A stretch of DNA of 64,000 nucleotides from Roseofilum casamattae BLCC-M143 (GTDB taxonomy: Bacteria; Cyanobacteriota; Cyanobacteriia; Cyanobacteriales; Desertifilaceae). Positions 1-64,000 of the stretch are shown piece by piece. The notes under the pieces are model-generated. The model searched no databases and was not told the origin of the DNA. It was given only the letters and a program-made list of their open reading frames with translations. The DNA is taken from assembly GCF_030068455.1 (NCBI RefSeq), contig NZ_JAQOSQ010000013.1:89338-153337 (forward strand), in the 5' to 3' direction. Position 1 is the first letter of the stretch. The number at the start of each line of letters is the position of its first letter. Made by a program: the position numbers and the translations under genes.

Positions 1-923
1 GTTCCCGTGCCGTGAGCCTCCAGGTAAGAAATACTTTCTGGATGAACTTCTGCAACCATCTGCGCGGTACGAATAGTACGAATTTGCCCCTCTTCACTGG
101 GGGCGGTATAACCAATTTTTCCGGCTCCATCATTGTTAATAGCCGAACCTTTAATCGTGGCGTAAATATAATCTCGATCTGCGATCGCATCTTCCAAACG
201 CTTGAGGACCACAGTACCAATTCCATTTCCGCCTAAAGTACCGTTTGCTCCCGCATCGAAGGCGCGACAATGACCGTCGGGAGAAATAATTTCATCGGGA
301 GATAATGTCAGTTCGTTTTGCGGAACTTTAACCGCAACCCCTGCTGCTAGAGACATATAACATTCTCCCGACAGCAAGCTCTGACAAGCCAGGTGAACCG
401 CAACTAAAGAACTCGAACAGGCCGTTCCCACGCTCACGCTCGGCCCTTTCAAATCGAGTTTATAAGAAACGCGAGTTGGAACGTAATCTTTATCCACCCC
501 AATTAAACGTTGCAAACCACCAATGGAATTGAGTAATTCCGGATTCGGCAGTAAATTATAGTAGAGATAATAGCCCATGCCGACCCCGGCATAGACGCCA
601 ATCGATCGCTTTTCTCGAGACGAATCATAACCGGCATCTTCTAAAGCTTCCCAGGCACATTCTAAAAAGAGTCGATGTTGCGGGTCCATGACTTCCGCTT
701 CTCTCGGAGAAAAGCCAAAGAAAGACGCATCAAAATATTCAACGTTATCTAAAATAGAGCCAGCTTTCACTGTTTTTTTACCAGCTTCGTTTTCCGTGAA
801 GACGGAAATTAATTCTTCACCCGAAATCAAATGCTGCCAAAACTTGTCAATTGTCTCAGATTGGGCGAAGCGTCCGGAAAGACCGATAATTGCTATTTCT
901 AAACCATTGTATTCGGAAGTCAT
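1..923 (-). CDS. Type I polyketide synthase, N-terminal ketosynthase (partial, runs off window)
   Basis: The reading frame starts at an ATG at 923 (MTSEYNGLEIAIIGLSG) and stays open for 307 codons to the window edge, so only the start of the protein is seen. It is a beta-ketoacyl synthase domain: the N-terminal IAIIGLSGRF, the active-site cysteine in TACSSSLVA, and EAHGTG with the first catalytic histidine are all present. The second histidine lies beyond the edge. The domain catalyses decarboxylative Claisen condensation of an upstream acyl thioester with a malonyl-type extender. It follows the NRPS gene by 33 bp on the same strand, so it probably accepts the NRPS product. Later domains (AT, KR, ACP, release) cannot be seen. 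Confidence 0.93.
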   Translation of the reverse strand, partial: MTSEYNGLEIAIIGLSGRFAQSETIDKFWQHLISGEELISVFTENEAGKKTVKAGSILDNVEYFDASFFGFSPREAEVMDPQHRLFLECAWEALEDAGYDSSREKRSIGVYAGVGMGYYLYYNLLPNPELLNSIGGLQRLIGVDKDYVPTRVSYKLDLKGPSVSVGTACSSSLVAVHLACQSLLSGECYMSLAAGVAVKVPQNELTLSPDEIISPDGHCRAFDAGANGTLGGNGIGTVVLKRLEDAIADRDYIYATIKGSAINNDGAGKIGYTAPSEEGQIRTIRTAQMVAEVHPESISYLEAHGTG

Positions 924-956
924 GGATATATTTCGGCAATGAATAAAAAATGAAAA

Positions 957-3900
957 TCAGTGGGATAAGAGAGATTGCTTGTATCGTTGTTTTAATCGCT
1001 GTCGTCCTTTTTGTAAGGCTAAGTCTGCTTCTAGATCCAGTTCGGACTCGCACGCGAACACCTTATTCTGTCCGGATAAATTCTGGCTGAGTTGTCGAAT
1101 TGTGGAATAATTAAATAAATCAACAAGGGTAATATTTTTCGACAATGCCGGTAATTGTTTTAAGATTTTTCCGTAAATTCGAGTCAGTAATAAAGAGTTT
1201 CCTCCCAAGTCAAAAAAGTTACGAGTGACTCCAACATTTTCCACTTCGAGAACCTCTTGCCAAATGGTAGCAATGGTTTGTTCGAGGGAATCTCGCGGGG
1301 CAATATCGGGTTCGCGATTTTGAGTGCTGACATAATCGGGAATTGGTAAGGCGCGGCGATTGATTTTTCCATTGGCAGATAAGGGAAATGTTTCTAGAAA
1401 AATAAATGCCGAGGGGATCGTATAATCTGGGAGACGATCGCTGAGAAAATGCCGCAGATCTGCCGCCGGGATTTCTTCGCCCTCGCTAATAAGATAAGCC
1501 ACCAAACGCTTGTTGCGCCCGTCATCTCCTAACACTTCCGCGATCGCATGTTTGATTTGCGAATGCCTGGTTAAAGCGGCTTCAATTTCCCCTAACTCAA
1601 TGCGATAGCCCCCAACTTTCACCTGAAAGTCATTGCGTCCCAGAAATTCAATATTGCCATCGGGAAGATAGCGCCCCAAATCGCCGGTTTTATAGAGCCT
1701 TTCTTTGGTTTTCGGATGGATAAAGAAGTGTTTATCCGTTTTCTCGCGATCGCGCCAATATTCTCGCGCCAAACCAATGCCGCCAATATACAACTGTCCG
1801 GCAACCCAGACGGGACGGGGTTCTAGAGCTTCGTCGAGCACGTAAAAGCGCTGATTGGTGAGGGGAATGCCGTAAGGAATGCTCTTCCAAGTCGGTTCTA
1901 CGCTCTCAATGGGATAGTAAATCGACCAGATGGAGGCTTCTGTAGCTCCTCCCAAGCTCACTATTTTGATATTCTGGTTCTCTGCTTTAACCTGCTCGGG
2001 TAAAGAGAGGGGAATCCAATCGCCACTGAGGAGAACTAATCGCAAATCTGCTAAATTATGGGTATAGTCCGCCATCATCTGCATCAAGGCTGGAACGGAA
2101 TTCCACAGGGTAACTCCATGTTGTTGCAATAGCTCCAACCAATGCCGAGGATCGCGATCGCGCTTGGCTTCGGGAACCACGATCGCGCCACCAGCAGCCA
2201 AGACTCCGAAGATATCGTAAACCGAAAGATCGAAACTTAAAGAAGAGAGGGCCAGCACGCGATCGCTCGCATCTATCTCAAAGCGTCGATTAATTTCCTC
2301 AATGGTATTCACCGCTCCCCGATGGTCGATGGCTACTCCTTTAGGCATTCCTGTGGAACCGGAGGTATAAATGAGGTAAGCCAAATCTTCGGGAGTTTGT
2401 TGCGCAGTTAGCGGGGTAGAACTTTCTGCGGTAAAATCGTCGCGATCGACGCACAGACTAACGATTTTGGACGGCCAAGATAGGCTCTCGTCCAGCCATG
2501 ATTGGGTCAAAACCAGACTCACTTCGCTATTGGCCAAAAGAATATTGCGGCGCTCTTCCGGCCAGGCTGGATCGATGGGAACATAAGCCGCTCCTGCTGC
2601 TAAAATTGCTAAAACGGCGACGATTTGTTCCCAGCCTTTTTCCATAACCACTGCCACAAAGTTACCGCGACTGGCTCCGAGTTTCTGCAAGCCATGGGCG
2701 ATTTGGTTGGAGAGGGAGAATAACTGTTGATAGGTGAGGGTTTGCTGGGGAGCGATTACTGCCAGTTCTTCGCCTTGCTGTTCTACTCTTGTGGCAAACA
2801 ATTGGTGCAATAGAGCCTCGGAAATGGGCGCATCGGTGCGATTAATGGCATCGTAAAGGTCGAGCTGTGTGGGAGGAAGCAATGCGGGCATTTCCTGCCA
2901 AGCCGTTGTCGAGGTTGCTAGGGTTGCGAGCAAGCGACAATAAGCGGCAAACATCTCGGCAATTAAACCTTCAGGGAACAGTTCCTCGACTACATCCCAG
3001 TTAAACGTCAGCGCTCCTTTTTCTTCCCAAACTTGTACGTCCATCCAGGTTTGCGATGCTTGACTGATGGCATAGACTAAGTCGCCAAAATGGGTAAAAC
3101 TGGAGGTTTCCTGACCCAATGCTGCCATGCCCAGAGTACTGGTAAACACGATAGGAAAGGCATTGGGAGCCGTTCCATTGAGGCGGGCTAGTTCGCGGGC
3201 GACTCGTACGCCGCTAAAATAGCGATGTTCCAGGTCTTGGGATAATTGCTGCTGAATGGCGATCGCTCGTTGGCGGAAAGAAGTATCGCCAGAAGCATCC
3301 ACTGCTAATAGGGTTGCCGAAGTAAAATCCCCAATTAAATCGTTAATTTGCGAATGGAAGGGCAAGCGATTGAATAGGGCTAAATTAACGGTAAAACGAG
3401 GATTCTTACTCCAAGTTCTCAATACTTCGCTAAATGCTGCTAGTAAAGCGACTGAAGGAGTCACGCTTGCTCGGGCAGCATTCTGTTTCAATTGTTGCCA
3501 CTCTTCTCGACTCAAGCGCGCGTCATAGCGACGGGTTTGCGGGCGGTCGATGGTGCTCGGATGCCTGGCGATGGGTAATTCTGGGGCTGGAGGTAGAGTA
3601 GCGAGGCGATCGAGCCAATATTGTCGCGATCGCCGATAGAGAGCTGTTGTTTCTAACTTTTGTTCGGCGAGGACGCAATCTCGGAAGGTAATCTCTAAAG
3701 GTGGAAGCTGGAGATCCGGTTGGTTATAGCATTGATGCCATTCTTCAAAGAGGCGAAAGAGACTCCAAGCATCAAAGATTTGCAGGTCGTAGCTGATGTG
3801 GAGGCAAACCCGATCTTCCGGTAGTTGGGTGGCGCGAAATTCAAATAACGGCCACTGCTCGCCGCTCAATACTTGGTGAGATAGCTCTGCGCGGATGGTT

Positions 3901-4412
3901 GCAATGGCGCGATCGATCTCCGTGGCAGAAGACTCGCGCAAATCTAAAACGGCCATTTCATAGGCTGGAACCTGTTCGAGAATTTGCTGCCGACCGTCGG
4001 GCAAAATAATCGCCCGTAACATATCGTGGCGATCGATTAAATATTGTAGGGCGCGGTTTAAGCGATCGACTTCTAAATTAGTTCCCTCGATTTCATAATA
4101 GCCGTGGTTGGCAACATTCCCCAGTTCCATCACGCCCAAACGACCTACCCAATAGGCGTGTTGGAGATCGGTGAGGGGGAAGGGTTGATGGCGACTTTCG
4201 AGGTCTGGAATTAAGGGCGGAAGATCGGCTAATGTTGCTTCTGCTTCTCCCTCGTCGAATAGTGCCAAAAGCTCTGCTTTTCGCTCTTGCAAGCTTTGAC
4301 GCAGTTCGACAGTCAGAGCGCCAGCGGGAGCATCAACTACAAGAGAGTTGCCGGTTACGGCGAGTTTAATCTCTTGAGCGCTAAGTTTTTGGAGGAGAAG
4401 TTGTAAATCCAT
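957..4412 (-). CDS. NRPS: TubC-type docking - heterocyclization (Cy) - adenylation (Cys code) - PCP
   Basis: One-module nonribosomal peptide synthetase of about 1151 residues. Residues 1-50 resemble a TubC_N docking domain (MDLQLLLQKLSAQ). Next is a condensation-type domain with PFPLTDLQHAYWVGR and DLQIFDAWS, the D-x4-D-x2-S motif of cyclization domains. The adenylation domain has YTSGSTGMPKG and FDLSVYDIFG; its specificity residues read by eye as D-L-Y-N-L-S-L-I-W-K, the code known for cysteine in HMWP2- and PchE-like synthetases. A carrier protein with LGGNSLL (pantetheine serine) ends the chain; no thioesterase is seen. The expected product is a 2-substituted thiazoline on the PCP. I chose the ATG at 4412 over an upstream TTG at 4478 because the docking domain starts there. 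Confidence 0.93.
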   Translation of the reverse strand: MDLQLLLQKLSAQEIKLAVTGNSLVVDAPAGALTVELRQSLQERKAELLALFDEGEAEATLADLPPLIPDLESRHQPFPLTDLQHAYWVGRLGVMELGNVANHGYYEIEGTNLEVDRLNRALQYLIDRHDMLRAIILPDGRQQILEQVPAYEMAVLDLRESSATEIDRAIATIRAELSHQVLSGEQWPLFEFRATQLPEDRVCLHISYDLQIFDAWSLFRLFEEWHQCYNQPDLQLPPLEITFRDCVLAEQKLETTALYRRSRQYWLDRLATLPPAPELPIARHPSTIDRPQTRRYDARLSREEWQQLKQNAARASVTPSVALLAAFSEVLRTWSKNPRFTVNLALFNRLPFHSQINDLIGDFTSATLLAVDASGDTSFRQRAIAIQQQLSQDLEHRYFSGVRVARELARLNGTAPNAFPIVFTSTLGMAALGQETSSFTHFGDLVYAISQASQTWMDVQVWEEKGALTFNWDVVEELFPEGLIAEMFAAYCRLLATLATSTTAWQEMPALLPPTQLDLYDAINRTDAPISEALLHQLFATRVEQQGEELAVIAPQQTLTYQQLFSLSNQIAHGLQKLGASRGNFVAVVMEKGWEQIVAVLAILAAGAAYVPIDPAWPEERRNILLANSEVSLVLTQSWLDESLSWPSKIVSLCVDRDDFTAESSTPLTAQQTPEDLAYLIYTSGSTGMPKGVAIDHRGAVNTIEEINRRFEIDASDRVLALSSLSFDLSVYDIFGVLAAGGAIVVPEAKRDRDPRHWLELLQQHGVTLWNSVPALMQMMADYTHNLADLRLVLLSGDWIPLSLPEQVKAENQNIKIVSLGGATEASIWSIYYPIESVEPTWKSIPYGIPLTNQRFYVLDEALEPRPVWVAGQLYIGGIGLAREYWRDREKTDKHFFIHPKTKERLYKTGDLGRYLPDGNIEFLGRNDFQVKVGGYRIELGEIEAALTRHSQIKHAIAEVLGDDGRNKRLVAYLISEGEEIPAADLRHFLSDRLPDYTIPSAFIFLETFPLSANGKINRRALPIPDYVSTQNREPDIAPRDSLEQTIATIWQEVLEVENVGVTRNFFDLGGNSLLLTRIYGKILKQLPALSKNITLVDLFNYSTIRQLSQNLSGQNKVFACESELDLEADLALQKGRQRLKQRYKQSLLSH

Positions 4413-4464
4413 CGGTTTAATTGCGTCAGAATGCAAGGGAGAAGCAGAAAACTTATAATTTGCC

Positions 4465-5961
4465 CTAAAGATGGACAATTTCTCGAGGTCGGTCGGTTTG
4501 AACAGTCAGGGTGTTTTTTAGTTCTTTGACCAGAAGGCGATCGCAGAGATAGGCAGCGAGGCGATCGCTATTGTTCTCGCCCAAAAATTGTTGTAAGGGA
4601 ATAGGGATCCGAAAATCTTCCTCTAAACGTCGCTTCAGTTCGATCGCCACGAGGGAGTCAACTAAACCGCCAAAGGATAAGTCTGCGCTCAGTTCTTCGG
4701 GGGAACATTGCAGATAAACCGCCAACCAACCTAAAAGATAGGTGGCGACGAGGGTAGGGCGTTCTGGAGGTAGAGCAGTTAATATGTCTCGATATGAGGG
4801 CAGTTTTGGGGAGATTTGTTCTTCCTGTGGCACACAACTGGCGATGCTCTCTTCAGTAGCGGAAATGTTGAGAGGAGGAGCGGGAGGCTCTCCCAGAACT
4901 GTTTCTCCCCAACGGATGATGACAGCGGCAGAGGTGGCAGCAGCACCATTGGCATAAATTAAAACGAGGTCGCCTGGGTTGAGTTTCCCAACGCGAGCGG
5001 CACGCTCTAAATTGGCCAGAGGGAAAACAGGTCCGATGTTGCTATAACGAGGGTAGAGGTTGAGAGCGCGATCGCGATCGATTCCTAAAGCTCGAATACA
5101 AACATCGGCATACCAAGCCGTCGGGGTATTGAAAGCGAAAAAGTCAATGTCAGTTAAGCTAACTCCAGCCATTTCGGCAGCTTTTTGACAGCAGGAGCGC
5201 GCTGCATCCACGGCGGTTTCAGCCAGAGAGATGGCATTATCTCCCGTTCGCGCCAAGATGTGAGGTTGGCCTTTGCTATTGTCGGCTAGTTCGTAACGAT
5301 AGGCATTGCAAGTTTCGGTTGCGGGGGCGATCGCTACGCTCAATATTCCTTCTTCCTCTGGAACTAGACTGACGATTAATGCGCCTGCTCCATCTCCTAA
5401 AGACCAAGAGAAGGAATCGCTATTGTCCGTCGCATTTGAGCCAAAATGAGAAACCACAATGAGGATATGTTCGTATCGTCCCGACGCGATAAAGGTGCGA
5501 GCGGTTTCTAAGGCCACTAGGACACTGGAACAGGTGGATTCAATATTCCACGCCGGACAATGCAGCCCGATCTCCCGAGCCAAATAAGCGGCATGACCGG
5601 GACCGGGGCGATCGGGAAATAGGGCGGTAACTAAGGCCAGATCCACTGCTTCTGGAGTTAGTCCGGCAAGGGCGATCGCTTCTTTAGCTGCCCGAGATTC
5701 TAAGGCTAGTCCCGATTCTTCCGGTTGCAAAATACGTCGCTCCTTCGCCCCTCGGAAGGGATCGGCGAGGTAAGGTGCAACGGCCTGAGACCAAAGATCG
5801 GCATCCTCCATAGTTGCAACGTTTCTCTGTCGCTTTCTCGCTTTCGGAAGCAAGTGAGGACATCTCTCGCGCCAATAATCATTGGTGCGAATGGTGTTGG
5901 GAAAGGCTAGAGTTAAGGAACGAATGCCGATAGAAGCGTTCATGGTAGGGTTGGACTCCAT
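4465..5961 (-). CDS. KAS III-like ketosynthase/acyltransferase fused to a C-terminal acyl carrier domain
   Basis: Residues 1-350 have the KAS III (FabH-like) fold signature, with the nucleophile in IESTCSSVLVALE. Where FabH has the His of HQAN the sequence reads FFAFNTPTAWYADV, and the Asn motif is ANGAAATSAA, so the usual Cys-His-Asn triad is not obvious. Residues 405-485 form a carrier domain with GGLVDSLVAIELKRR (pantetheine serine), followed by a 20-residue charged tail. The ATG at 5961 overlaps the stop of the preceding gene (TAATG), which implies translational coupling; ATG 5943 is an alternative. The context suggests it loads or moves the salicyl group towards the NRPS. Thioester-transferring KAS III relatives (CerJ/DpsC-like) are the nearest analogy; the exact reaction is unknown. 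Confidence 0.8.
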   Translation of the reverse strand: MESNPTMNASIGIRSLTLAFPNTIRTNDYWRERCPHLLPKARKRQRNVATMEDADLWSQAVAPYLADPFRGAKERRILQPEESGLALESRAAKEAIALAGLTPEAVDLALVTALFPDRPGPGHAAYLAREIGLHCPAWNIESTCSSVLVALETARTFIASGRYEHILIVVSHFGSNATDNSDSFSWSLGDGAGALIVSLVPEEEGILSVAIAPATETCNAYRYELADNSKGQPHILARTGDNAISLAETAVDAARSCCQKAAEMAGVSLTDIDFFAFNTPTAWYADVCIRALGIDRDRALNLYPRYSNIGPVFPLANLERAARVGKLNPGDLVLIYANGAAATSAAVIIRWGETVLGEPPAPPLNISATEESIASCVPQEEQISPKLPSYRDILTALPPERPTLVATYLLGWLAVYLQCSPEELSADLSFGGLVDSLVAIELKRRLEEDFRIPIPLQQFLGENNSDRLAAYLCDRLLVKELKNTLTVQTDRPREIVHL

Positions 5962-6350
5962 TAACAAGCGGGCATTATGTCATGCTTGCCGATCGCCCAA
6001 GCGACAGCATAGCGAGAAGTATGGCTGATACTGACCAGCCATTCCCCCAGACCAACATGAGAGTTGGCAATTTGACCGCGATCGCCGAACGCAACAGCAG
6101 GCGCGCCACCGGGCAATCTGCGAATCTCCAGATCTTGGTACGAGAGTTCGGGCAAATAACTGAGGATGCTCTGTTTTGCTGCCAGACGACCTCCTAGATA
6201 CTGCAACCGTCGTTCTCCTCTCTCAAAAGAGTTGCGTTCGGTGAGGGTAAAGTATTGGTCTTCATCAATCCCTCGCAGGCTATCGACTTCGACTAAAGTT
6301 AAAGCGCGATCGCCAGTCGGGTTGTAAAGTTTCCAGGAATTATCGATCAT
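5961..6350 (-). CDS. AcpS-like 4'-phosphopantetheinyl transferase family protein (possibly degenerate)
   Basis: A 129-residue protein with the second half of the AcpS signature: YLGGRLAAKQSIL (compare GRxAAKEA), DLEIRRLPGGAP, and WLVSISHTSRYAVAWAIG (compare SISHT..YA.A). The N-terminal GxDxVEI metal-binding motif is not clean: the equivalent stretch reads TLVEVDSL, so the usual Mg-binding aspartate seems to be missing or moved. It lies between salicylate synthase (48 bp upstream) and the KAS III-ACP gene, overlapping the latter by one base. It could prime the carrier domains of this locus, or be an inactive or dehydratase-linked AcpS-fold protein. A second AcpS-type protein is encoded at 10382-10834. 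Confidence 0.68.
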   Translation of the reverse strand: MIDNSWKLYNPTGDRALTLVEVDSLRGIDEDQYFTLTERNSFERGERRLQYLGGRLAAKQSILSYLPELSYQDLEIRRLPGGAPAVAFGDRGQIANSHVGLGEWLVSISHTSRYAVAWAIGKHDIMPAC

Positions 6351-6398
6351 TGTTTTGTTTTTTTTGCCCGATACTTTTACGGAATTGCCAATGCGCGT

Positions 6399-7724
6399 TT
6401 ACTCAATAACAAGATTGGCAAGCATCGTGTTCATTTTGTTAACCGACTCGGTATATTCATTAGCGGGAACGGACTCGGCAACAATTCCCGCTCCGGCATT
6501 GAGATGAATGGTATCTCCATATTGGAAAACCGAGCGAATGGCAAGAGCAAAATCGGCTTGTCCGTTGTCGCTTACCCAGCCAATACTGCCAGCGTAGAGG
6601 CCTCGAGGTTCGTCTTCGAGGCGATCGATCCAGTGCAATGCTTGCTGCTTGTCTATCCCAGAAACTGTAATGCCCGGAAAGAGAACTTTTAGAGCATCCC
6701 AGAGGGTGCGATCGGATTGCAGGAGACCGCCCACGCGAGAGGAAAGATGCTGAACGCAACGATACTTCTTAATTTCCATGAAATTGAATACGCCAACACT
6801 TTTGGGCAAGCAAACCGAAGCCATTTCCTGTTGTGCTAGCCAAGCAGAAAGCGCGTGTTCTTTCACTTCTTTGGCATCGGAAAATAACTCGGCATACAAG
6901 TGCAAATCTTCTTCAAGGGTTTTGCCTCGCGGCCGCGTTCCAGCGAGAGGGTTGGTAACGACCGATCGCCCGTCTGTTGCTTTCATGAGAATTTCAGGAC
7001 TGAAACCGACTCCCTTAATATTGCCCAGATTAAAAGCGTAAGAACGGCAAGCGTTATTGGTTTGGTTGGCGATCGCATAAGTTCCGAGAACGTTTAATTC
7101 TCCCGAATACTTGGCGGTGCGGGAAATAATGGCTTTTTGCAAGCGCTTGTCTTTGATGGCGCCAATGAGTTCTGCAACTCGACCTTCGTAATCTTGGCGA
7201 TCGCTAAAGTCAATGGAGACGGAAGTCGCCGCGTAAGTCGGCAATGGCATCTCATGCATTAAAAGCGTGCCAATGTCGTCGTTCGCCTCGATACTCCGGC
7301 AACAAATTCCCTCCGGAATAAAGATTAATTCGATCTCGGGAATAATGAGGTAAAGCAGTTCGTTTTGGCTTTGTTTGGAGTACGAGCAGTAAAAACTCGC
7401 CATATCGAAGGCAATATAACCATAGGCCGTCCAATTTTCTAAAGGCAGGGCATTAAGCATCTCTTCAACTTGTTTGAAGGGATCGCGAATGGGCTGAGAA
7501 TTGACTTCATTCCCCGACATTTCAATGCGATCGCTGCCGACAGCGATTTTTATATATTCGCCGATCGCAATTCGGACTTCTCCTTCTCCTTCATAGAAAA
7601 TATATCGATCGAGGAGTCCTGCTTTTTGAATATTATTCAGAACTACGAGAGGCTCAATATTATGATTGGGAAAGAATTGCTCTCGATACTTTTTTTTCGT
7701 ACGACCTTTTGCTTGAGTTACCAT
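6399..7724 (-). CDS. Salicylate synthase (chorismate-utilising, MbtI/Irp9 type)
   Basis: A 441-residue chorismate-binding enzyme. Hallmarks are NPLAGTRPRG, EHALSAWLAQQEMASV, KKYRCVQHLSSRVGG and LYAGSIGWVSDNG in the order seen in MbtI, Irp9 and YbtS. These enzymes turn chorismate into isochorismate and then eliminate pyruvate to give salicylate. An isochorismate synthase alone would need a separate lyase, and none is present. The ATG at 7724 has GAGG about 8 bases upstream; the ATG at 7736 has none, so I prefer the shorter start. It is the first gene of the minus-strand biosynthetic operon and supplies its starter acid. Confidence 0.85.
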   Translation of the reverse strand: MVTQAKGRTKKKYREQFFPNHNIEPLVVLNNIQKAGLLDRYIFYEGEGEVRIAIGEYIKIAVGSDRIEMSGNEVNSQPIRDPFKQVEEMLNALPLENWTAYGYIAFDMASFYCSYSKQSQNELLYLIIPEIELIFIPEGICCRSIEANDDIGTLLMHEMPLPTYAATSVSIDFSDRQDYEGRVAELIGAIKDKRLQKAIISRTAKYSGELNVLGTYAIANQTNNACRSYAFNLGNIKGVGFSPEILMKATDGRSVVTNPLAGTRPRGKTLEEDLHLYAELFSDAKEVKEHALSAWLAQQEMASVCLPKSVGVFNFMEIKKYRCVQHLSSRVGGLLQSDRTLWDALKVLFPGITVSGIDKQQALHWIDRLEDEPRGLYAGSIGWVSDNGQADFALAIRSVFQYGDTIHLNAGAGIVAESVPANEYTESVNKMNTMLANLVIE

Positions 7725-8004
7725 TTTTTGCCTCATGATTGGGTGAGTCTATATCAACTAAGGATTGACAATTGAATAGATATAATGGTGACGAATGCAA
7801 TATTAAAACTCTGTATTTACTGCAGAATTTTGTAGTTGAATGTACTTATGATATCAACTGAATTGGATTTATTTTTCTCGGATCCGGTCTTTTTTTTGTC
7901 TCAAACGTATTTTTTTTTTTGATTCTTCCTAAGCGTGACAAAATAGATTGCGCTTGAGAGAACATAAATGATTCTCTCTTTGCACAACCTAAAAAAAATC
8001 AAGT

Positions 8005-8799
8005 TTATGGTTTTAACTTTGTCTCAAGAATGAGAGTCATTGAGCGAATAAAAGGTAACCAAGTCAGCAAACACATTATTCCCCACCGTTCGGGATGTAA
8101 TTGGAATAAGGAACGAGCTTCCACAATCTCCAGTCCCATACGAGCAACTTCGTCAATATCTTTGACAAACCACTGTAAAGGAGCGCCCAAGGCTTCCAGT
8201 TTTTTAGCTGACTTGCGATAGGATGTTCCCACAACATCAAAGATAAAAGTTGCTTCGGGAAAACGTTGTCGCATTTTTGTGATAAGTCGAGTGACAGATT
8301 CCGAATCGAAGTACATTAATAAACCTTCGGCAACAATAATAATATCCTCCGAAGGTCTCGAGGGCAGTTGCTCCATCCAGTCAAAGTCTAAGGCAGAAGC
8401 TCCGATAAATTTATAGTTCTCGGTTTCGCGATCGAGTTGTTTGCGAATATCATTGACTTCTGGCAAATCAAGATTAATCCAGTATAAATTTTCCTGTTGC
8501 AAGCGATAGTATCGACTGGATAAACCCGCTCCTAACTCGATAACAAGGGGGTTCTGGCAGCGGGCTAGGTGACGTTGGACCACGCGATCGAAGTGTTCTG
8601 CACGAATAGCCCAACCGGCTTGGGTAGACTTGCTGTAAAAAGAGTTGAGTTCCGAGTTCCAACTGAGGCGATCGCTCCACTCTCGGGCGTGGCGATCGCG
8701 AAAAAGACCGTTAGAATTCCGATCTTCGTCAGCCCTCGCTCGAGTCGTAAGAACCATGGTGCGGGGTACCCCCGCGAGTTGTAATTGAGATGGGGACAT
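8005..8799 (-). CDS. SAM-dependent O-methyltransferase, leucine carboxyl methyltransferase (PPM1/LCMT) family
   Basis: About 264 residues with the SAM-binding motif VIELGAGLSSRYYRL, the acidic YWINLDLPEV and IIVAEGLLMYF, a pattern typical of polyketide-associated methyltransferases of this family. A longer open frame reaches back to 8931 but runs inside the AraC gene; the ATG at 8799 sits 13 bases after that gene's stop and starts at the family's N-terminus (gvpRTMVLTTRARADE). It is probably co-transcribed with the regulator. In this setting it may methylate the siderophore or an intermediate, but the substrate cannot be read from sequence. Confidence 0.8.
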   Translation of the reverse strand: MSPSQLQLAGVPRTMVLTTRARADEDRNSNGLFRDRHAREWSDRLSWNSELNSFYSKSTQAGWAIRAEHFDRVVQRHLARCQNPLVIELGAGLSSRYYRLQQENLYWINLDLPEVNDIRKQLDRETENYKFIGASALDFDWMEQLPSRPSEDIIIVAEGLLMYFDSESVTRLITKMRQRFPEATFIFDVVGTSYRKSAKKLEALGAPLQWFVKDIDEVARMGLEIVEARSLFQLHPERWGIMCLLTWLPFIRSMTLILETKLKP

Positions 8800-8812
8800 G
8801 ACGATCGAATAT

Positions 8813-9835
8813 TTAATGAGATTGAGAACTTTTTTGGTACGTTTTAGGAGTCGTGCCAAAATGATGTTTGAATGCCGTACTAAACCGACTGAGACTGGCA
8901 TAGCCAACGGTTTGAGCAACTTCCGAAACATTCATCTGTTGTTCGAGAAGAAGTTGGCGCGCCCATTCCATGCGTCGATCGCGAAGGTAACCGAATACTG
9001 TCGTTCCGAAGACCTCGCGAAAGCCAATTTTGAGCTTGTAATCGTTAATTCCTGCTTTTCTGGCCAGTTCCAACAAGGAAGGGGGAGATTCTATGTTGTC
9101 TATTAGAATTTCCTTGGCATTATGAATGCAATCGAGATCTTGGGGTTGCAAGGGCCCCTTTTTGGACGGTAATTTTTTACCTTCGCTAATTTGAGCCAGT
9201 TTGAGAGCCACGAGTTCGAGAGCTTTGCTCTCAATATAGATTTGCGCGATCGCGCCCTCATAAGGACAGTGCAAAATTTGATGAAGGGCGATCTGCATGG
9301 CGGGGGAGGTGGGACCGGCATGGAAAAAAGTCTCGGCTGAAGGCTCGATCCCTCGTAACAAGGGTTGGAGCAAGTCGAAATTTCCTTCCAGATAGTCTCT
9401 CAAAAACTCTGGAGCGAGCAAAATCGTTACGGCTAAATAGGGGCGATCGGCATAGTAGGTCATTTGAGCGCGATCGCCCCCACAAGCAGTCAAGCAATTG
9501 TGTCCCTCCTGCAAGACAAAACAAGAAGCCGGCCAGCCGACAACACCGCTAAGCTCGCCGGAAATTAGAAAATAGAATTTCAAGGGATCGGTATGAAGGT
9601 GCTGGCCTTGCAGCACCACATTCTCTTTCATTTGCTGATCTTCAACCGAGATTTGCAAGCCCGAACGCAAATATGTAAACCGAACTGAACCTCTGCCGAT
9701 CTCCTTTAACCATTCCAGTTGCGCTTCTGTTCTCTCCACATCATAGAAATACAGATTTTGGGAATTCATTTGTTCTAGCAGTTTGGGAAAGCCTTGTTGC
9801 ATCCCATGCCGTGGAAAGATCAACTCTATAGCCAT
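8813..9835 (-). CDS. AraC-family transcriptional regulator, PchR-like
   Basis: A 340-residue protein with an N-terminal sensor region and a C-terminal double helix-turn-helix (about residues 240-335). The first helix pair lies in SLLELARKAGINDYKLKIGF and the second in NVSEVAQTVGYASLSRFSTA, ending FGTTPKTYQ. The KLKIGFREVFGTTVFGYLRDRRM stretch is the form seen in PchR and YbtA, which activate pyochelin and yersiniabactin genes when the ferric siderophore binds. It is divergent from the acp-acpS-ligase operon and next to the methyltransferase. A role as ferri-siderophore-responsive activator of this locus is inferred from family and position. Confidence 0.88.
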   Translation of the reverse strand: MAIELIFPRHGMQQGFPKLLEQMNSQNLYFYDVERTEAQLEWLKEIGRGSVRFTYLRSGLQISVEDQQMKENVVLQGQHLHTDPLKFYFLISGELSGVVGWPASCFVLQEGHNCLTACGGDRAQMTYYADRPYLAVTILLAPEFLRDYLEGNFDLLQPLLRGIEPSAETFFHAGPTSPAMQIALHQILHCPYEGAIAQIYIESKALELVALKLAQISEGKKLPSKKGPLQPQDLDCIHNAKEILIDNIESPPSLLELARKAGINDYKLKIGFREVFGTTVFGYLRDRRMEWARQLLLEQQMNVSEVAQTVGYASLSRFSTAFKHHFGTTPKTYQKSSQSH

Positions 9836-10149
9836 TATAGTTCAATCTCGGTAATCGATTATTGAAAATGATTTCTAGTAATTCTACCTTGGAAGGCAAT
9901 TGAGAAAACGAAAATTTTCCTTAAGGCAAACTCTTTTATTTTGCCAAAACAGTTTTCCCGATCCCCCAAAAGCTTGATTCAGCAATGATTTTAGGACTTT
10001 TAGCTCTCTAAGGGAGACAAGCACTATCGAAAAAAATCTGTTTTTAGTGAATTTTTCTCTCTGACCTCTGATATGATATTTGTGCCTCAGGCTGACAAAG
10101 CCACTTTTCCAGTATATTGAGAAAGATTAGTGATTATAAAAACGCGAGT
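9836..10149. promoter_or_regulatory. Divergent promoter region of the siderophore locus, with a weak Fur-like site
   Basis: This 314-bp AT-rich spacer separates the AraC gene from the carrier-protein operon, so it should hold promoters in both directions. At 9857-9875 the sequence GATTATTGAAAATGATTTC resembles a Fur box (about 10 of 19 positions). A TGATATGATATTTG stretch near 10069-10082 could contain a -10 element for the plus-strand operon. Both are candidates only; no gene is visible here. Confidence 0.35.
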
Positions 10150-10404
10150 ATGGAACAGAACCCCTCTATTGACACTCAAAACACCTTAAAGAGCATTTTG
10201 AGAAACTTGGGTATTTCCGAAGAGTTGTTGTACGACGATGCTTTGCTCTATCGCGACCTGCAACTCGATTCGACTGAGATCGTGGAAATCGCTCTAGCTC
10301 TCAAACGGCAACTTGGAGTTGCCCTTAAATTAGAAACTCGTCAGGATAAAACTCTGGCTGAAGTGAGTCAAGAGATTGCGGATGCACGCTCGAGTTTGGC
10401 ATAA
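10150..10404 (+). CDS. Free-standing acyl (aryl) carrier protein
   Basis: An 84-residue carrier protein. The helix II motif YRDLQLDSTEIVEIALALKR holds the phosphopantetheine serine. It is the first gene of a three-gene unit with a PPTase and an acyl ligase, overlapping the PPTase start, which points to a dedicated carrier loaded by that ligase. I take the ATG at 10150; a TTG at 10117 would add 11 residues, and neither has a convincing Shine-Dalgarno sequence. It is likely the acceptor for the salicyl group, equivalent to the aryl carrier domains of PchE or HMWP2. Confidence 0.82.
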   Translation: MEQNPSIDTQNTLKSILRNLGISEELLYDDALLYRDLQLDSTEIVEIALALKRQLGVALKLETRQDKTLAEVSQEIADARSSLA

Positions 10405-10834
10405 CCTCTCGGAAGCAAACTGGCATGGACAACACGGGCCGATCGCGGCAATTGGCATCGACTTGGTTGAAATTTCCCAGGTCGAAAGCTTTCTTCGCCG
10501 TTACGATCGCGACACTCTCACTTTAATCTTTGCCGCCAAAGAACTCGATGCCAGCCAACTCAATCCCAATCCCGCCCAGTACCTGGCCCTATGTTTTGCC
10601 AGTAAAGAAGCACTCGGCAAAGCACTGGGAACGGGGTTAGCTGAAATTCACTGGTTTGAAATTGCTGCCCGGCTCAACCCATTGGGACGCTTATCGGCTT
10701 CTTTATCGGGTTCTGCCCGCCAAAAAGCCGACGAACTGGGATGGCAGCATTGGGAGATGAGTTGGTTGTCTTGGCAGAACCATCTCCTCGTTCGCGCGAT
10801 CGCTTATCAATCTATAACCAGCAACGATTCATGA
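10382..10834 (+). CDS. Holo-ACP synthase-type 4'-phosphopantetheinyl transferase
   Basis: About 150 residues with the AcpS N-terminal metal-binding motif IGIDLVEISQVESFL and the CoA-binding FASKEALGKALGTGL. The C-terminal SISHT-like motif is replaced by MSWLSWQNHLLVRAIA. The gene overlaps the end of the acp gene and its stop overlaps the ligase start (ATGA), so the three are translationally coupled. It should convert apo-carrier proteins to holo form by moving phosphopantetheine from CoA. TTG 10376 is a possible earlier start; ATG 10382 is preferred. Confidence 0.8.
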   Translation: MHARVWHNLSEANWHGQHGPIAAIGIDLVEISQVESFLRRYDRDTLTLIFAAKELDASQLNPNPAQYLALCFASKEALGKALGTGLAEIHWFEIAARLNPLGRLSASLSGSARQKADELGWQHWEMSWLSWQNHLLVRAIAYQSITSNDS

Positions 10835-12414
10835 ACGATTTTCTCGACCCCTTACCCAGTAACTTTAACGCTGCTGCCTATTTCTTGGATAGAGATTCGA
10901 TTCGAGAAAAGGGAGATAACATAGCGTTTTATACCAAGGATACAACCTACACTTACAGCCAAACTCGCGATCGCGTTCGACAGACGGCTAATTTACTCGC
11001 CGAACTGGGAGTAGAACGGGAAAACCGCATCGCCATTTTACTGAACAATACACCAGAATTTGCCTTTGCCTTTTGGGGAGCGATTTGGCTGGGAGCAATT
11101 CCCGTTCCCATCGTTCCCAGTTGTAGCGTTGAGGACGTGCATTACATTCTCCACAACTCGCGGGCCAAAGTTTTACTGAGCGATCGCGAGGGACACGCTC
11201 GAATCGGGCAGATTGACTCTCCCTTTCTCCGTCATTCTCTCTCAATTGATGGCGAAAAGGAGACCGACACCCCGAGCAATCGCTCTTTCCTCTCCCTCCT
11301 GGAGGAACAGAATAATCTGCCTCTCCCCGCAGACACCCACGGAGACGAACCCGCCTTTTGGCTCTATACCTCCGGCAGTACGGGCAAACCCAAGGGGGTC
11401 ATTCACCGCCAGCAAAGTATGGTAATGTGCGATCGCGCTTACGGTCGGGGAGTATTGGGACTGGCCGAAACGGATATTACCTACTCCGTCGCTCCCCTCG
11501 CCTTCGCCTACGGATTGGGCAACTCCCTTTATATGCCCATGGCTGTCGGTGCCGCCGCCGTTTTGTCTACAACCGGCAATGCCTTCGATATTGTCGCCGA
11601 CATCGATCGCTACCAACCGACTATTTTCTTTGGCATCCCCAGTATTTATGCCAATCTTTTAGCCGTGCGAGAGCTTGCCCCCCTCAATGTTTCCAGTTTG
11701 CGCCTGTGCGTTTCGGCTGCCGAACAGTTACCTCCAACTGTTTGGCAGCAATGGCGAGATGCCTTCGGTCTGGAAATTTGCGAAGGGATCGGCACGACAG
11801 AATTTTTGCACATATTTTTATCCAATCGACCGGGAGCCTGCAAGCCGGGCACTTCCGGCCGTCCCGTTCCCGGTTATGAAGTGCGCGTTGTAGACGAGGA
11901 CGGACAGCCTCAACCTGCTAATGCCATCGGCAACTTAGAGGTGAAAGGAGAAAGTTTGATGCTCGGTTATTGGAATCGCTTGTCCGAAACCCGCGCAGCT
12001 CTATGCGGCGAGACCATGCGAACGGGGGATAAATATATCTGCGACGAAGAAGGCTACTTTAAGTTTATGGGACGAAAAGGAGACCTGTTTAAAGCTAACG
12101 GTCGGTGGATTTCTCCCTTAGAGATTGAGGAAATTTTATTGCAGCATCCCGATATTCTCGAAGTTGCGATCGTGCCCGAGTCAAAAGGCGGCGAACAACT
12201 GACGAGGATTATTGCCCATATCGGACTCAAGCCGGAACGTCGCACTTCTGAGGCTTTGGAGAAAAATATCTATCAGTTTGCCAAACAAAATTTACCTCAC
12301 TTTAAAGTACCTCAATCATTTTGTTTTGTCGATCGCCTGCCCCGCACCTCGACGGGGAAAATTCATCGTAAATTGCTGCGGGGAATGGCCAGTTCTCCAA
12401 TCCCACAGTCTTAA
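10831..12414 (+). CDS. Aryl acid-activating AMP ligase, benzoate-CoA ligase family (predicted salicylate loading)
   Basis: About 527 residues of the ANL superfamily. Present are the P-loop YTSGSTGKPKGVIHR, the A5 motif EGIGTTEFLHIFLSN, the A7 motif MRTGDKY, and the C-terminal lysine in RTSTGKIHRKLL. Overall it looks more like benzoate-CoA ligases (VAPLAFAYGLGNSLYMPMA, RKGDLFKANGRWISPLEIE) than like the EntE/MbtA/YbtE branch. Because it sits directly behind a carrier protein and a PPTase, and a salicylate synthase is nearby, the likely job is to adenylate salicylate and load it on the carrier. CoA as acceptor cannot be excluded. The start ATG overlaps the previous stop (ATGA at 10831). Confidence 0.82.
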   Translation: MNDFLDPLPSNFNAAAYFLDRDSIREKGDNIAFYTKDTTYTYSQTRDRVRQTANLLAELGVERENRIAILLNNTPEFAFAFWGAIWLGAIPVPIVPSCSVEDVHYILHNSRAKVLLSDREGHARIGQIDSPFLRHSLSIDGEKETDTPSNRSFLSLLEEQNNLPLPADTHGDEPAFWLYTSGSTGKPKGVIHRQQSMVMCDRAYGRGVLGLAETDITYSVAPLAFAYGLGNSLYMPMAVGAAAVLSTTGNAFDIVADIDRYQPTIFFGIPSIYANLLAVRELAPLNVSSLRLCVSAAEQLPPTVWQQWRDAFGLEICEGIGTTEFLHIFLSNRPGACKPGTSGRPVPGYEVRVVDEDGQPQPANAIGNLEVKGESLMLGYWNRLSETRAALCGETMRTGDKYICDEEGYFKFMGRKGDLFKANGRWISPLEIEEILLQHPDILEVAIVPESKGGEQLTRIIAHIGLKPERRTSEALEKNIYQFAKQNLPHFKVPQSFCFVDRLPRTSTGKIHRKLLRGMASSPIPQS

Positions 12415-12470
12415 TTTGCGACCTAGCATTTCACCAATTTTATCCATTTGGAGTCACAAAAATTTGCGAC
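12413..12470 (+). promoter_or_regulatory. Direct repeat AATTTGCGAC upstream of the receptor gene
   Basis: The decamer AATTTGCGAC occurs at 12413-12422 and again at 12461-12470, 48 bp apart, in the 137-bp spacer before the TonB-dependent receptor. AraC-type activators often bind spaced direct repeats, so this could be a PchR-like operator. The first copy touches the ligase stop codon. Chance recurrence is possible. Confidence 0.25.
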
Positions 12471-12551
12471 TGATTGACCGATCGCTTTTTTTGCCAATCG
12501 GAATGCATTTCATCTCAATCTTGACAATCTCACAATTAAACTAAACTCAGA

Positions 12552-14966
12552 ATGAAAAATTTCCATCCTTTACACAGTTTTTGGCTAGCTCCGGCGATCG
12601 TCCTCGTTTCTGCCTCAAGTGCTTTCGCGCAAATCGCTGAAATTACCAACGTTCGTATCGAATCCACCCCCGAAGGATTGGAAATTCTCTTAGAAGGCAA
12701 CGGAACCGAAACCCTAGAACTCTTTCAAACCGTAGAAGGGAATCGTCTCATCGTTGAGATTAACAATGCTAGTCTCATCGGTGGTGCCTTCGAGCGAGAA
12801 AATCCTACGGAAGGCGTGGATTTACTAGAAGTTACTGCCCGAGATGACAATAACATTGAGGTGGTGGTAACGGGGGCGATCGCCGCTCCCGAAGTTTCCG
12901 AAGTCATTCAAGGAAATGGACTATTAAACATTAATCTCCTTGTCTTTCGCGAAGAAGGTTTAATTCTAACCGTCACCGCCGAAAAAGTAGAAGAAACCAT
13001 TCAAGACGTTCCCCTCAGTATCACTGCCTTTTCCGAACAAAATATTCAAGATGCCAATATTGATTCTTTAGACAGTGTTGCCGACAATACCCCTAATTTT
13101 TCGTTCTTTGGAGAAGGCTCGCTCACGGGTAACTTTAACATCTATACCATCCGAGGTCTGGCCAACAGTAACTTTCTCAGTCGCGATACAGTCGGATTCT
13201 TTGTCGATGACGTTCCCTACGACTATGGAGCATTTTTAGACCTGGATCTGGTCGATGTCGAACGGATTGAAGTGTTGCGCGGACCGCAAAATACCCTCTA
13301 TGGCAGAAATGCTCAAGCCGGGGTAGTTAATATTATTACCAAAAGACCGAGTAACGAACTCGAAGGAAAATTCATCGCCGATTACGGGAATTATAATCAA
13401 CGCAGTGTGGCTCTTTCAATTACTACCCCCATCGCAGAAGACCGCCTCTTTTTGCGCTTGTCGGGACAACACAGGGCACAAGATGGCTATATAAGAAATA
13501 CCGTGCCCGATCGAGACGTTGGCGATATTTCCGGGAGCAATCTTCGCGGAACATTAGTTTGGACTCCTAACGATGATTGGGAAATTTCTTTTGGGGCTTC
13601 TTATCAAGAAGATAACAATGAAACACCGATTTTGCAATTAGAGAGCGACAACACTCGATTTCGTGTTTCGCAAGATTTTAACAATTTCAGCGAACTCCAA
13701 AGCAATACCCAAACCTTGAAAATTGCCTATGAAAATCCCAACTTTATCGGGACTGCAATTACAACCCGTCGTTATTCCCAACAAGACTTAGAATTCGATT
13801 CCGATCTTTCAGAAGTCGATTTATTGGTGGCTGTTGCCGACTATGATTCAACGGTATACTCTCAAGAATTACGCTTTCAATCCCCTCCTTCTGACAATCG
13901 TTTTCAATGGTTAATTGGAGGATATTACGAGAATCGTACCTTTAATGTCACCGCAGACGGATTGCGCTTTAGCAGTGCGGCAGCCGAAGCATTTGAATTG
14001 CCAGGGGCAGGCTTCGATCGCACCCAGGCTGAAATAGAGCAAATCACTTACGCTGCTTTTGGTCAAGCCAGCTATCGGCCTGTCGATCCCCTCACCTTTA
14101 CCTTGGGATTGCGCTATGATGCCGCAACAATAAGGATGGACCAGCAGCGCAATTTGGAAGTCGAGGGTTCGGATATGGTGGTTCCTATAGTGGCATTTAA
14201 TGACGCCGAAACCACCAGCGACGCTCTCTTGCCTCGCTTTGCGATCGAATATGAAGTCACGGATGATGCAACCATTTATGGAAGTATCACGCGGGGTTAC
14301 AAGCCAGCCGGATTGAATTTTCGTACAGAAAGCGAGGATACTTTAGTCATTAATGAAGAACTTTCTTGGAATTACGAAATCGGAGTAAAAACAGCTTGGT
14401 TTGACGATCGCCTCATCGCCAATTTAGCCGTATTTCACAACGTCCTTAACGATTTCCAAGTCGGTCTGCTCGATGCCACGGGAGCTACCCGCAATATTGC
14501 TAATGCGGAAGTGAGTATTACAGGATTGGAATTTGAGTTAAAGGCCAGACCGATCGTTGGGTTGGATCTTACCGCTGGGTTTGGTTATACCAATGCTAGA
14601 TACGATAGCTTTTTCAATCGCTTCACCGACGAAAGTCTCGATGGCAACAAGCTCGCCTATGCCCCAGAATTTACCTTGAATTTGGCAGCACAGTATCGAT
14701 CGCCTGAGGGACTTTTTGCGCGGGTTGAATTGAGTACTTTGGGAAGTTATTTCACCGAAGAAACGAATACCATCTCTCAAGGTACAGTGACGATACTGGA
14801 TGCAACGTTGGGTTATGAAGTCGAAAATTATGGGATTTATTTGGTCGCAGACAATATTTTCGATAGTCGCTTCTTCACTTCAGGAGCTATCGTTGGAGCG
14901 TTCGGAAATGTTGTGACTTATAATCAGCCTTTTACAGCTCGCGTTCTGTTTAAAGCATCGTTTTAA
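12552..14966 (+). CDS. TonB-dependent outer-membrane siderophore receptor with AMIN domain
   Basis: 804 residues. A signal peptide ends near SSAFAQ; residues about 27-125 form an AMIN domain, a common cyanobacterial addition; the plug follows (about 145-270) with VDVERIEVLRGPQNTLYGRN and GVVNIITKRP; then a beta-barrel ending in a C-terminal phenylalanine (VLFKASF). The plug pattern (LRGPQ-TLYG-AQ-G-NI-T) is close to that of FyuA, the yersiniabactin/pesticin receptor. It lies 137 bp downstream of the ligase on the same strand, so it is the expected importer of the ferri-siderophore made here, energised by TonB (a tonB-like gene is at 19433-21154). Confidence 0.92.
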   Translation: MKNFHPLHSFWLAPAIVLVSASSAFAQIAEITNVRIESTPEGLEILLEGNGTETLELFQTVEGNRLIVEINNASLIGGAFERENPTEGVDLLEVTARDDNNIEVVVTGAIAAPEVSEVIQGNGLLNINLLVFREEGLILTVTAEKVEETIQDVPLSITAFSEQNIQDANIDSLDSVADNTPNFSFFGEGSLTGNFNIYTIRGLANSNFLSRDTVGFFVDDVPYDYGAFLDLDLVDVERIEVLRGPQNTLYGRNAQAGVVNIITKRPSNELEGKFIADYGNYNQRSVALSITTPIAEDRLFLRLSGQHRAQDGYIRNTVPDRDVGDISGSNLRGTLVWTPNDDWEISFGASYQEDNNETPILQLESDNTRFRVSQDFNNFSELQSNTQTLKIAYENPNFIGTAITTRRYSQQDLEFDSDLSEVDLLVAVADYDSTVYSQELRFQSPPSDNRFQWLIGGYYENRTFNVTADGLRFSSAAAEAFELPGAGFDRTQAEIEQITYAAFGQASYRPVDPLTFTLGLRYDAATIRMDQQRNLEVEGSDMVVPIVAFNDAETTSDALLPRFAIEYEVTDDATIYGSITRGYKPAGLNFRTESEDTLVINEELSWNYEIGVKTAWFDDRLIANLAVFHNVLNDFQVGLLDATGATRNIANAEVSITGLEFELKARPIVGLDLTAGFGYTNARYDSFFNRFTDESLDGNKLAYAPEFTLNLAAQYRSPEGLFARVELSTLGSYFTEETNTISQGTVTILDATLGYEVENYGIYLVADNIFDSRFFTSGAIVGAFGNVVTYNQPFTARVLFKASF

Positions 14967-15079
14967 GCCGCACTATCGTTGCCCATTAAACGACATTAAT
15001 GCGGAAGGCATAGAGAAACCAATCTTTACGCCCTCTGCGTTTTTTTGTGGTAGAAGCCAAACTCGATAAAGCCGGACAA

Positions 15080-17005
15080 TTATCGAAGCATTCGCAATCC
15101 ATTGAGGGTAACTAACAGGGTAGAACCTTCATGACCGAGGACTCCGGCGGGCAAGGTCAACTGGTTGAAAAAGTTGGCAATTAGCAACACAACCACAGAA
15201 GTCAAGGCCAAAGTAATATTTTGCTTGATAATGCGTCGGGCCTTTTTGCCAATGCGAATCGCCTGCACCAGTTCCTCCAAGCGATCGGCCATGAGAACCA
15301 CATCTGCTGTCTCTAAAGCCACATCGCTACCGGCTCCGCCCATAGCAATACCGAGGGAGGCGCGAGCTAAGGCAGGAGCGTCATTGATGCCATCCCCCAC
15401 CATGGCTACGGTATCGTACTGTTGCTGGAGTTGCTCGATAATCTCGACCTTATCTTCCGGTAAGAGATCGGAGTAGGTAACATCTACGCCAACGGTGCGA
15501 GCTACCCCTCTCGCCGCAGCCGCATTATCTCCCGTCAGCATTACTGTTGTTTGAATTCCCATAGACTTTAGCGCCGCCAATAATTGGGCAGCAGAGGGAC
15601 GCACGCGATCGCTAATGGCAAATAAGCCGAGAATGCGATCGCCTCGGACAACCCAGATTGCCGTTTGTCCCAAGTCTTCGAGACGTTGACTTTCGCGATC
15701 GAGGTTAGGGGGAATATTTGCTAAACCCGCCAGGGCAAATTTAGCCTTGCCGACGACAACGCGCTGCCCTTGCAGGCTGCCCGTAATGCCTGCTCCCACT
15801 TCTGCTGCCACCTCCATGGCCGCGAGCAAGGCAATACCTCGAGTCTCGGCAGCTTTGAGAATGCCGCGAGCGAGGGGATGTTCGGAATAGGCTTCTAGGG
15901 AAGCGGCAGTGCGAATCACCTCTTCCGCGCTCGAATGGGGTGCGGGAATCACCTCGCTTACCTCTAACTCTCCGGTGGTCAGGGTTCCGGTTTTATCAAA
16001 GGCGATCGCAACCACCCGTCCCATTGTCTCCAACTGCGCTCCGTCTTTGAACAAAATTCCCTGCCGCGCCCCGCGAGCAATGCCGGAGAGCAACGTCGGC
16101 ATAATTGCCGCCATCAGAGCGCAAGGGGAAGCAACCACGAGAAAGATTAATGCTCGATAGATCGTCGTTTCCCAATTCCAGTTCAGCAAAAAGGGTGGCA
16201 AGACGGCAAGGGCAATCCCGATGACAACGATGCATCGAGCATAGCCGCGCTCGAACCGCTCTAAACTTTGCACGGAGGGGGGTTGGGATGTTTTGGCTTG
16301 CTCTACTAATTGAATGATACGCTGGATTAAACTGCTCTGAGGAGACTTGTGAACCTCTACGAGCAACGCGCCCCGACCGTTGATACTGCCAGCAAAGACC
16401 TCATCTCCTGGCTCTTTGGGCTGGGGCAAAGATTCTCCGGTGATGGGGGCTTGGTTGAGAGTACTGCGACCTTCGTAAATGATGCCATCGGTGGGAACGA
16501 TTTCTCCGGGTTTGATTAAGATACGATCGCCGATTTGTAGGACTTCGGTGGCGATCGTTCGTTCTTGTTGGTCCTGCAAGATGCGCGCGGTATCGGGAGT
16601 TAACTCCATCAAACTGCGAATATTGCGCTCGGTCCGTTGCATGGCAATGCTTTCGAGAGCGCCACTGGCAGCAAAAATCAAAATTAGCACCGCACCATCG
16701 ACGAGGAAATAATATTGCTGCTGCCAAAATCCTAAAATTGCAGCTCCAATTGCCGCGACAATCATCAACAGATCTACATCCAATTCTCGCTCCTGCCATA
16801 AGGTTTTCAGCCCTTCCCAACAAGAATCGCGACCGCCAATAACATAGGCTGCCATTAACATCCAGATGCCCCAACCAAGCCAACTTTGGTTGAGAGCAAG
16901 CCAGCCCATCAACGTGAGTAGGGCACAAGTCAGGGCGGCGATAGCTTCGGGATAGACCCTCAGCCAGTAGCGTAGTTTACCGAACGGAGCAGACTGATGA
17001 ATCAT
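15080..17005 (-). CDS. coaT: Cobalt-exporting P1B-type ATPase CoaT
   Basis: 641 residues, with no N-terminal heavy-metal-associated domain. The order is TM helices, the ITGES actuator motif, the transmembrane metal site SPCALMAA, the phosphorylation site DKTGTLTTG, MVGDGINDAPA, and HEGSTLLVTLNGLRML at the end. SPC plus HEG(S/G)T marks the P1B-4 subgroup that exports Co2+ and related metals, as in Synechocystis CoaT. A strong GGAGG precedes the ATG at 17005. It is divergent from coaR across a 92-bp spacer holding a MerR-type operator, so transcription should be cobalt-induced. Confidence 0.92.
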   Translation of the reverse strand: MIHQSAPFGKLRYWLRVYPEAIAALTCALLTLMGWLALNQSWLGWGIWMLMAAYVIGGRDSCWEGLKTLWQERELDVDLLMIVAAIGAAILGFWQQQYYFLVDGAVLILIFAASGALESIAMQRTERNIRSLMELTPDTARILQDQQERTIATEVLQIGDRILIKPGEIVPTDGIIYEGRSTLNQAPITGESLPQPKEPGDEVFAGSINGRGALLVEVHKSPQSSLIQRIIQLVEQAKTSQPPSVQSLERFERGYARCIVVIGIALAVLPPFLLNWNWETTIYRALIFLVVASPCALMAAIMPTLLSGIARGARQGILFKDGAQLETMGRVVAIAFDKTGTLTTGELEVSEVIPAPHSSAEEVIRTAASLEAYSEHPLARGILKAAETRGIALLAAMEVAAEVGAGITGSLQGQRVVVGKAKFALAGLANIPPNLDRESQRLEDLGQTAIWVVRGDRILGLFAISDRVRPSAAQLLAALKSMGIQTTVMLTGDNAAAARGVARTVGVDVTYSDLLPEDKVEIIEQLQQQYDTVAMVGDGINDAPALARASLGIAMGGAGSDVALETADVVLMADRLEELVQAIRIGKKARRIIKQNITLALTSVVVLLIANFFNQLTLPAGVLGHEGSTLLVTLNGLRMLR

Positions 17006-17034
17006 GGGAGATTACCTCCAATCTCAATCGGCTC

Positions 17035-17066
17035 ATGGTAAACTTTGACATCAATGTTAAAGTCAA
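17035..17066 (-). promoter_or_regulatory. CoaR/MerR-type operator-promoter for coaT
   Basis: Reading the minus strand towards coaT, a -35 TTGACT (17066-17061) and a -10 TACCAT (17040-17035) are separated by 20 bp, the overlong spacing typical of MerR-activated promoters. The spacer is covered by a dyad at 17042-17063, ACTTTAACAT-TG-ATGTCAAAGT, with 9 of 10 positions symmetric. This is the expected binding site for CoaR, which underwinds the promoter on cobalt binding. Confidence 0.82.
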
Positions 17067-17097
17067 GCCCCAATTGTAAAAATATTTCTCTAAGGCA

Positions 17098-18234
17098 ATG
17101 TTCGCCATCAAAGAACTCGTCCGCAGAGTCGGCAATGGTATCACGCCGCGCATGGTTCGCCACTATCACGAAATCGGCCTGTTGCCGCAGCCAACTCGTT
17201 CCCCGAGCAATTATCGCTTGTACGAGGAAGCGGATGTCCGTCGTTTGCAGCGCATCGCGGCACTGAAACAACGGGGATTTCAACTGTCTCATATCAAGCA
17301 AATGCTCGCAGCAGGTAATGGTTTGCCCGAAGGGGAGCTGCTGCAACAGCTCGAGGGACAATACCAGACGGTTTTGCAACAACTGGTAAAATTGCGGCGC
17401 ACCGCCATTGCCTTAGAAGGATTGCTCGGACGCGATCGCTCCTGTCAGTCCCAACAAGGACAAATTTTGGCACGACTGCAACTTTTATCCGAGGAAACGG
17501 AAACGGCAGACTCTCTCGAGAATTGGTTCTGGCATGACTGGGATGCTGCGGTTTGCGACCATCCGGAAAACTTTCAAGAAGCATTGCAACGCCTCTTGCC
17601 GGCTCTCTCCCAATGCTCTGCTATTGAAATAGATATTTTATCCCATCTGGTCTTAGCCTCTGGCGATGTGAGTTTGGCTGCCTTTATCCGCATGAGTCCC
17701 GATGCGATCGCTGCCGCTCGAGGGGCGCTGAGTCAGGGTTGTAACGTTATTGGGGATATTGCTGCTGTCGTTGCTGCCTGCGATCGCACTCGGCTCGCTC
17801 ATCTGAGCTGTGACTGTCTCTGCGCGATCGACAATCCTCACATTGAGAGTGCTAGCGATGCCGAACAAGCATTTTGGCGCGATCCTTTCTGGCGAGAGCG
17901 ACTGGAAGATTTAATTGATGGCAATATTTGGGTTATTGGTTATGCACCATCGGTACTGCTGGAAATTTGCCACCTCGTTGAAACTCAAGCGGCTCGTCCT
18001 GCTCTCATTATTGGGCTGCCAATGGGTTTTTCTCACGCACCAGCCGCCAAGCGACGGCTGATGCAGTTGCCAATTCCTTATATTACGAGCGAGAGTAATT
18101 TTGGGGGCGGCCTGCTGGCTGCGATCGCTCTCAATCGACTGGCTGCTTCTTTAATCGAAAAGCCTGATTGCCATTGCTATCTTAAAACCCAGATTCCACA
18201 GGACAAATCTAACCTGAAAAACTCTAGCAACTGA
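17098..18234 (+). CDS. coaR: Cobalt-responsive MerR-family activator CoaR
   Basis: 378 residues. The N-terminal MerR helix-turn-helix (FAIKELVRRVGNGITPRMVR, RLYEEADVRRL) is followed by a linker and a C-terminal domain resembling precorrin-8X methylmutase (CobH/CbiC), for example LVLASGDVSLAAFIRMSP and ARPALIIGLPMGFSHAPAAK. The C-terminus carries Cys-His-Cys (DCHCYL), which in Synechocystis CoaR is needed for cobalt sensing. It activates the divergent coaT gene. Confidence 0.92.
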   Translation: MFAIKELVRRVGNGITPRMVRHYHEIGLLPQPTRSPSNYRLYEEADVRRLQRIAALKQRGFQLSHIKQMLAAGNGLPEGELLQQLEGQYQTVLQQLVKLRRTAIALEGLLGRDRSCQSQQGQILARLQLLSEETETADSLENWFWHDWDAAVCDHPENFQEALQRLLPALSQCSAIEIDILSHLVLASGDVSLAAFIRMSPDAIAAARGALSQGCNVIGDIAAVVAACDRTRLAHLSCDCLCAIDNPHIESASDAEQAFWRDPFWRERLEDLIDGNIWVIGYAPSVLLEICHLVETQAARPALIIGLPMGFSHAPAAKRRLMQLPIPYITSESNFGGGLLAAIALNRLAASLIEKPDCHCYLKTQIPQDKSNLKNSSN

Positions 18235-18325
18235 AGGGAGAATGGCGAGCGATCGCCTCGTTTCCACTGCGACGAACAATAGGGTCGCGCAATTTGCTCT
18301 GCTCGCTTTTCCCAGCATATCAGCG

Positions 18326-19384
18326 CTAATTTTGCAACTCTCCCCCTCTCCAGTTTCCTTCGACGCGAGTACCATCGGCAAAAATATACACTCCCGTTCC
18401 TTCCTTATCGCCATTGCTAAACTGTCCTTCGTAGCGATCGCCACTAGCATAGGTACAAGTTGCCGTGCCATTTAGGGAACCATTTGCAAACTGTCCTTCA
18501 CAGCGATCGCCATTAGCAGAAATGAAAACTCCTTGATTATGGAACTGACCGTTTTGAAACTCACCTTCATAACGATTGCCATTGTCAAAGACAAACGTTC
18601 CCGTTCCATTAAATTGACCGTCTTGGAATTCTCCGGTATAGGTTCCTTCGCCTTTTAGCACAAAAGTTCCTTCTCCTTCGGGTTTTCCGTCCACAAATTT
18701 ACCTTCATAACGGTTGCCATTGGCATACTCTCTCACCCCAGTTCCTTGAAACCTCCCGTTACTAAATTCACCTTCATAGCTTCCCCCATCGGCAAAGGTA
18801 TAAGTCCCCGTTCCATTGGGTTGACTGCCATTCAGTTCGCCAACGTAGCTATTGCCGTTGCTATAGGTACACTCCCCCTCATTACCAAGCTGACCATTGC
18901 TGAAAACTCCACTACATTGATTTCCGTTAGGGAAGATAAACGTGCCATTACCTTGGGGTTTTCCTTCAGCAAACTCTCCCTCGTAGCGCCCGCCGTCTGC
19001 AGAAATATACGTTCCTTCTCCCTCCGGCTGACCGTTTTTGAAAGTTCCTTCGTAGCGATCGCCGTCAGCATACTGCCAAACCCCAGTTCCTTCAAATTGA
19101 CCGCCTTTAAATTCTCCTTCGTAACGACCGCCATCGGCAAAAATGTAAGCGCCAGTTCCTTCGGGTTGACTGCTGACAAAATTGCCTTCGTAGCGATCGC
19201 CATTGGCATATTCGCACATTCCTTGACCGTTCAAGGCACTCGAGGTAATTTCTCCTTCACAGCGACCTCCATCCGGTAAAGTAATCGTTCCTGCTCGTGC
19301 GGGTTGTACATTGGCGATATAACCCACTGCTTCCATGCTCGAAGCCACTAATAAAGCAATACTCAATCGATAAACTAAACGCAT
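18326..19384 (-). CDS. Secreted MORN-repeat protein
   Basis: 352 residues with an N-terminal signal peptide (VYRLSIALLVASSMEAVGY..PARAG) and about 13 MORN repeats of the form (D/N)GxRYEGEFxxGxxxGxGxYxFA. MORN repeats fold into an extended beta-strand solenoid; bacterial members are often envelope proteins of unknown function. The stop lies about 50 bp upstream of the tonB start on the same strand, so the two may share a transcript with tonB first. No catalytic domain is visible. Confidence 0.88.
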   Translation of the reverse strand: MRLVYRLSIALLVASSMEAVGYIANVQPARAGTITLPDGGRCEGEITSSALNGQGMCEYANGDRYEGNFVSSQPEGTGAYIFADGGRYEGEFKGGQFEGTGVWQYADGDRYEGTFKNGQPEGEGTYISADGGRYEGEFAEGKPQGNGTFIFPNGNQCSGVFSNGQLGNEGECTYSNGNSYVGELNGSQPNGTGTYTFADGGSYEGEFSNGRFQGTGVREYANGNRYEGKFVDGKPEGEGTFVLKGEGTYTGEFQDGQFNGTGTFVFDNGNRYEGEFQNGQFHNQGVFISANGDRCEGQFANGSLNGTATCTYASGDRYEGQFSNGDKEGTGVYIFADGTRVEGNWRGGELQN

Positions 19385-19432
19385 TGCAACCTCCTTGTAA
19401 TTGTTAAAAAGTGACGGTTAGGGAAACTTTAG

Positions 19433-21154
19433 CTAAACATCAGGATTAGTTTCCTCTAATTCCTGGCGTTCCTGCTCTTCGCGTTGTTGGCGTTCTTGCT
19501 CTTCGCGTTGTTGGCGCTCCTGCTCTTCGCGTTGTTGGCGTTCCTGCTCTTCGCGTTGTTGGCGTTCCTGCTCTTCGCGTTGTTGGCGCTCCTGCTCTTC
19601 GCGTTGTTGGCGCTCCTGCTCTTCGCGTTGTTGGCGCTCCTGCTCTTCGCGTTGTTGGCGCTCCTGCTCTTCGCGTTGTTGGCGTTCCTGCTCTTCGCGT
19701 TGTTGGCGCTCCTGCTCTTCGCGTTGTTGGCGCTCGCGTTCTGCTTGCTCCTGACGCTCGCGTTCCCTCTGTTCTTGTTCTAACTGTCGTTGACGGGCGC
19801 GAGCTTCTCGTGCGAAATCCGAACCCTGAACGGTAAACTGAACGGCAACAGTGAAGGCAAGCTGACTACCTCCCGGATTGCTAAATCGCATCCGCCTTGC
19901 TGCTTCAATTGCCGCCTGCGCGATCGCATCACTTGCACTTCCACTTACACTTACATCAACTACATTGCCGCTCCCATCTATAACCACGCGAACAGAAGCA
20001 CTTCCTTCTTCCCCATCCAAGGAAGAGGGATATCTAGGCCTGCAATGGCGAATACAACTCGGTCTGCCACCCGAAACAGGTTGTTTTTTAGGAGGAGCTG
20101 GTCGTGGGGGAGGAGCTTGATTGGCTGCAATATTACCCGGACTTCCTCCAGTACTCGGGTTTCCAGTGTCACCGGGATTGGAAGATGAATTGCCGGAGTT
20201 ACCCCAATTGTCAGAGAAGTCTCGATTACCGCTATTACTGGAGGGTTGACTGCCTGCAACCGGTCGTCCCGGTGCGCCCGAGGAGTTGGTGGCGACGTTG
20301 CCCGGACTGCCTAAAGAGGCGGGGTTGGCGCTGTCTCCGGGATTGGAGTCCGAACTTCCTAAACCTCCAACCAAGTCGCGAAGGGGGTTTCCCGATGGAG
20401 CTACCGGTTGATTCACGCTCGGTCGTCCCGGCGCGTTTGAGGGATTAGCGGCAATATTGCCCGGACTTCCTGGAGAGGTGGGACTACTACTTTCTCCAGG
20501 ATTGGAGTCCGAACTTCCTAAACCTCCAACCAAGTCGCGAAGGGGGTTTCCCGATGGAGCTACCGGTTGATTCACGCTCGGTCGTCCCGGCGCGTTTGAG
20601 GGGTTAGCGGCAATGTTACCTGGACTTGCGGGAGAGGTGGGACTACTACTTTCCTCGGGATTGGAGTCGGAACTTGCTAAACCTCTAACCAAGTTGCGAA
20701 GGGGGTTTTCCGATGGAGCTACCGGTTGATTGGGAGTCGGATTGGAGGGGGTTTGAGGTAGTCGAGCGGCGTTTTTTTGAGGAATTGGCGGTGGTGGTGA
20801 CGTACTAGGAGGACTCGGCACTGGTGGAGTCACTGTTGGAGAGGGTATTGGTTGAGCTTCGGGTTCGGGCGGTTCAATTTCCGGCTCGGGTTGAGGAGGT
20901 TCGATTTCCGGCTCGGGTTCGGGCGGTTCGATTTCCGGCTCTGGCTCTAGCTCTGGCTCTGGCTCTGGTGTATCGACCACGATAATTTCGATGGGGTCTT
21001 CAGCTCGTGCTGGGAATGGCTCCCAAAACAAGCTTACACCCAACAGTGCCAAGCAATGGATAACCGATGAAGTGACCAAACTATAAAACAGAAAGCTTTT
21101 GATAAATCTGCCTTCTTTTTCCCGTTGCTCGATACAAAATGCTGATAAGCTCAT
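19433..21154 (-). CDS. TonB-family energy transducer with internal and C-terminal tandem repeats
   Basis: 573 residues. One membrane anchor at about 20-45, a Pro/Glu-rich periplasmic stretch (PEPEPE.. at 60-125), three 53-residue repeats (142-300), a TonB C-terminal domain (about 360-445; RPRYPSSLDGEEGSASVRVV, AIEAARRMRFSNPGG), then an unusual charged tail with 11 copies of ERQQREEQ (474-561). TonB normally ends with its receptor-binding domain, so the tail is odd; it should form a long alpha-helix or coiled coil. The gene probably energises outer-membrane siderophore receptors such as the one at 12552-14966. ExbB/ExbD are not in the window. Confidence 0.88.
   Translation of the reverse strand: MSLSAFCIEQREKEGRFIKSFLFYSLVTSSVIHCLALLGVSLFWEPFPARAEDPIEIIVVDTPEPEPELEPEPEIEPPEPEPEIEPPQPEPEIEPPEPEAQPIPSPTVTPPVPSPPSTSPPPPIPQKNAARLPQTPSNPTPNQPVAPSENPLRNLVRGLASSDSNPEESSSPTSPASPGNIAANPSNAPGRPSVNQPVAPSGNPLRDLVGGLGSSDSNPGESSSPTSPGSPGNIAANPSNAPGRPSVNQPVAPSGNPLRDLVGGLGSSDSNPGDSANPASLGSPGNVATNSSGAPGRPVAGSQPSSNSGNRDFSDNWGNSGNSSSNPGDTGNPSTGGSPGNIAANQAPPPRPAPPKKQPVSGGRPSCIRHCRPRYPSSLDGEEGSASVRVVIDGSGNVVDVSVSGSASDAIAQAAIEAARRMRFSNPGGSQLAFTVAVQFTVQGSDFAREARARQRQLEQEQRERERQEQAERERQQREEQERQQREEQERQQREEQERQQREEQERQQREEQERQQREEQERQQREEQERQQREEQERQQREEQERQQREEQERQQREEQERQELEETNPDV
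19472..19735. repeat. 24-bp tandem repeat, 11 copies, within tonB
   Basis: Eleven nearly identical 24-bp units encode ERQQREEQ eleven times. Units differ only by silent T/C changes (CGTTCCTG versus CGCTCCTG), which points to recent slippage expansion under selection for the peptide. Confidence 0.97.
20255..20731. repeat. 159-bp tandem repeat, 3 copies, within tonB
   Basis: Three 53-residue units starting NQPVAPS(E/G)NPLR(N/D)LV and ending APGRP. The first two are most alike in their second halves; the third has diverged towards its end. Part of the unit (SPGNIAAN) recurs again near residue 338. Confidence 0.95.
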
Positions 21155-21324
21155 CTTCTCAAGTCTCTATGCTCTGTTTGTTAGAGCGCGATCGCTCCTG
21201 AAACTTCAAACTTGTCTGCTTTTCGATTCTCTTCCAGTCCGCTCTTCTCGCTACTGACTCGAAGGATCCCTAAAACATTTGCTTTTCAAAAGCTTACCGT
21301 ACAACGGGTCAACAATTTGAGTTT

Positions 21325-21336
21325 AATTCTCAATAA
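21325..21336. promoter_or_regulatory. Fur-like AT-rich element upstream of tonB
   Basis: AATTCTCAATAA, about 170 bp upstream of the tonB start, resembles the A/T-rich iron boxes described for cyanobacterial FurA. Iron repression of tonB would fit its role. This is a short match and may be chance. Confidence 0.25.
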
Positions 21337-21372
21337 GCTCAATTCTTAAGACTCTCTTTATTAAGCGGTTAT

Positions 21373-21442
21373 CCCTCTTCTGTCACTTTCCGAAAATCAG
21401 GATAGAATGAAATGAGAGTGTCAAGGGCTGAAAATCAGACAG
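21373..21442 (+). mobile_element. Terminal remnant of an IS701-family element (70 bp)
   Basis: Starts CCCTCTTCTGTCACTTTCCG and matches the reverse complement of 63423-63492, the transposase-start end of the complete IS701-family element, with only a few mismatches. The match stops just before the transposase start codon, so this is a truncated copy. Confidence 0.85.
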
Positions 21443-21443
21443 C

Positions 21444-21638
21444 TCAGGGGATAACAAACTCTCCACCCTTTGAGCAGAGCCACTTACCTAGCTGGGCGCT
21501 GTTAAATTCCCGGTCTCCAATCACCACCACTTTATATGGTTTCACTGACTCGGATTTTACCAACTCTTTGATTATCGGCCACCAGAGCTTCTCTACACTC
21601 AGTTGGCTTAAGTTCAGAAACCTTTGTAAACTTTTCAC
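21444..21638 (-). pseudogene. IS4-family-like transposase fragment
   Basis: The minus-strand frame holds PYKVVVIGDREFNSAQLGKW followed by LCSKGGEFVIP, a pattern around the second catalytic aspartate of IS4-type DDE transposases (IGDREF). Only about 65 residues of an expected 300 or more are present. It directly abuts the IS701-family scar, so two unrelated element fragments are joined here. Confidence 0.6.
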
Positions 21639-21873
21639 TCGAATCGACGATAAATTTATTCTCCCGAAAATAGAGTATACTAATATTATCTAAGAAAGGT
21701 TGTTTCCGAAAGTTCTTTAGGTTCTGCGATCGCCGAGCGATCGTGCCGAACTTTTCTCTGGCTTTTTCGAGAAATTGACAATGAGGCGATCGTAAAACTC
21801 TATATTATCGAGTATACTTTGTTTCTAGAAATTAGACCAAATCTAGTTACCACAGACTGTATTCAAGAATGAA

Positions 21874-21937
21874 CCGAAACCCAGTAGAGACAAGGCATGC
21901 CTTGTCTCTACTGCAGACCCCGAAAACATCCTCAATA
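21874..21937. repeat. 64-bp palindrome-centred interspersed repeat, copy 1
   Basis: Contains a near-perfect inverted repeat (GTAGAGACAAGGCATG and its complement) flanked by ACCGAAACCCA on the left and CAGACCCCGAAAACATCCTC on the right. The whole block, flanks included, recurs in reverse orientation at 49074-49138. Confidence 0.88.
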
Positions 21938-22006
21938 AAACGGATTTGGTATTACTCATAATAGAAAAAACTTATGAGGACAGAAAGCGGGTTTCTCAGT
22001 CACCCG

Positions 22007-22843
22007 TTAGGATAAATCGAGGAAATTTTGTAAGGCATCAAGCATGGCGGGAGGCCAGCGCCGGAAGTTTTTTACCCAAGAAATATCCCGATAGCGGGAG
22101 TCCAAACCCACGGCAGCCACCCAATTACTTTCTGCTTCTCCTTGTTTGCCACTCGCCCAGAGCGCCGCACTCAAAGCCGCTCGCATATCGGCAAATTGCG
22201 GGTATTTGCGATTAACATTGCGCATGAGTTGAATCGCGGCTTCCGTGTCTCCCACTTGGTAGGTGGCTAATGCTTTTCCGGCAAAGGCAAAGGCAAAATT
22301 AGGCGCGATTTCCGTACAGGTTTGGTAATCGGCGATCGCCCCTTGCCAGTCGGCTAATCCCATTTTCGCATTACCGCGATTATTGTAAGCTTGGGCATCA
22401 CCGGGGTCAATTTTGAGAATGCGATTGTAATCGGCGATCGCATCCTCAAATTGTCCTAAAGCTTCTAATGCCGCTCCCCGATTCAGATAGGGATCGGTTA
22501 CCAGAGGAGTTAGGGCAATGGCGCGATCGTAATCGGCGATCGCATCTTCTAATTTACCTTGACTCGCCCGCGTAATCCCTCGGTTACTCCATGCTGCCGC
22601 GTTCTCGGGATAATCGGCTAAAATTTTCGTCCAATAGACTTCTGCCGTGGCGAAATCTCCGCGCTCGGACGCCCTGAAAGCCTCTTGTCCTAACTCTTGC
22701 GGCGAGAGATCGCGATCGGCTAAACTAACTAACTGAGTTGGCCGATCCCAAACTTGCTGGGGAAATTCGCGAATGGAAGTAGCTCGGGCGGGTAAAATAA
22801 GGCTGGCTAGGATTATAGCGAGTACGACAAACCCCTTCAGCAT
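22007..22843 (-). CDS. Secreted/periplasmic TPR-repeat protein
   Basis: About 278 residues from the ATG at 22843, which begins a clear signal peptide (MLKGFVVLAIILASLILPA, then RA). A longer frame to 22915 gives no sensible N-terminus. Three or more tetratricopeptide repeats follow (AAAWSNRGITRASQGKLEDA, DPYLNRGAALEALGQFEDAI, QAYNNRGNAKMGLADWQGAI), then FAFAGKALATYQVGDTEAAI. TPRs mediate protein-protein contacts. Such proteins are common in cyanobacteria and the partner is unknown. Confidence 0.85.
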   Translation of the reverse strand: MLKGFVVLAIILASLILPARATSIREFPQQVWDRPTQLVSLADRDLSPQELGQEAFRASERGDFATAEVYWTKILADYPENAAAWSNRGITRASQGKLEDAIADYDRAIALTPLVTDPYLNRGAALEALGQFEDAIADYNRILKIDPGDAQAYNNRGNAKMGLADWQGAIADYQTCTEIAPNFAFAFAGKALATYQVGDTEAAIQLMRNVNRKYPQFADMRAALSAALWASGKQGEAESNWVAAVGLDSRYRDISWVKNFRRWPPAMLDALQNFLDLS

Positions 22844-22943
22844 GAATTTAAGCACTATATTAATTAACAATGAATAATGAACAATTAACAACGGGGATCG
22901 ATCGTTGAACTGCATTTTAGAATTCTAGAACAAAATTTGTCCT

Positions 22944-23648
22944 TTAGCCCGAAGACGAAGAGTTCGGAGACAGAATGCGATAGATAATGACAGCCAGTTG
23001 CGCGCCGACAATGGGAGCCACCCAGTAGATGCCTTGATAATCCCACAAACCGGAAACCAAGGCAGGGCCGAGCGATCGCGCTGGATTCATACTCGCACCA
23101 GTAATCGGCCCCATAAAAGCGGCTTCTAACGCCACAGTCAAGCCGATCGCCAATCCGGCAAATCCTTGGTGGGCGCGGCGATCGAGTCCAGATCCGAGAA
23201 TGACAAACATCAAGATAAAGGTGAGAATAATTTCTAATATCAGCGATTGAGTTGCATTGCCATCAAGAGGTTGAGTTGCCCCCAAATTTGCGACTAACCC
23301 TAAAGTCGAGCGCAAGACTCCAGAAGCAGCGATCGCGCCCGAGCATTGAGCAATAATGTAGGGGAAAACTTTTGCTCCTGGGAACGATCCCATGGTCCAG
23401 AAGGCGAGTGTCACTGCAGGATTGATATGAGCCTCACTGATATGGCCAGTGGCATAAATCATTGCAGCAACAACAGCACCAAAAACAAAGCTAACTCCCA
23501 AATGAGTGAGAGCGCCTTGGCTAATCTCATTCACCATCACGGCACCCGTTCCCGAAAATACGAGAATAAATGTGCCTAATCCTTCGGCGATCGCTTCGCG
23601 CCAATAGCGCAAAATTACTTTCAGCTCGAGTGACGATTGTTCTGACAT
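22944..23648 (-). CDS. MIP-family channel (aquaporin / NIP-like)
   Basis: 234 residues, six TM helices and the two half-helix motifs: HINPAV and MNPARS. The N-terminal GTFILVFSGTGAVMVNEISQG is reminiscent of NIP/aquaglyceroporin-like members rather than AqpZ. It starts 3 bp after the pstS stop, so it should share the Pho-controlled transcript. Solutes could be water, glycerol or metalloids such as arsenite; sequence alone does not decide. Confidence 0.88.
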   Translation of the reverse strand: MSEQSSLELKVILRYWREAIAEGLGTFILVFSGTGAVMVNEISQGALTHLGVSFVFGAVVAAMIYATGHISEAHINPAVTLAFWTMGSFPGAKVFPYIIAQCSGAIAASGVLRSTLGLVANLGATQPLDGNATQSLILEIILTFILMFVILGSGLDRRAHQGFAGLAIGLTVALEAAFMGPITGASMNPARSLGPALVSGLWDYQGIYWVAPIVGAQLAVIIYRILSPNSSSSG

Positions 23649-23651
23649 TAA

Positions 23652-24680
23652 TTAATATTTAGCCTGTTTGCGCAATAACTCCGGAATAGTTAGCCCAAAT
23701 TGAGATTTACCCTCAAATACCGTACCCACTTCTCCCTTATTATACGTGACTTCGTTAATGTGATAAGCCTCGTCAGGTAAAGGAACATAGCCAACTTCAG
23801 CAACCACCTGTGGTGCTTGCTCTAAATAGTAATAGACAAACTCGCGCATGGCTGGATTCTTTTGCGCGTCAGTCAAATTGATATAGATAAATAAGGGGCG
23901 AGCTAAGGGTTGGTATTCGCTGTTTTCTACCGTTGCTCGAGAGGGAAGAATGGGTCCGTTGCCGCTATCAACGGCCAGCGCTCTAACTTCGTCTTTATTT
24001 TGCTCGTAATAGGACAAGCCAAAATATCCTAAACTATTAATATCCGAGCTAATTCCTTTCTCGATAATTGTGTCATCTTCACTCGCTACATAGTCGCTGC
24101 GACTGGCTCCTGCATCTCCCAAGATTGCTTCGGTAAAATAATCAAAGGTTCCCGAATCTGCACCCGGACCGTAGAGTTTTAGAGGAACCCCCGGCCAAGA
24201 GGGGCGAATTTGATTCCACTGAGTAATCTTCTGCTGAGCTTGGCTTTCCCAAATTTGGCGCAATTCTGCTAGCGTAATTTCTCCCACCCAATCATTTTCG
24301 GGATTGACGACAACCGTAATGGCATCAAAGGCGATGGGTAGCTCTATGTAGGAGACTTTCCCTTCTTTACATGCTGCCATTTCTTGCAGGTTAATCGGTC
24401 TTGAGGCATTATTGATCGCTGTTTGTCCGGCACAAAACTTCTCAAATCCTCCTCCGGTTCCGGAAAACTCTACATTTACCTCAACAGAGGCGCGATCGTC
24501 TTGACTGAATTGTTCTGCTACCGCTTTGGTAATCGGATAAACCGTACTCGAGCCATCAATGACAATGGCTTGGGATTCTTGAGATTGTGTCTTAGAACAC
24601 CCATGGAGAACTGTTGTTGCTCCCATTGCCAATAGGCCAATTACTAGGATTATGCCAGTTTTTCTTAAGATTCCTTTCAT
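23652..24680 (-). CDS. pstS: Phosphate ABC transporter substrate-binding lipoprotein (PstS/SphX type)
   Basis: 342 residues. A lipobox is at LHGC (about residue 28). The PstS signature follows: [53 protein letters not shown]. It captures phosphate in the periplasm for a PstCAB permease, which is not encoded here. A Pho box lies 80-100 bp upstream. The tight link to an aquaporin-family gene instead of pstCAB is unusual. Confidence 0.92.
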
Positions 24681-24760
24681 TTTGAATCCCTACCTCTTCA
24701 ACATTAACGCGCGAGTTAACGGCCTTTAGGTTTCATCATTTCAAAAAATGATGCAATGTC

Positions 24761-24779
24761 AAGTTAAGATTAGGTTAAG
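24761..24779 (-). promoter_or_regulatory. Pho box (SphR/PhoB site) upstream of pstS
   Basis: On the minus strand, CTTAACCT and CTTAACTT are separated by 3 bp, matching the cyanobacterial Pho box of (C/T)TTAA(C/A)CT repeats with 3-bp spacers. A weaker third unit (ATTGCATC, 24757-24750) keeps the same spacing. It predicts induction of pstS and the following channel gene under phosphate limitation. Confidence 0.82.
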
Positions 24780-24808
24780 TATTCAAACAATCAGTTATAA
24801 TTCTTCAT

Positions 24809-26725
24809 CTATTCGGAAGCAATATCTTCAAGGAATGGAGGGATGGGACAGTCGAGTAGAATGATAATGGTCCGTAATAATTCTGCTTCGGTTACTCGCA
24901 CTTGCCGATCGCACAGAACGGTGTAGGCACAAGCATCGACAATGGTTTGCTTAATTTTAGGGCTGGTTTGGACTAATTTTTTCAGACTTCTTCTAATACT
25001 AATGATATTGGTGGGAATCAACTTTCGCGGTATGGGACAATCAGTAACATCGGCAATGCGTGCGATACCGACGTTAAAGGCGTCTGCCGGGCGATCGCTC
25101 ATTTCTGCTAATCCAGATAAAATTATAGCGCAATCATTCCCAATTTCCTTAAATGTGGTATAACGAATTTTGGGAATTAGATCGTTATTAAAATAAGGAG
25201 CAAGTCGATGGTTAAATACGACTTGTAAGCTATATTCGGATAGAGATAGTTTACCATCGGCTTGGATCAGGATTTCGATTTGCCGGTCGATATGGGAATA
25301 GCGTTCTGGAGAGATCTCTCGTAAGGGAGGAATGGCGAGATCGACGAGGGGCAGGCGATAATGGGGATCTAACGATCGCAGATCGGGAACGACTTGCCAC
25401 AAACGATCGAGATGTTGCGGTGATTCAGTTTGTTTCAAATGGGAAATTTGGCGATCGCGCACCGACGTATCTTGGAAATTAAGCAAGAGTCCGTAGAGTA
25501 TAACTTCAGCGCCTGATGCTTTTCTCACAGCCGTTTGCAATACTTCTGGCAGTTGGGCGAGGAGCGATCGCGCGTAGTTCAGGTAAGCTGGATGAGTACT
25601 GCCAATTTTTGTCACAATCGATCCGGGAGCCGTGCGAACAGTTGCAGCTGGCTGAAATCCTGCTGCAACATTAGTCTCTAAAGATTCGATGTCGGGATTT
25701 GCTGAAGTAATTTCGCCGGGAGATAATGCTCCATCGGGTAAATTTTCCAATCGCTTTATCCGTTCTTGTAAAGGAGGATGAGTCGCGAGTAGACGATTCA
25801 AACTAACATGAAAATCTAAGGATTTTACTGCTTCGCCGAAGAATAAATGACTCGCTTCTTCTGCTTTTGGAGCCTTGATGTTTGAGCCAGCTTTCAATCC
25901 TCCAATTTGTCGCAGCGCTCCCGAAATTCCCCAAGGATTGCGCGTATATTGCACGGCAGAAGCATCGGCTAAAAATTCGCGCTGGCGACCGATGGCGCTT
26001 TTAATCAAACGACCGCAGATAAAGCCAATATAGCCAACAATAAATAAAGCCAGGGCAGCGATAACAATCAGTCCTTGTTTTTTTCGCTTACTGCGCGGAC
26101 CATTACTAATTAATCGCAGTAGCTCTCGCCCGCACAAATGAATGAGTAAAATTCCTTGCACTACGCCAATCAGATATAAATTTAGCCGCATATCTCCATG
26201 GATAATATGGCTAAATTCATGGGCAATTACTCCTTGTAACTGCTCCCGCGAAAGCTGCTCTAAACTGCCTCGGGTGACGCCAATAACTGCATCATTAATT
26301 GTGAATCCAGCGGCAAAGGCATTAATCCCCGGTTCGTAGTCCATCAGGTAAACTGGAGGCACAGAAACGCCAGATGCGATCGCCATTTCTTCGACAACAT
26401 TGAGCAATCGTCTTTCGAGTAAATCTTGGGTATCGCTGTTGACTAAACGTCCCCCCATACTGAAGGCAACAATTTTGCCTCCCGCGCGCAGTTGCCAGAG
26501 TTTAATGGCGCTGCCAATAGTCACCGTCCCGATAACAATTAAACTAATTAAAACCAAGAGTTCCGGTTGCCAGATGGAAGTTTCCAGCTCCATTGCCACG
26601 GCGATCGCGAATACGGCATACAATGCCAAGATAGTGCCGATAATTGCGATCGCAAACAAGAAAATTAGATATACAGTTTGCCGGCGCGCCCGGTCTTGAT
26701 GTTCAAAAAAGTTCATCGTTGGCAA
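24809..26725 (-). CDS. Membrane M48-family metalloprotease (HtpX-like) with C-terminal extension
   Basis: 638 residues. Two N-terminal TM helices, then the M48 catalytic domain with zinc motif HEFSHIIHGDMR and glutamate ligand in REFLADASAVQYTRNPWGIS, a TM segment (IVIAALALFIVGYIGFICG), and a C-terminal half of about 330 residues without a recognised motif. It starts 8 bp after the LemA gene; LemA-M48 pairs are widespread. It likely degrades misfolded membrane proteins, and the extension may choose substrates. Confidence 0.88.
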   Translation of the reverse strand: MPTMNFFEHQDRARRQTVYLIFLFAIAIIGTILALYAVFAIAVAMELETSIWQPELLVLISLIVIGTVTIGSAIKLWQLRAGGKIVAFSMGGRLVNSDTQDLLERRLLNVVEEMAIASGVSVPPVYLMDYEPGINAFAAGFTINDAVIGVTRGSLEQLSREQLQGVIAHEFSHIIHGDMRLNLYLIGVVQGILLIHLCGRELLRLISNGPRSKRKKQGLIVIAALALFIVGYIGFICGRLIKSAIGRQREFLADASAVQYTRNPWGISGALRQIGGLKAGSNIKAPKAEEASHLFFGEAVKSLDFHVSLNRLLATHPPLQERIKRLENLPDGALSPGEITSANPDIESLETNVAAGFQPAATVRTAPGSIVTKIGSTHPAYLNYARSLLAQLPEVLQTAVRKASGAEVILYGLLLNFQDTSVRDRQISHLKQTESPQHLDRLWQVVPDLRSLDPHYRLPLVDLAIPPLREISPERYSHIDRQIEILIQADGKLSLSEYSLQVVFNHRLAPYFNNDLIPKIRYTTFKEIGNDCAIILSGLAEMSDRPADAFNVGIARIADVTDCPIPRKLIPTNIISIRRSLKKLVQTSPKIKQTIVDACAYTVLCDRQVRVTEAELLRTIIILLDCPIPPFLEDIASE

Positions 26726-26732
26726 ATCCGGA

Positions 26733-27341
26733 TTAGAACGAAATTGTCGGAGCCTGTTTTACATCTGGATCGGTTTCTTGGAATAACTGAGCGGCAGGAA
26801 AATTAAATAAACCAGCAATAATATTACTCGGAAATACCTCTCGTTTGGTATTGTAAAGCGTCACCCCATCATTAAACGCTTGCCGCGCAAAGGCAATCTT
26901 ATTTTCAGTGGATCGCAACTCTTCCATTAACTGACTCATATTGCTATCTGCTTTGAGATCGGGATAGGCTTCCGCTAACGCAAACAACCGTCCTAAAGAC
27001 CCCGTCAGCGCTGCTTCGGCACTTCCTAATGCCTGCATTGCCCTCGGATCTCCTGGCGCCCCTGCTGCTTGGGAACTCGCCGTCACCGCAGCATTTCTGG
27101 ATTGAATCACGGCTTCGAGAGTCTCTCGCTCGTGTTTCATATAACCTTTAACTGCTTCCACTAAATTGGGAATTAAATCATGACGGCGGCGCAATTGTAC
27201 GTCAATCTGTGCAAAGGCATTCTCATAGCGATTTCGCAATTTCACCAAAGAATTATAAGTACTAACGACCATTGACGCCAACAAAGTAATTAGAGTACCG
27301 AGAACGACCAGAATCGCGACTATTCTAACCATACCAATCAC
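26733..27341 (-). CDS. lemA: LemA family protein
   Basis: 202 residues: an N-terminal TM helix, then the LemA core (STYNSLVKLRNRYENAFAQI, DVQLRRRHDLIPNLVEAVKG, YPDLKAD, LRSTENKIAFARQAFNDGV), ending in ETDPDVKQAPTISF. Function is not established. It lies in a three-gene unit with an unknown protein upstream and an M48 protease downstream. Confidence 0.93.
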   Translation of the reverse strand: MIGMVRIVAILVVLGTLITLLASMVVSTYNSLVKLRNRYENAFAQIDVQLRRRHDLIPNLVEAVKGYMKHERETLEAVIQSRNAAVTASSQAAGAPGDPRAMQALGSAEAALTGSLGRLFALAEAYPDLKADSNMSQLMEELRSTENKIAFARQAFNDGVTLYNTKREVFPSNIIAGLFNFPAAQLFQETDPDVKQAPTISF

Positions 27342-27364
27342 CTCAATTCAAATCGAGCTACTAG

Positions 27365-28297
27365 CTAAATGGATTGGGGAAGCAGCAGTTCCCACTCTTC
27401 AATTGCACCTCGAGTAAATTGATTCCTATTATCCTCCGGCTTATCCAATACGCTCTTGAATCGATGGCCCAGAGCATAGAAGACATCGTTGAGATCGGCA
27501 GTTAACCAATTCATATTTGGCTCGGCCCAAACTTTGCCTTTTAAGGTAATGCGATCGATACTTTGCGGCACTTTAAACACAATTCCCGAACGCAACGTAC
27601 CAATGCGCTGCAAGTTCTCATCTTGTACGCGCCATTGGCATATAGAATTCCCTTCACCTGTCGCAATCACTTCTGGTTTTCCCAGTCCATACTTATAGCT
27701 GGGTAGAGTAATAAATCCTTGGAAATTATCCTTACTACCCACTTGAGATTTCACCTCCCCAGGTAAGCTATCTGAAAGCGCTCCCAGATCGTCGCTATCA
27801 ACTCCAACATTCCAATCAAGATCGCCATTTAAACCGACTTCCATACCCACTCCAAAGCTCATAACCGATCGCCATTGCTGAGTCGGAAAAAGAGTCTGAA
27901 TAATCGGTTCTTGCATTCCTTTTGGACCGAAATCCAACTGACAATTAAGCTGGCGAAATCTCGCGCCCCGCTCCGGAACTAAACTGACCGCAATTGTCAT
28001 ATAATAAAAATGGAATTGCTCCTGCATTTGCTGGCGGTAAATCGGGTTTAGCTCGCTGCCGCTGTTTTTAAAGGTTGCTTCCGTGAGATGGATCAGGCGA
28101 TCGCCGGGATTGCCGAATTGAACTCGACTTTGCAATAATCCTCTCACTGCCTCGGAACCGATCGCTTGTTGAGTTCCTCCAGAAAAGTCAGCATCAGCAC
28201 CTTCAGCTTCTTCAACCTTCTCTAAGAGTTCGCAAAGCAAAGCATCGGCCTCTAGAAAATTGGATGGGGAAGTCATGTCACTCATCTCAGATATCAC
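27365..28297 (-). CDS. Conserved hypothetical protein preceding lemA
   Basis: About 310 residues, soluble, no signal peptide or TM segment. I do not recognise the family. It has an acidic N-terminus (LLCELLEKVEEAEGADAD), a probable beta-rich middle (GVGMEVGLNGDLDWNVGVDS) and ends EEWELLLPQSI. The gene is 23 bp upstream of lemA and probably in one operon with lemA and the M48 protease. Internal starts at MSDM or MTSP are possible. Confidence 0.8.
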   Translation of the reverse strand: MISEMSDMTSPSNFLEADALLCELLEKVEEAEGADADFSGGTQQAIGSEAVRGLLQSRVQFGNPGDRLIHLTEATFKNSGSELNPIYRQQMQEQFHFYYMTIAVSLVPERGARFRQLNCQLDFGPKGMQEPIIQTLFPTQQWRSVMSFGVGMEVGLNGDLDWNVGVDSDDLGALSDSLPGEVKSQVGSKDNFQGFITLPSYKYGLGKPEVIATGEGNSICQWRVQDENLQRIGTLRSGIVFKVPQSIDRITLKGKVWAEPNMNWLTADLNDVFYALGHRFKSVLDKPEDNRNQFTRGAIEEWELLLPQSI

Positions 28298-28434
28298 CCT
28301 TGGAACTGGTAATGGATTGTCGATTGTAAGTTATAGTCCTCTCCAGTTTATCATCTCGATTCAGATGAAATATTGTACGAATATTTAAAATACGTAGCCG
28401 AGCGATATCCAAATCTATATATTTGAGCGAGTAA

Positions 28435-28896
28435 TTAATAATTCTTCATCGCTCGTTGCATCTGTCGTTGGTCGTCGCGCCGCTTAATATCCTCGCGCTT
28501 ATCGTGCAATTTCTTCCCGCGTCCCAAACCGACAGAAACCTTCACCCATCCTTCTTTCAGATACATCTTCAGCGGAATTAAAGTCAACCCTTTTTGCTCC
28601 ACCTTACCAATCAACTTGCGAATTTCTTCTTTATGTAACAGCAAGCGCCGGGTTCGCAACGGGTCGTGATTAAAATAACTTCCCGTAGATTTATGGGGAG
28701 AAATATGTACGTTCAGTAACAGAGCTTCCTCATTACGAATCAACACATACCCATCGCGAAGATTGACTCGACCTTCGCGAATTGATTTGACTTCCGTTCC
28801 GCGCAACTCAACCCCTGCTTCGTAAGTTTCTAAGATTTCGTAGAGATATCGTGCTTGTCGGTTGTCGCTTAAAATTTTATATCCGCTTTTTGCCAT
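28435..28896 (-). CDS. smpB: SsrA-binding protein SmpB
   Basis: 153 residues with the SmpB signatures NRQARYLYEILETYEAGVEL, GTEVKSIREGRVNLRDGYV and the basic tail GRGKKLHDKREDIKRRDDQR. It delivers tmRNA to stalled ribosomes for trans-translation. Length and ends match the family. The tmRNA gene is not seen in the window. Confidence 0.97.
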   Translation of the reverse strand: MAKSGYKILSDNRQARYLYEILETYEAGVELRGTEVKSIREGRVNLRDGYVLIRNEEALLLNVHISPHKSTGSYFNHDPLRTRRLLLHKEEIRKLIGKVEQKGLTLIPLKMYLKEGWVKVSVGLGRGKKLHDKREDIKRRDDQRQMQRAMKNY

Positions 28897-28945
28897 AGTT
28901 TTTTTTCAGATAACATCATTTAATCTAACATTCAATTGAACTCAA

Positions 28946-29212
28946 TTATTCCACAACTATGCACCATTCATATAACTCGTAGGTAACGCAACCATTGACA
29001 ATTAACGGGTCTTGCTCGACTATTTTCTCCGCCTCTACTCGCGATGCAGCTTCAAAAATCAGCATACCGCCACCTCGCCGCTGCCAGTATCCGCTGCGTG
29101 CCTTGTGACCTCGTGCCACTAGGTCTTGCACAAAAGACTTATGGGCGGGAACATAGCGATCGAATGTGGCTTTGTCCACGATTCCAGATTCAATTTTGGC
29201 AAACCAAGGCAT
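28946..29212 (-). CDS. YciI family protein
   Basis: 88 residues of the YciI/YCII ferredoxin-like fold: MPWFAKIESGIVDKATFDRY, HKSFVQDLVARGHKARSGYW, then AEKIVEQDPLIVNGCVTYEL. Family members include muconolactone-isomerase-like enzymes, but most have no assigned reaction. It stands 40 bp downstream of the radical SAM gene on the same strand. Confidence 0.87.
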   Translation of the reverse strand: MPWFAKIESGIVDKATFDRYVPAHKSFVQDLVARGHKARSGYWQRRGGGMLIFEAASRVEAEKIVEQDPLIVNGCVTYELYEWCIVVE

Positions 29213-29252
29213 GATGGAGAAGTCAATCGTTCTTTCTTAATTCTAGCAACTG

Positions 29253-30809
29253 TTAGCTAGCAATGGGTAATTGACTTTGCTTGCGCTGAAACTCTACCAG
29301 TTGCTGATTAATATCATCCCGGACAATTTTCCGATAGACCATAAAATGTTCGATATGAGCGCATACGGTTAAATAATGCTCCCAAACCGCTGGATTTTCT
29401 TGCAAAATTGAGAATAAATGATGCCAGAATTTCCACCGCGTCTTCCGTTTCAACCCTTGCCGCCAGATAATAGTAGCTAACGCGCGCAAATCCGACCACG
29501 CCGGAAAACTAGCCGCTGGTTTTGCTTTTGGCGCGCCTAACTCGAGAAAACAGCGATAAGTCCGGTCTAAAAACACCTCCGGATCGTATAATTCCCAAAA
29601 AGCTTCTACATATTCTGTAGCAATTTCTTCAATCGGCCGCGTCGGAATAAAATTCATTAATGTGCGCTGATTTGCATCTTGTTTGCCATCATAAATTAAG
29701 CGTCCTTCTTTTTCTAACCGGTCCCATAACGCCGTGGTTGGCAGGGCCTGCAACATGCCAAACATTGCAGTCGGAACAGCAGCCGATTCCACAAAGCGAA
29801 TAATCCGCTCTGCCGCTCCTTTCTTTTCGCCATCAAACCCAATAATAAACCCTGCCATGGGACGCAAGCCGTGCTGGTTAATAATTTGCACCGACTCTAA
29901 TAAGGAATCTCGGGTATTTTGAAATTTCTTGGTTAACGCTAAACTCTCTTCATCCGGCGTTTCAATGCCAAGAAAGACTGCATCAAAATAACATTCCACC
30001 ATCAAATTCATCAGTTCCGAATCTCTGGCGAGATCTACCGATGCTTCCGTATTAAACCGAAATGGATACTGATGGTCTTGCTGCCAAACTTTCAGCTCTT
30101 TCAGCAAGAGTTTCACATTGCGCTTATTGCCGATAAAATTATCATCGACCATAAACACCCCTCGCCGCCATCCCAACTCGTACAAATAGTCCAACTCTTT
30201 TAACAGTTGTTCCGGAGTTTTTGTCCGAGGTTTGCGACCGTAGAGCGTAATAATATCGCAAAATTCGCATTGAAAGGGACAGCCGCGCGAGAACTGCACC
30301 GACATGGAATCATAGGCATCAAATTCGAGTAAGTCATAGCGCGGAATTGGCGTCGTACTGACATCAGGTTTTTCTGTACCGCGAAAAACACCTTGTCGCT
30401 CTCCCTTGTTAATCGCTTCCACAAATAGGGGCAGCGTAATTTCCCCTTCATCTAAAATGAGAAAATCAGCTCCTGCCGATCGCGCATCATCGGGAATAGA
30501 CGTCGGATAAGGACCGCCAACCGCAACTAATTTCTCTCGTTTTTTTGCTTCCCGAATTTGCGCGATTAAGTCTTCTTTTTGCACGATCATGGCAGAAAGT
30601 ACGACTAGATCTGCCCATTCCCATTCCGCTTCAGTGACGCCTCGTACATTGCGATCGCACAACTTAAATTCCCAAGTTTGCGGCAAAATTGCAGCCACCG
30701 TAATCAATCCCAAGGGTGGAAACAATGCTTTCAGTCCGACCATCTCCAACAAGGTATCGTAAGACCAAAACGTTTGCGGAAATAGAGGATAAATTAATAA
30801 GACTTTCAC
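29253..30809 (-). CDS. B12-binding domain radical SAM enzyme
   Basis: About 518 residues. An N-terminal cobalamin-binding-like domain (KVLLIYPLFPQTFWSYDTLL, AVGGPYPTSIPDDARSAGA) precedes the radical SAM core with C-x3-C-x2-C in RGCPFQCEFCDI and a C-terminal DUF4070-like region. The open frame extends to 30938, but I choose the GTG at 30809: a GAGGG lies upstream, the family's conserved start RVKVLLIYP follows, and the longer form would overlap the divergent gene. Related enzymes methylate or rearrange lipids and natural products. Substrate unknown. Confidence 0.87.
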   Translation of the reverse strand: MKVLLIYPLFPQTFWSYDTLLEMVGLKALFPPLGLITVAAILPQTWEFKLCDRNVRGVTEAEWEWADLVVLSAMIVQKEDLIAQIREAKKREKLVAVGGPYPTSIPDDARSAGADFLILDEGEITLPLFVEAINKGERQGVFRGTEKPDVSTTPIPRYDLLEFDAYDSMSVQFSRGCPFQCEFCDIITLYGRKPRTKTPEQLLKELDYLYELGWRRGVFMVDDNFIGNKRNVKLLLKELKVWQQDHQYPFRFNTEASVDLARDSELMNLMVECYFDAVFLGIETPDEESLALTKKFQNTRDSLLESVQIINQHGLRPMAGFIIGFDGEKKGAAERIIRFVESAAVPTAMFGMLQALPTTALWDRLEKEGRLIYDGKQDANQRTLMNFIPTRPIEEIATEYVEAFWELYDPEVFLDRTYRCFLELGAPKAKPAASFPAWSDLRALATIIWRQGLKRKTRWKFWHHLFSILQENPAVWEHYLTVCAHIEHFMVYRKIVRDDINQQLVEFQRKQSQLPIAS

Positions 30810-30894
30810 GCGCGAGTTTGCCCTCACCAAATAATGGGTACTTAATCTGCCAGTAATATAGTTATAGCAGTAAAACCGATCGCGAACTAAAAGC

Positions 30895-32001
30895 ATGACC
30901 TTCGATCCAAAATTGGCGCCCCCAACCGCAGCACCCATCGCCTGTCATGCCGATCCAGAATTTTTGCAGTGGTTCTCCCAAGCGAACTACAGCCTCATCC
31001 TCAGCACTTATCAAGCAGGAAGCGTTATCCTCCTCGGATGGAACGGCAAGCAAATGAGCCTGCTCTTGCGCCAGTTCGATAAACCCATGGGAATAGCTGT
31101 TTCCGGAGACCGCCTCGCTCTGGCAACCCGCCACCAAGTCTTCCAGTTTGCCAACTCCCCCGTCCTCGCCACCGACTACCTGGAACAACAACGGGGACGC
31201 TACGATAGTCTCTATCTTCCTCGAGTCAGTTATTTTACCGGAGACTTAAATATCCACGATCTTGCCTTCGCCGGAGAGCAGCTCTGGATCGTCAATACGC
31301 GCTTCTCCTGCCTCTCCACCCTCTCTGCCGAGTATAACTTTATTCCCCAATGGCAGCCCCCCTTCATCAGCGAACTGGTTCCGGAAGATCGCTGTCACCT
31401 TAATGGTTTAGCTGTGGCGAACGGCCGTCCGAAATATGTCACGGCATTGGGCAACAGCGATCGCGCGGGAGGTTGGCGATCGCAAAAAGCTACCGGCGGC
31501 ATTATTATCGATATCGATACCGGAGACCTAGTTTACCAAGGTCTATCTATGCCTCATTCTCCCCACTGGTATAAGGGATATCTCTGGGTGCTCAACTCCG
31601 GTGCGGGAGAACTCTGGCGCATTGATACGAACGCACAAACTCATGATGTCATTTGCGCTCTCCCCGGATTCAGTCGGGGTCTGGCTTTTGTGGGAGACTA
31701 TGCGATCGTAGGGGTATCGCAAATTCGCGAAACCAACATCTTCGGCGACTTACCCGTACAAAAACGATTTCCTCAGCTCCTCTGCGGTTTAGCTGTCATT
31801 AATCTCACCACCGGAAAACCAACCGGTCAACTCACCTTTTCTCGCGGCACGGAGGAATTATATGACGTGCAAGTTCTGCCCCAGACGACTCGCCCCACAT
31901 TACTAAATCTAGACAAAGAAGCCACCCGTCAAGCCTTTAGCACTCCAGACTTTGCCTACTGGTTGCGCCCGTCCTCCGAGAAACTCCAGGGGTTGTCGTA
32001 G
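30895..32001 (+). CDS. TIGR03032-like conserved protein
   Basis: 368 residues with the family's recurring motifs: ILSTYQAGSVILLGW, DRLALATRHQVFQF, HDLAFAGEQLWIVNTRFSCL, HLNGLAVANGRPKYVTALG, SPHWYKGYLWVLNSGAGELW. The repeats suggest a beta-propeller. Members are found near peptide or glycosyl biosynthesis genes, but no function is established. It is divergent from the radical SAM gene. Confidence 0.82.
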   Translation: MTFDPKLAPPTAAPIACHADPEFLQWFSQANYSLILSTYQAGSVILLGWNGKQMSLLLRQFDKPMGIAVSGDRLALATRHQVFQFANSPVLATDYLEQQRGRYDSLYLPRVSYFTGDLNIHDLAFAGEQLWIVNTRFSCLSTLSAEYNFIPQWQPPFISELVPEDRCHLNGLAVANGRPKYVTALGNSDRAGGWRSQKATGGIIIDIDTGDLVYQGLSMPHSPHWYKGYLWVLNSGAGELWRIDTNAQTHDVICALPGFSRGLAFVGDYAIVGVSQIRETNIFGDLPVQKRFPQLLCGLAVINLTTGKPTGQLTFSRGTEELYDVQVLPQTTRPTLLNLDKEATRQAFSTPDFAYWLRPSSEKLQGLS

Positions 32002-32169
32002 ATTAAGATTGGTTTTAGCGATCGCAAAAACTATGGTAGAAAAAGTTAGACTCTCAATATAATCCGCAATCGTTGCGAACCGTTGTGATGTTCTCCCCCA
32101 AGAGACTCCGTTCCATAATATTAACTCCACTCATTTCTGTTGCGTTTACCATCCTAGGAGAGAAAATTT

Positions 32170-35100
32170 ATGCCTCTTAATCCGCTCGGTTCCGAATTTC
32201 AAGTTAATAGCACAACAGCGAACGTGCAACGTCTGGCAGACATTGCCATTGATAACGATGGCGATTTTGTCATTGCATGGACGAGCTACTTTCAGGATGG
32301 AGACATATCGGGTGTTTATGCCCAACGCTACAACAATAGCGGTACGGCTCAAGGTGGCGAGTTCCAAGTTAATACAGAAACCGCGAGTTTTCAATACGAG
32401 CCAACAGTTGCTGTCGATGCAGACGGAGATTTTGCGATCGCCTGGACGAGCGGTCAACAAGATGGCAGTGGCTATGGCATTTACGCCCAACGCTACAATG
32501 CTGCCGGAGTGGCTCAAGGAGGAGAGTTTAGAGTTAATACCACCACTAATGATGCTCAGTCTTCCCCCAGTATGGGGATGAGTGACAATGGTAGCTTTGT
32601 CATTGCTTGGACGAGCAACAATCAGGATGGTAGCGCGGAAGGAGTCTACGGGCAACGATACAATAGTGATGGCACGACTGCTGGCTCAGAATTCCAAGTC
32701 AATACTGAAACCAATGACTCCCAAGCGTTTCCCTCAGTGGCAGTAAATGCGAACGGCGATTTTGTTATTGTTTGGCAGAGTAACAGTCAAGATGGCAGTG
32801 GAGCAGGCATTTATGCCCAGCGTTATGACAGTAATGGCAATACAGTTGGCGGTGAATTTAGGGTCAATAGCTTTACTTCCGACGATCAACGCAACCCCTC
32901 CGTCTCGCTCAACGATACTGGAGAATTTGTTGTTACTTGGGAGAGCGCCAGCCAAGATGGCAGCATTGAAGGCGTTTATGCCCAACGCTACGACAATAAC
33001 GGCAGTACAGTTGGTGCGGAGTTCCAGGTTAATACGTTTACCACCGGACAACAGCGATCGCCAGAAGTTTCCATAGACAATACCGGCGCATTCTATATTA
33101 CCTGGGAAAGTGAAGGGCAAGATGGCAGCGGACGCGGGGTATACGCTCGGCAGTATAACTCCCAAGGACAACCCGATGGGGCCGAATTTCAAGTTAATAC
33201 CTTTACCAATAACAATCAAAGTAACCCAGATGTTGCAGTGGCTGAGAATGGGCAAGTTGCGATCGCTTGGCAAAGTGACGGCCAAGATGGAGATAGCCTG
33301 GGTATTTACGCGCAACGTTACGTTTCCAATACCATCGTTGAGTTTTCCGCAGCCACCTACCAAGTCAACGAAAATGGCACCCTAGTTAACGGAGAAATTA
33401 CCCTGACGCGATCGGGTAATATAGGCAGTGCGTCCGAAGTCCGAGTGAATATTACTGGGGGCACGGCTACAGCTGGAGCTAATGAAGACTACGACAACAG
33501 CAACTTCCCTCTAACGGTTACCTTTAACGCGAACGAAACCAGCAAAACCATTCCGGTTACCATTCAACAAGACACCACCACCGAACCCACTGAAACCATT
33601 ACCTTCGATGTTGAAAGTATCAATAATACCGAGATTGGTTCCCAGAATACCACCACTCTGGAGATCTTAGATGATGATATTCCCGGCGTGACGATCGCTC
33701 CCAATACCGGATTAACAACCACCGAAGCGGGCGGCACGGCAACCTTCACTGCTGTTCTCAATACTCAACCCACTGCTGATGTTACGGTTAGCCTCGTCAG
33801 TAGCGACACCACAGAGGGAACTGTTTCTCCCACCAGCTTAACTTTTACCACTGCCAATTGGAACGTCGCTCAACCCGTTACCCTGACTGGAATTAATGAC
33901 GATATTGCCGATGGTAATATTGACTATACGGTGACGGCAACCGCTGCCAGCAGCGATGCCAACTACAGCAGCCTGCAACCGCAACAAATTACGATTACGA
34001 ACATTGATAACGATATTCCTGGAATTACGGTTACGCCCACAACTGGATTGACCACAACCGAAGGAGGAGGCACGGATACCTTTACGGTGGTTCTCAACAC
34101 CCAACCGAGCGCCGATGTCACCATTGGAGTCAGTAGCGACGATACTAGCGAAGGAACTATTGCTCCAGCAACATTAACCTTTACCACTGCAAATTGGAAT
34201 AGCGCGCAAACCGTAACGGTAACCGGGGTTGACGACCAAGTTGACGATGGCGATGTGGCTTACAACGTCATCCTCGCTGCGGCAACGAGTAACGACACGG
34301 ACTACAATGGCGTCGATCCGACCGATGTCTCGGTGACGAATCTGGAAGTTGGATCCCTGGTTGTAGAAGAGTCCGGTGGCAGCACGAGTATCGCTGAAGG
34401 AGGCAATACAGATACTTATACCCTGCGTTTGAGCCGTCCTCCTGCGGGCAGTTTAATTGTTAACGTTAGCCCCGATAGCCAGTCTACCGTCCAACCCACC
34501 ACTATTACCTTTACGCCGGCAGCCAATCAGCCGAATAGCTGGAATGTACCGCAAACCGTGACCGTGACGGCTGTGGATGATAGTGCGAATGAAGGGACTC
34601 ATACCAGCACGATTACTCATAACATTACGACGACTAATCCGAATGATGCTGGCTTCACTAGTTCTCCCGTCCCAACGGTTACTGCAACCATTACCGATAA
34701 TGATGGGGGTGGTGGTTCGCCTTCAGGAAATGTAACGTTTGTTGAGTCTGGAGGCAGCACGAACTTAACGGAGGGAGGCGCAACCGATAGCTATACCTTA
34801 GTCTTATCTCAGCAACCAACAGCGGATGTAACGATTACGGCGACTCCGGATACTCAGTCTACGGTGGCTCCAACGAGCTTTACGTTTACGACAAGCAATT
34901 GGAACGTGCCGCAAACGGCAACGCTAACGGCTGTGGATGACACGGCAGTTGAGGGGAACCATACCAGTACGATCGCTCATACGAGCAGCAGTACGGATGC
35001 GGCGTTCAATAATATTACCTTAGCGAGTATTACGGCGGCGATCGCAGATAACGACACAACTCCGACGCCAACTCCGACGCCAACTCCGACTCCGACACCA

Positions 35101-35937
35101 ACTCCGACACCAGCGCCAACTCCAACCCCAGCGCCAACTCCAACCCCAACTCCAACCCCAGCGCCAACACCAACCCCAACCCCAACCCCAACACCAACCC
35201 CAACCCCAGGCAACTCAGAAAATCAGAATATCTTTGGTACTACTGGAAATGACAACATTGACGGCGGTGCTGGAAACGACCAAATCTCTGGGTTACAAGG
35301 CAATGATGGCTTGCTCGGAGGTACGGGTAATGATGGCATTAACGGCAATGAAGGCAATGACCTCATTAATGGTAACCCAGGCAATGACTTGCTTTATGGC
35401 GGTCAAGGTAATGACGTGCTCTATGGCGGTCGGGATAATGATATCGTGTTTGGCAACCAAGGATTAGACCAACTCTTCGGAGATTTTGGTAACGACGTGC
35501 TTTATGGCGGTCAAGGCAATGATACCGTTCAAGGCAGCCAGGGATTAGACCAACTCTTTGGAGATTTTGGCAACGACCTGCTCTATGGTGGAGCGGACAA
35601 TGATACCTTGCAAGGGGGTGATGGTAACGATACCCTCAGTGGCGATTTAGGTGCAGATATTCTCTCTGGAGGACTCGGCGCCGATGTTTTTGTTCTGCGC
35701 ACCGGAACCGCAGTCAATCAACTCAACCAAGCTGATTTTATCGTTGATTTCCAAGTTGGCGATCGCATTGGTTTAACCGGGGGAGCAACCGCACAGACCA
35801 TTGTCCTCGAGAATGTAGCTGGTAATACAGTGATTCGCTCGAGTACCAACGGTCCGATTTTAGGGATTATTGCGAATACTCCACCCAATGCTTTATCGCC
35901 AAATAGTTTTGTTCCGGTCAATATTGGAGTCGTTTAA
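32170..35937 (+). CDS. Large repeat-rich RTX-type secreted protein (Calx-beta, RTX calcium-binding repeats)
   Basis: 1255 residues. Residues 1-385: about seven units of roughly 52 residues built around GDFVIAWxSxxQDGxxxGVYAQRY. Residues 388-500: a Calx-beta domain. Residues 505-960: four or five extracellular beta-sandwich repeats ([30 protein letters not shown]). Residues 960-1015: a Pro-Thr linker. Residues 1022-1180: glycine/aspartate RTX nonapeptides ([22 protein letters not shown]). There is no N-terminal signal peptide, as expected for type I secretion through a C-terminal signal. A strong TAGGAGAG ribosome site precedes the ATG. It is likely a surface or released adhesin. Confidence 0.9.
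35056..35211. repeat. Low-complexity Pro-Thr/Ala coding repeat in RTX gene
   Basis: Units of ACTCCGACGCCA, ACCCCAACTCCA and similar encode a [10 protein letters not shown] linker of about 50 residues between the beta-sandwich repeats and the RTX block. It is slippage-prone and length is likely to vary between strains. Confidence 0.93.
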
Positions 35938-35943
35938 CCGGGG

Positions 35944-35979
35944 GGTTCCCTTACGAATTACAATTTCTGTAAGGGAACC
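35944..35979. terminator. Hairpin between convergent RTX and pcrA genes
   Basis: An 11-bp perfect stem, GGTTCCCTTAC and its complement GTAAGGGAACC, with a 14-base loop. It sits after the RTX stop and overlaps the last codons of pcrA, so it could end both transcripts. A U-run is missing, so efficiency is unclear. Confidence 0.45.
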
Positions 35980-38366
35980 ACTTTCGGATTGAGAATTTTG
36001 CGTCCTAATCCAGTAAATTGTACGGCCACAGATTGCCCCTCGCCCTTACCAAAGACATGAGTAATTTGTCCGACTCCAAAGCTGCGATGGAGAACGCGAT
36101 CGCCCACTTGCCAAGCACCAGTTTTACCAGTCCGAGATGATTTCTGGGGTTGTTTTTTTGCTGGAGATTTCACCACTGGTTTGCCGCGAGCTGGAGCTTT
36201 TTTCTTCGGTGCTGGAGTTATTTTCGGGGTAACGCTTACCGCAGGTAAACTTGATGAATAATCCGGCGTTTTGCCTTGCAATAACTCTCGCGGAATTTCG
36301 CTGAGGAACTGGGAGGGAATAGCACTTTCTCGATTCCCCCATAGCCTTCTCTGTTGAGCGTGAGTTAAAAAGAGTTGCTCGCGAGCGCGAGTAATACCGA
36401 CATAACATAAGCGCCGTTCTTCTTCTAAGGAGGCAGGATCGTCTAAACTGCGGTGGTTGGGAAATAAACCTTCTTCTAAACCCACCAAAAAGACAACCGG
36501 AAACTCCAAACCTTTGGCAGCATGAAGGGTCATTAAGGTGACGGCTTCTTCGCCTTCTTGTAAGTTATCTAAATCCGATTGCAGGGGAGCGTAATTGAGA
36601 TAGCTCGCCAGATCCGTATCGCCAGTTTCTTCCTCATATTGCACGATCGCGCTCAAGAGTTCGAGCAAGTTTTGCAAGCGGTTATCGGCTTCTTCCGTTC
36701 CCTGATTTTTAAGCTCGCGAATATAGCCGCAATCTTCCAAAATTCCCCGAGCAATAGTAGAAGCATTATCGCTTTCCAGGCGAGATTGCCAATGAGTCAT
36801 TAACCGATAAAACTCCATCACTCGCTTTAGAGAACGGCCGGCTAAGGTCTTAATTGAAGCCTCGTCGCTGACAATTTCCCAGAGCGGCACGCCCAACTCC
36901 GACGATGCATTTAAGAAGCGGTCTAAGGTAGCTTTCCCAATGCCTCGGCGAGGAGTATTAATAATCCGCAGTAAACTAACCGTATCGGCAGGATTAATCA
37001 GCAATCGTAAATAACACAGAGCATCTTTAATCTCTTTGCGATCGTAAAACTTTAATCCGCCGACCATGCGATATTTAATGCTTTGCCGGACTAAAATATC
37101 TTCAAAGGCGCGAGATTGAGCATTAGTCCGATAGAGAATGGCAAAGCTACCCCAATTAAACTCCGAACTATTCCGGACTAAACCGTGCATGGTACGAATA
37201 ATATATTCGGCTTCGTCCACCTCATGGTCGGCTTGGTAGCAGGTAATCGGAGATCCAGGAGAACGAGTCGGTCGCAAGACCTTATCAATTCGCTCTTTAT
37301 TATTTTTAATTAACTCATTAGCCGCTTGCAAGATATTCTCGCGCGAGCGATAGTTTTCTTCCAGTTTAATCAAAGTTTGCGTTCGATTATCGGGCAGTCC
37401 GTCGCCAAAATCATTCTGGAAATCCATCAAGATTCTAAAGTCTGCCATGCGGAAACTATAAATCGATTGATCGGCGTCGCCCACGGCAAAAATCGAGCGG
37501 TTCTCCCAATTGCTATAGTCTTGGCTGCGAACGCCTCCAGCAGCGAGCAAACTAATCAAGTCGTATTGAGTTCGGTTCGTATCTTGATATTCATCCACTA
37601 AGATATGGCGAAAGCGGCGATGCCAATAAGTCAGGATTTGCTCGTTTTGGCGAAATAAATTCACCGGAACTAAAATTAAATCGTCAAAGTCAAGGGCATT
37701 ATTTTCTGCCATCCGGTTTTGATAGGCGCCATAGACATCTGCAATAACGCGACCGCGATAATTCGGATTTTCTCTTTGATAGTCTTCCGGCGAAAGTCCT
37801 AGATTTTTGGCATTGCTAATGGCATAGCGAATGGTTTTATGATTGAACTTTTTATCGTCTAAATTAAAATCTTTGGTGACAATTTCCTTAATTAATCCTT
37901 GTACGTCCGACTCGTCAAAAATCGAGAACTGTTTATCCCAGCGCCGTCCTCTCCCATCCTGATATTTATCGATATCGTAGCGGAGGATGCGGGCGCAGGA
38001 CGCATGGAACGTACCGACCCAAAGAGGTTTGATATAATCGCTGTAGATTTGCGATCGCAATCTCAGTTGCTCGGGGTCGCTCAAACTCTCCCAAGGCTTG
38101 CCCGTCTTCCCTTGAGCTAGTTGCTCGGCAAACAACCGCTCGATGCGCTCTTTCATCTCCCGCGCTGCCTTATTGGTAAACGTCACCGCCAAAATCTGCT
38201 CCGGATCGATATGATGGCGTAAAATCAGATTGGCAATTCGATAGGTTAATGCGCGAGTTTTACCCGATCCTGCCCCTGCAACCACTAGCATCGGGCCGCA
38301 CAGGTGCTCGACTGCGTTTCGTTGTGAAGGATTGAGGACACTGAGGAAATCAGAGGATTGCGTCAT
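35958..38366 (-). CDS. pcrA: UvrD/PcrA-type ATP-dependent DNA helicase
   Basis: 802 residues, superfamily I helicase: Walker A VVAGAGSGKTRALTYR, VGTFHASCARILR, Walker B ILVDEYQDTN, FAVGDADQSIYSFR, VTLMTLHAAKGLEFPVVFLV and YVGITRARE. The C-terminal tail carries the PcrA-type Tudor-like segment VGDRVLHRSFGVGQITHVFG. It unwinds 3'-5' in repair and replication restart. Length is normal. Confidence 0.95.
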   Translation of the reverse strand: MTQSSDFLSVLNPSQRNAVEHLCGPMLVVAGAGSGKTRALTYRIANLILRHHIDPEQILAVTFTNKAAREMKERIERLFAEQLAQGKTGKPWESLSDPEQLRLRSQIYSDYIKPLWVGTFHASCARILRYDIDKYQDGRGRRWDKQFSIFDESDVQGLIKEIVTKDFNLDDKKFNHKTIRYAISNAKNLGLSPEDYQRENPNYRGRVIADVYGAYQNRMAENNALDFDDLILVPVNLFRQNEQILTYWHRRFRHILVDEYQDTNRTQYDLISLLAAGGVRSQDYSNWENRSIFAVGDADQSIYSFRMADFRILMDFQNDFGDGLPDNRTQTLIKLEENYRSRENILQAANELIKNNKERIDKVLRPTRSPGSPITCYQADHEVDEAEYIIRTMHGLVRNSSEFNWGSFAILYRTNAQSRAFEDILVRQSIKYRMVGGLKFYDRKEIKDALCYLRLLINPADTVSLLRIINTPRRGIGKATLDRFLNASSELGVPLWEIVSDEASIKTLAGRSLKRVMEFYRLMTHWQSRLESDNASTIARGILEDCGYIRELKNQGTEEADNRLQNLLELLSAIVQYEEETGDTDLASYLNYAPLQSDLDNLQEGEEAVTLMTLHAAKGLEFPVVFLVGLEEGLFPNHRSLDDPASLEEERRLCYVGITRAREQLFLTHAQQRRLWGNRESAIPSQFLSEIPRELLQGKTPDYSSSLPAVSVTPKITPAPKKKAPARGKPVVKSPAKKQPQKSSRTGKTGAWQVGDRVLHRSFGVGQITHVFGKGEGQSVAVQFTGLGRKILNPKVVPLQKL

Positions 38367-38524
38367 GGCTCGAACGAGACTGAGTATAGGGTAAAGTGAT
38401 AGAGTATCGTACTTTCACGATACGGATCAACCGGGGGGAAATCAGTAATGACCGGTGACCGATCGCTCCATTGTGAGAGATAATAGACTGTAGATCGTAG
38501 AATCGTAGAACTCAGACTTCACCT

Positions 38525-40012
38525 ATGACCACTGCTGCACCAGTAAAAACCGAGTATGAAGCCATCATTGGTCTGGAAACTCATTGTCAGTTAAGTACGG
38601 AAACCAAGATTTTTTCAGATTCCTCCACAGCGTTTGGTGCAACCCCGAATACGAATATCGATCCCATTTGTTTGGGACTGCCTGGGGTGCTGCCCGTTTT
38701 AAATCAGAAAGTTCTCGAATATGCCGTCAAAGCAGGTTTGGCACTCAATTGTACCATTGCTCGCTATAGCAAGTTCGATCGCAAGCAATATTTTTATCCC
38801 GACCTCCCGAAAAATTACCAAATTTCTCAGTACGATCTGCCCATTGCCGAACATGGATGGCTGGAAATTGAGAGTAAGACGGAAGATGGAGAGGCCGCGC
38901 GTAAGAAAATTGGCATCACCCGGCTGCACATGGAGGAAGATGCGGGCAAACTGGTGCATGGCGGCAGCGATCGCCTTTCGGGTTCGACTTATTCTCTGGT
39001 AGACTACAATCGCGCCGGAGTTCCGTTGATCGAGATTGTCTCGGAACCGGATTTGCGATCGGGTCAAGAAGCTGCAGACTACGCTCAAGAGTTGCGCCGT
39101 ATCGTCCGTTATTTGGGCGTGAGCGATGGCAACATGCAAGAAGGCTCCTTGCGCTGCGATGTGAATATTTCCGTGCGTCCGGTGGGACAAGACGAGTTTG
39201 GCACAAAGGTAGAGATTAAGAATATGAACTCCTTTAGTGCAATTCAAAAGGCGATCGACTACGAAATTGAGCGTCAGATCGATGCGATCGCAGCCGGAGA
39301 GCCAATCGTTCAAGAAACGCGCTTGTGGGAAGAAGGAGCGCAACGGACGATTAGTATGCGCGTCAAGGAAGGTTCCAGCGATTACCGGTATTTCCCCGAA
39401 CCGGATTTACCGCCCATTGAAGTTTCGGAAGAACAGTTACAAGCGTGGCAAGAGGAACTGCCGGAACTGCCTGGAGTAAAACGCGATCGCTACGAAAACG
39501 AGTTAGGATTATCTGCCTACGATGCGCGGGTGATTACCGACGATCGCAGCATTGCCTCCTTCTTCGAGCAAACCCTGGCAGCAGGTTCGGATGCGAAACA
39601 AGCTACGAACTGGATTATGGGCGATATTTCCGCTCATTTGAACGCGCAAAAACTGAAGATTACCGATCTGCCTCTAACTCCAGAAGCCTTAGCGCAATTA
39701 ATTGGTTTAATTGAGAAGAAAACAATTAGTTCTAAAATTGCGAAAGATTTGCTGCCAGAACTCTTAGAAAAAGGCGGATCGCCGCAAGAGTTAGTGGAAA
39801 GCAAGGGACTCACGCAAATTTCCGACCCGAAGGTGCTGGAAGAAATGATTTCAGAAGTGCTCGCAGCTCATCCGAAAGAACTGGAACAATACCGCAATGG
39901 AAAAACCAAATTGAAAGGATTCTTTGTCGGTCAAATGATGAAGAAAACTGGCGGTCGTGCCGATCCGAAATTAACCAACCAATTGTTAGCCAAACAGTTG
40001 GATGCGAAATAA
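38525..40012 (+). CDS. gatB: Aspartyl/glutamyl-tRNA(Asn/Gln) amidotransferase subunit B
   Basis: 495 residues. GatB motifs: EAIIGLETHCQLSTETKIF, NRAGVPLIEIVSEPDLRSG, GNMQEGSLRCDVNIS, KNMNSFSAIQKAIDYE and the YqeY-like C-terminal domain ending FFVGQMMKKTGGRADPKL. With GatA and GatC it converts Glu-tRNA(Gln) to Gln-tRNA(Gln), needed because cyanobacteria lack glutaminyl-tRNA synthetase. GatA/GatC are not in the window. Confidence 0.97.
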   Translation: MTTAAPVKTEYEAIIGLETHCQLSTETKIFSDSSTAFGATPNTNIDPICLGLPGVLPVLNQKVLEYAVKAGLALNCTIARYSKFDRKQYFYPDLPKNYQISQYDLPIAEHGWLEIESKTEDGEAARKKIGITRLHMEEDAGKLVHGGSDRLSGSTYSLVDYNRAGVPLIEIVSEPDLRSGQEAADYAQELRRIVRYLGVSDGNMQEGSLRCDVNISVRPVGQDEFGTKVEIKNMNSFSAIQKAIDYEIERQIDAIAAGEPIVQETRLWEEGAQRTISMRVKEGSSDYRYFPEPDLPPIEVSEEQLQAWQEELPELPGVKRDRYENELGLSAYDARVITDDRSIASFFEQTLAAGSDAKQATNWIMGDISAHLNAQKLKITDLPLTPEALAQLIGLIEKKTISSKIAKDLLPELLEKGGSPQELVESKGLTQISDPKVLEEMISEVLAAHPKELEQYRNGKTKLKGFFVGQMMKKTGGRADPKLTNQLLAKQLDAK

Positions 40013-40021
40013 GCAGAAATT

Positions 40022-40047
40022 GAGAATTGGGCGATCGCCTAATTCTC
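40022..40047 (+). terminator. HIP1-centred palindrome after gatB
   Basis: GAGAATTG and TAATTCTC flank GGCGATCGCC, giving an almost perfect 26-nt palindrome 10 bp after the gatB stop. It can form a stable hairpin, but no strong U-run follows. Confidence 0.5.
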
Positions 40048-40156
40048 CATATCCTTAAAATAAGGCACGCAAGAAAAATTGCCCAAGCTCGCAAGCTTAA
40101 CCAGGGTAAGCTCATCTAATTTGGTAGCGAATGTAGCTGACAAAAACTGAAACATA

Positions 40157-40303
40157 TAGTCAATTGGAATAGCAATGAGACCAATAGTTATGTGAGGACT
40201 GAGCGCAGTCGAAGTCCGGGTTGCTAAAGGTGTCCGAGCTTCGGCTTCGCTCAGCTCTCACTGGCTTTACAATTTTATGTCTCGCTGCTATTTAAATCAA
40301 CTA
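40157..40303. mobile_element. 147-bp MITE-like element, copy 1
   Basis: Terminal inverted repeats begin TAGTCAATTGGAATAGCAAT and the body ends in the complementary AAATCAACTA; TA dinucleotides flank it (40155-40156, 40304-40305), as for IS630/Tc1-type insertions. Inside are paired arms GAGGACTGAGCGCAGTCGAA and GCTTCGGCTTCGCTCAGCTC. The whole element recurs inverted at 61888-62034 with the same length. It occupies most of the 335-bp spacer between gatB and cobN. Confidence 0.85.
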
Positions 40304-40347
40304 TATGAGTTGAGCCAGAATCTGGCCAAGTTTGATACCAACGGACT

Positions 40348-43300
40348 TCATATGACCCCTTCTATTTTAGCTTCAGCTTGGTGCGCGATCGCCCGCAACT
40401 CATCAATCCGCTCCAGACTCACATCCTGCCACAGTCCGCGCTGATGGGCTTCCAGCAATCGTTCCGCCATATCGCGCAACGCCCAAGGATTGCTGGATTC
40501 GATAAATTCTCGGACTTTTGGATCGAGCAAATAAGCATCGCTAACTCCCTCGTACATATGGTCGGGGACGCAACGAGTTGTGGCATCATAGGCAAATAAA
40601 TAATCAATGGTTGCTGCCATTTCAAAAGCTCCCTTATACCCGTGACGCATAGCACCAGCAATCCATTTTGGGTTCACCACGCGGGAACGATAAACGCGAT
40701 TAATTTCTTCTTCTAATTTACGCACTTTCGGGCGATTCATCACCGAATTATCGCCAAAATAAACCGTCGGATTTTTGCCAGTCAGCGATCGCACCGCAAC
40801 CGTCAATCCCCCTTGAAACTGATAATAATCATCCGAATCCAATAAATCGTGTTCGCGGTTATCTTGATTGTGCAAAACAATTTGCAAATCTCGCAGCCGT
40901 TGGGCAAAAACTTCCGGAGCACCGCGTCCTTCTCCATTGGCAGTATAGGCATAACTGCTCCAATTTAAATACGCCCGCGCCAAATCTTCATCCGATCGCC
41001 AATTTTGTGCTTCAATTAATCCTTGTAACCCCGCACCATAGGCTCCCGGTTTCGAGCCAAACATGCGATAGCGCGATCGCTCCATTGCCTGTTCTGCACT
41101 CAATCCTTCCTCCTGCCATCGTACCGTTTCCCGAGCTGCAGCCGCTGCTAAAGGATTCTCCGCTTCCGGTTCTTCTAAACTCGCTACTGCTTGCACCGCG
41201 CGATTAAACAAATCGATGAGATTGGGAAAACCATCGCGGAAAAACCCGGAAATGCGTAATGTCACGTCTACGCGCGGCCGTCCCAAAACCGAAACGGGAA
41301 TAATCTCGAAATCTACTACCCGTCGTGACGGCCCGTCCCATACTGGTTGGACGCCTAACAACCATAACGCTTCGGCTAGATCTTCCCCACCCGTGCGCAT
41401 GGCAGAAGTCCCCCACATGGATAACCCCACCGTTTTTGGATATTCTCCGTTTTCTTGAGTATAGCGCTCGATTAACACCTCTGCGGCTTGGCGGCCCATT
41501 CCCCAGGCAGTTTCGGTGGGGATAGCACGGATATCAACGGAGTAGAAATTGCGACCGGTGGGCAAGACTTCTGCTCGTCCTCGGGTGGGCGCTCCGGAAG
41601 GCCCGCTGGCAATATATCGCCCGTCCAGTCCGCGCAGCAGGTTGGTTATTTCATTAGATGTGGCGCGCAGTTGGGGGAGTAGAGTAGTTTCAATCCAGGT
41701 GAGTTCGGTTTGGGTTTGGGAAGTTTTGGTTAAATGGGGGCGATCGCGCTCGGTTAGTATACTATCGATATAGTCTATGGCTAAGTTTTCTAGCTGTTCG
41801 ACAATATCGCCGACGCGATCGCACAATTTATCGCGTATTGTAATAGGAGGATCGATCGCTTCTCTGGGGTCGGCAGTTAGCGGATCGAACTCTAAACCCA
41901 GATCTTCAGCCAGAGCGCGGGTGATACCATTTGGGCGAGAGCGAGAAATAGCGATAATTAAGTCTCGCAGTTGTTCGTTTTCCGGACAGTGACCGAAAAT
42001 ATGCAAGCCGTCACGAATTTGTGCTTCTTTTAGCTCGCATAAGTAACCGTCAATGTTTGTTAGTAATGGTGATATGCTTTTAGTTGCGATCGCATTTAAG
42101 TCTTCATCGGTTAATTGTAAGTCGCGATCGAGATGTTGTTGCCGAATCAGTTTGCGAATGCGATCGCCAATAATCGGTAACCTAGAGGGGTCTAAGCTAT
42201 CGGCTTCGTAATATTCATCGACTAAAGCTTCCAGTTGTTGCAGGGGGCCGTAGAGTTCGGCGCGGGTCATCGGTGGCGTGAGATGGTCGAGAATTACCGC
42301 TTGCGATCGCCGTTTCGCTTGCGAGCCTTCTCCCGGATCGTTGACGATAAACGGATACAAGTGTGGCATCGCTCCGCAGATCGCCTCTGGATAGCAGCTC
42401 TGGGAAAGGGCTAAACTCTTGCCCGGCAACCATTCTAAATTACCATGTTTGCCCACATGAACGATCGCATCGGCTTGAAAAATTTGCGCAATCCACTGAT
42501 AAAATGCCAGATAATCGGGAGTCGGTTCTAAATCAGGCGCGTGGTAGTTCAATGCCGGATCTAGATCGTAGCCGCGCGAGGGTTGAATGCCGACAAAGAC
42601 ATGACCTAAGTTTAAGCCAGAAATGGGAAAGCCGTCCTTAGGGCGATCGCCAGATAAATCCTTATATACACTATTCCACCGTTGCGAGATTCCCGTTTGC
42701 ACCTCGGGAGGAAGTTTCTCCCAAGCTTTCTCGTAATCGGAATAAGATAAATATTGCATCACCGATCGCAGCGCTCTCCCTTCTTCGTCATTCGTAATGC
42801 CTGCGGTTAAGCGCGCGATTAACTCCTCGCCAGTTTCTGGAATTTCCTGTAACTGATATCCAGCTTGTTGCAGAGCGTGCAAAATATTCACGCAACTTGC
42901 GGGAGTATCTAATCCCACGCCATTGGCTAATCGTCCGTCTCGAGTGGGATAATTGGCTAAAATCAGGGCAACTTTGCGCTCTCTTACCGGTTTTTGCCCC
43001 AGCTTTACCCAATTTTGGGCTAAGTCCGCCACGAAATCAATCCGATCTTGCAGGGGTTGATAACCAACAACGTCGGTTTCCAGTTGCCGATGGTAGGTTT
43101 GCGCGGCTTTAAACGAAATAGCGCGACTGATAATGCGTCCGTCCACTTCCGGGAGCGCGATATTCATGGCCACATCTTTGGGAAGTAACCCCCGAGTTCC
43201 GGTTTCCCACTGTTCTAGAGTAGAGCTACTGAGAATAACTTGAATCGTGGGAACGTCGAGCGCGTGGAAAAAGTTGGGAGTTGTGGAGGGGTTTTGCAGG

Positions 43301-44115
43301 GAACTAATGGCAAAACTGGTGGTATTGAGCAAGACTCGCACCGCTTCTCCATCGGGAGGTTGCAGAAGTTGGAGGAGTTCCTGCTGACATTCGCGATCGC
43401 GCAAGGATGAAACAAATATAGCAACTGGAGTCAGTCCGCGATCGCGCAAGGCTTGGCATAATAATTCAATCGGCGCCGTATTTCCGGCACAATAATGAGC
43501 GCGATAAAATAAAATGCCGACCTTATCCGAACTCTGAGATAACTCCATCGTCGGATGCAGATACCCCACTTTCGGGATAGGAACCACCTCTGGAGGCGTT
43601 AATACCCAATCTGGTTGTGCCGGATTTAGCAATAAATCGTTTAACCAGAGCCAGCTATTGCTAATATTAGTAATTCCTCCTTCGCTCCAATAGCGCCAAA
43701 ACTGGTTAACCACATGCAAAGGTACGGTAGAGTGACTCATCAACTCCGGATCGGGATCGCTCTCGCCAGGCATAATAATTAGAGCAATATTGCGATCGCC
43801 GGCCAGTTGTTTCACCACTTCTAAGCCATAATCCCAATAGGAACGTCCTCCGAGGAGGCGGATCGCAATCACTCGTGCATATTGCAATACGCTTTCGGCA
43901 TAACTGTCGATACTCAGTTGCTGCACTACGTTTAAAAGATTAACCGCACGAATTTCCGGAATGCGATCGCCTAAGTAGGGAAGGCTCGCTGCTAACACCT
44001 GAATATCCGTATCCGCAGCAGTTAACAGTACAATTGGCGCCGGAGTTTGCTCGATAATAATAACGCCTTCTGCGTCTGGACTCCATCCTCCCGGAGTTGC
44101 AGCAATACGATGCAT
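40348..44115 (-). CDS. cobN: Cobaltochelatase subunit CobN
   Basis: 1255 residues, the normal length for CobN, with motifs through the protein: YPTRDGRLANGVGLDTPASC, IVHVGKHGNLEWLPGKSLAL, GRNFYSVDIRAIPTETAWGM, LWGTSAMRTGGEDLAEALWL (first residue approximate) and RHGYKGAFEMAATIDYLFAY. CobN inserts cobalt into hydrogenobyrinic acid a,c-diamide in aerobic cobalamin synthesis; in cyanobacteria it may work with ChlI/ChlD-like partners. The Mg-chelatase subunit ChlH is the main alternative but is usually longer and differs at the start. No B12 riboswitch is recognisable in the 262-bp upstream spacer. Confidence 0.9.
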   Translation of the reverse strand: MHRIAATPGGWSPDAEGVIIIEQTPAPIVLLTAADTDIQVLAASLPYLGDRIPEIRAVNLLNVVQQLSIDSYAESVLQYARVIAIRLLGGRSYWDYGLEVVKQLAGDRNIALIIMPGESDPDPELMSHSTVPLHVVNQFWRYWSEGGITNISNSWLWLNDLLLNPAQPDWVLTPPEVVPIPKVGYLHPTMELSQSSDKVGILFYRAHYCAGNTAPIELLCQALRDRGLTPVAIFVSSLRDRECQQELLQLLQPPDGEAVRVLLNTTSFAISSLQNPSTTPNFFHALDVPTIQVILSSSTLEQWETGTRGLLPKDVAMNIALPEVDGRIISRAISFKAAQTYHRQLETDVVGYQPLQDRIDFVADLAQNWVKLGQKPVRERKVALILANYPTRDGRLANGVGLDTPASCVNILHALQQAGYQLQEIPETGEELIARLTAGITNDEEGRALRSVMQYLSYSDYEKAWEKLPPEVQTGISQRWNSVYKDLSGDRPKDGFPISGLNLGHVFVGIQPSRGYDLDPALNYHAPDLEPTPDYLAFYQWIAQIFQADAIVHVGKHGNLEWLPGKSLALSQSCYPEAICGAMPHLYPFIVNDPGEGSQAKRRSQAVILDHLTPPMTRAELYGPLQQLEALVDEYYEADSLDPSRLPIIGDRIRKLIRQQHLDRDLQLTDEDLNAIATKSISPLLTNIDGYLCELKEAQIRDGLHIFGHCPENEQLRDLIIAISRSRPNGITRALAEDLGLEFDPLTADPREAIDPPITIRDKLCDRVGDIVEQLENLAIDYIDSILTERDRPHLTKTSQTQTELTWIETTLLPQLRATSNEITNLLRGLDGRYIASGPSGAPTRGRAEVLPTGRNFYSVDIRAIPTETAWGMGRQAAEVLIERYTQENGEYPKTVGLSMWGTSAMRTGGEDLAEALWLLGVQPVWDGPSRRVVDFEIIPVSVLGRPRVDVTLRISGFFRDGFPNLIDLFNRAVQAVASLEEPEAENPLAAAAARETVRWQEEGLSAEQAMERSRYRMFGSKPGAYGAGLQGLIEAQNWRSDEDLARAYLNWSSYAYTANGEGRGAPEVFAQRLRDLQIVLHNQDNREHDLLDSDDYYQFQGGLTVAVRSLTGKNPTVYFGDNSVMNRPKVRKLEEEINRVYRSRVVNPKWIAGAMRHGYKGAFEMAATIDYLFAYDATTRCVPDHMYEGVSDAYLLDPKVREFIESSNPWALRDMAERLLEAHQRGLWQDVSLERIDELRAIAHQAEAKIEGVI

Positions 44116-44377
44116 AGTTCAAGTACGACCGATTGAGGGTAAGACACCAGTTTATCTCAATCGGGAACGAGGAACGGCAGACGAAAAAATGTTTTAACCT
44201 ATGGGCTTAACCCTAGTATTGTAGGGAAATTGAGGCAAACCTAAAGGTTTTCCAACATTTAGAGGATGGGGATTGAAAAGGGAATAGCATAGGAACACTC
44301 TTGCTGTTTTCCAGATTCAGCCAGAGTTCTCTTGCGAAACTTCTGTCTCTTGGCCCTCCTCTAGCCGAGTAATTGTC

Positions 44378-46663
44378 ATGCTACCTCATCGAATTTTAGA
44401 TTACAAGACATTTAGGGCGCTTTATGTCTTGTTGCAAGACAAAGCCGATCGCCTAGGTGACGCAGCGATCGCAATTACTCAGAGGATTTTACCCGAAACC
44501 GATCTATCTTGGGAATATAGTAAATCCCAGTTTATTCTTTTAATTGCTCCAGGATTAAGAGTGATGCTAATTGGCACGACGATCGATCGAAGCAGCCATC
44601 GAGTTCGCGATCGCAGTGCCGGACGAGAGGTGGTGCAAGTTCAGGTGGAGTTAACCTTTGATATCCATCCGATTACCGTCTTTCTCAAACAATTGCGCGA
44701 TCGATTATCCGAGCCAACATTAGTTCTGAAAGCGCTGCGAAAAATTACTCGCCATCCTCCCACCAATTCCGGATATTTACAGAGCGAGCTAATGTTACAA
44801 ATTCTGGTGCAACAGGAGACTTCACAATCTCAAATCCAGGAATTACCTCCCAGTCGGTCGATTAATTTAGCTCAACAAGAACGCTTGTTTTATCAAATTA
44901 TCGTGCAGATCCATGAAGGCGCGCGCTTACCGACGATTTTATCTCAGGCAGTGGAAGAGGGACGAAGTGTTTTACAAGTCGATCGCTTGCTGATTTATCA
45001 GTTTAATATTTTTCCCGGAAATGAAGAAGATTCAGAAGGCGATCGCTTGCCGAAATCCGGTTATATTACTTATGAGGCGAAAGCCGGAGCCTCTATTTCT
45101 CCCGTGTTGCATTTGACTGAAGAGAAATCTTGTTTTTCTGACGATTTATCCTTGCTGCAAAAGTATGAAAAAGGAGCCGTAGTTGATATCGACGATGTGG
45201 AAGTCAGTTACGAGCCATTTCCCTGTTTGCTGGATTTATTGCGCAGCTACTCGATTCGCGCCAAATTAGTGGCTCCAATCTTAATTAATAATCGACCTTG
45301 GGGATTGCTGATTGCTCATCAGTGTTATTATCCCCGTCGCTGGTTGGAGTCCGAGAAAACAATTGTGAAACGGCTGGCTGATTATATTGCGATCGCGATC
45401 GAACACTCGGCGGCTAAGGAGATGCTTGTCGCAAATTTAGATCGGGAAACTCTCAATGAAAAAAACACGGAAAATCTGCATGATAAACTATTAGAAACTC
45501 AAATTGAAAATCGAATTAAAAGTGAATTTTTAGCAGCCATAAGTCACGAACTACGCACTCCTCTTACTTATATTATCGGCATGTCAGCAACCTTGCTGAG
45601 ATTGGGGTTTTCTACGGAGACCCCTTCATTAAGCCTCAGTCCCGCAAAACAACGAGAATATTTGCAAAAAATTCAAGATAGTGGCAAGCATTTGCTCGAC
45701 TTAATTAATACGATTTTAGAATTGTCTGAGTTGGAGGCGGGGAAGTCGGTTTTAAATATTCGCTCTTTTTCTCTAACTCATTTAATTCAAAGCTGTCAAA
45801 ATGCGATGCAAAAGTCCGCACGAGACCAAGAGATTACATTGGTCTCCGAGATTCGCTTGAACGAGAATGAGGATCGATTTAAAGCCGACCAGTCGCGAGT
45901 GCAACAAATTTTAAATAATTTACTCAATAACGCAATTAAATTTACTGGGACTGGTGGAGAGGTTTCTTTGAGAGTATGGCGGGAAGACGATACTGCAATT
46001 TTACAAGTTTGCGATACAGGAATTGGCATTGAAAAACATAAATTTCCCTTCTTATTTGAAAAGTTTCATCAATTAGAAACCGCCTACGAACGTCAATATC
46101 CGGGAATGGGGTTGGGATTGGCTCTAACTCGACAATTAGTCGAACTCCATGGCGGGATTATTGAAGTTAATTCTTCTCCCGGAGTTGGCTCGGTCTTTAC
46201 CGTGAGCTTGCCCTCCCAACCTCAAGATTCTTCTGGGGCAAAATTATCCCCAAGTTCGCCATTGCTTAAGACTGTTTCGAGTACAATTCCCTTGGGACGA
46301 TTGGTATTAATTGAAAATGACGAACAAATAGCTTGGGAATTATGCGATTTACTCACGGCAGCAGGCTATCAAGCAATTTGGTTATTGGATGGTTCGACGG
46401 TGGCTCAACAAGTGAAAGTCTTGCGACCCCTAGCCATTATTACCCAAACTCAACTCCCGGATATGAGTTTGCAGGAACTGATCGGGATTCTGCGCAGTTC
46501 GACGAGTACTTATAAGATTAAAATACTCGCGATCGCCAATACTGCCGAACGAGAGGGATTAACCTCAGTTGACCGAGTCCAACCCGATGCTTACTTAGAT
46601 AAACCGCTCAGATTCGAGCAACTTCTGCAAACTCTCAGCAATATTTTACGCCCCGTCCTATGA
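44378..46663 (+). CDS. Hybrid sensor histidine kinase (GAF-HisKA-HATPase-degenerate receiver)
   Basis: 761 residues, no TM segment. An N-terminal region of about 150 residues is of unknown type; a GAF domain follows (about 165-340; IAHQCYYPRRWLESEKTIVK); then HisKA with the phosphoacceptor histidine in ISHELRTPLTY (about residue 390), HATPase_c (NNLLNNAIKFTGTGG, DTGIGI, GMGLGLALTRQLVELHGG), and a receiver-like end (645-760). In the receiver the usual phospho-Asp position reads Q (IITQTQLPDMS), so it is probably a pseudo-receiver. The GAF lacks a clear bilin-binding cysteine motif. The stop overlaps nanE. Confidence 0.9.
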   Translation: MLPHRILDYKTFRALYVLLQDKADRLGDAAIAITQRILPETDLSWEYSKSQFILLIAPGLRVMLIGTTIDRSSHRVRDRSAGREVVQVQVELTFDIHPITVFLKQLRDRLSEPTLVLKALRKITRHPPTNSGYLQSELMLQILVQQETSQSQIQELPPSRSINLAQQERLFYQIIVQIHEGARLPTILSQAVEEGRSVLQVDRLLIYQFNIFPGNEEDSEGDRLPKSGYITYEAKAGASISPVLHLTEEKSCFSDDLSLLQKYEKGAVVDIDDVEVSYEPFPCLLDLLRSYSIRAKLVAPILINNRPWGLLIAHQCYYPRRWLESEKTIVKRLADYIAIAIEHSAAKEMLVANLDRETLNEKNTENLHDKLLETQIENRIKSEFLAAISHELRTPLTYIIGMSATLLRLGFSTETPSLSLSPAKQREYLQKIQDSGKHLLDLINTILELSELEAGKSVLNIRSFSLTHLIQSCQNAMQKSARDQEITLVSEIRLNENEDRFKADQSRVQQILNNLLNNAIKFTGTGGEVSLRVWREDDTAILQVCDTGIGIEKHKFPFLFEKFHQLETAYERQYPGMGLGLALTRQLVELHGGIIEVNSSPGVGSVFTVSLPSQPQDSSGAKLSPSSPLLKTVSSTIPLGRLVLIENDEQIAWELCDLLTAAGYQAIWLLDGSTVAQQVKVLRPLAIITQTQLPDMSLQELIGILRSSTSTYKIKILAIANTAEREGLTSVDRVQPDAYLDKPLRFEQLLQTLSNILRPVL

Positions 46664-47355
46664 ACTTACACGGATTAATAGTTTCCTGCCAAGCTCCCGC
46701 CGACTCCCCCCTACACGAACCGAGCATCATTGCTGCCATGGCCGTAGCCTCCTTGAATCGAGGAGCAACTGCTGTCCGTATTGATACTCCCAGTCATATC
46801 GCAGCGGTGCGATCGCAAACCGATCGGCCCATAATCGGGCTGTGGAAGCGGCAATTTCCCAATTGCGAGGTCTACATCACGCCCCAGTTTGAACAGGCCG
46901 CAGCGCTTGCCAGAGCGGGCGCAGATTGGATTGCGATCGATGCCACGCTCCGACCTCGACCCGACGGTGAGGAACTCGACACTCTTATCGCGCGCATCCA
47001 GCAAGAGTTAGGAAAACCGGTATTCGCCGATGTAGACACCTTAGATTCTGCGATCGCTGCTGCCAATGCAGGAGCGGACTGTTTGGCCACCACATTGTAT
47101 GGATACACCGCGCAAACCCAAGATTGCACTCCTCCCGGCTACGACCTCCTGCAAGAACTGCGACAAAAGTTCCACTGTCCGATTATTTGTGAAGGCGGGA
47201 TTTCCTCACCGCAGATGGCCGAAAAAGCATTAAACTTAGGTGCAAACGCCGTTGTTGTCGGTACGGATATCACCGGAATTGACCGTAAAGTTAAAACTTA
47301 TCAACAATTTTTGTCCGTTTCCAAATCCGTACGATATCCTGGAGAAAGTTGTTAA
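46660..47355 (+). CDS. nanE: N-acylglucosamine-6-phosphate 2-epimerase family protein (NanE-like)
   Basis: 231 residues of the NanE TIM-barrel family: GLIVSCQAPADSPLHEP, VASLNRGATAVRIDTP, DWIAIDATLRPRPDG, KPVFADVDTLDSAIAAANAG, CEGGISSPQMAEKALNLGA. It interconverts ManNAc-6-P and GlcNAc-6-P. Its start codon overlaps the kinase stop (ATGA), an unexpected pairing of a sugar-phosphate epimerase with a sensor kinase. Confidence 0.88.
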   Translation: MNLHGLIVSCQAPADSPLHEPSIIAAMAVASLNRGATAVRIDTPSHIAAVRSQTDRPIIGLWKRQFPNCEVYITPQFEQAAALARAGADWIAIDATLRPRPDGEELDTLIARIQQELGKPVFADVDTLDSAIAAANAGADCLATTLYGYTAQTQDCTPPGYDLLQELRQKFHCPIICEGGISSPQMAEKALNLGANAVVVGTDITGIDRKVKTYQQFLSVSKSVRYPGESC

Positions 47356-47375
47356 TTCACTTTAGCGGAGTAATT

Positions 47376-47945
47376 GTGGCAATTTCTCTAAGTAAAGGAC
47401 AAAAAGTATCTTTAGAAAAAGAATCTCCAGGCATTGAAGCCGCATTTGTCGGCTTGGGCTGGGATGTTAAAGCAACCGATACCGGAGTTGATTTCGATTT
47501 GGATGCTTCTGTTTTCCTCGTCGGAGAAAATGAAAAACTGGTTTCCGAAAAACACCTGGTTTTCTACAACAATAAAAAAAGCCCAGACGAGTCTGTTGAA
47601 TATATGGGCGATAATAAAACTGGTGCGGGAGAAGGAGATGATGAAGTTATTATCGTCGATCTGCGCAAAATTTCTCCAGATGTGAAAAAGTTAGTCTTCA
47701 CCGTTACCATCTATGAAGCCGAAAAACGCAAACAAAACTTCGGTCAGGTGAGCAATGCTTATGTTCGTTTAGTCAACGTGCAGACGAAAGAAGAAGTCGT
47801 TCGTTACGACTTAGACGAAGATTATTCCATTGAAACCGCCATGATTATGACCGAGATCTATCTCAAGAATGGTGAATGGCGGATGAATGCCGTTGGTTCT
47901 GGATATGGGGGAGGATTGGCTGCTCTGCTCGATCGCTATTCGTAA
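47376..47945 (+). CDS. terD: TerD-family protein
   Basis: 189 residues from a GTG at 47376 preceded by GGAG; an upstream TTG-started frame to 47349 would overlap nanE. Motifs: SLSKGQKVSLEKESPG, FDLDASVFLVG, VFYNNKKSPDESVEYMGDN, GEGDDEVIIVDL and NAYVRLVN. TerD proteins bind Ca2+ and belong to the tellurium resistance/stress systems. No other ter genes are in the window. Confidence 0.94.
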   Translation: MAISLSKGQKVSLEKESPGIEAAFVGLGWDVKATDTGVDFDLDASVFLVGENEKLVSEKHLVFYNNKKSPDESVEYMGDNKTGAGEGDDEVIIVDLRKISPDVKKLVFTVTIYEAEKRKQNFGQVSNAYVRLVNVQTKEEVVRYDLDEDYSIETAMIMTEIYLKNGEWRMNAVGSGYGGGLAALLDRYS

Positions 47946-47979
47946 AGACCCTGGTAATATTTTAAACTAAAGCTAGAGT

Positions 47980-48020
47980 AGAGCAAGAGAGTTTTTCTAA
48001 TTCCACAATTCTCTTGCTCT
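47980..48020 (+). terminator. Hairpin downstream of terD
   Basis: AGAGCAAGAGA pairs with TCTCTTGCTCT across an 18-19 base loop, 35 bp after the terD stop; the tail CTCTTATTT is only weakly U-rich. Confidence 0.5.
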
Positions 48021-48089
48021 CTCTTATTTAGGGCTTGCTGAAAAAAAGAAAAAGGTAGGGTCTCAAAGGAGTAGGGGCGATCTGGAAGC

Positions 48090-48175
48090 AGGATAAAACG
48101 ATTGAAATTGATTGACGTGATTTATCAATTTATTCAATCCTCGTAATATATGGGAATTTGGAAAAATACTTAACC
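48090..48175. mobile_element. 86-bp scar from the 3' end of an IS701-family transposase gene
   Basis: Nearly identical to 62093-62178, the C-terminal coding end of the complete IS701-family transposase, and in the same orientation. No terminal inverted repeat and no other transposase part is present, so this is an orphan internal fragment in the 359-bp spacer before the Uma2 gene. Confidence 0.88.
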
Positions 48176-48304
48176 TGAGATTTAGTACTTTGTCGCAAGA
48201 TTTGCAGGCGATCGCGCCAAGCGGGGAAGCCTTCGGGACTTATGCCGATGTAGTGCACGATCGCGATCGCGAGATAAAATAAAGAGAAACCCATCGCTTT
48301 CCTC

Positions 48305-49069
48305 ATGCTACTCGAATACCATCCTAGAGCGTGCTTGCCCTCAGCCGAGGATTTACCCGACTCTGACGATACTCCCGTGGATAACGAACTACAAGATTTA
48401 ATTCCCACTCTGCTCAAAGCCATGCTTGCCTCAATGTGGTCGGAGCGAATGGATTGGTTTTTTGGGGTAGATATGGGAGTCTATTACGACCCCAAGCAAC
48501 CGGCGATCGTCCCGGATGGGTTCTTGAGTATTGGCGTTCCTCGAATTATCGATTCTGATTTACGTTTATCTTACGTGCTGTGGGAAGAGCAAAAAGTACC
48601 AAGTTTAGTGTTAGAGGTGGTTTCGCAAACTCGAAGGGGAGAGTATACCCAGAAAAAGGAAGAATACGCGCGATTGGGAGTTCTCTACTATGTTATTTAT
48701 AATCCCTTGCGCAAGAAGAAACAGAAGCTGGAAGTGTATCGGCTCGAGGGAGATGAATATCGACTGTTGTCTGGGGAACCGGTATGGTTGGAGCAGCTCG
48801 GTATCGGTATTGGTCGAAGTGAGGGAACCTATCAAGGAATTACGAGAGAATGGCTTTATTGGTACGATCAAAACCGAGAACGCTATCTAACTCCAGAGGA
48901 AAGAGCACAGATGGCTGAATCAGAGCGCGATCGCCAGCAGCAAAGAGCCGATAGTGCCGAGCTGGAGCGCGATCGCGCCACAGAGCGAGCTGAGAGTGCC
49001 GAATCAGATTTACAACAGCTACGGGAGAAACTGCGACAGTTAAATATCGACCCCGATGCTCTCTCGTAA
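48305..49069 (+). CDS. Uma2-family putative endonuclease with coiled-coil tail
   Basis: 254 residues. The Uma2 (DUF820) fold shows VPDGFLSIGVPR, PSLVLEVVSQTRRGEYTQKK and EEYARLGVLYYVIYNP, including the E-x-K-like PD-(D/E)XK elements. Residues 200-250 form a charged heptad-like tail (AESERDRQQQRADSAELERD). The family is hugely expanded in cyanobacteria and its role is unknown. Confidence 0.9.
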   Translation: MLLEYHPRACLPSAEDLPDSDDTPVDNELQDLIPTLLKAMLASMWSERMDWFFGVDMGVYYDPKQPAIVPDGFLSIGVPRIIDSDLRLSYVLWEEQKVPSLVLEVVSQTRRGEYTQKKEEYARLGVLYYVIYNPLRKKKQKLEVYRLEGDEYRLLSGEPVWLEQLGIGIGRSEGTYQGITREWLYWYDQNRERYLTPEERAQMAESERDRQQQRADSAELERDRATERAESAESDLQQLREKLRQLNIDPDALS

Positions 49070-49073
49070 ATAA

Positions 49074-49138
49074 TATTGAGGATGTTTTCGGGGTCTGCCG
49101 TAGAGACAAGGCATGCCTTGTCTCTACTGGGTTTCGGT
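49074..49138. repeat. 65-bp palindrome-centred interspersed repeat, copy 2
   Basis: Inverted copy of the block at 21874-21937: GAGGATGTTTTCGGGGTCTG, the GTAGAGACAAGGCATG palindrome, then TGGGTTTCGGT. It lies between the Uma2 stop and the 3' end of the pentapeptide gene, whose reading frame ends inside it. Confidence 0.9.
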
Positions 49139-49562
49139 ATCAGGACTTTCCAAGTTAACTAGCAAGTTACGAAAGACAACAGCCAATGAAATAATCCAAG
49201 GATCGCGGCGATCGCTTTTGATTATTAGCCACGCAATGTAGAAGATTAAACCAGTCAGGATGACTATGACTACTCCTGTGAATATGACTGTTCTTGTTAT
49301 TGCCAATGCGACTATTCCTAGCAAACACTACCGAGGCAATAAACAAGTTCAGTACCATACGTCGTTCCTGGAGTCCTGCTTGCGCTCCACAGAATTTCAC
49401 TCCAGTTAAGTTAGCTCCTGTAAAATCAGTACCATGAATCTTTGCATTACTGAAGTCTGCACCTGCCAAGTTCTTGCCTTTGAAGGACTGCCCGCGTAAA
49501 TTCACTCGCTGAAAATTGCGATCGCCCTCCTTATATCTCTCTAAAACTTCCGTGGCTTTCAT
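49124..49562 (-). pseudogene. Pentapeptide-repeat membrane protein broken by a frameshift
   Basis: The first frame (start 49562) encodes pentapeptide repeats (LRGQSFKGKNLAGADFSNAK, then IHGTDFTGANLTGVKF) and the start of a hydrophobic helix (LNLFIASVVFA). After about 49322 this frame becomes nonsense, while the adjacent frame continues smoothly with LGIVALAITRTVIFTGVVIV and LTGLIFYIAWLIIKSDRRDP. One base change near GTGTTTGC would restore a single protein of about 145 residues. The end runs into the palindromic repeat. Programmed frameshifting is possible but no slippery heptamer is obvious. Confidence 0.75.
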
Positions 49563-49744
49563 CTGCTAGCCTGCCTCTCTAGCATCGGTGTCACTTAACC
49601 CATAGCATACCTCACGCTTAGCGAAACAGCACGATCGCAGATGCTGCACCTTCTGCTTGCGATTGACTTTACAAATATGCTCTAACGGATAAAAATTAAA
49701 GAGATAAGGCAGTAATATTACCGGTTAACTCCGACTCATTTCTC

Positions 49745-50203
49745 GTGAACTATTGGCTAGTCAAATCCGAACCAAACGCATATAGCATTACCGATCTAGA
49801 GCACGATTGCACCACAATTTGGGATGGAGTGCGCAACTATCAAGCGCGCAACTTCTTACAACAAATGAAAATAGGCGATCGCGCGTTTTTCTATCACTCC
49901 AATGCCAAACCACCAGGTATTTTCGGACTTGCGGAAATCATCAGTGAAAACATCGTCGATCCGACGCAATTTGACCCGAACGATAGTCATTACGATCCGA
50001 AAGCCACTCGCGAGTCTCCGCGCTGGTATACCGTCGAAATAGAATGGCTCCAAACCTTTCCCGAACTCATTTCTCTGAGCCAACTGAAAGAACATTTTTC
50101 CGGTGAAGAATTGCTAGTTGTGAAGCGTGGAAATCGCTTGTCAGTGATGCCGGTAACGGAAATCGTGGCGAGCAAAATTCTTTCCTGGACTGAATCGAAA
50201 TAG
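49745..50203 (+). CDS. EVE domain protein
   Basis: 152 residues from a GTG. The EVE (PUA-like) fold is clear: NYWLVKSEPNAYSITDLEHD, TTIWDGVRNYQARNFLQQMK, FYHSNAKPPGIFGLAEII, RWYTVEIEWLQTFPELISL. EVE domains bind modified bases in DNA or RNA. The stand-alone form is common; its natural ligand is not settled. Confidence 0.95.
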   Translation: MNYWLVKSEPNAYSITDLEHDCTTIWDGVRNYQARNFLQQMKIGDRAFFYHSNAKPPGIFGLAEIISENIVDPTQFDPNDSHYDPKATRESPRWYTVEIEWLQTFPELISLSQLKEHFSGEELLVVKRGNRLSVMPVTEIVASKILSWTESK

Positions 50204-50204
50204 A

Positions 50205-50429
50205 TTAGACTTCAGCCAGGCGATCGAGAAATTGTTGGTATTGTGGGGTTGGAATTGGTTTTCCTTGCGATCGGGCAGCTTCCAACCATAATACCTTGGC
50301 CTGAAGCACTTCGGCTAAAGCTTCCTGGGGTGTTTCTCCTAGAGCAGAACAATATTTGAGATCGGGAATGTCAGCGATGTAGGCTTCATCGGCTTCACTG
50401 TAGAAAATGTTGATATGGTAATCTTTCAT
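50205..50429 (-). CDS. hicB: HicB-family antitoxin
   Basis: 74 residues: INIFYSEADEAYIADIPDLK, CSALGETPQEALAEVLQAK and LWLEAARSQGKPIPTP, the HicB partial RNase H-like fold. It lies 2 bp after the HicA gene and should neutralise it. There is no added DNA-binding domain. Confidence 0.9.
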   Translation of the reverse strand: MKDYHINIFYSEADEAYIADIPDLKYCSALGETPQEALAEVLQAKVLWLEAARSQGKPIPTPQYQQFLDRLAEV

Positions 50430-50431
50430 GG

Positions 50432-50683
50432 CTAGTCTCCTAAAGTCAGATTGTATTGTTCCACCAGTTGCAAGAATTGCTTGATTTGATAAATTTTCGC
50501 TTGTCCTTTGTAGTTTTGGATATTAACTAGATCGGGAATATCGGGATGAATAAATATATGATGGCTGCCATTAGTCCGCTCTAAGACAAATCCAAATCCC
50601 TCAACCAAAGAAACAAATTCGTTAAAGGAAACATTTTTCGAGCCAGCGAGGATCTTCTCGAAAGTTTTCTGCCTTTTACTCAT
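50432..50683 (-). CDS. hicA: HicA-family mRNA interferase toxin
   Basis: 83 residues with the dsRBD-like HicA core: FNEFVSLVEGFGFVLERTNG followed by SHHIFIHPDIPDLVNIQNYK; the catalytic histidine is in GSHHIF. With the next gene it forms an intact type II toxin-antitoxin pair, toxin gene first. Confidence 0.9.
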   Translation of the reverse strand: MSKRQKTFEKILAGSKNVSFNEFVSLVEGFGFVLERTNGSHHIFIHPDIPDLVNIQNYKGQAKIYQIKQFLQLVEQYNLTLGD

Positions 50684-50766
50684 ACGGCTATTTAAATTAG
50701 TTATCGGTCAAGCCAATTACCGATGAAATTTCCACACAAACTATATCATGGATTGCCACAAACTAA

Positions 50767-51111
50767 CTAAGGAATTAGCTCGCATTCAAACATGCGATTG
50801 GCAATTTGTGGTGCTACCCGATTAATAAATTCTTCGCGAACTTGTGGATTATTACGCAGCATTTCTACGGCTTTCTCTTGCAATTTTGCTTGGGGGCCGG
50901 AAGCCTCGGCCGGATTGGTAGATTTCATTTGTGCTAAATCCTCGCAAGACGAATTAACAAATTTTTGAGTAACTAAATTAGTCGCAACATCCATCAACAT
51001 TTCTTGAGAGGGTTGAGGTTGGGATAATGAGGCGCAACCATAGAGCAGAGCAAAGGTAGAGAGAGAACCAAAGACGAGTAAAGATAAGGGTTGTTTTAAA
51101 GTTGGTTTCAT
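50767..51111 (-). CDS. Small putative lipoprotein, unknown function
   Basis: 114 residues. The N-terminus is a lipoprotein signal (LLVFGSLSTFALLYGC, lipobox Cys about residue 26). The mature part is short, charged and probably helical (LQEKAVEMLRNNPQVREEFI). I do not recognise the family. It stands alone between hicBA and cpeY. Confidence 0.72.
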   Translation of the reverse strand: MKPTLKQPLSLLVFGSLSTFALLYGCASLSQPQPSQEMLMDVATNLVTQKFVNSSCEDLAQMKSTNPAEASGPQAKLQEKAVEMLRNNPQVREEFINRVAPQIANRMFECELIP

Positions 51112-51242
51112 TGCGATCGCCTCAATCGTGGAGCTAAATTATAATTATACCCATTCGCTTATTCATTCGGGAAGAGTTCCCTATCGTGCCGCAATGGATA
51201 AAGTAATGATAATCTTCAAATCAAGAAATCCTTACGATTTTC

Positions 51243-52520
51243 CTACCCTATCCCGCGCAATGCCATTGCTTTCTCTCTTAAAATTAGGTCGCGATCGCCC
51301 GCACACTGTTCTGCTCCTTGGCGATCGCCTAACTTTTCTAAAGCTAACAGTGCTGCATATTTCAAGTCAAAAATTTGGGTTTCCAAAGCTTCATGCAATA
51401 GAGGAATAGCTTCAGCATTGCCAATTTGACCGAGAGCGATCGCCGCTGCAGCTCGAGATTTTTGGAACTGGGGAGCTTGGTTATTTAAGGCTTCCACCAC
51501 CAGATCGTAAGCTGGAGCGTACTGCAACCATCCTAAAAGTTTGAGCACGTGATAATGACCGCCATAATCGTTATAGGCTTTAGCTTCAAAGGTATCTAAC
51601 AGAGCTTGAGGCAATTCCGAGCGATACACTTCTAATAAGGTCGAGCTAGCTAAATAACACCGACCAAAATCAGTGCTATACAATTCATTAATCGCAAACT
51701 CTAAACTTGGCGTTTGGTCGTATTCATGGACAAACTCTAACGTATCTGGATAGTCGAGAATAATGCGATCGAAATAGGGTTCAACTTCTGCAAAGGTAAA
51801 CTCTCCTGCTGAAATTCCGGTTTCAGCTAAACGTTTTAATCCGCGCAGGCGAAACGCGATCGATACCGGACAGCGAACGATGGCTGGCATAGCAGGATAA
51901 TAGCAAGTATCCATCAAGTCCTGAATACAGGCTCGCCGTGCATTAATATCATCGCTTTGCAAAAAGGCAACCACTCGATCCATCTGTGACAGATCGCCAC
52001 TAAGCTGACTTATTGCTGCGATCGCCGCACTAGAAATCGACTGGTCTTCAGAATCGGTAAATCTTTGAATAGCATCTATCGCATTTCGGTAGCCTAACTT
52101 CGCCAGGACTTGGATAATGACGCGATAACTTTGATTCGGCTGGCCTAAAAGTTGAGTTATCCGATCTAAGAGTTGCTCGTCATCCGTACCGATCTCGCCA
52201 ATGGCCCAAACCGCATTTTCTACTGTATATATGTCCGAGTCGCTCAAACACTCGCTAATCGTGGAGAGAGCTGCCGTTGCCTTCAGTCGTCCCAAACTTT
52301 CCAAGGATTTGCGGCGCGCAATCCGATTGTAGAGATCCTCATCATCATTTTCCACCGCAGCCACCAGAGCATCGATGGAGCGCTGAGTCGGGTAATGGAT
52401 CAAGTGACAAGCCGCGACATAGCGATCGCTCGGATCGTCAAGTTGGTCGAGGGGAGTTTGCAATAAGGCGATCGCCCGGTCTTCACTCAAACTAAATAGC
52501 TTAGAAAATCGTTTGTCCAT
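51243..52520 (-). CDS. cpeY: Phycoerythrin bilin lyase CpeY
   Basis: 425 residues of HEAT/PBS-type repeats (DDPSDRYVAACHLIHYPTQR, NRIARRKSLESLGRLKA, YTVENAVWAIGEIGTDDEQL, RAAAAIALGQIGNAEAIPLL). In Fremyella CpeY attaches phycoerythrobilin to Cys-82 of CpeA, helped by CpeZ. It is divergent from cpeBA across a 248-bp spacer, so the promoter region is shared rather than cpeY following cpeBA. Confidence 0.9.
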   Translation of the reverse strand: MDKRFSKLFSLSEDRAIALLQTPLDQLDDPSDRYVAACHLIHYPTQRSIDALVAAVENDDEDLYNRIARRKSLESLGRLKATAALSTISECLSDSDIYTVENAVWAIGEIGTDDEQLLDRITQLLGQPNQSYRVIIQVLAKLGYRNAIDAIQRFTDSEDQSISSAAIAAISQLSGDLSQMDRVVAFLQSDDINARRACIQDLMDTCYYPAMPAIVRCPVSIAFRLRGLKRLAETGISAGEFTFAEVEPYFDRIILDYPDTLEFVHEYDQTPSLEFAINELYSTDFGRCYLASSTLLEVYRSELPQALLDTFEAKAYNDYGGHYHVLKLLGWLQYAPAYDLVVEALNNQAPQFQKSRAAAAIALGQIGNAEAIPLLHEALETQIFDLKYAALLALEKLGDRQGAEQCAGDRDLILREKAMALRGIG

Positions 52521-52753
52521 AGCTCAACCACTCTACTCCTATCTCATCTTCACCCTAACAATACCCCGTAAGCCTCCAGTTTGCAGGCATCCATACTTAA
52601 AATCTAAGACCATTTTGTCGCCAGTTTAGCCAATTATTACAGAAAAATGTAAAAGATTATTACGTTGTTTATCATAAATGAGAGATTTGCCTCCTCCATC
52701 TCCTATAGTCATTACAGCTTGTTCGACAACAAGCCAATTTATTCAACTATTGA

Positions 52754-53323
<570 letters not shown>

Positions 53324-53355
53324 TCGCATTTAATGCAAGCCGATCGGACACATAA

Positions 53356-53904
<549 letters not shown>

Positions 53905-53959
53905 TCGATTATTGCAGATAGTGACTTCTAGGATCGTTGATTCTTGAATTAAGTTGCAG

Positions 53960-54016
53960 AGGACTCTAAGTCTACTGCTTGGCCTGAAAAAGGTTGAGTT
54001 CAAGACTTAGAGTCCT
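53960..54016 (+). terminator. Long-stem hairpin between cpeA and cpeZ
   Basis: AGGACTCTAAGTCT at 53960-53973 pairs perfectly with AGACTTAGAGTCCT at 54003-54016 (14 bp, 29-base loop), followed by TGGTTTG. It lies in the 142-bp cpeA-cpeZ spacer and would stop or weaken transcription from cpeBA into cpeZ, matching the far lower need for a lyase. Confidence 0.72.
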
Positions 54017-54046
54017 TGGTTTGAGAATAATTAGTGAATCAACTCG

Positions 54047-54664
54047 ATGAGTAACGAACCCTTATTTGAACGGTTAAAACATCCGAACCCCAACTTGCGG
54101 GAACGGGCCATGATGGAACTGGCGCAGAAGCGAGATGAAACAACAATTCCCCGCTTAATTGAGATGGTCGATGAAGAAAATGTCGATTATCGCCGGGCTG
54201 CAGTCAAAGCATTAGGCGTTATTGGTCCCGATGCAGTTCCAGCAATTGTAGAGTTGTTGCAAAGCCACGAGAATCCAACAATTCAAGCCAGTTGCGTCAA
54301 AGCGTTAGCCCAAGTTGCAGTCAATTACGAAGGGGAAACATTTCCCGCAGAAGGTGTTGAAGGTCTTAAATTCGGTCTCAATCATCCCAATCCAGTAGTC
54401 TACTTAGCATCAGTGATGGCTATCGGAGCTGTGGGTTCGCCGATGTTAGACGTGCTGATCGAAACCGTACAAACCACAGATAATCCCGCTGTTAGTGTCG
54501 CAATTATTAATGCCTTTACTTCCATTGGCGATCGCCGAGCCGAAAGCATCCTCGCCACCTTAGCAGCAGATGAGTCGGCAGATCCCTATATTCGCGAATC
54601 TGCCGAAAGCGCTATACCTCGGTTGCAACAAACCATTGAATACCGAAATATGAAAAGTTCGTAG
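54047..54664 (+). CDS. cpeZ: Phycoerythrin lyase chaperone CpeZ
   Basis: 205 residues of HEAT repeats (NLRERAMMELAQKRDETTIP, VDYRRAAVKALGVIGPDAVP, AVSVAIINAFTSIGDRRAES). CpeZ assists CpeY and other lyases in chromophore attachment to phycoerythrin in Fremyella. Position right after cpeBA supports the name over the related CpcF. Confidence 0.87.
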   Translation: MSNEPLFERLKHPNPNLRERAMMELAQKRDETTIPRLIEMVDEENVDYRRAAVKALGVIGPDAVPAIVELLQSHENPTIQASCVKALAQVAVNYEGETFPAEGVEGLKFGLNHPNPVVYLASVMAIGAVGSPMLDVLIETVQTTDNPAVSVAIINAFTSIGDRRAESILATLAADESADPYIRESAESAIPRLQQTIEYRNMKSS

Positions 54665-54697
54665 TGTTATAACCCAGTAGCAGCAGTCACAGAAACA

Positions 54698-55270
54698 TTA
54701 GCCCTGGGCAAGGTAGTTACTGGCAACCCAGCCACCGTCGGACAGTTTAGCCCAACCGGAGGAATTAATATAGTCCACCGAGACCGGTTCGCCATAGTAG
54801 ACAACATCCCGGACGGGAAACGAAGTCCCCGCACCTACCCGGACGTTGAGCGCAGTAGCTGCAACCATATGGTTGTCTGTTGTGGCAACATCACTGCCTC
54901 TTCCTTCCAGGGAGGCATAAGTTTGCGGTCCGGCAACGCCATCAACAACCAGTCCCATATCATACTGGTAGTGACGCAGAGCTTCTTCCGTAATCGAACC
55001 AAAATACCCGGTAGAAGCAACTCCACGGGGGAAGTAGCCTGCTGCTTTCAGTTGCTCTTGCAGATATTCAACTTCTAGTCCGGATTCTCCTCTTGAGGCC
55101 ATCGCCAGAGCGCCATCGGCTGTACCAACGATTGATGCAGTCAGACCTAACGCGATGAGGCCGATGGTTGCTGTCTTTAAGGTTGGGGAGATGGCCAAAC
55201 AAGAGCGCAATTGTGGAGCAAGATTGGTATCTTCGTAAGCTAGAAAATTATAGGTGAGAGCTAGGGATTC
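54698..55270 (-). CDS. Peptidoglycan-binding domain protein with SH3-like domain
   Basis: About 190 residues from MESLALTYNFLAYED (ATG 55270). A hydrophobic segment (TATIGLIALGLTASIVGTAD) precedes a PG_binding_1 domain (LEVEYLQEQLKAAGYFPRGV, STGYFGSITEEALRHYQYDM, VDGVAGPQTYASL) and a bacterial SH3 domain (ALNVRVGAGTSFPVRDVVYY). It is likely a cell-wall-associated protein. The N-terminal sequence is repeated as a fragment at 55499-55567. Confidence 0.85.
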   Translation of the reverse strand, partial: ESLALTYNFLAYEDTNLAPQLRSCLAISPTLKTATIGLIALGLTASIVGTADGALAMASRGESGLEVEYLQEQLKAAGYFPRGVASTGYFGSITEEALRHYQYDMGLVVDGVAGPQTYASLEGRGSDVATTDNHMVAATALNVRVGAGTSFPVRDVVYYGEPVSVDYINSSGWAKLSDGGWVASNYLAQG

Positions 55271-55498
55271 CATAATGGTTATCGTGGAAAACATTTTCTC
55301 TCACCAGTGTAAGCGACAGGAGAGATAATTGGGCAACCGGCGATCGCATCTTGATTAAATTTAACGAATAGGCTGAAATCTCAAGTTAATCTGAAACCGC
55401 TTGCGACCTAGAGACTTCGTTCTTATTAATGAAAATACTATAGATCGAGATTTGTGCCTAGGGAAGGCTGTATATAGTCGAGGGTGGCTTTTGAGAAT

Positions 55499-55567
55499 TT
55501 AGGCTATAATTTTAGAGCCGACACCTTCGTAGGCGAGAAAAGAGTAAGTGAGAACTAGGGATTCCAT
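55499..55567 (-). pseudogene. 5' fragment duplicate of the peptidoglycan-binding protein gene
   Basis: Reads MESLVLTYSFLAYEG, then diverges and stops after 22 codons. It matches the first 14 codons of the gene starting at 55270 (MESLALTYNFLAYED) with few changes. It is the remnant of a second copy in the same orientation. Confidence 0.7.
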
Positions 55568-55591
55568 ACAACAATACTTAGATAAAACTCC

Positions 55592-55795
55592 ATGAAGATT
55601 AAAGCCATTATTCACGAAGCTGAAGAGGGCGGATACTGGGCAGAAGTTCCAGCTCTCCCCGGATGTGTTACTGAGGGAGACTCTCGGGAAGAAATCATAG
55701 AGAATTTGCAGGAGGCGATTATCGGGTGGTTAGAAGTTGCCAATGAAAGCGCACGGCTCCAACAGAGCGATCGCATTGTGGAAATAGCTGTATGA
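55592..55795 (+). CDS. HicB-family antitoxin, orphan
   Basis: 67 residues: KIKAIIHEAEEGGYWAEVPA, LPGCVTEGDSREEIIENL. An intact HicB-type antitoxin whose stop overlaps the start of a broken hicA (ATGA). Confidence 0.88.
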   Translation: MKIKAIIHEAEEGGYWAEVPALPGCVTEGDSREEIIENLQEAIIGWLEVANESARLQQSDRIVEIAV

Positions 55796-55917
55796 AATCA
55801 GTGTCTGGAAAAGTTTTGGGTAAAATTCTCGAGAGAAATCGAAATAAGGATTTGAAGATAGGAACGTTGAAAGCGTTAATGAAACAGACTGATTTATTGG
55901 AAGATGATTTACTGTAG
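55792..55917 (+). pseudogene. HicA toxin gene with internal deletion
   Basis: 41 codons: MKSVSGKVLGKILERNRNKD, then LKIGTLKALMKQTDLLEDDL. The first part is a HicA start and the second a HicA end, but the middle with the catalytic GSHH motif is missing. The frame is kept, so it looks like a clean internal deletion. The toxin should be inactive. Confidence 0.78.
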
Positions 55918-56046
55918 CCCTTCTTTAATTGGAGTCAATAGACAACCCCCAAATTCCCCTCCTTGGAGGAGCTAGGGGTGGGTCAAACCTCTCCTGGGAC
56001 GATCGTGCGATCGCGTTTTCGGCAGCTCAATAGTTGAAACTCAGGC

Positions 56047-56081
56047 AAAAAAAATGGGGATAGGTGATGTGCCTATCCCCA
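56047..56081 (-). terminator. Rho-independent terminator of petCA
   Basis: On the minus strand TGGGGATAGG, a 7-base loop, CCTATCCCCA and then eight T. A textbook intrinsic terminator 23 bp after the petA stop. Confidence 0.95.
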
Positions 56082-56103
56082 AGAAATTTTCAATAATCGA
56101 GAC

Positions 56104-57093
56104 TTAGAAATTCATCTCTGCAGCCTGAACTTTCTCGAACTGTTTCTTCTTCAGTACCAAGAAAATTTGAGTAGTCATAACCAGAACCAAAAAGGCAATT
56201 AAACCTTGAATGCGAGTTGCACTTTGCAGAACGATTTCCGTATCTGCTTGACCGAAGCCACCCACATTCGGATTATTGGTTAAAGCTTCAGCAGCCGCAA
56301 CCTCTTGCCCTTCCGAAACAATCACATCCAACCCAGCCGGAATGCTCTCTACCACAGCATCTCCTTCCGCTGGTTGAATGGTTACTTCATATCCGCCGTA
56401 TTCCAAAGGACTAATCGCGGAAACTGTGCCAGCAGCAGAAGCGGTATAAACATTATTATTGCTATTGTCTCCAGTCGGATAGACTTGACCGCGACCTCGG
56501 TTTCCGCCAACGTGTACGGCATACTTACCGTAGTTAATTGATTGGTCCGTATTCGGATCGGGAGAAAGGACGGGGAAGACAATTTCTTGATGCTCGTCAC
56601 CGGCTAAAGGACCGACAATAATTACATTATCTTGGTCTTCGGTATAGGTTTGGTAGTAAACGCCTTCCGTTTCTTCCTTCAGCTCTTCCGTCAGTCGATC
56701 CTCGGGAGCAATTTTAAAGCCTTCGGGGAGCATGATTACCGCACCCACATTCAGACCGCCTTTACTACCATCGCCCAACACTTGTTGTACGTCGGTATCG
56801 TAGGGAATTTTTACCACCGCTTTAAACACGGTGTCCGGGAGAACGGCTTGGGGAACTTCAACTTCAGTCGGTTTGGCGGCTAGATGGCAGTTGGCGCAAA
56901 CAATGCGTCCGGTTGCCTCGCGAGGGGTTAGGGGGGCAGTTTGTTGGGCCCAAAATGGGTAAGCTGCTGCGGACTGGGGATAGAGCACATCTCCCGTCGC
57001 GAACAAAACTAAGCTAGCGATCGCCACTAACGCTAACCGGGTCAACATTTGCCGACCCTTATGCCACATTGCTAAAACAGAACAGTATTTCAT
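56104..57093 (-). CDS. petA: Cytochrome f (apocytochrome, PetA)
   Basis: 329 residues. Signal peptide ending near [10 protein letters not shown] (the Tyr whose amino group ligates haem), haem motif CANCH, the lysine-rich small-domain region, and a C-terminal TM anchor ([20 protein letters not shown]). Electron transfer from the Rieske protein to plastocyanin or cytochrome c6. Starts at residues 9 or 16 are possible. Second gene of petC-petA. Confidence 0.97.
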
Positions 57094-57135
57094 TGGTTAC
57101 AAACAGGGTCTAGATTCTCTCTCTCAATTAATTGA

Positions 57136-57153
57136 CACGATCGCGCGATCGTG
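57136..57153. repeat. 18-bp GC-rich palindrome between petC and petA
   Basis: CACGATCGCGCGATCGTG is a perfect palindrome in the 78-bp petC-petA spacer. It may form a hairpin that adjusts the mRNA ratio of the two genes, or be two overlapping HIP1-like sites. Confidence 0.7.
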
Positions 57154-57171
57154 CATTACCCGCCATTGGGC

Positions 57172-57711
57172 TTAGGCCCACCAGGGGTCTTCGTTGGTGC
57201 GGAAGTCAGTTTCTTCCCAGTTGGTGAGGATGACTTTATCGTCGGTCACATCGGCATGAGCTAAGGCTAAAGACAGGGGCGCCGGTCCGCGAACCACTTT
57301 ACCTTCAGCATTGTACTGGGAGCCGTGGCAAGGACAGATAAACTTGTTCTCGCTGGCATTCCAGGGGACGACGCATCCTAAGTGGGTGCAGACGGCGTTC
57401 AGGCCGTAGTTGGCTAAGGTTTTGTCTTGTTGGACCACCAGATAAGTCGGATCGCCTTTGAGTCCTTGGACTAAGGAGCGATCGCCGGCGGGATGAGACT
57501 CTAAATACTCGCTGGCGCGCACGTCGTTACCGGCAGAATCTTTTGCCGTTACGCCGCCTCCAGCACCGCCACTCGATGGAGGAATCATATAATTAACAAC
57601 CGGATACAGAGCGCCCAAAGCTACTCCGGTTGCGGAACCAAAGGTTAATAGGTTCATAAATTGCCGTCGTCCCATGCTGGGAACATCGCTTGGTACGGAA
57701 GCTTCAGTCAT
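57172..57711 (-). CDS. petC: Cytochrome b6f Rieske iron-sulfur protein
   Basis: 179 residues: Tat-like N-terminus [20 protein letters not shown] (single membrane anchor), then the 2Fe-2S ligand boxes CTHLGC and CPCHGSQY. Typical length and order for cyanobacterial PetC. First gene of the petC-petA operon. Confidence 0.98.
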
Positions 57712-57899
57712 TGGCTGTTTTCTTAATCAATTAACTTTATGTCGTGCTCGCAGAGGCGATCGCCTCAACTCAACGTTGACCGTATCATTTCGGCCAGCCC
57801 TCAGTTTACACTTTTCTATGAGAGTATTATTACATTTTTTTAACACCCCTTCCGAGGAAGAGAACAACAAATTTCCATCTCAACAATAGGAGAGAAGAA

Positions 57900-58217
57900 G
57901 TGACTGGAGAAGAATTACATCAATTGCTACTGGACAAATGGGGCTGTTCTTACGACGTGCAAGTGCGCAAGAGCCAAGGGAAGATCTTAGTCCAAATCAT
58001 GTGGAAGTATTTGCAGCAGGCTTCGTTTCCTTTATCTCCTGACGAATATATGGCTCATTTGAATACGATCGCCCTCTACATCAACGGTTGGGGTGCTACG
58101 GAACAGCTAACGTCATATATCGCACAAACTCAAGACCGGCCGCGATTGGGGAGAGCGCTGACTCTGATCGTGGATTTAGGCGATCGCAGCTCCGAATGGA
58201 TGGTTGACGATCGCTAG
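57900..58217 (+). CDS. DUF3067-like cyanobacterial/plastid protein
   Basis: 105 residues from a GTG with TAGGAGAG upstream. Sequence SYDVQVRKSQGKILVQIMWK, YLQQASFPLSPDEYMAHLNT, INGWGATEQL fits the DUF3067 family of oxygenic phototrophs. It is divergent from petC. In plants a homologue has been linked to Rieske/photosynthetic complex biogenesis, which would fit this neighbourhood; I recall this without being able to check it. Confidence 0.78.
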   Translation: MTGEELHQLLLDKWGCSYDVQVRKSQGKILVQIMWKYLQQASFPLSPDEYMAHLNTIALYINGWGATEQLTSYIAQTQDRPRLGRALTLIVDLGDRSSEWMVDDR

Positions 58218-58334
58218 CTACTTAAAGAACTTTTGTAAGGATGTGTGAACTTTTACGGATTAGTTGCTCTAATGGTCGCCGATCGCAATACAACTGGAAA
58301 TAGAGGCCCCTCCATGAGATCGACCTGAAGAACG

Positions 58335-58955
58335 ATGACTATCGCCACCCATTCCCCCAAACCGGAACAGCAAACTCGCACTCGCATCCTGGATGCGGCG
58401 CAACGGTTGTTTGCTCGTCAAGGCTACGATGGCACGACAACGCGAGATCTGGCTCAAGCTGCAGGGGTCGCTGAAGGTACCCTATTTCGGCACTTCAAAA
58501 ACAAGAAAGCGATCTTGCTCGATATTGCCACCCAAGGTTGGGTTGATATTCTCACCGACCTCTTGACGGAACTGAGCGAGATGGGTAGCTATCGCGATAT
58601 CACCCAAGTGATGTGGCGGCGGATGGTGAGTTTGCATCGCAATGGCGATCGCATGAGAGTCTGTTTTATGGAGGCTCAGTTTCATCCGGAGTTGCGCGAT
58701 CGGATTCAAGAGGACGTGATTGATAAAATGACTGATGTAGCCGAAGCGTTCTTTGAAACGGCCATGAAGCGCGGAGTATACCGGAAGATGAATCCGAAAA
58801 TTGTCGCTCAAGTCTTCCTCGGCATGTTTGTTATTTCTGGGTTTAGTCAAACCACGATTATCGAACCGGATGCTTCCCCGGAGTCCATGCGCGAAATGGC
58901 GGAAGGGATGGCGGATATTTTCCTCCACGGCGTTTTGGCTAAAGAGGGGAAATAG
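58335..58955 (+). CDS. TetR/AcrR-family transcriptional regulator
   Basis: 206 residues. N-terminal TetR helix-turn-helix: RILDAAQRLFARQGYDGTTT, RDLAQAAGVAEGTLFRHFKN. The ligand-binding C-terminal domain (MTDVAEAFFETAMKRGVYRK, VFLGMFVISGF) gives no hint of the inducer. No divergent target gene is adjacent. Confidence 0.93.
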   Translation: MTIATHSPKPEQQTRTRILDAAQRLFARQGYDGTTTRDLAQAAGVAEGTLFRHFKNKKAILLDIATQGWVDILTDLLTELSEMGSYRDITQVMWRRMVSLHRNGDRMRVCFMEAQFHPELRDRIQEDVIDKMTDVAEAFFETAMKRGVYRKMNPKIVAQVFLGMFVISGFSQTTIIEPDASPESMREMAEGMADIFLHGVLAKEGK

Positions 58956-59037
58956 AAAGCCGGAATTGGGAAAGGGGATCTTCCATGGAAATCCCCCTTT
59001 CGACTCGGTAGCAACAACCAAAATTGATAGAAAAAAG

Positions 59038-59200
59038 ATGGCTGTAACCTTTTCTGTATCTTGTTGTGAGCGTTTTCAGTTCCATGGTATTTTCTATCGT
59101 CTCAAGAATGGCTGTAACTGGGAAGACTTACCAAAAGACCTGCCTTCTTACTCAACGGTGTACTGGCATTTAATTTCCCAATTGGGGTCGTATTCTGAAG
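59038..59200 (+). pseudogene. IS5-family-like transposase remnant
   Basis: The plus-strand frame carries FQFHGIFYRLKNGCNWEDLP then KDLPSYSTVYWHL, the DUF4096 signature at the N-terminus of IS5-type transposases. Nothing of the catalytic part remains. It is the only feature I see in the 331-bp spacer between the TetR gene and lysA. Confidence 0.75.
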
Positions 59201-59286
59201 GGCGAGCATACGTTGACTACTATATCGGAAATAATCCAACCACTCACCCTTCAGTTGTCAATTACTCGATCGCAGGTGAAACTGTT

Positions 59287-60693
59287 TTAAGATTGCAGTT
59301 TCACGTTTTCCGGAAGCCGATCGCAACGCACCAAATCTGCATAAGTTTCGCGCTCGATAATAATCTGTGCTTTCCCATCTGCAACTAACACGGCAGCAGG
59401 TCGAGTCACTCGGTTATAGTTAGAAGCCATACTGTAGTTATAGGCTCCCGTGGCGGCGATCGCCAATACATCTCCATTTTTCAGGTCTGGAAGTTGAGCG
59501 CTTTGCAAGAGAATGTCTCCGGACTCGCAATGTTTCCCCGCAACCGTGACCGTTTCGCTACAAGGCTCCGACATGCGATCGGCGGCCACGGCGCGATATT
59601 CGGCTTGGTAGGTAATGGGACGGGCATTATCGGACATCCCGCCATCTACAGCGATGTAGGTGCGCATTCCCGGAATCGACTTCCGCGCGCCCACGGTATA
59701 AGCGGTCACGCAAGACGAGCCAACTAGAGAGCGTCCCGGTTCGCAGATTAAGCGAGGATACGCAATTTCCGCACGATCGCAGGCCGCCATCAGAGCGGTA
59801 CACACTTGCTCCACCCAAGCATCAATGGAAGGGGGATCGTCGGCTTCCGTATAGCAAATTCCCAAACCCCCGCCAACATTAATCGTCGAAGGCGATAACC
59901 CCATTTGCATGGCTTTCGTAAACCATTGCACCATCACTTCCGGCAAGTCGTGGTGGGGTTGCAGTTCAAAGATTTGCGAGCCAATATGAGCGTGAAATCC
60001 TTGGAAATTGAGGCTAGGATGTTGGGCTATTTCGGTTAAAACGCTGTCAATTTGATTGGGATCGAACCCAAATTTACTATCAATATGTCCGGTCTGAATA
60101 TATTCGTGAGTGTGGCATTCAATACCCGGAGTAATGCGAATCAGAATCGAAACCGGACTGGCCTGAGATTGGCTAATAGAAGTCAGGTTGTTCAGTTCCA
60201 CCCAGTTATCGACGACAATGGTACATCCCAAGTCTACCGCTTCTTGCAGCTCGGCTACCGATTTGTTATTCCCATGCAAATAAATCTGCTTGCCATCAAT
60301 ACCGGCTTGAGTTGCCGTGTATAGTTCGCCACCCGAAGCCACATCAATGCCCAAACCTTCCGCAGCGGCGATCGCGCAAACTGCCAAACAGTTCCAGGCT
60401 TTCGACGCATAGATAGCAATGGCTTCTCCCGGATAGTACCGTTTCAGTGCCTCCCGATACTGACGGCACGCGGTACGGAGACCGGATTCGTCCAGAATAT
60501 ACAAAGGAGAGCCATAGGTTTGCACTAGCTCGGAAACCGGAATATTGCCAACCGTGAGTTGGTCGCGATCGTTCACTTCTGCGGTTAAAGGGAACAAGTG
60601 TTGATTCGGAGCGCGGTTTGCGTCTGTATCTACTGAAGATGAGAGATAATCAATGCCACGGCTTTGGGCGCTGCGAACGGGAGTGGATACCAT
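59287..60693 (-). CDS. lysA: Diaminopimelate decarboxylase
   Basis: 468 residues. The PLP lysine is in IAIYASKAWNCLAVC; other LysA motifs are GLGIDVASGGELYTATQAGI, HAHIGSQIF, STINVGGGLGICY, ICEPGRSLVGSSCVTAYTVG and CESGD. Last step of lysine synthesis. The first 35 residues are poorly conserved, so a later start is possible. Confidence 0.96.
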   Translation of the reverse strand: MVSTPVRSAQSRGIDYLSSSVDTDANRAPNQHLFPLTAEVNDRDQLTVGNIPVSELVQTYGSPLYILDESGLRTACRQYREALKRYYPGEAIAIYASKAWNCLAVCAIAAAEGLGIDVASGGELYTATQAGIDGKQIYLHGNNKSVAELQEAVDLGCTIVVDNWVELNNLTSISQSQASPVSILIRITPGIECHTHEYIQTGHIDSKFGFDPNQIDSVLTEIAQHPSLNFQGFHAHIGSQIFELQPHHDLPEVMVQWFTKAMQMGLSPSTINVGGGLGICYTEADDPPSIDAWVEQVCTALMAACDRAEIAYPRLICEPGRSLVGSSCVTAYTVGARKSIPGMRTYIAVDGGMSDNARPITYQAEYRAVAADRMSEPCSETVTVAGKHCESGDILLQSAQLPDLKNGDVLAIAATGAYNYSMASNYNRVTRPAAVLVADGKAQIIIERETYADLVRCDRLPENVKLQS

Positions 60694-60775
60694 ATCGTAT
60701 TTCTTTCTACTAAGTTCTTTCTTCCATTGTCTATCGTCACCTGCAAATTACCAATAGCTTCGAGATCGATTATTT

Positions 60776-61336
60776 ATGAATTGGAATACTTCTCTATCAT
60801 CTCATCTCCATGCGATCGCGCCCAAACACCTAGATCGAGTTTTAGCCCTCGATGCGCTCTGTTTGGGTGGAATCTGGAGCCAAGATGCCTACGAACGAGA
60901 GCTAGATAGCCCCAATAGCGACTTATTGGGCATTACCTTATGGCCTACTCTCGTCGGTTTTGGTTGCTCCTGGGCCATTGTAGACGAAGCCCATATTACC
61001 CTGCTCGCCATCCATCTCCAATATCAAGGATTGGGATTGGGGCAGTTTCTCTTATGTAGCTTATTACGAGCAGCCCGCGATCGCAATTTAGAGCGAGCCA
61101 CCTTAGAAGTCAAAGACTCCAATAAACGAGCGATTTCTCTCTACGAAAAACTCGGATTTACCGTAGCCGGACGACGACCGAAATACTATCAAGAAACGGG
61201 AGAAGATGCCGTTATTTTATGGCTTGATAACTTACAGTCTTCGGAAGTTTGCGATCGCCTAACCATCGCACAACGAGAAGCCGAAGTAAAATTCCAAAAA
61301 TCTTATGAAAACATTGGGCGATCGCCCAATGTTTGA
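60776..61336 (+). CDS. rimI: Ribosomal protein S18-alanine N-acetyltransferase RimI-like
   Basis: 186 residues of the GNAT fold: LDALCLGGIWSQDAYERELD, ITLLAIHLQYQGLGLGQFLL, LEVKDSNKRAISLYEKLGFT, VAGRRPKYYQETGEDAVIL. The Q-x-x-G-L/G-Q/L-x-x CoA loop and the Y-x-K-L-G-F motif are those of RimI. Divergent from lysA. Confidence 0.93.
   Translation: MNWNTSLSSHLHAIAPKHLDRVLALDALCLGGIWSQDAYERELDSPNSDLLGITLWPTLVGFGCSWAIVDEAHITLLAIHLQYQGLGLGQFLLCSLLRAARDRNLERATLEVKDSNKRAISLYEKLGFTVAGRRPKYYQETGEDAVILWLDNLQSSEVCDRLTIAQREAEVKFQKSYENIGRSPNV
61309..61334 (+). terminator. HIP1-centred perfect palindrome at the end of rimI
   Basis: AAACATTGGGCGA and its exact complement form a 26-nt palindrome centred on GCGATCGC that includes the last rimI codons. 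It could act as a terminator-like hairpin, but without a U-run. Confidence 0.5.
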
Positions 61337-61388
61337 CTAAAACATCAATCCAGCTTATCTTAGAGTCTATAAGCTGCTATCTCTAGTA

Positions 61389-61887
61389 ATGACCGATAAC
61401 GAAAACCGTGCCGACTACGACTCTCCTTGGAAAGAAGCCATCTCGTTTTATTTCCAACCCTTTCTCGCCTTTTTCTTTCCCAAAGTCCAGGATGCCATTG
61501 ACTGGGAGCGAGGTTATGAATTTCTCGACCAAGAATTCCAGAAAATCGTCCGCGAAGCACAAACCGGACGGCAAACCAGCGATCGCCTGGTCAAAGTTTG
61601 GCTCAAAAACGGACAATCCACCTGGATTCTAATTCACATCGAAGTCCAAAGCCAACGAGAATCCGAATTTGCCGAGCGCATGTACCTGTACAATTGCCTC
61701 ATCTACATCCGCTATCGGCAGAAAGTTCTCAGCTTAGCCGTCTTAGCTGACGAACAAAAATCCTGGCGACCCAGAGCTTTCCACTATAATATGCTTGGCG
61801 CTCGAGTATTCCTGAAATTTCCGACAGCGAAGCTATTGGACTACACGGCGGCAACTCTCGCTGAAAGTACCAACCCCTTTGCGGTTA
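61389..61887 (+). pseudogene. Rpn-family (PD-(D/E)XK) protein, 5' part, interrupted
   Basis: About 166 codons of an Rpn/transposase-like PD-(D/E)XK nuclease: SPWKEAISFYFQPFLAFFFP, YEFLDQEFQKIVREAQTGRQ, VKVWLKNGQSTWILIHIEVQ (D/E-x-K-like catalytic strand), ERMYLYNCLIYIRYRQ, ending NPFAVIV. Full-length members are about 300 residues. The frame reads into a MITE and stops at 61916. The continuation lies at 63497-63614. Confidence 0.88.
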
Positions 61888-62034
61888 TAGTTGATTGCAA
61901 TAACAGTGAGGCATAAAATGGCAAAGCCAATGAGAGCTGAGCGAAGTCGAAGCTCGGACAGCGCAACCAATCCGGACTTCGACTCCGCTCAGTCCTCACG
62001 CGCTAGCTTGTCTCACTGTTAATCGGATTGACTA
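61888..62034. mobile_element. 147-bp MITE-like element, copy 2 (in Rpn gene)
   Basis: Termini TAGTTGATTGCAATAACAGT and the inverted AATCGGATTGACTA; TA duplicated on both sides (61886-61887, 62035-62036). Internal arms GAGAGCTGAGCGAAGTCGAA and TTCGACTCCGCTCAGTCCTC. Same length as copy 1 at 40157-40303, opposite orientation. Confidence 0.88.
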
Positions 62035-62037
62035 TAT

Positions 62038-63492
62038 CCCTCTTCTATCACTCTCCGATTTCAATGAATAGGAAAACCGCTAATTATCCGGAAGGATAAA
62101 ACGATTGAAATTGATTGACGTGACTTATCAATTTATTCAATCCTCGTAATATATGAGAATTTGGAAAAATACTTAACCAAGGAATAATTGAGGATAACAG
62201 AAGAGTCGGTTGAATCAATAAACGAAAATTATTTAAGACATTTTTCCAGCCACCAGAGTGGTTCCATTGTTGATGTGATGAACAATCCACTTCAGCTTGA
62301 CAACATTCTTTCTGCTCAGATTTTGGATATTTCAACTTCAAAAAAGGTTGGCTATTCAAGCTAATCATTAGATAACTACTTAGGATCATTTCCCACCATT
62401 TTTCAATCTTATCAAATTGGGTTAACCGATAATCAGTCCAACCTAACTCCTGCTTGCATTGTCTAAATCCGTATTCGACCCATGTCCTCAGTCCATACAG
62501 ATTCCCAAGAGTCTTTTTCATCTGATTTCTGGTTTCTTGAAGATTGGTCATCACCCAAGAAGTTGAATTCTCTGGTAACCTTTTGGTATCCGTCGTCATT
62601 TGCCAATAAGTTCGCTTTCTCCGCCGACCAAAAATAATTTCTCTAATCCACCTCTCTTCTGATTTTTCGTCACTAAATACTCGTTCAAATTTATACCATT
62701 TATTCGCTCTAACCCTTTCGCTACTTGGCATCCACACTCCGTGATTTTTCCGAATCGACACAATATACCATAAGTTTTTCTCCTCTAATACTTGGATAAA
62801 ATCACCGGCTTCACCATACAGACTATCTGCCAATACTAATTCAATCTTAAAACCATAATCTATTAGTTCTTTGATTATCTCTATAGCGATTTCAATCTTA
62901 GTTTTTTCCACATCCCCTTTCTTTAATCTCCCTTTTGGCTTAAATACTTTGCACAGTAGGGGAAAGGTGATATTTTCATAGACTCCATAAGCATTTACCG
63001 ATACTATACCTCGATCGACTTTTCCCACACTTCCCAAGTATTGCCTTGCTACATAATCCGTTTTTTTGCCTTTTTTTCTATCTCCGGTTTCATCAATAAT
63101 TACCGCGATCTTCTCTCCTTGTAGAGCTTCGAGAGTTTTTCTTATTCTTCGGCCCCTCAACTCTTCTACTGACCAAGGTGAATTCGCGATAAAATGGTGT
63201 AATGATTGAGGACAATTTATCCCAACTGCCTTAGCGATTTCGGGAAATGATTTTCTCTTTATTGGAGAAATAATTCCTATATGTAAATATTTAAAATATT
63301 CATAACTTCTCACTTCACAGAACATGTCTTTATAACTTTCACAATACTCATCCACCACCGAAATCGTTGTTTGAGGCGATCGCGGTAAATGTTTTAAGAT
63401 TTGTAACTCTACATCCATTACTCTGTCTGATTTTCAGCCCTTGACACTCTCATTTCATTATATCCTAATTTTCGGAGAGTGACAGAAGAGGG
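62038..63492 (-). mobile_element. Complete IS701-family insertion sequence (1455 bp)
   Basis: Terminal inverted repeats CCCTCTTCTATCACTCTCCG and CCCTCTTCTGTCACTCTCCG (one mismatch in 20), flanked by ATAT on both sides (62034-62037, 63493-63496), a 4-bp target duplication. It carries one transposase gene and is inserted at the edge of the MITE. Confidence 0.9.
62084..63418 (-). CDS. IS701-family DDE transposase
   Basis: 444 residues, full length. The first aspartate lies in IAVIIDETGDRKKGKKTDYV, the second in ELVLADSLYGEAGDF, the glutamate in TWVEYGFRQCKQELGWTD. The start MDVELQILKHLPRSP is just inside the right terminal repeat. The gene is uninterrupted, so the element may be active. Confidence 0.92.
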   Translation of the reverse strand: MDVELQILKHLPRSPQTTISVVDEYCESYKDMFCEVRSYEYFKYLHIGIISPIKRKSFPEIAKAVGINCPQSLHHFIANSPWSVEELRGRRIRKTLEALQGEKIAVIIDETGDRKKGKKTDYVARQYLGSVGKVDRGIVSVNAYGVYENITFPLLCKVFKPKGRLKKGDVEKTKIEIAIEIIKELIDYGFKIELVLADSLYGEAGDFIQVLEEKNLWYIVSIRKNHGVWMPSSERVRANKWYKFERVFSDEKSEERWIREIIFGRRRKRTYWQMTTDTKRLPENSTSWVMTNLQETRNQMKKTLGNLYGLRTWVEYGFRQCKQELGWTDYRLTQFDKIEKWWEMILSSYLMISLNSQPFLKLKYPKSEQKECCQAEVDCSSHQQWNHSGGWKNVLNNFRLLIQPTLLLSSIIPWLSIFPNSHILRGLNKLISHVNQFQSFYPSG

Positions 63493-63496
63493 ATAT

Positions 63497-63614
63497 CGTT
63501 GCCGCACACCAACAAACTCAGAAAACTCGCCAAGACTTCGATAGTCGCTACCGCGAGAAACTGAGAATTGCCAAAACTCTCTACCAGCGAGGATATACAA
63601 GACGAGATATCCTA
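63497..63614 (+). pseudogene. Rpn-family protein, 3' part, again interrupted
   Basis: In frame after the IS701 target duplication: VAAHQQTQKTRQDFDSRYRE, KLRIAKTLYQRGYTRRDIL. This is the typical Rpn-family stretch that follows NPFAVIV. It is cut after the codon for Leu by the IS630-type element at 63615. Confidence 0.85.
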
Positions 63615-64000
63615 GTGGTCTGTCAATGCTTTATTAACGGATATAAATGCTTTAACTTAATCCGAGCTTCTTCAGTGGTAAATTGCCAATCCATGACTGA
63701 GCCAGTTTGATTTCTCTGTTTCTCCCAAGCCGCTATTTCCTTCTTCAATATATCTTTTTTGGCAATACGTCGATTCAGACATTGTCGGTTTAAAACACTT
63801 AATTCAATTTCTGCCATATTTAACCAACTGCCATGTTTTGGAGTATAGTGAAATTCTAATTTGCTCAGAATACGTTGAGCTTCATCCGGTTCAAAAGCCT
63901 TATATAATGAGGCTTTCACATGGGTATTCAAGTTATCCTGTACCAGAATTATTTTTTCAGCACCAGGAAAACATTCGTCAACGAGATACTTCATTTGTTG
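63615..64000 (-). mobile_element. IS630-family element (partial, runs off window)
   Basis: Begins directly after a TA dinucleotide (63613-63614) inside the Rpn frame, as expected for IS630 target choice. The outer end reads GTGGTCTGTCAATGC. Only the end with the transposase C-terminus is in the window. Confidence 0.85.
63623..64000 (-). CDS. IS630-family transposase, C-terminal part
   Basis: At least 125 codons; the start lies beyond the window. DDE motifs IILVQDNLNTHVKASLYKAF (second D) and LEFHYTPKHGSWLNMAEIEL (catalytic E), then RNQTGSVMDWQFTTEEARIK and LKHLYPL, the usual IS630 ending. Confidence 0.93.
   Translation of the reverse strand, partial: QQMKYLVDECFPGAEKIILVQDNLNTHVKASLYKAFEPDEAQRILSKLEFHYTPKHGSWLNMAEIELSVLNRQCLNRRIAKKDILKKEIAAWEKQRNQTGSVMDWQFTTEEARIKLKHLYPLIKH

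Follow-up and report, generated by a model that had tools for sequence, protein, structure and literature searches.

In the assembly of yersiniabactin and pyochelin, the aryl carriers of HMWP2 and PchE hand salicyl to a heterocyclisation (Cy) domain and are loaded directly by an AMP ligase. These carriers are part of the NRPS, whereas the carrier described here is fused to a KAS III-like protein and would dock in trans. The gene cluster for fatuamide A has the order FatB (carrier), FatC (PPTase), FatD (ligase), FatE (salicylate synthase), FatF (AcpS-like), FatG (KAS III), and FatH (Cy-A(Cys)-T), and in the published pathway FatD loads FatB and the next stage is FatH, FatG being listed in a table only as 'KAS III' with no role given (PMC11877528). 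In fatuamide the salicyl carbon is built straight into the thiazoline (PMC11877528), and the same arrangement, with salicyl directly on the thiazoline, is drawn for the lusichelin pathway (PMC12210259); hence these products arise without chain extension between salicylate and cysteine.

Several enzymes with related folds or chemistry have been characterized. In FabH, the cysteine takes the acyl group, and the histidine and asparagine serve decarboxylation (PMC4807248). CerJ and ChlB3 carry a Cys-His-Asp triad, whose His-Asp pair is used for acyl transfer; ChlB3 moves 6-methylsalicyl onto a carrier and hydrolyses acyl-SNAC when the acceptor carrier is absent (PMC9573744). In Art14KS4, a KS0 of a trans-AT PKS, the first catalytic histidine is replaced by asparagine, and this has been read as transthiolation without condensation (PMC8302727). 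CybF of the cyanobacterin pathway carries the annotation 3-oxoacyl-ACP synthase; its first step is the O-acylation of an acyloin from coumaroyl-CoA, and ring closure comes second (PMC12395478, PMC8777810, PMC13288894). TubC_N-type docking domains are located where a carrier meets a C or a Cy domain, and their ligand is a short C-terminal peptide, the last five residues of which make contact via charged and hydrophobic residues (PMC9113145).

Here we describe a FatG homologue encoded in a 64,000-nucleotide stretch of the Roseofilum casamattae BLCC-M143 genome (the window). The homologous gene has been published as FatG, and its role, its active-site pattern, and its docking logic appear to be undescribed in the accessible literature. 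The best explanation of our data, which we consider probable, is that the protein is a non-elongating KAS III-like salicyl transferase that loads its own carrier domain for a metallophore NRPS.

The KAS III-carrier gene lies in a salicylate cassette

The gene is read from the minus strand as a single open reading frame of 498 codons for amino acids, with an ATG at 5961 and the stop codon at 4465-4467; the plus strand of the same interval contains many stops in translation. One base is shared between its start codon and the stop codon of the AcpS-like gene before it, and 52 bases separate its end from a good ATG of the NRPS gene. Pfam matches to ACP_syn_III (residues 140-211), ACP_syn_III_C (264-351), and PP-binding (414-472) were obtained within the one protein. 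An AlphaFold model with a mean pLDDT of 88 superposes on FabH, PqsD, and PqsC with Z scores of 36-41 among the matches listed. The 50 structure matches listed contain neither CerJ nor ChlB3, and this carries no weight for or against a likeness to them. Pfam, residue alignment, the model, and the fold matches all place a KAS III-type thiolase fold in this protein. One PqsD structure entry has, by its title, anthranilate bound covalently, and anthranilate is an ortho-substituted benzoyl, as is salicyl. The features of the locus are collected in Table 1.

Table 1 Features of the KAS III-carrier locus, numbered from the first base of the window.
Feature	Position	Strand	Basis
NRPS TubC_N-Cy-A-T (FatH homologue)	957-4412	(-)	domain search, sequence; likely ATG 4412
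TubC_N docking domain, NRPS N-terminus	4254-4397	(-)	domain search
KAS III-like acyltransferase with carrier domain (FatG homologue), 498 aa	4465-5961	(-)	translation, Pfam, alignment, model
C-terminal docking motif REIVHL, residues 493-498	4468-4485	(-)	motif comparison
Fused carrier domain, residues 414-472, pantetheine Ser436 at 4654-4656	4546-4722	(-)	Pfam PP-binding, sequence
KAS III domain, residues 70-352 (FabH-aligned)	4906-5754	(-)	Pfam, alignment, fold match
Asn308, aligned with FabH Asn274	5038-5040	(-)	alignment
FNTPTAW, residues 277-283, where HQAN region expected	5113-5133	(-)	alignment
Cys144, nucleophile	5530-5532	(-)	alignment; invariant in 31 fused and 69 unfused homologues
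AcpS-like protein without canonical motifs (FatF homologue)	5961-6350	(-)	sequence
Salicylate synthase (FatE homologue)	6399-7736	(-)	Chorismate_bind; TIGR03494 salicyl_syn
Free carrier protein (FatB homologue), proposed salicyl donor	10117-10404	(+)	domain search, locus comparison
Canonical holo-ACP synthase (FatC homologue)	10376-10834	(+)	motif GIDLVE...KEA
Benzoate-CoA-ligase-family enzyme (FatD homologue), putatively activating salicylate	10741-12414	(+)	TIGR02262 above cut-off

The best NCBIfam model for the salicylate synthase is TIGR03494 salicyl_syn, at 308 bits slightly below its cut-off of 325. In the NRPS, we take YDLQIFDAWS, recognized by eye, to be the DxxxxD heterocyclisation (Cy) motif, and the A-domain code DLYNLSLIW, read in the same way, is presumably of the cysteine type.

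To place the gene in its family, 386 genomes of the phylum were searched and 84,980 species genomes were scanned. The resulting set comprises 30 fused KAS III-carrier proteins, one further fusion in genome G172 described below (31 in all), and 69 unfused homologues of about 375 aa; a few entries of the fused set are one locus found by both searches. The free carrier, the ligase, the salicylate synthase, the KAS III-carrier protein, and the Cy-A(Cys)-T NRPS occur together in the window and in related loci. A salicylate synthase gene lies near 29 of the 31 fused genes, accompanied by a free carrier and a benzoate-CoA-ligase-family enzyme and, with few exceptions, by a Cy-A-T NRPS; in nearly every cassette the free carrier gene adjoins the ligase gene. 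One of the two fused loci without the synthase has a contig end close upstream, and the other lacks it across 6.8 kb upstream. Compared by published description, the fatuamide A cassette has the same order and a KAS III of about equal length (PMC11877528), and no difference from FatG is known in this comparison, which was made without the FatG sequence.

The catalytic histidine is replaced by asparagine

Active-site residues were placed by sequence alignments, with Aquifex FabH (2ebd), B. subtilis FabHA (8vd9), and PqsD (3h76) as references, and by the fold matches. Asn278 occupies the position of the histidine of the HQAN/HQPN motif (FabH His244), and Thr281 that of the asparagine inside HQAN, while the catalytic asparagine (FabH Asn274) is retained as Asn308. 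The window protein thus has the trio Cys144-Asn278-Asn308 in place of the Cys-His-Asn triad of FabH, with the histidine alone exchanged.

This pattern is a property of the family. Cys144, T279, P280, T281, W283, and N308 are invariant in the 31 fused homologues, and residue 278 is Asn in 30 of them and Ser in one; the unfused homologues have the cysteine and the tryptophan in 69/69 and Asn278 in 60/69. Since the pattern is kept across 31 fused homologues, it is neither chance nor a sequencing error. A search of the family alignment for a conserved substitute histidine found only position 320 to be mostly His, where the window protein has Arg, and no conserved substitute base is visible in that alignment. 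The site also differs from the Cys-His-Asp triad of CerJ and ChlB3: by residue spacing, their histidine falls in the region of FabH Asn274, where the window protein has Asn308, and the family has no conserved histidine. CerJ H295N is inactive (PMC9573744). Together with the lack of a visible substitute base, this leaves the activation of Cys144 unexplained and counts against a transferase.

An initial annotation of the locus had described a KAS III fused to a carrier domain, with a clear nucleophilic cysteine and FNTPTAW at the HQAN region; each of these readings was borne out, and the superposition on FabH that it proposed gave a match. Its statement that the His-Asn motif is missing stands for the histidine and for the asparagine within HQAN but not for the catalytic asparagine. 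The annotation had also suggested, as FabH needs this histidine for decarboxylation, that the protein may not condense. The family-wide exchange agrees with that view, but a FabH His mutant was reported to be only about ten-fold less active, keeping about one tenth of its activity (PMC4807248), so the lost histidine is suggestive and not proof against condensation.

The His-less family includes CybF-like genes

True FabH genes of the same genomes were clearly separate, with E values of about 1e-28 at best versus 1e-85 or better for the family. The KAS domain is 40-48% identical to genes in PAL-4CL-ThDP clusters, as against about 30% to FabH. In the phylogenetic tree a single branch with SH-aLRT 100 parts the fused from the unfused forms, the root between the two forms being left unplaced. 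Rooting with FabH sequences, which had been chosen by their HQAN motif, put the root on the window's branch, across a branch of length 2.45; this root was distrusted. One locus holds a tandem second KAS III copy (L093:11264-12406) that reads FHAPMAW, with His at the Asn position of the family.

The unfused relatives are found with a ThDP enzyme and often with homologues of aromatic ammonia lyase and 4-coumarate ligase; the acyloin-forming ThDP neighbour is present at most unfused loci and at no fused locus. The same set surrounds CybF, which is likewise annotated as KAS III and acts on an aryl thioester, O-acylation coming first. These matching gene sets (PAL, 4CL, ThDP) and the annotation, and not the CybF sequence, make the link, which suggests that the His-less group may be a group of aryl-acyl transferases. 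CybF differs in adding a C-C bond forming ring closure with the acyloin, whereas the window protein has a carrier and a docking tail and is without a ThDP partner.

The genome of the window has a second His-less KAS III gene (L047:2682-10540, contig C2, about 294,000-302,000), whose ammonia lyase, 4-coumarate ligase, O-methyltransferase, and ThDP enzyme neighbours make up a furanolide (cyanobacterin-like) cluster. An ammonia lyase, ligase, ThDP, and KAS III set with NSPVAW at the motif was also seen in the actinobacterium Lentzea waywayandensis (L113:3289-10621), possibly a furanolide cluster outside the cyanobacteria.

A predicted docking pair and a natural fusion connect the carrier to the NRPS

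All 26 partner NRPS N-termini that were scanned, and two more, begin with a TubC_N (beta-hairpin) domain. On the donor side, 23 of 30 fused KAS proteins end in REx[LIMVF]x[LI], and the other tails are similar in their acidic-hydrophobic character; the motif occurs at the C-terminus of none of the 69 unfused KAS proteins and of none of 1400 other ORFs of the loci, including the free carriers. Both halves of a SLiM/beta-hairpin docking pair are therefore represented, a TubC_N acceptor and a charged-hydrophobic C-terminal donor peptide.

The closest relative (G172, contig C123; 75% identity in the KAS domain) encodes the KAS-carrier and Cy-A-T parts as one 1585-aa protein, in which neither the C-terminal motif nor TubC_N is present. 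It is the one KAS-NRPS fusion among 389 genomes of the order. The docking pair, and this fusion without docking elements, indicate that the fused carrier and not the free one is the predicted upstream donor to the Cy domain, with docking read from motifs and the fusion being one case. This docking evidence is the strongest new point of our analysis: the new elements are the putative docking tail of the KAS-carrier protein, the predicted TubC_N start of its NRPS, and the single genome in which the two proteins are fused and both elements are gone.

Proposed role and alternatives

In the pathway that we propose, the salicylate synthase would make salicylate and the benzoate-CoA-ligase-family enzyme would activate it. 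The salicyl thioester would arrive, most likely on the free carrier, and be accepted by Cys144. Because the catalytic histidine is Asn278, no malonyl decarboxylation would follow, and salicyl would move to the pantetheine arm on Ser436 of the fused carrier. The C-terminal REIVHL peptide would then dock on TubC_N of the NRPS that follows, and the Cy domain of that NRPS would couple salicyl with cysteine and close the thiazoline.

Much of the basis for this proposal can be read from the sequences themselves: the His-to-Asn exchange throughout the family with Cys and Asn308 kept, the domain layout together with a confident KAS III model, the pair of TubC_N and C-terminal motifs with the G172 fusion, and the salicylate synthase in the cassettes. 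To these are added the published product of the same cassette with salicyl in its thiazoline, the relatives in CybB-C-E-F-like clusters, and a KS0 domain in which the same exchange was read as transthiolation. From this, salicyl is most likely the substrate, a FatB homologue (or CoA) the donor, and transfer to Cys144, to the fused carrier, and to the Cy domain the probable chemistry. The suggestions of the initial annotation that the protein transfers acyl groups rather than condensing them, and that its own carrier is the acceptor and the NRPS the next station, are thus favoured, the former by the exchanged histidine with the cysteine kept, by products without a C2 unit, and by the CybF-type kinship, the latter by the docking and fusion evidence.

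It is well supported by these comparisons that the window protein may work like a KS0 domain or ChlB3, within a sequence group that includes CybF-like genes. With KS0 it shares the loss of the first catalytic histidine, and with CerJ and ChlB3 it would share the use of a KAS III fold for acyl transfer. KS0, however, is a type I KS inside PKS modules, whereas the window protein is of the KAS III type, stands alone with its carrier, and starts an NRPS line; the acceptor carrier of CerJ and ChlB3 is separate, whereas here it is fused. We give about even odds to the wider view that the protein is a KAS III counterpart of KS0, with a Cys-Asn-Asn site without any histidine, carrier-to-own-carrier transfer of salicyl, delivery in trans to the Cy domain by a docking peptide, and homology to the furanolide synthases.

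The free carrier, named as a possible salicyl donor in the initial annotation, is in keeping with the FatB/FatD scheme as published, but a donor role of salicyl-CoA is also possible. A tentative alternative is that the KAS domain takes salicyl from ligase-made salicyl-CoA and then loads its own carrier, the free carrier serving another step. Such use of CoA thioesters is known from FabH and PqsD (PMC4807248) and from CybF, which uses coumaroyl-CoA or SNAC thioesters (PMC12395478). Against it stands the adjoining of the free carrier and ligase genes in nearly every cassette, and no other use for the free carrier is apparent.

We think it unlikely that the KAS domain is an idle scaffold and that the ligase loads the fused carrier directly, the protein being an aryl carrier in trans. 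Direct loading by an AMP ligase, as in HMWP2 and PchE, and the lost histidine would suit this arrangement, but Cys144 and Asn308 are conserved in 31/31 fused proteins, even in the KAS-NRPS fusion, which is too strict for an idle domain, and a separate free carrier would be superfluous.

A proofreading hydrolase that clears wrong acyl groups off the fused carrier, for which the hydrolysis of acyl-SNAC by ChlB3 without its acceptor carrier is a precedent (PMC9573744), is very improbable, as FatA of the fatuamide cluster already provides a separate thioesterase (PMC11877528), and the fused carrier would, by its docking position, be the obligatory donor. Ordinary condensation, in which salicyl would be extended with malonyl, is hardly credible although the fold, the cysteine, and one asparagine are kept and the FabH His mutant keeps some activity (PMC4807248): the catalytic histidine is missing throughout the fused family, and it was set aside on the published product structures, in which salicyl adjoins the thiazoline with no intervening C2 unit (PMC11877528, PMC12210259).

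Salicyl transfer to the fused carrier is a role open to testing, both for a gene to which the published metallophore cluster assigns no function and for its homologues, about 30 of them, in cyanobacteria; it also links starter loading of metallophores to the furanolide synthase CybF. If true, one and the same His-to-Asn exchange would be able to turn KAS III enzymes, like the type I KS0, into acyl shuttles, and NRPS engineering would profit from a portable aryl-loading protein that carries a docking tag.

Further features of the cassette loci

The AcpS-like protein has neither of the usual metal-binding motifs, GID and KE; it reads KQ, where relatives often have KK. Both it and the canonical AcpS are encoded in 18 salicylate loci, neither in 9, and one alone in 3. 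A TonB-dependent siderophore-type receptor with an N-terminal AMIN domain (12552-14966, plus strand) is encoded next to the cassette, which would fit uptake of the product. Window positions 1-956 and L053 show that the cluster extends past the window, where it includes a PKS (KS-AT-KR-DH) and two NRPSs, one with a nitroreductase-type domain like that of thiazole oxidases and the other with a methyltransferase domain; together with the LCM methyltransferase at 8005-8931, this continuation resembles the published lusichelin set (PMC12210259).

In four other loci the KAS-carrier and NRPS genes are separated by a gene for a flavin-dependent halogenase (L061:11543-13198, L067:11656-13323, L073:11612-13282, and L078:11637-13283), and L074 has a gene of the same size at this place. 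This position suggests that carrier-bound salicyl may be halogenated there.
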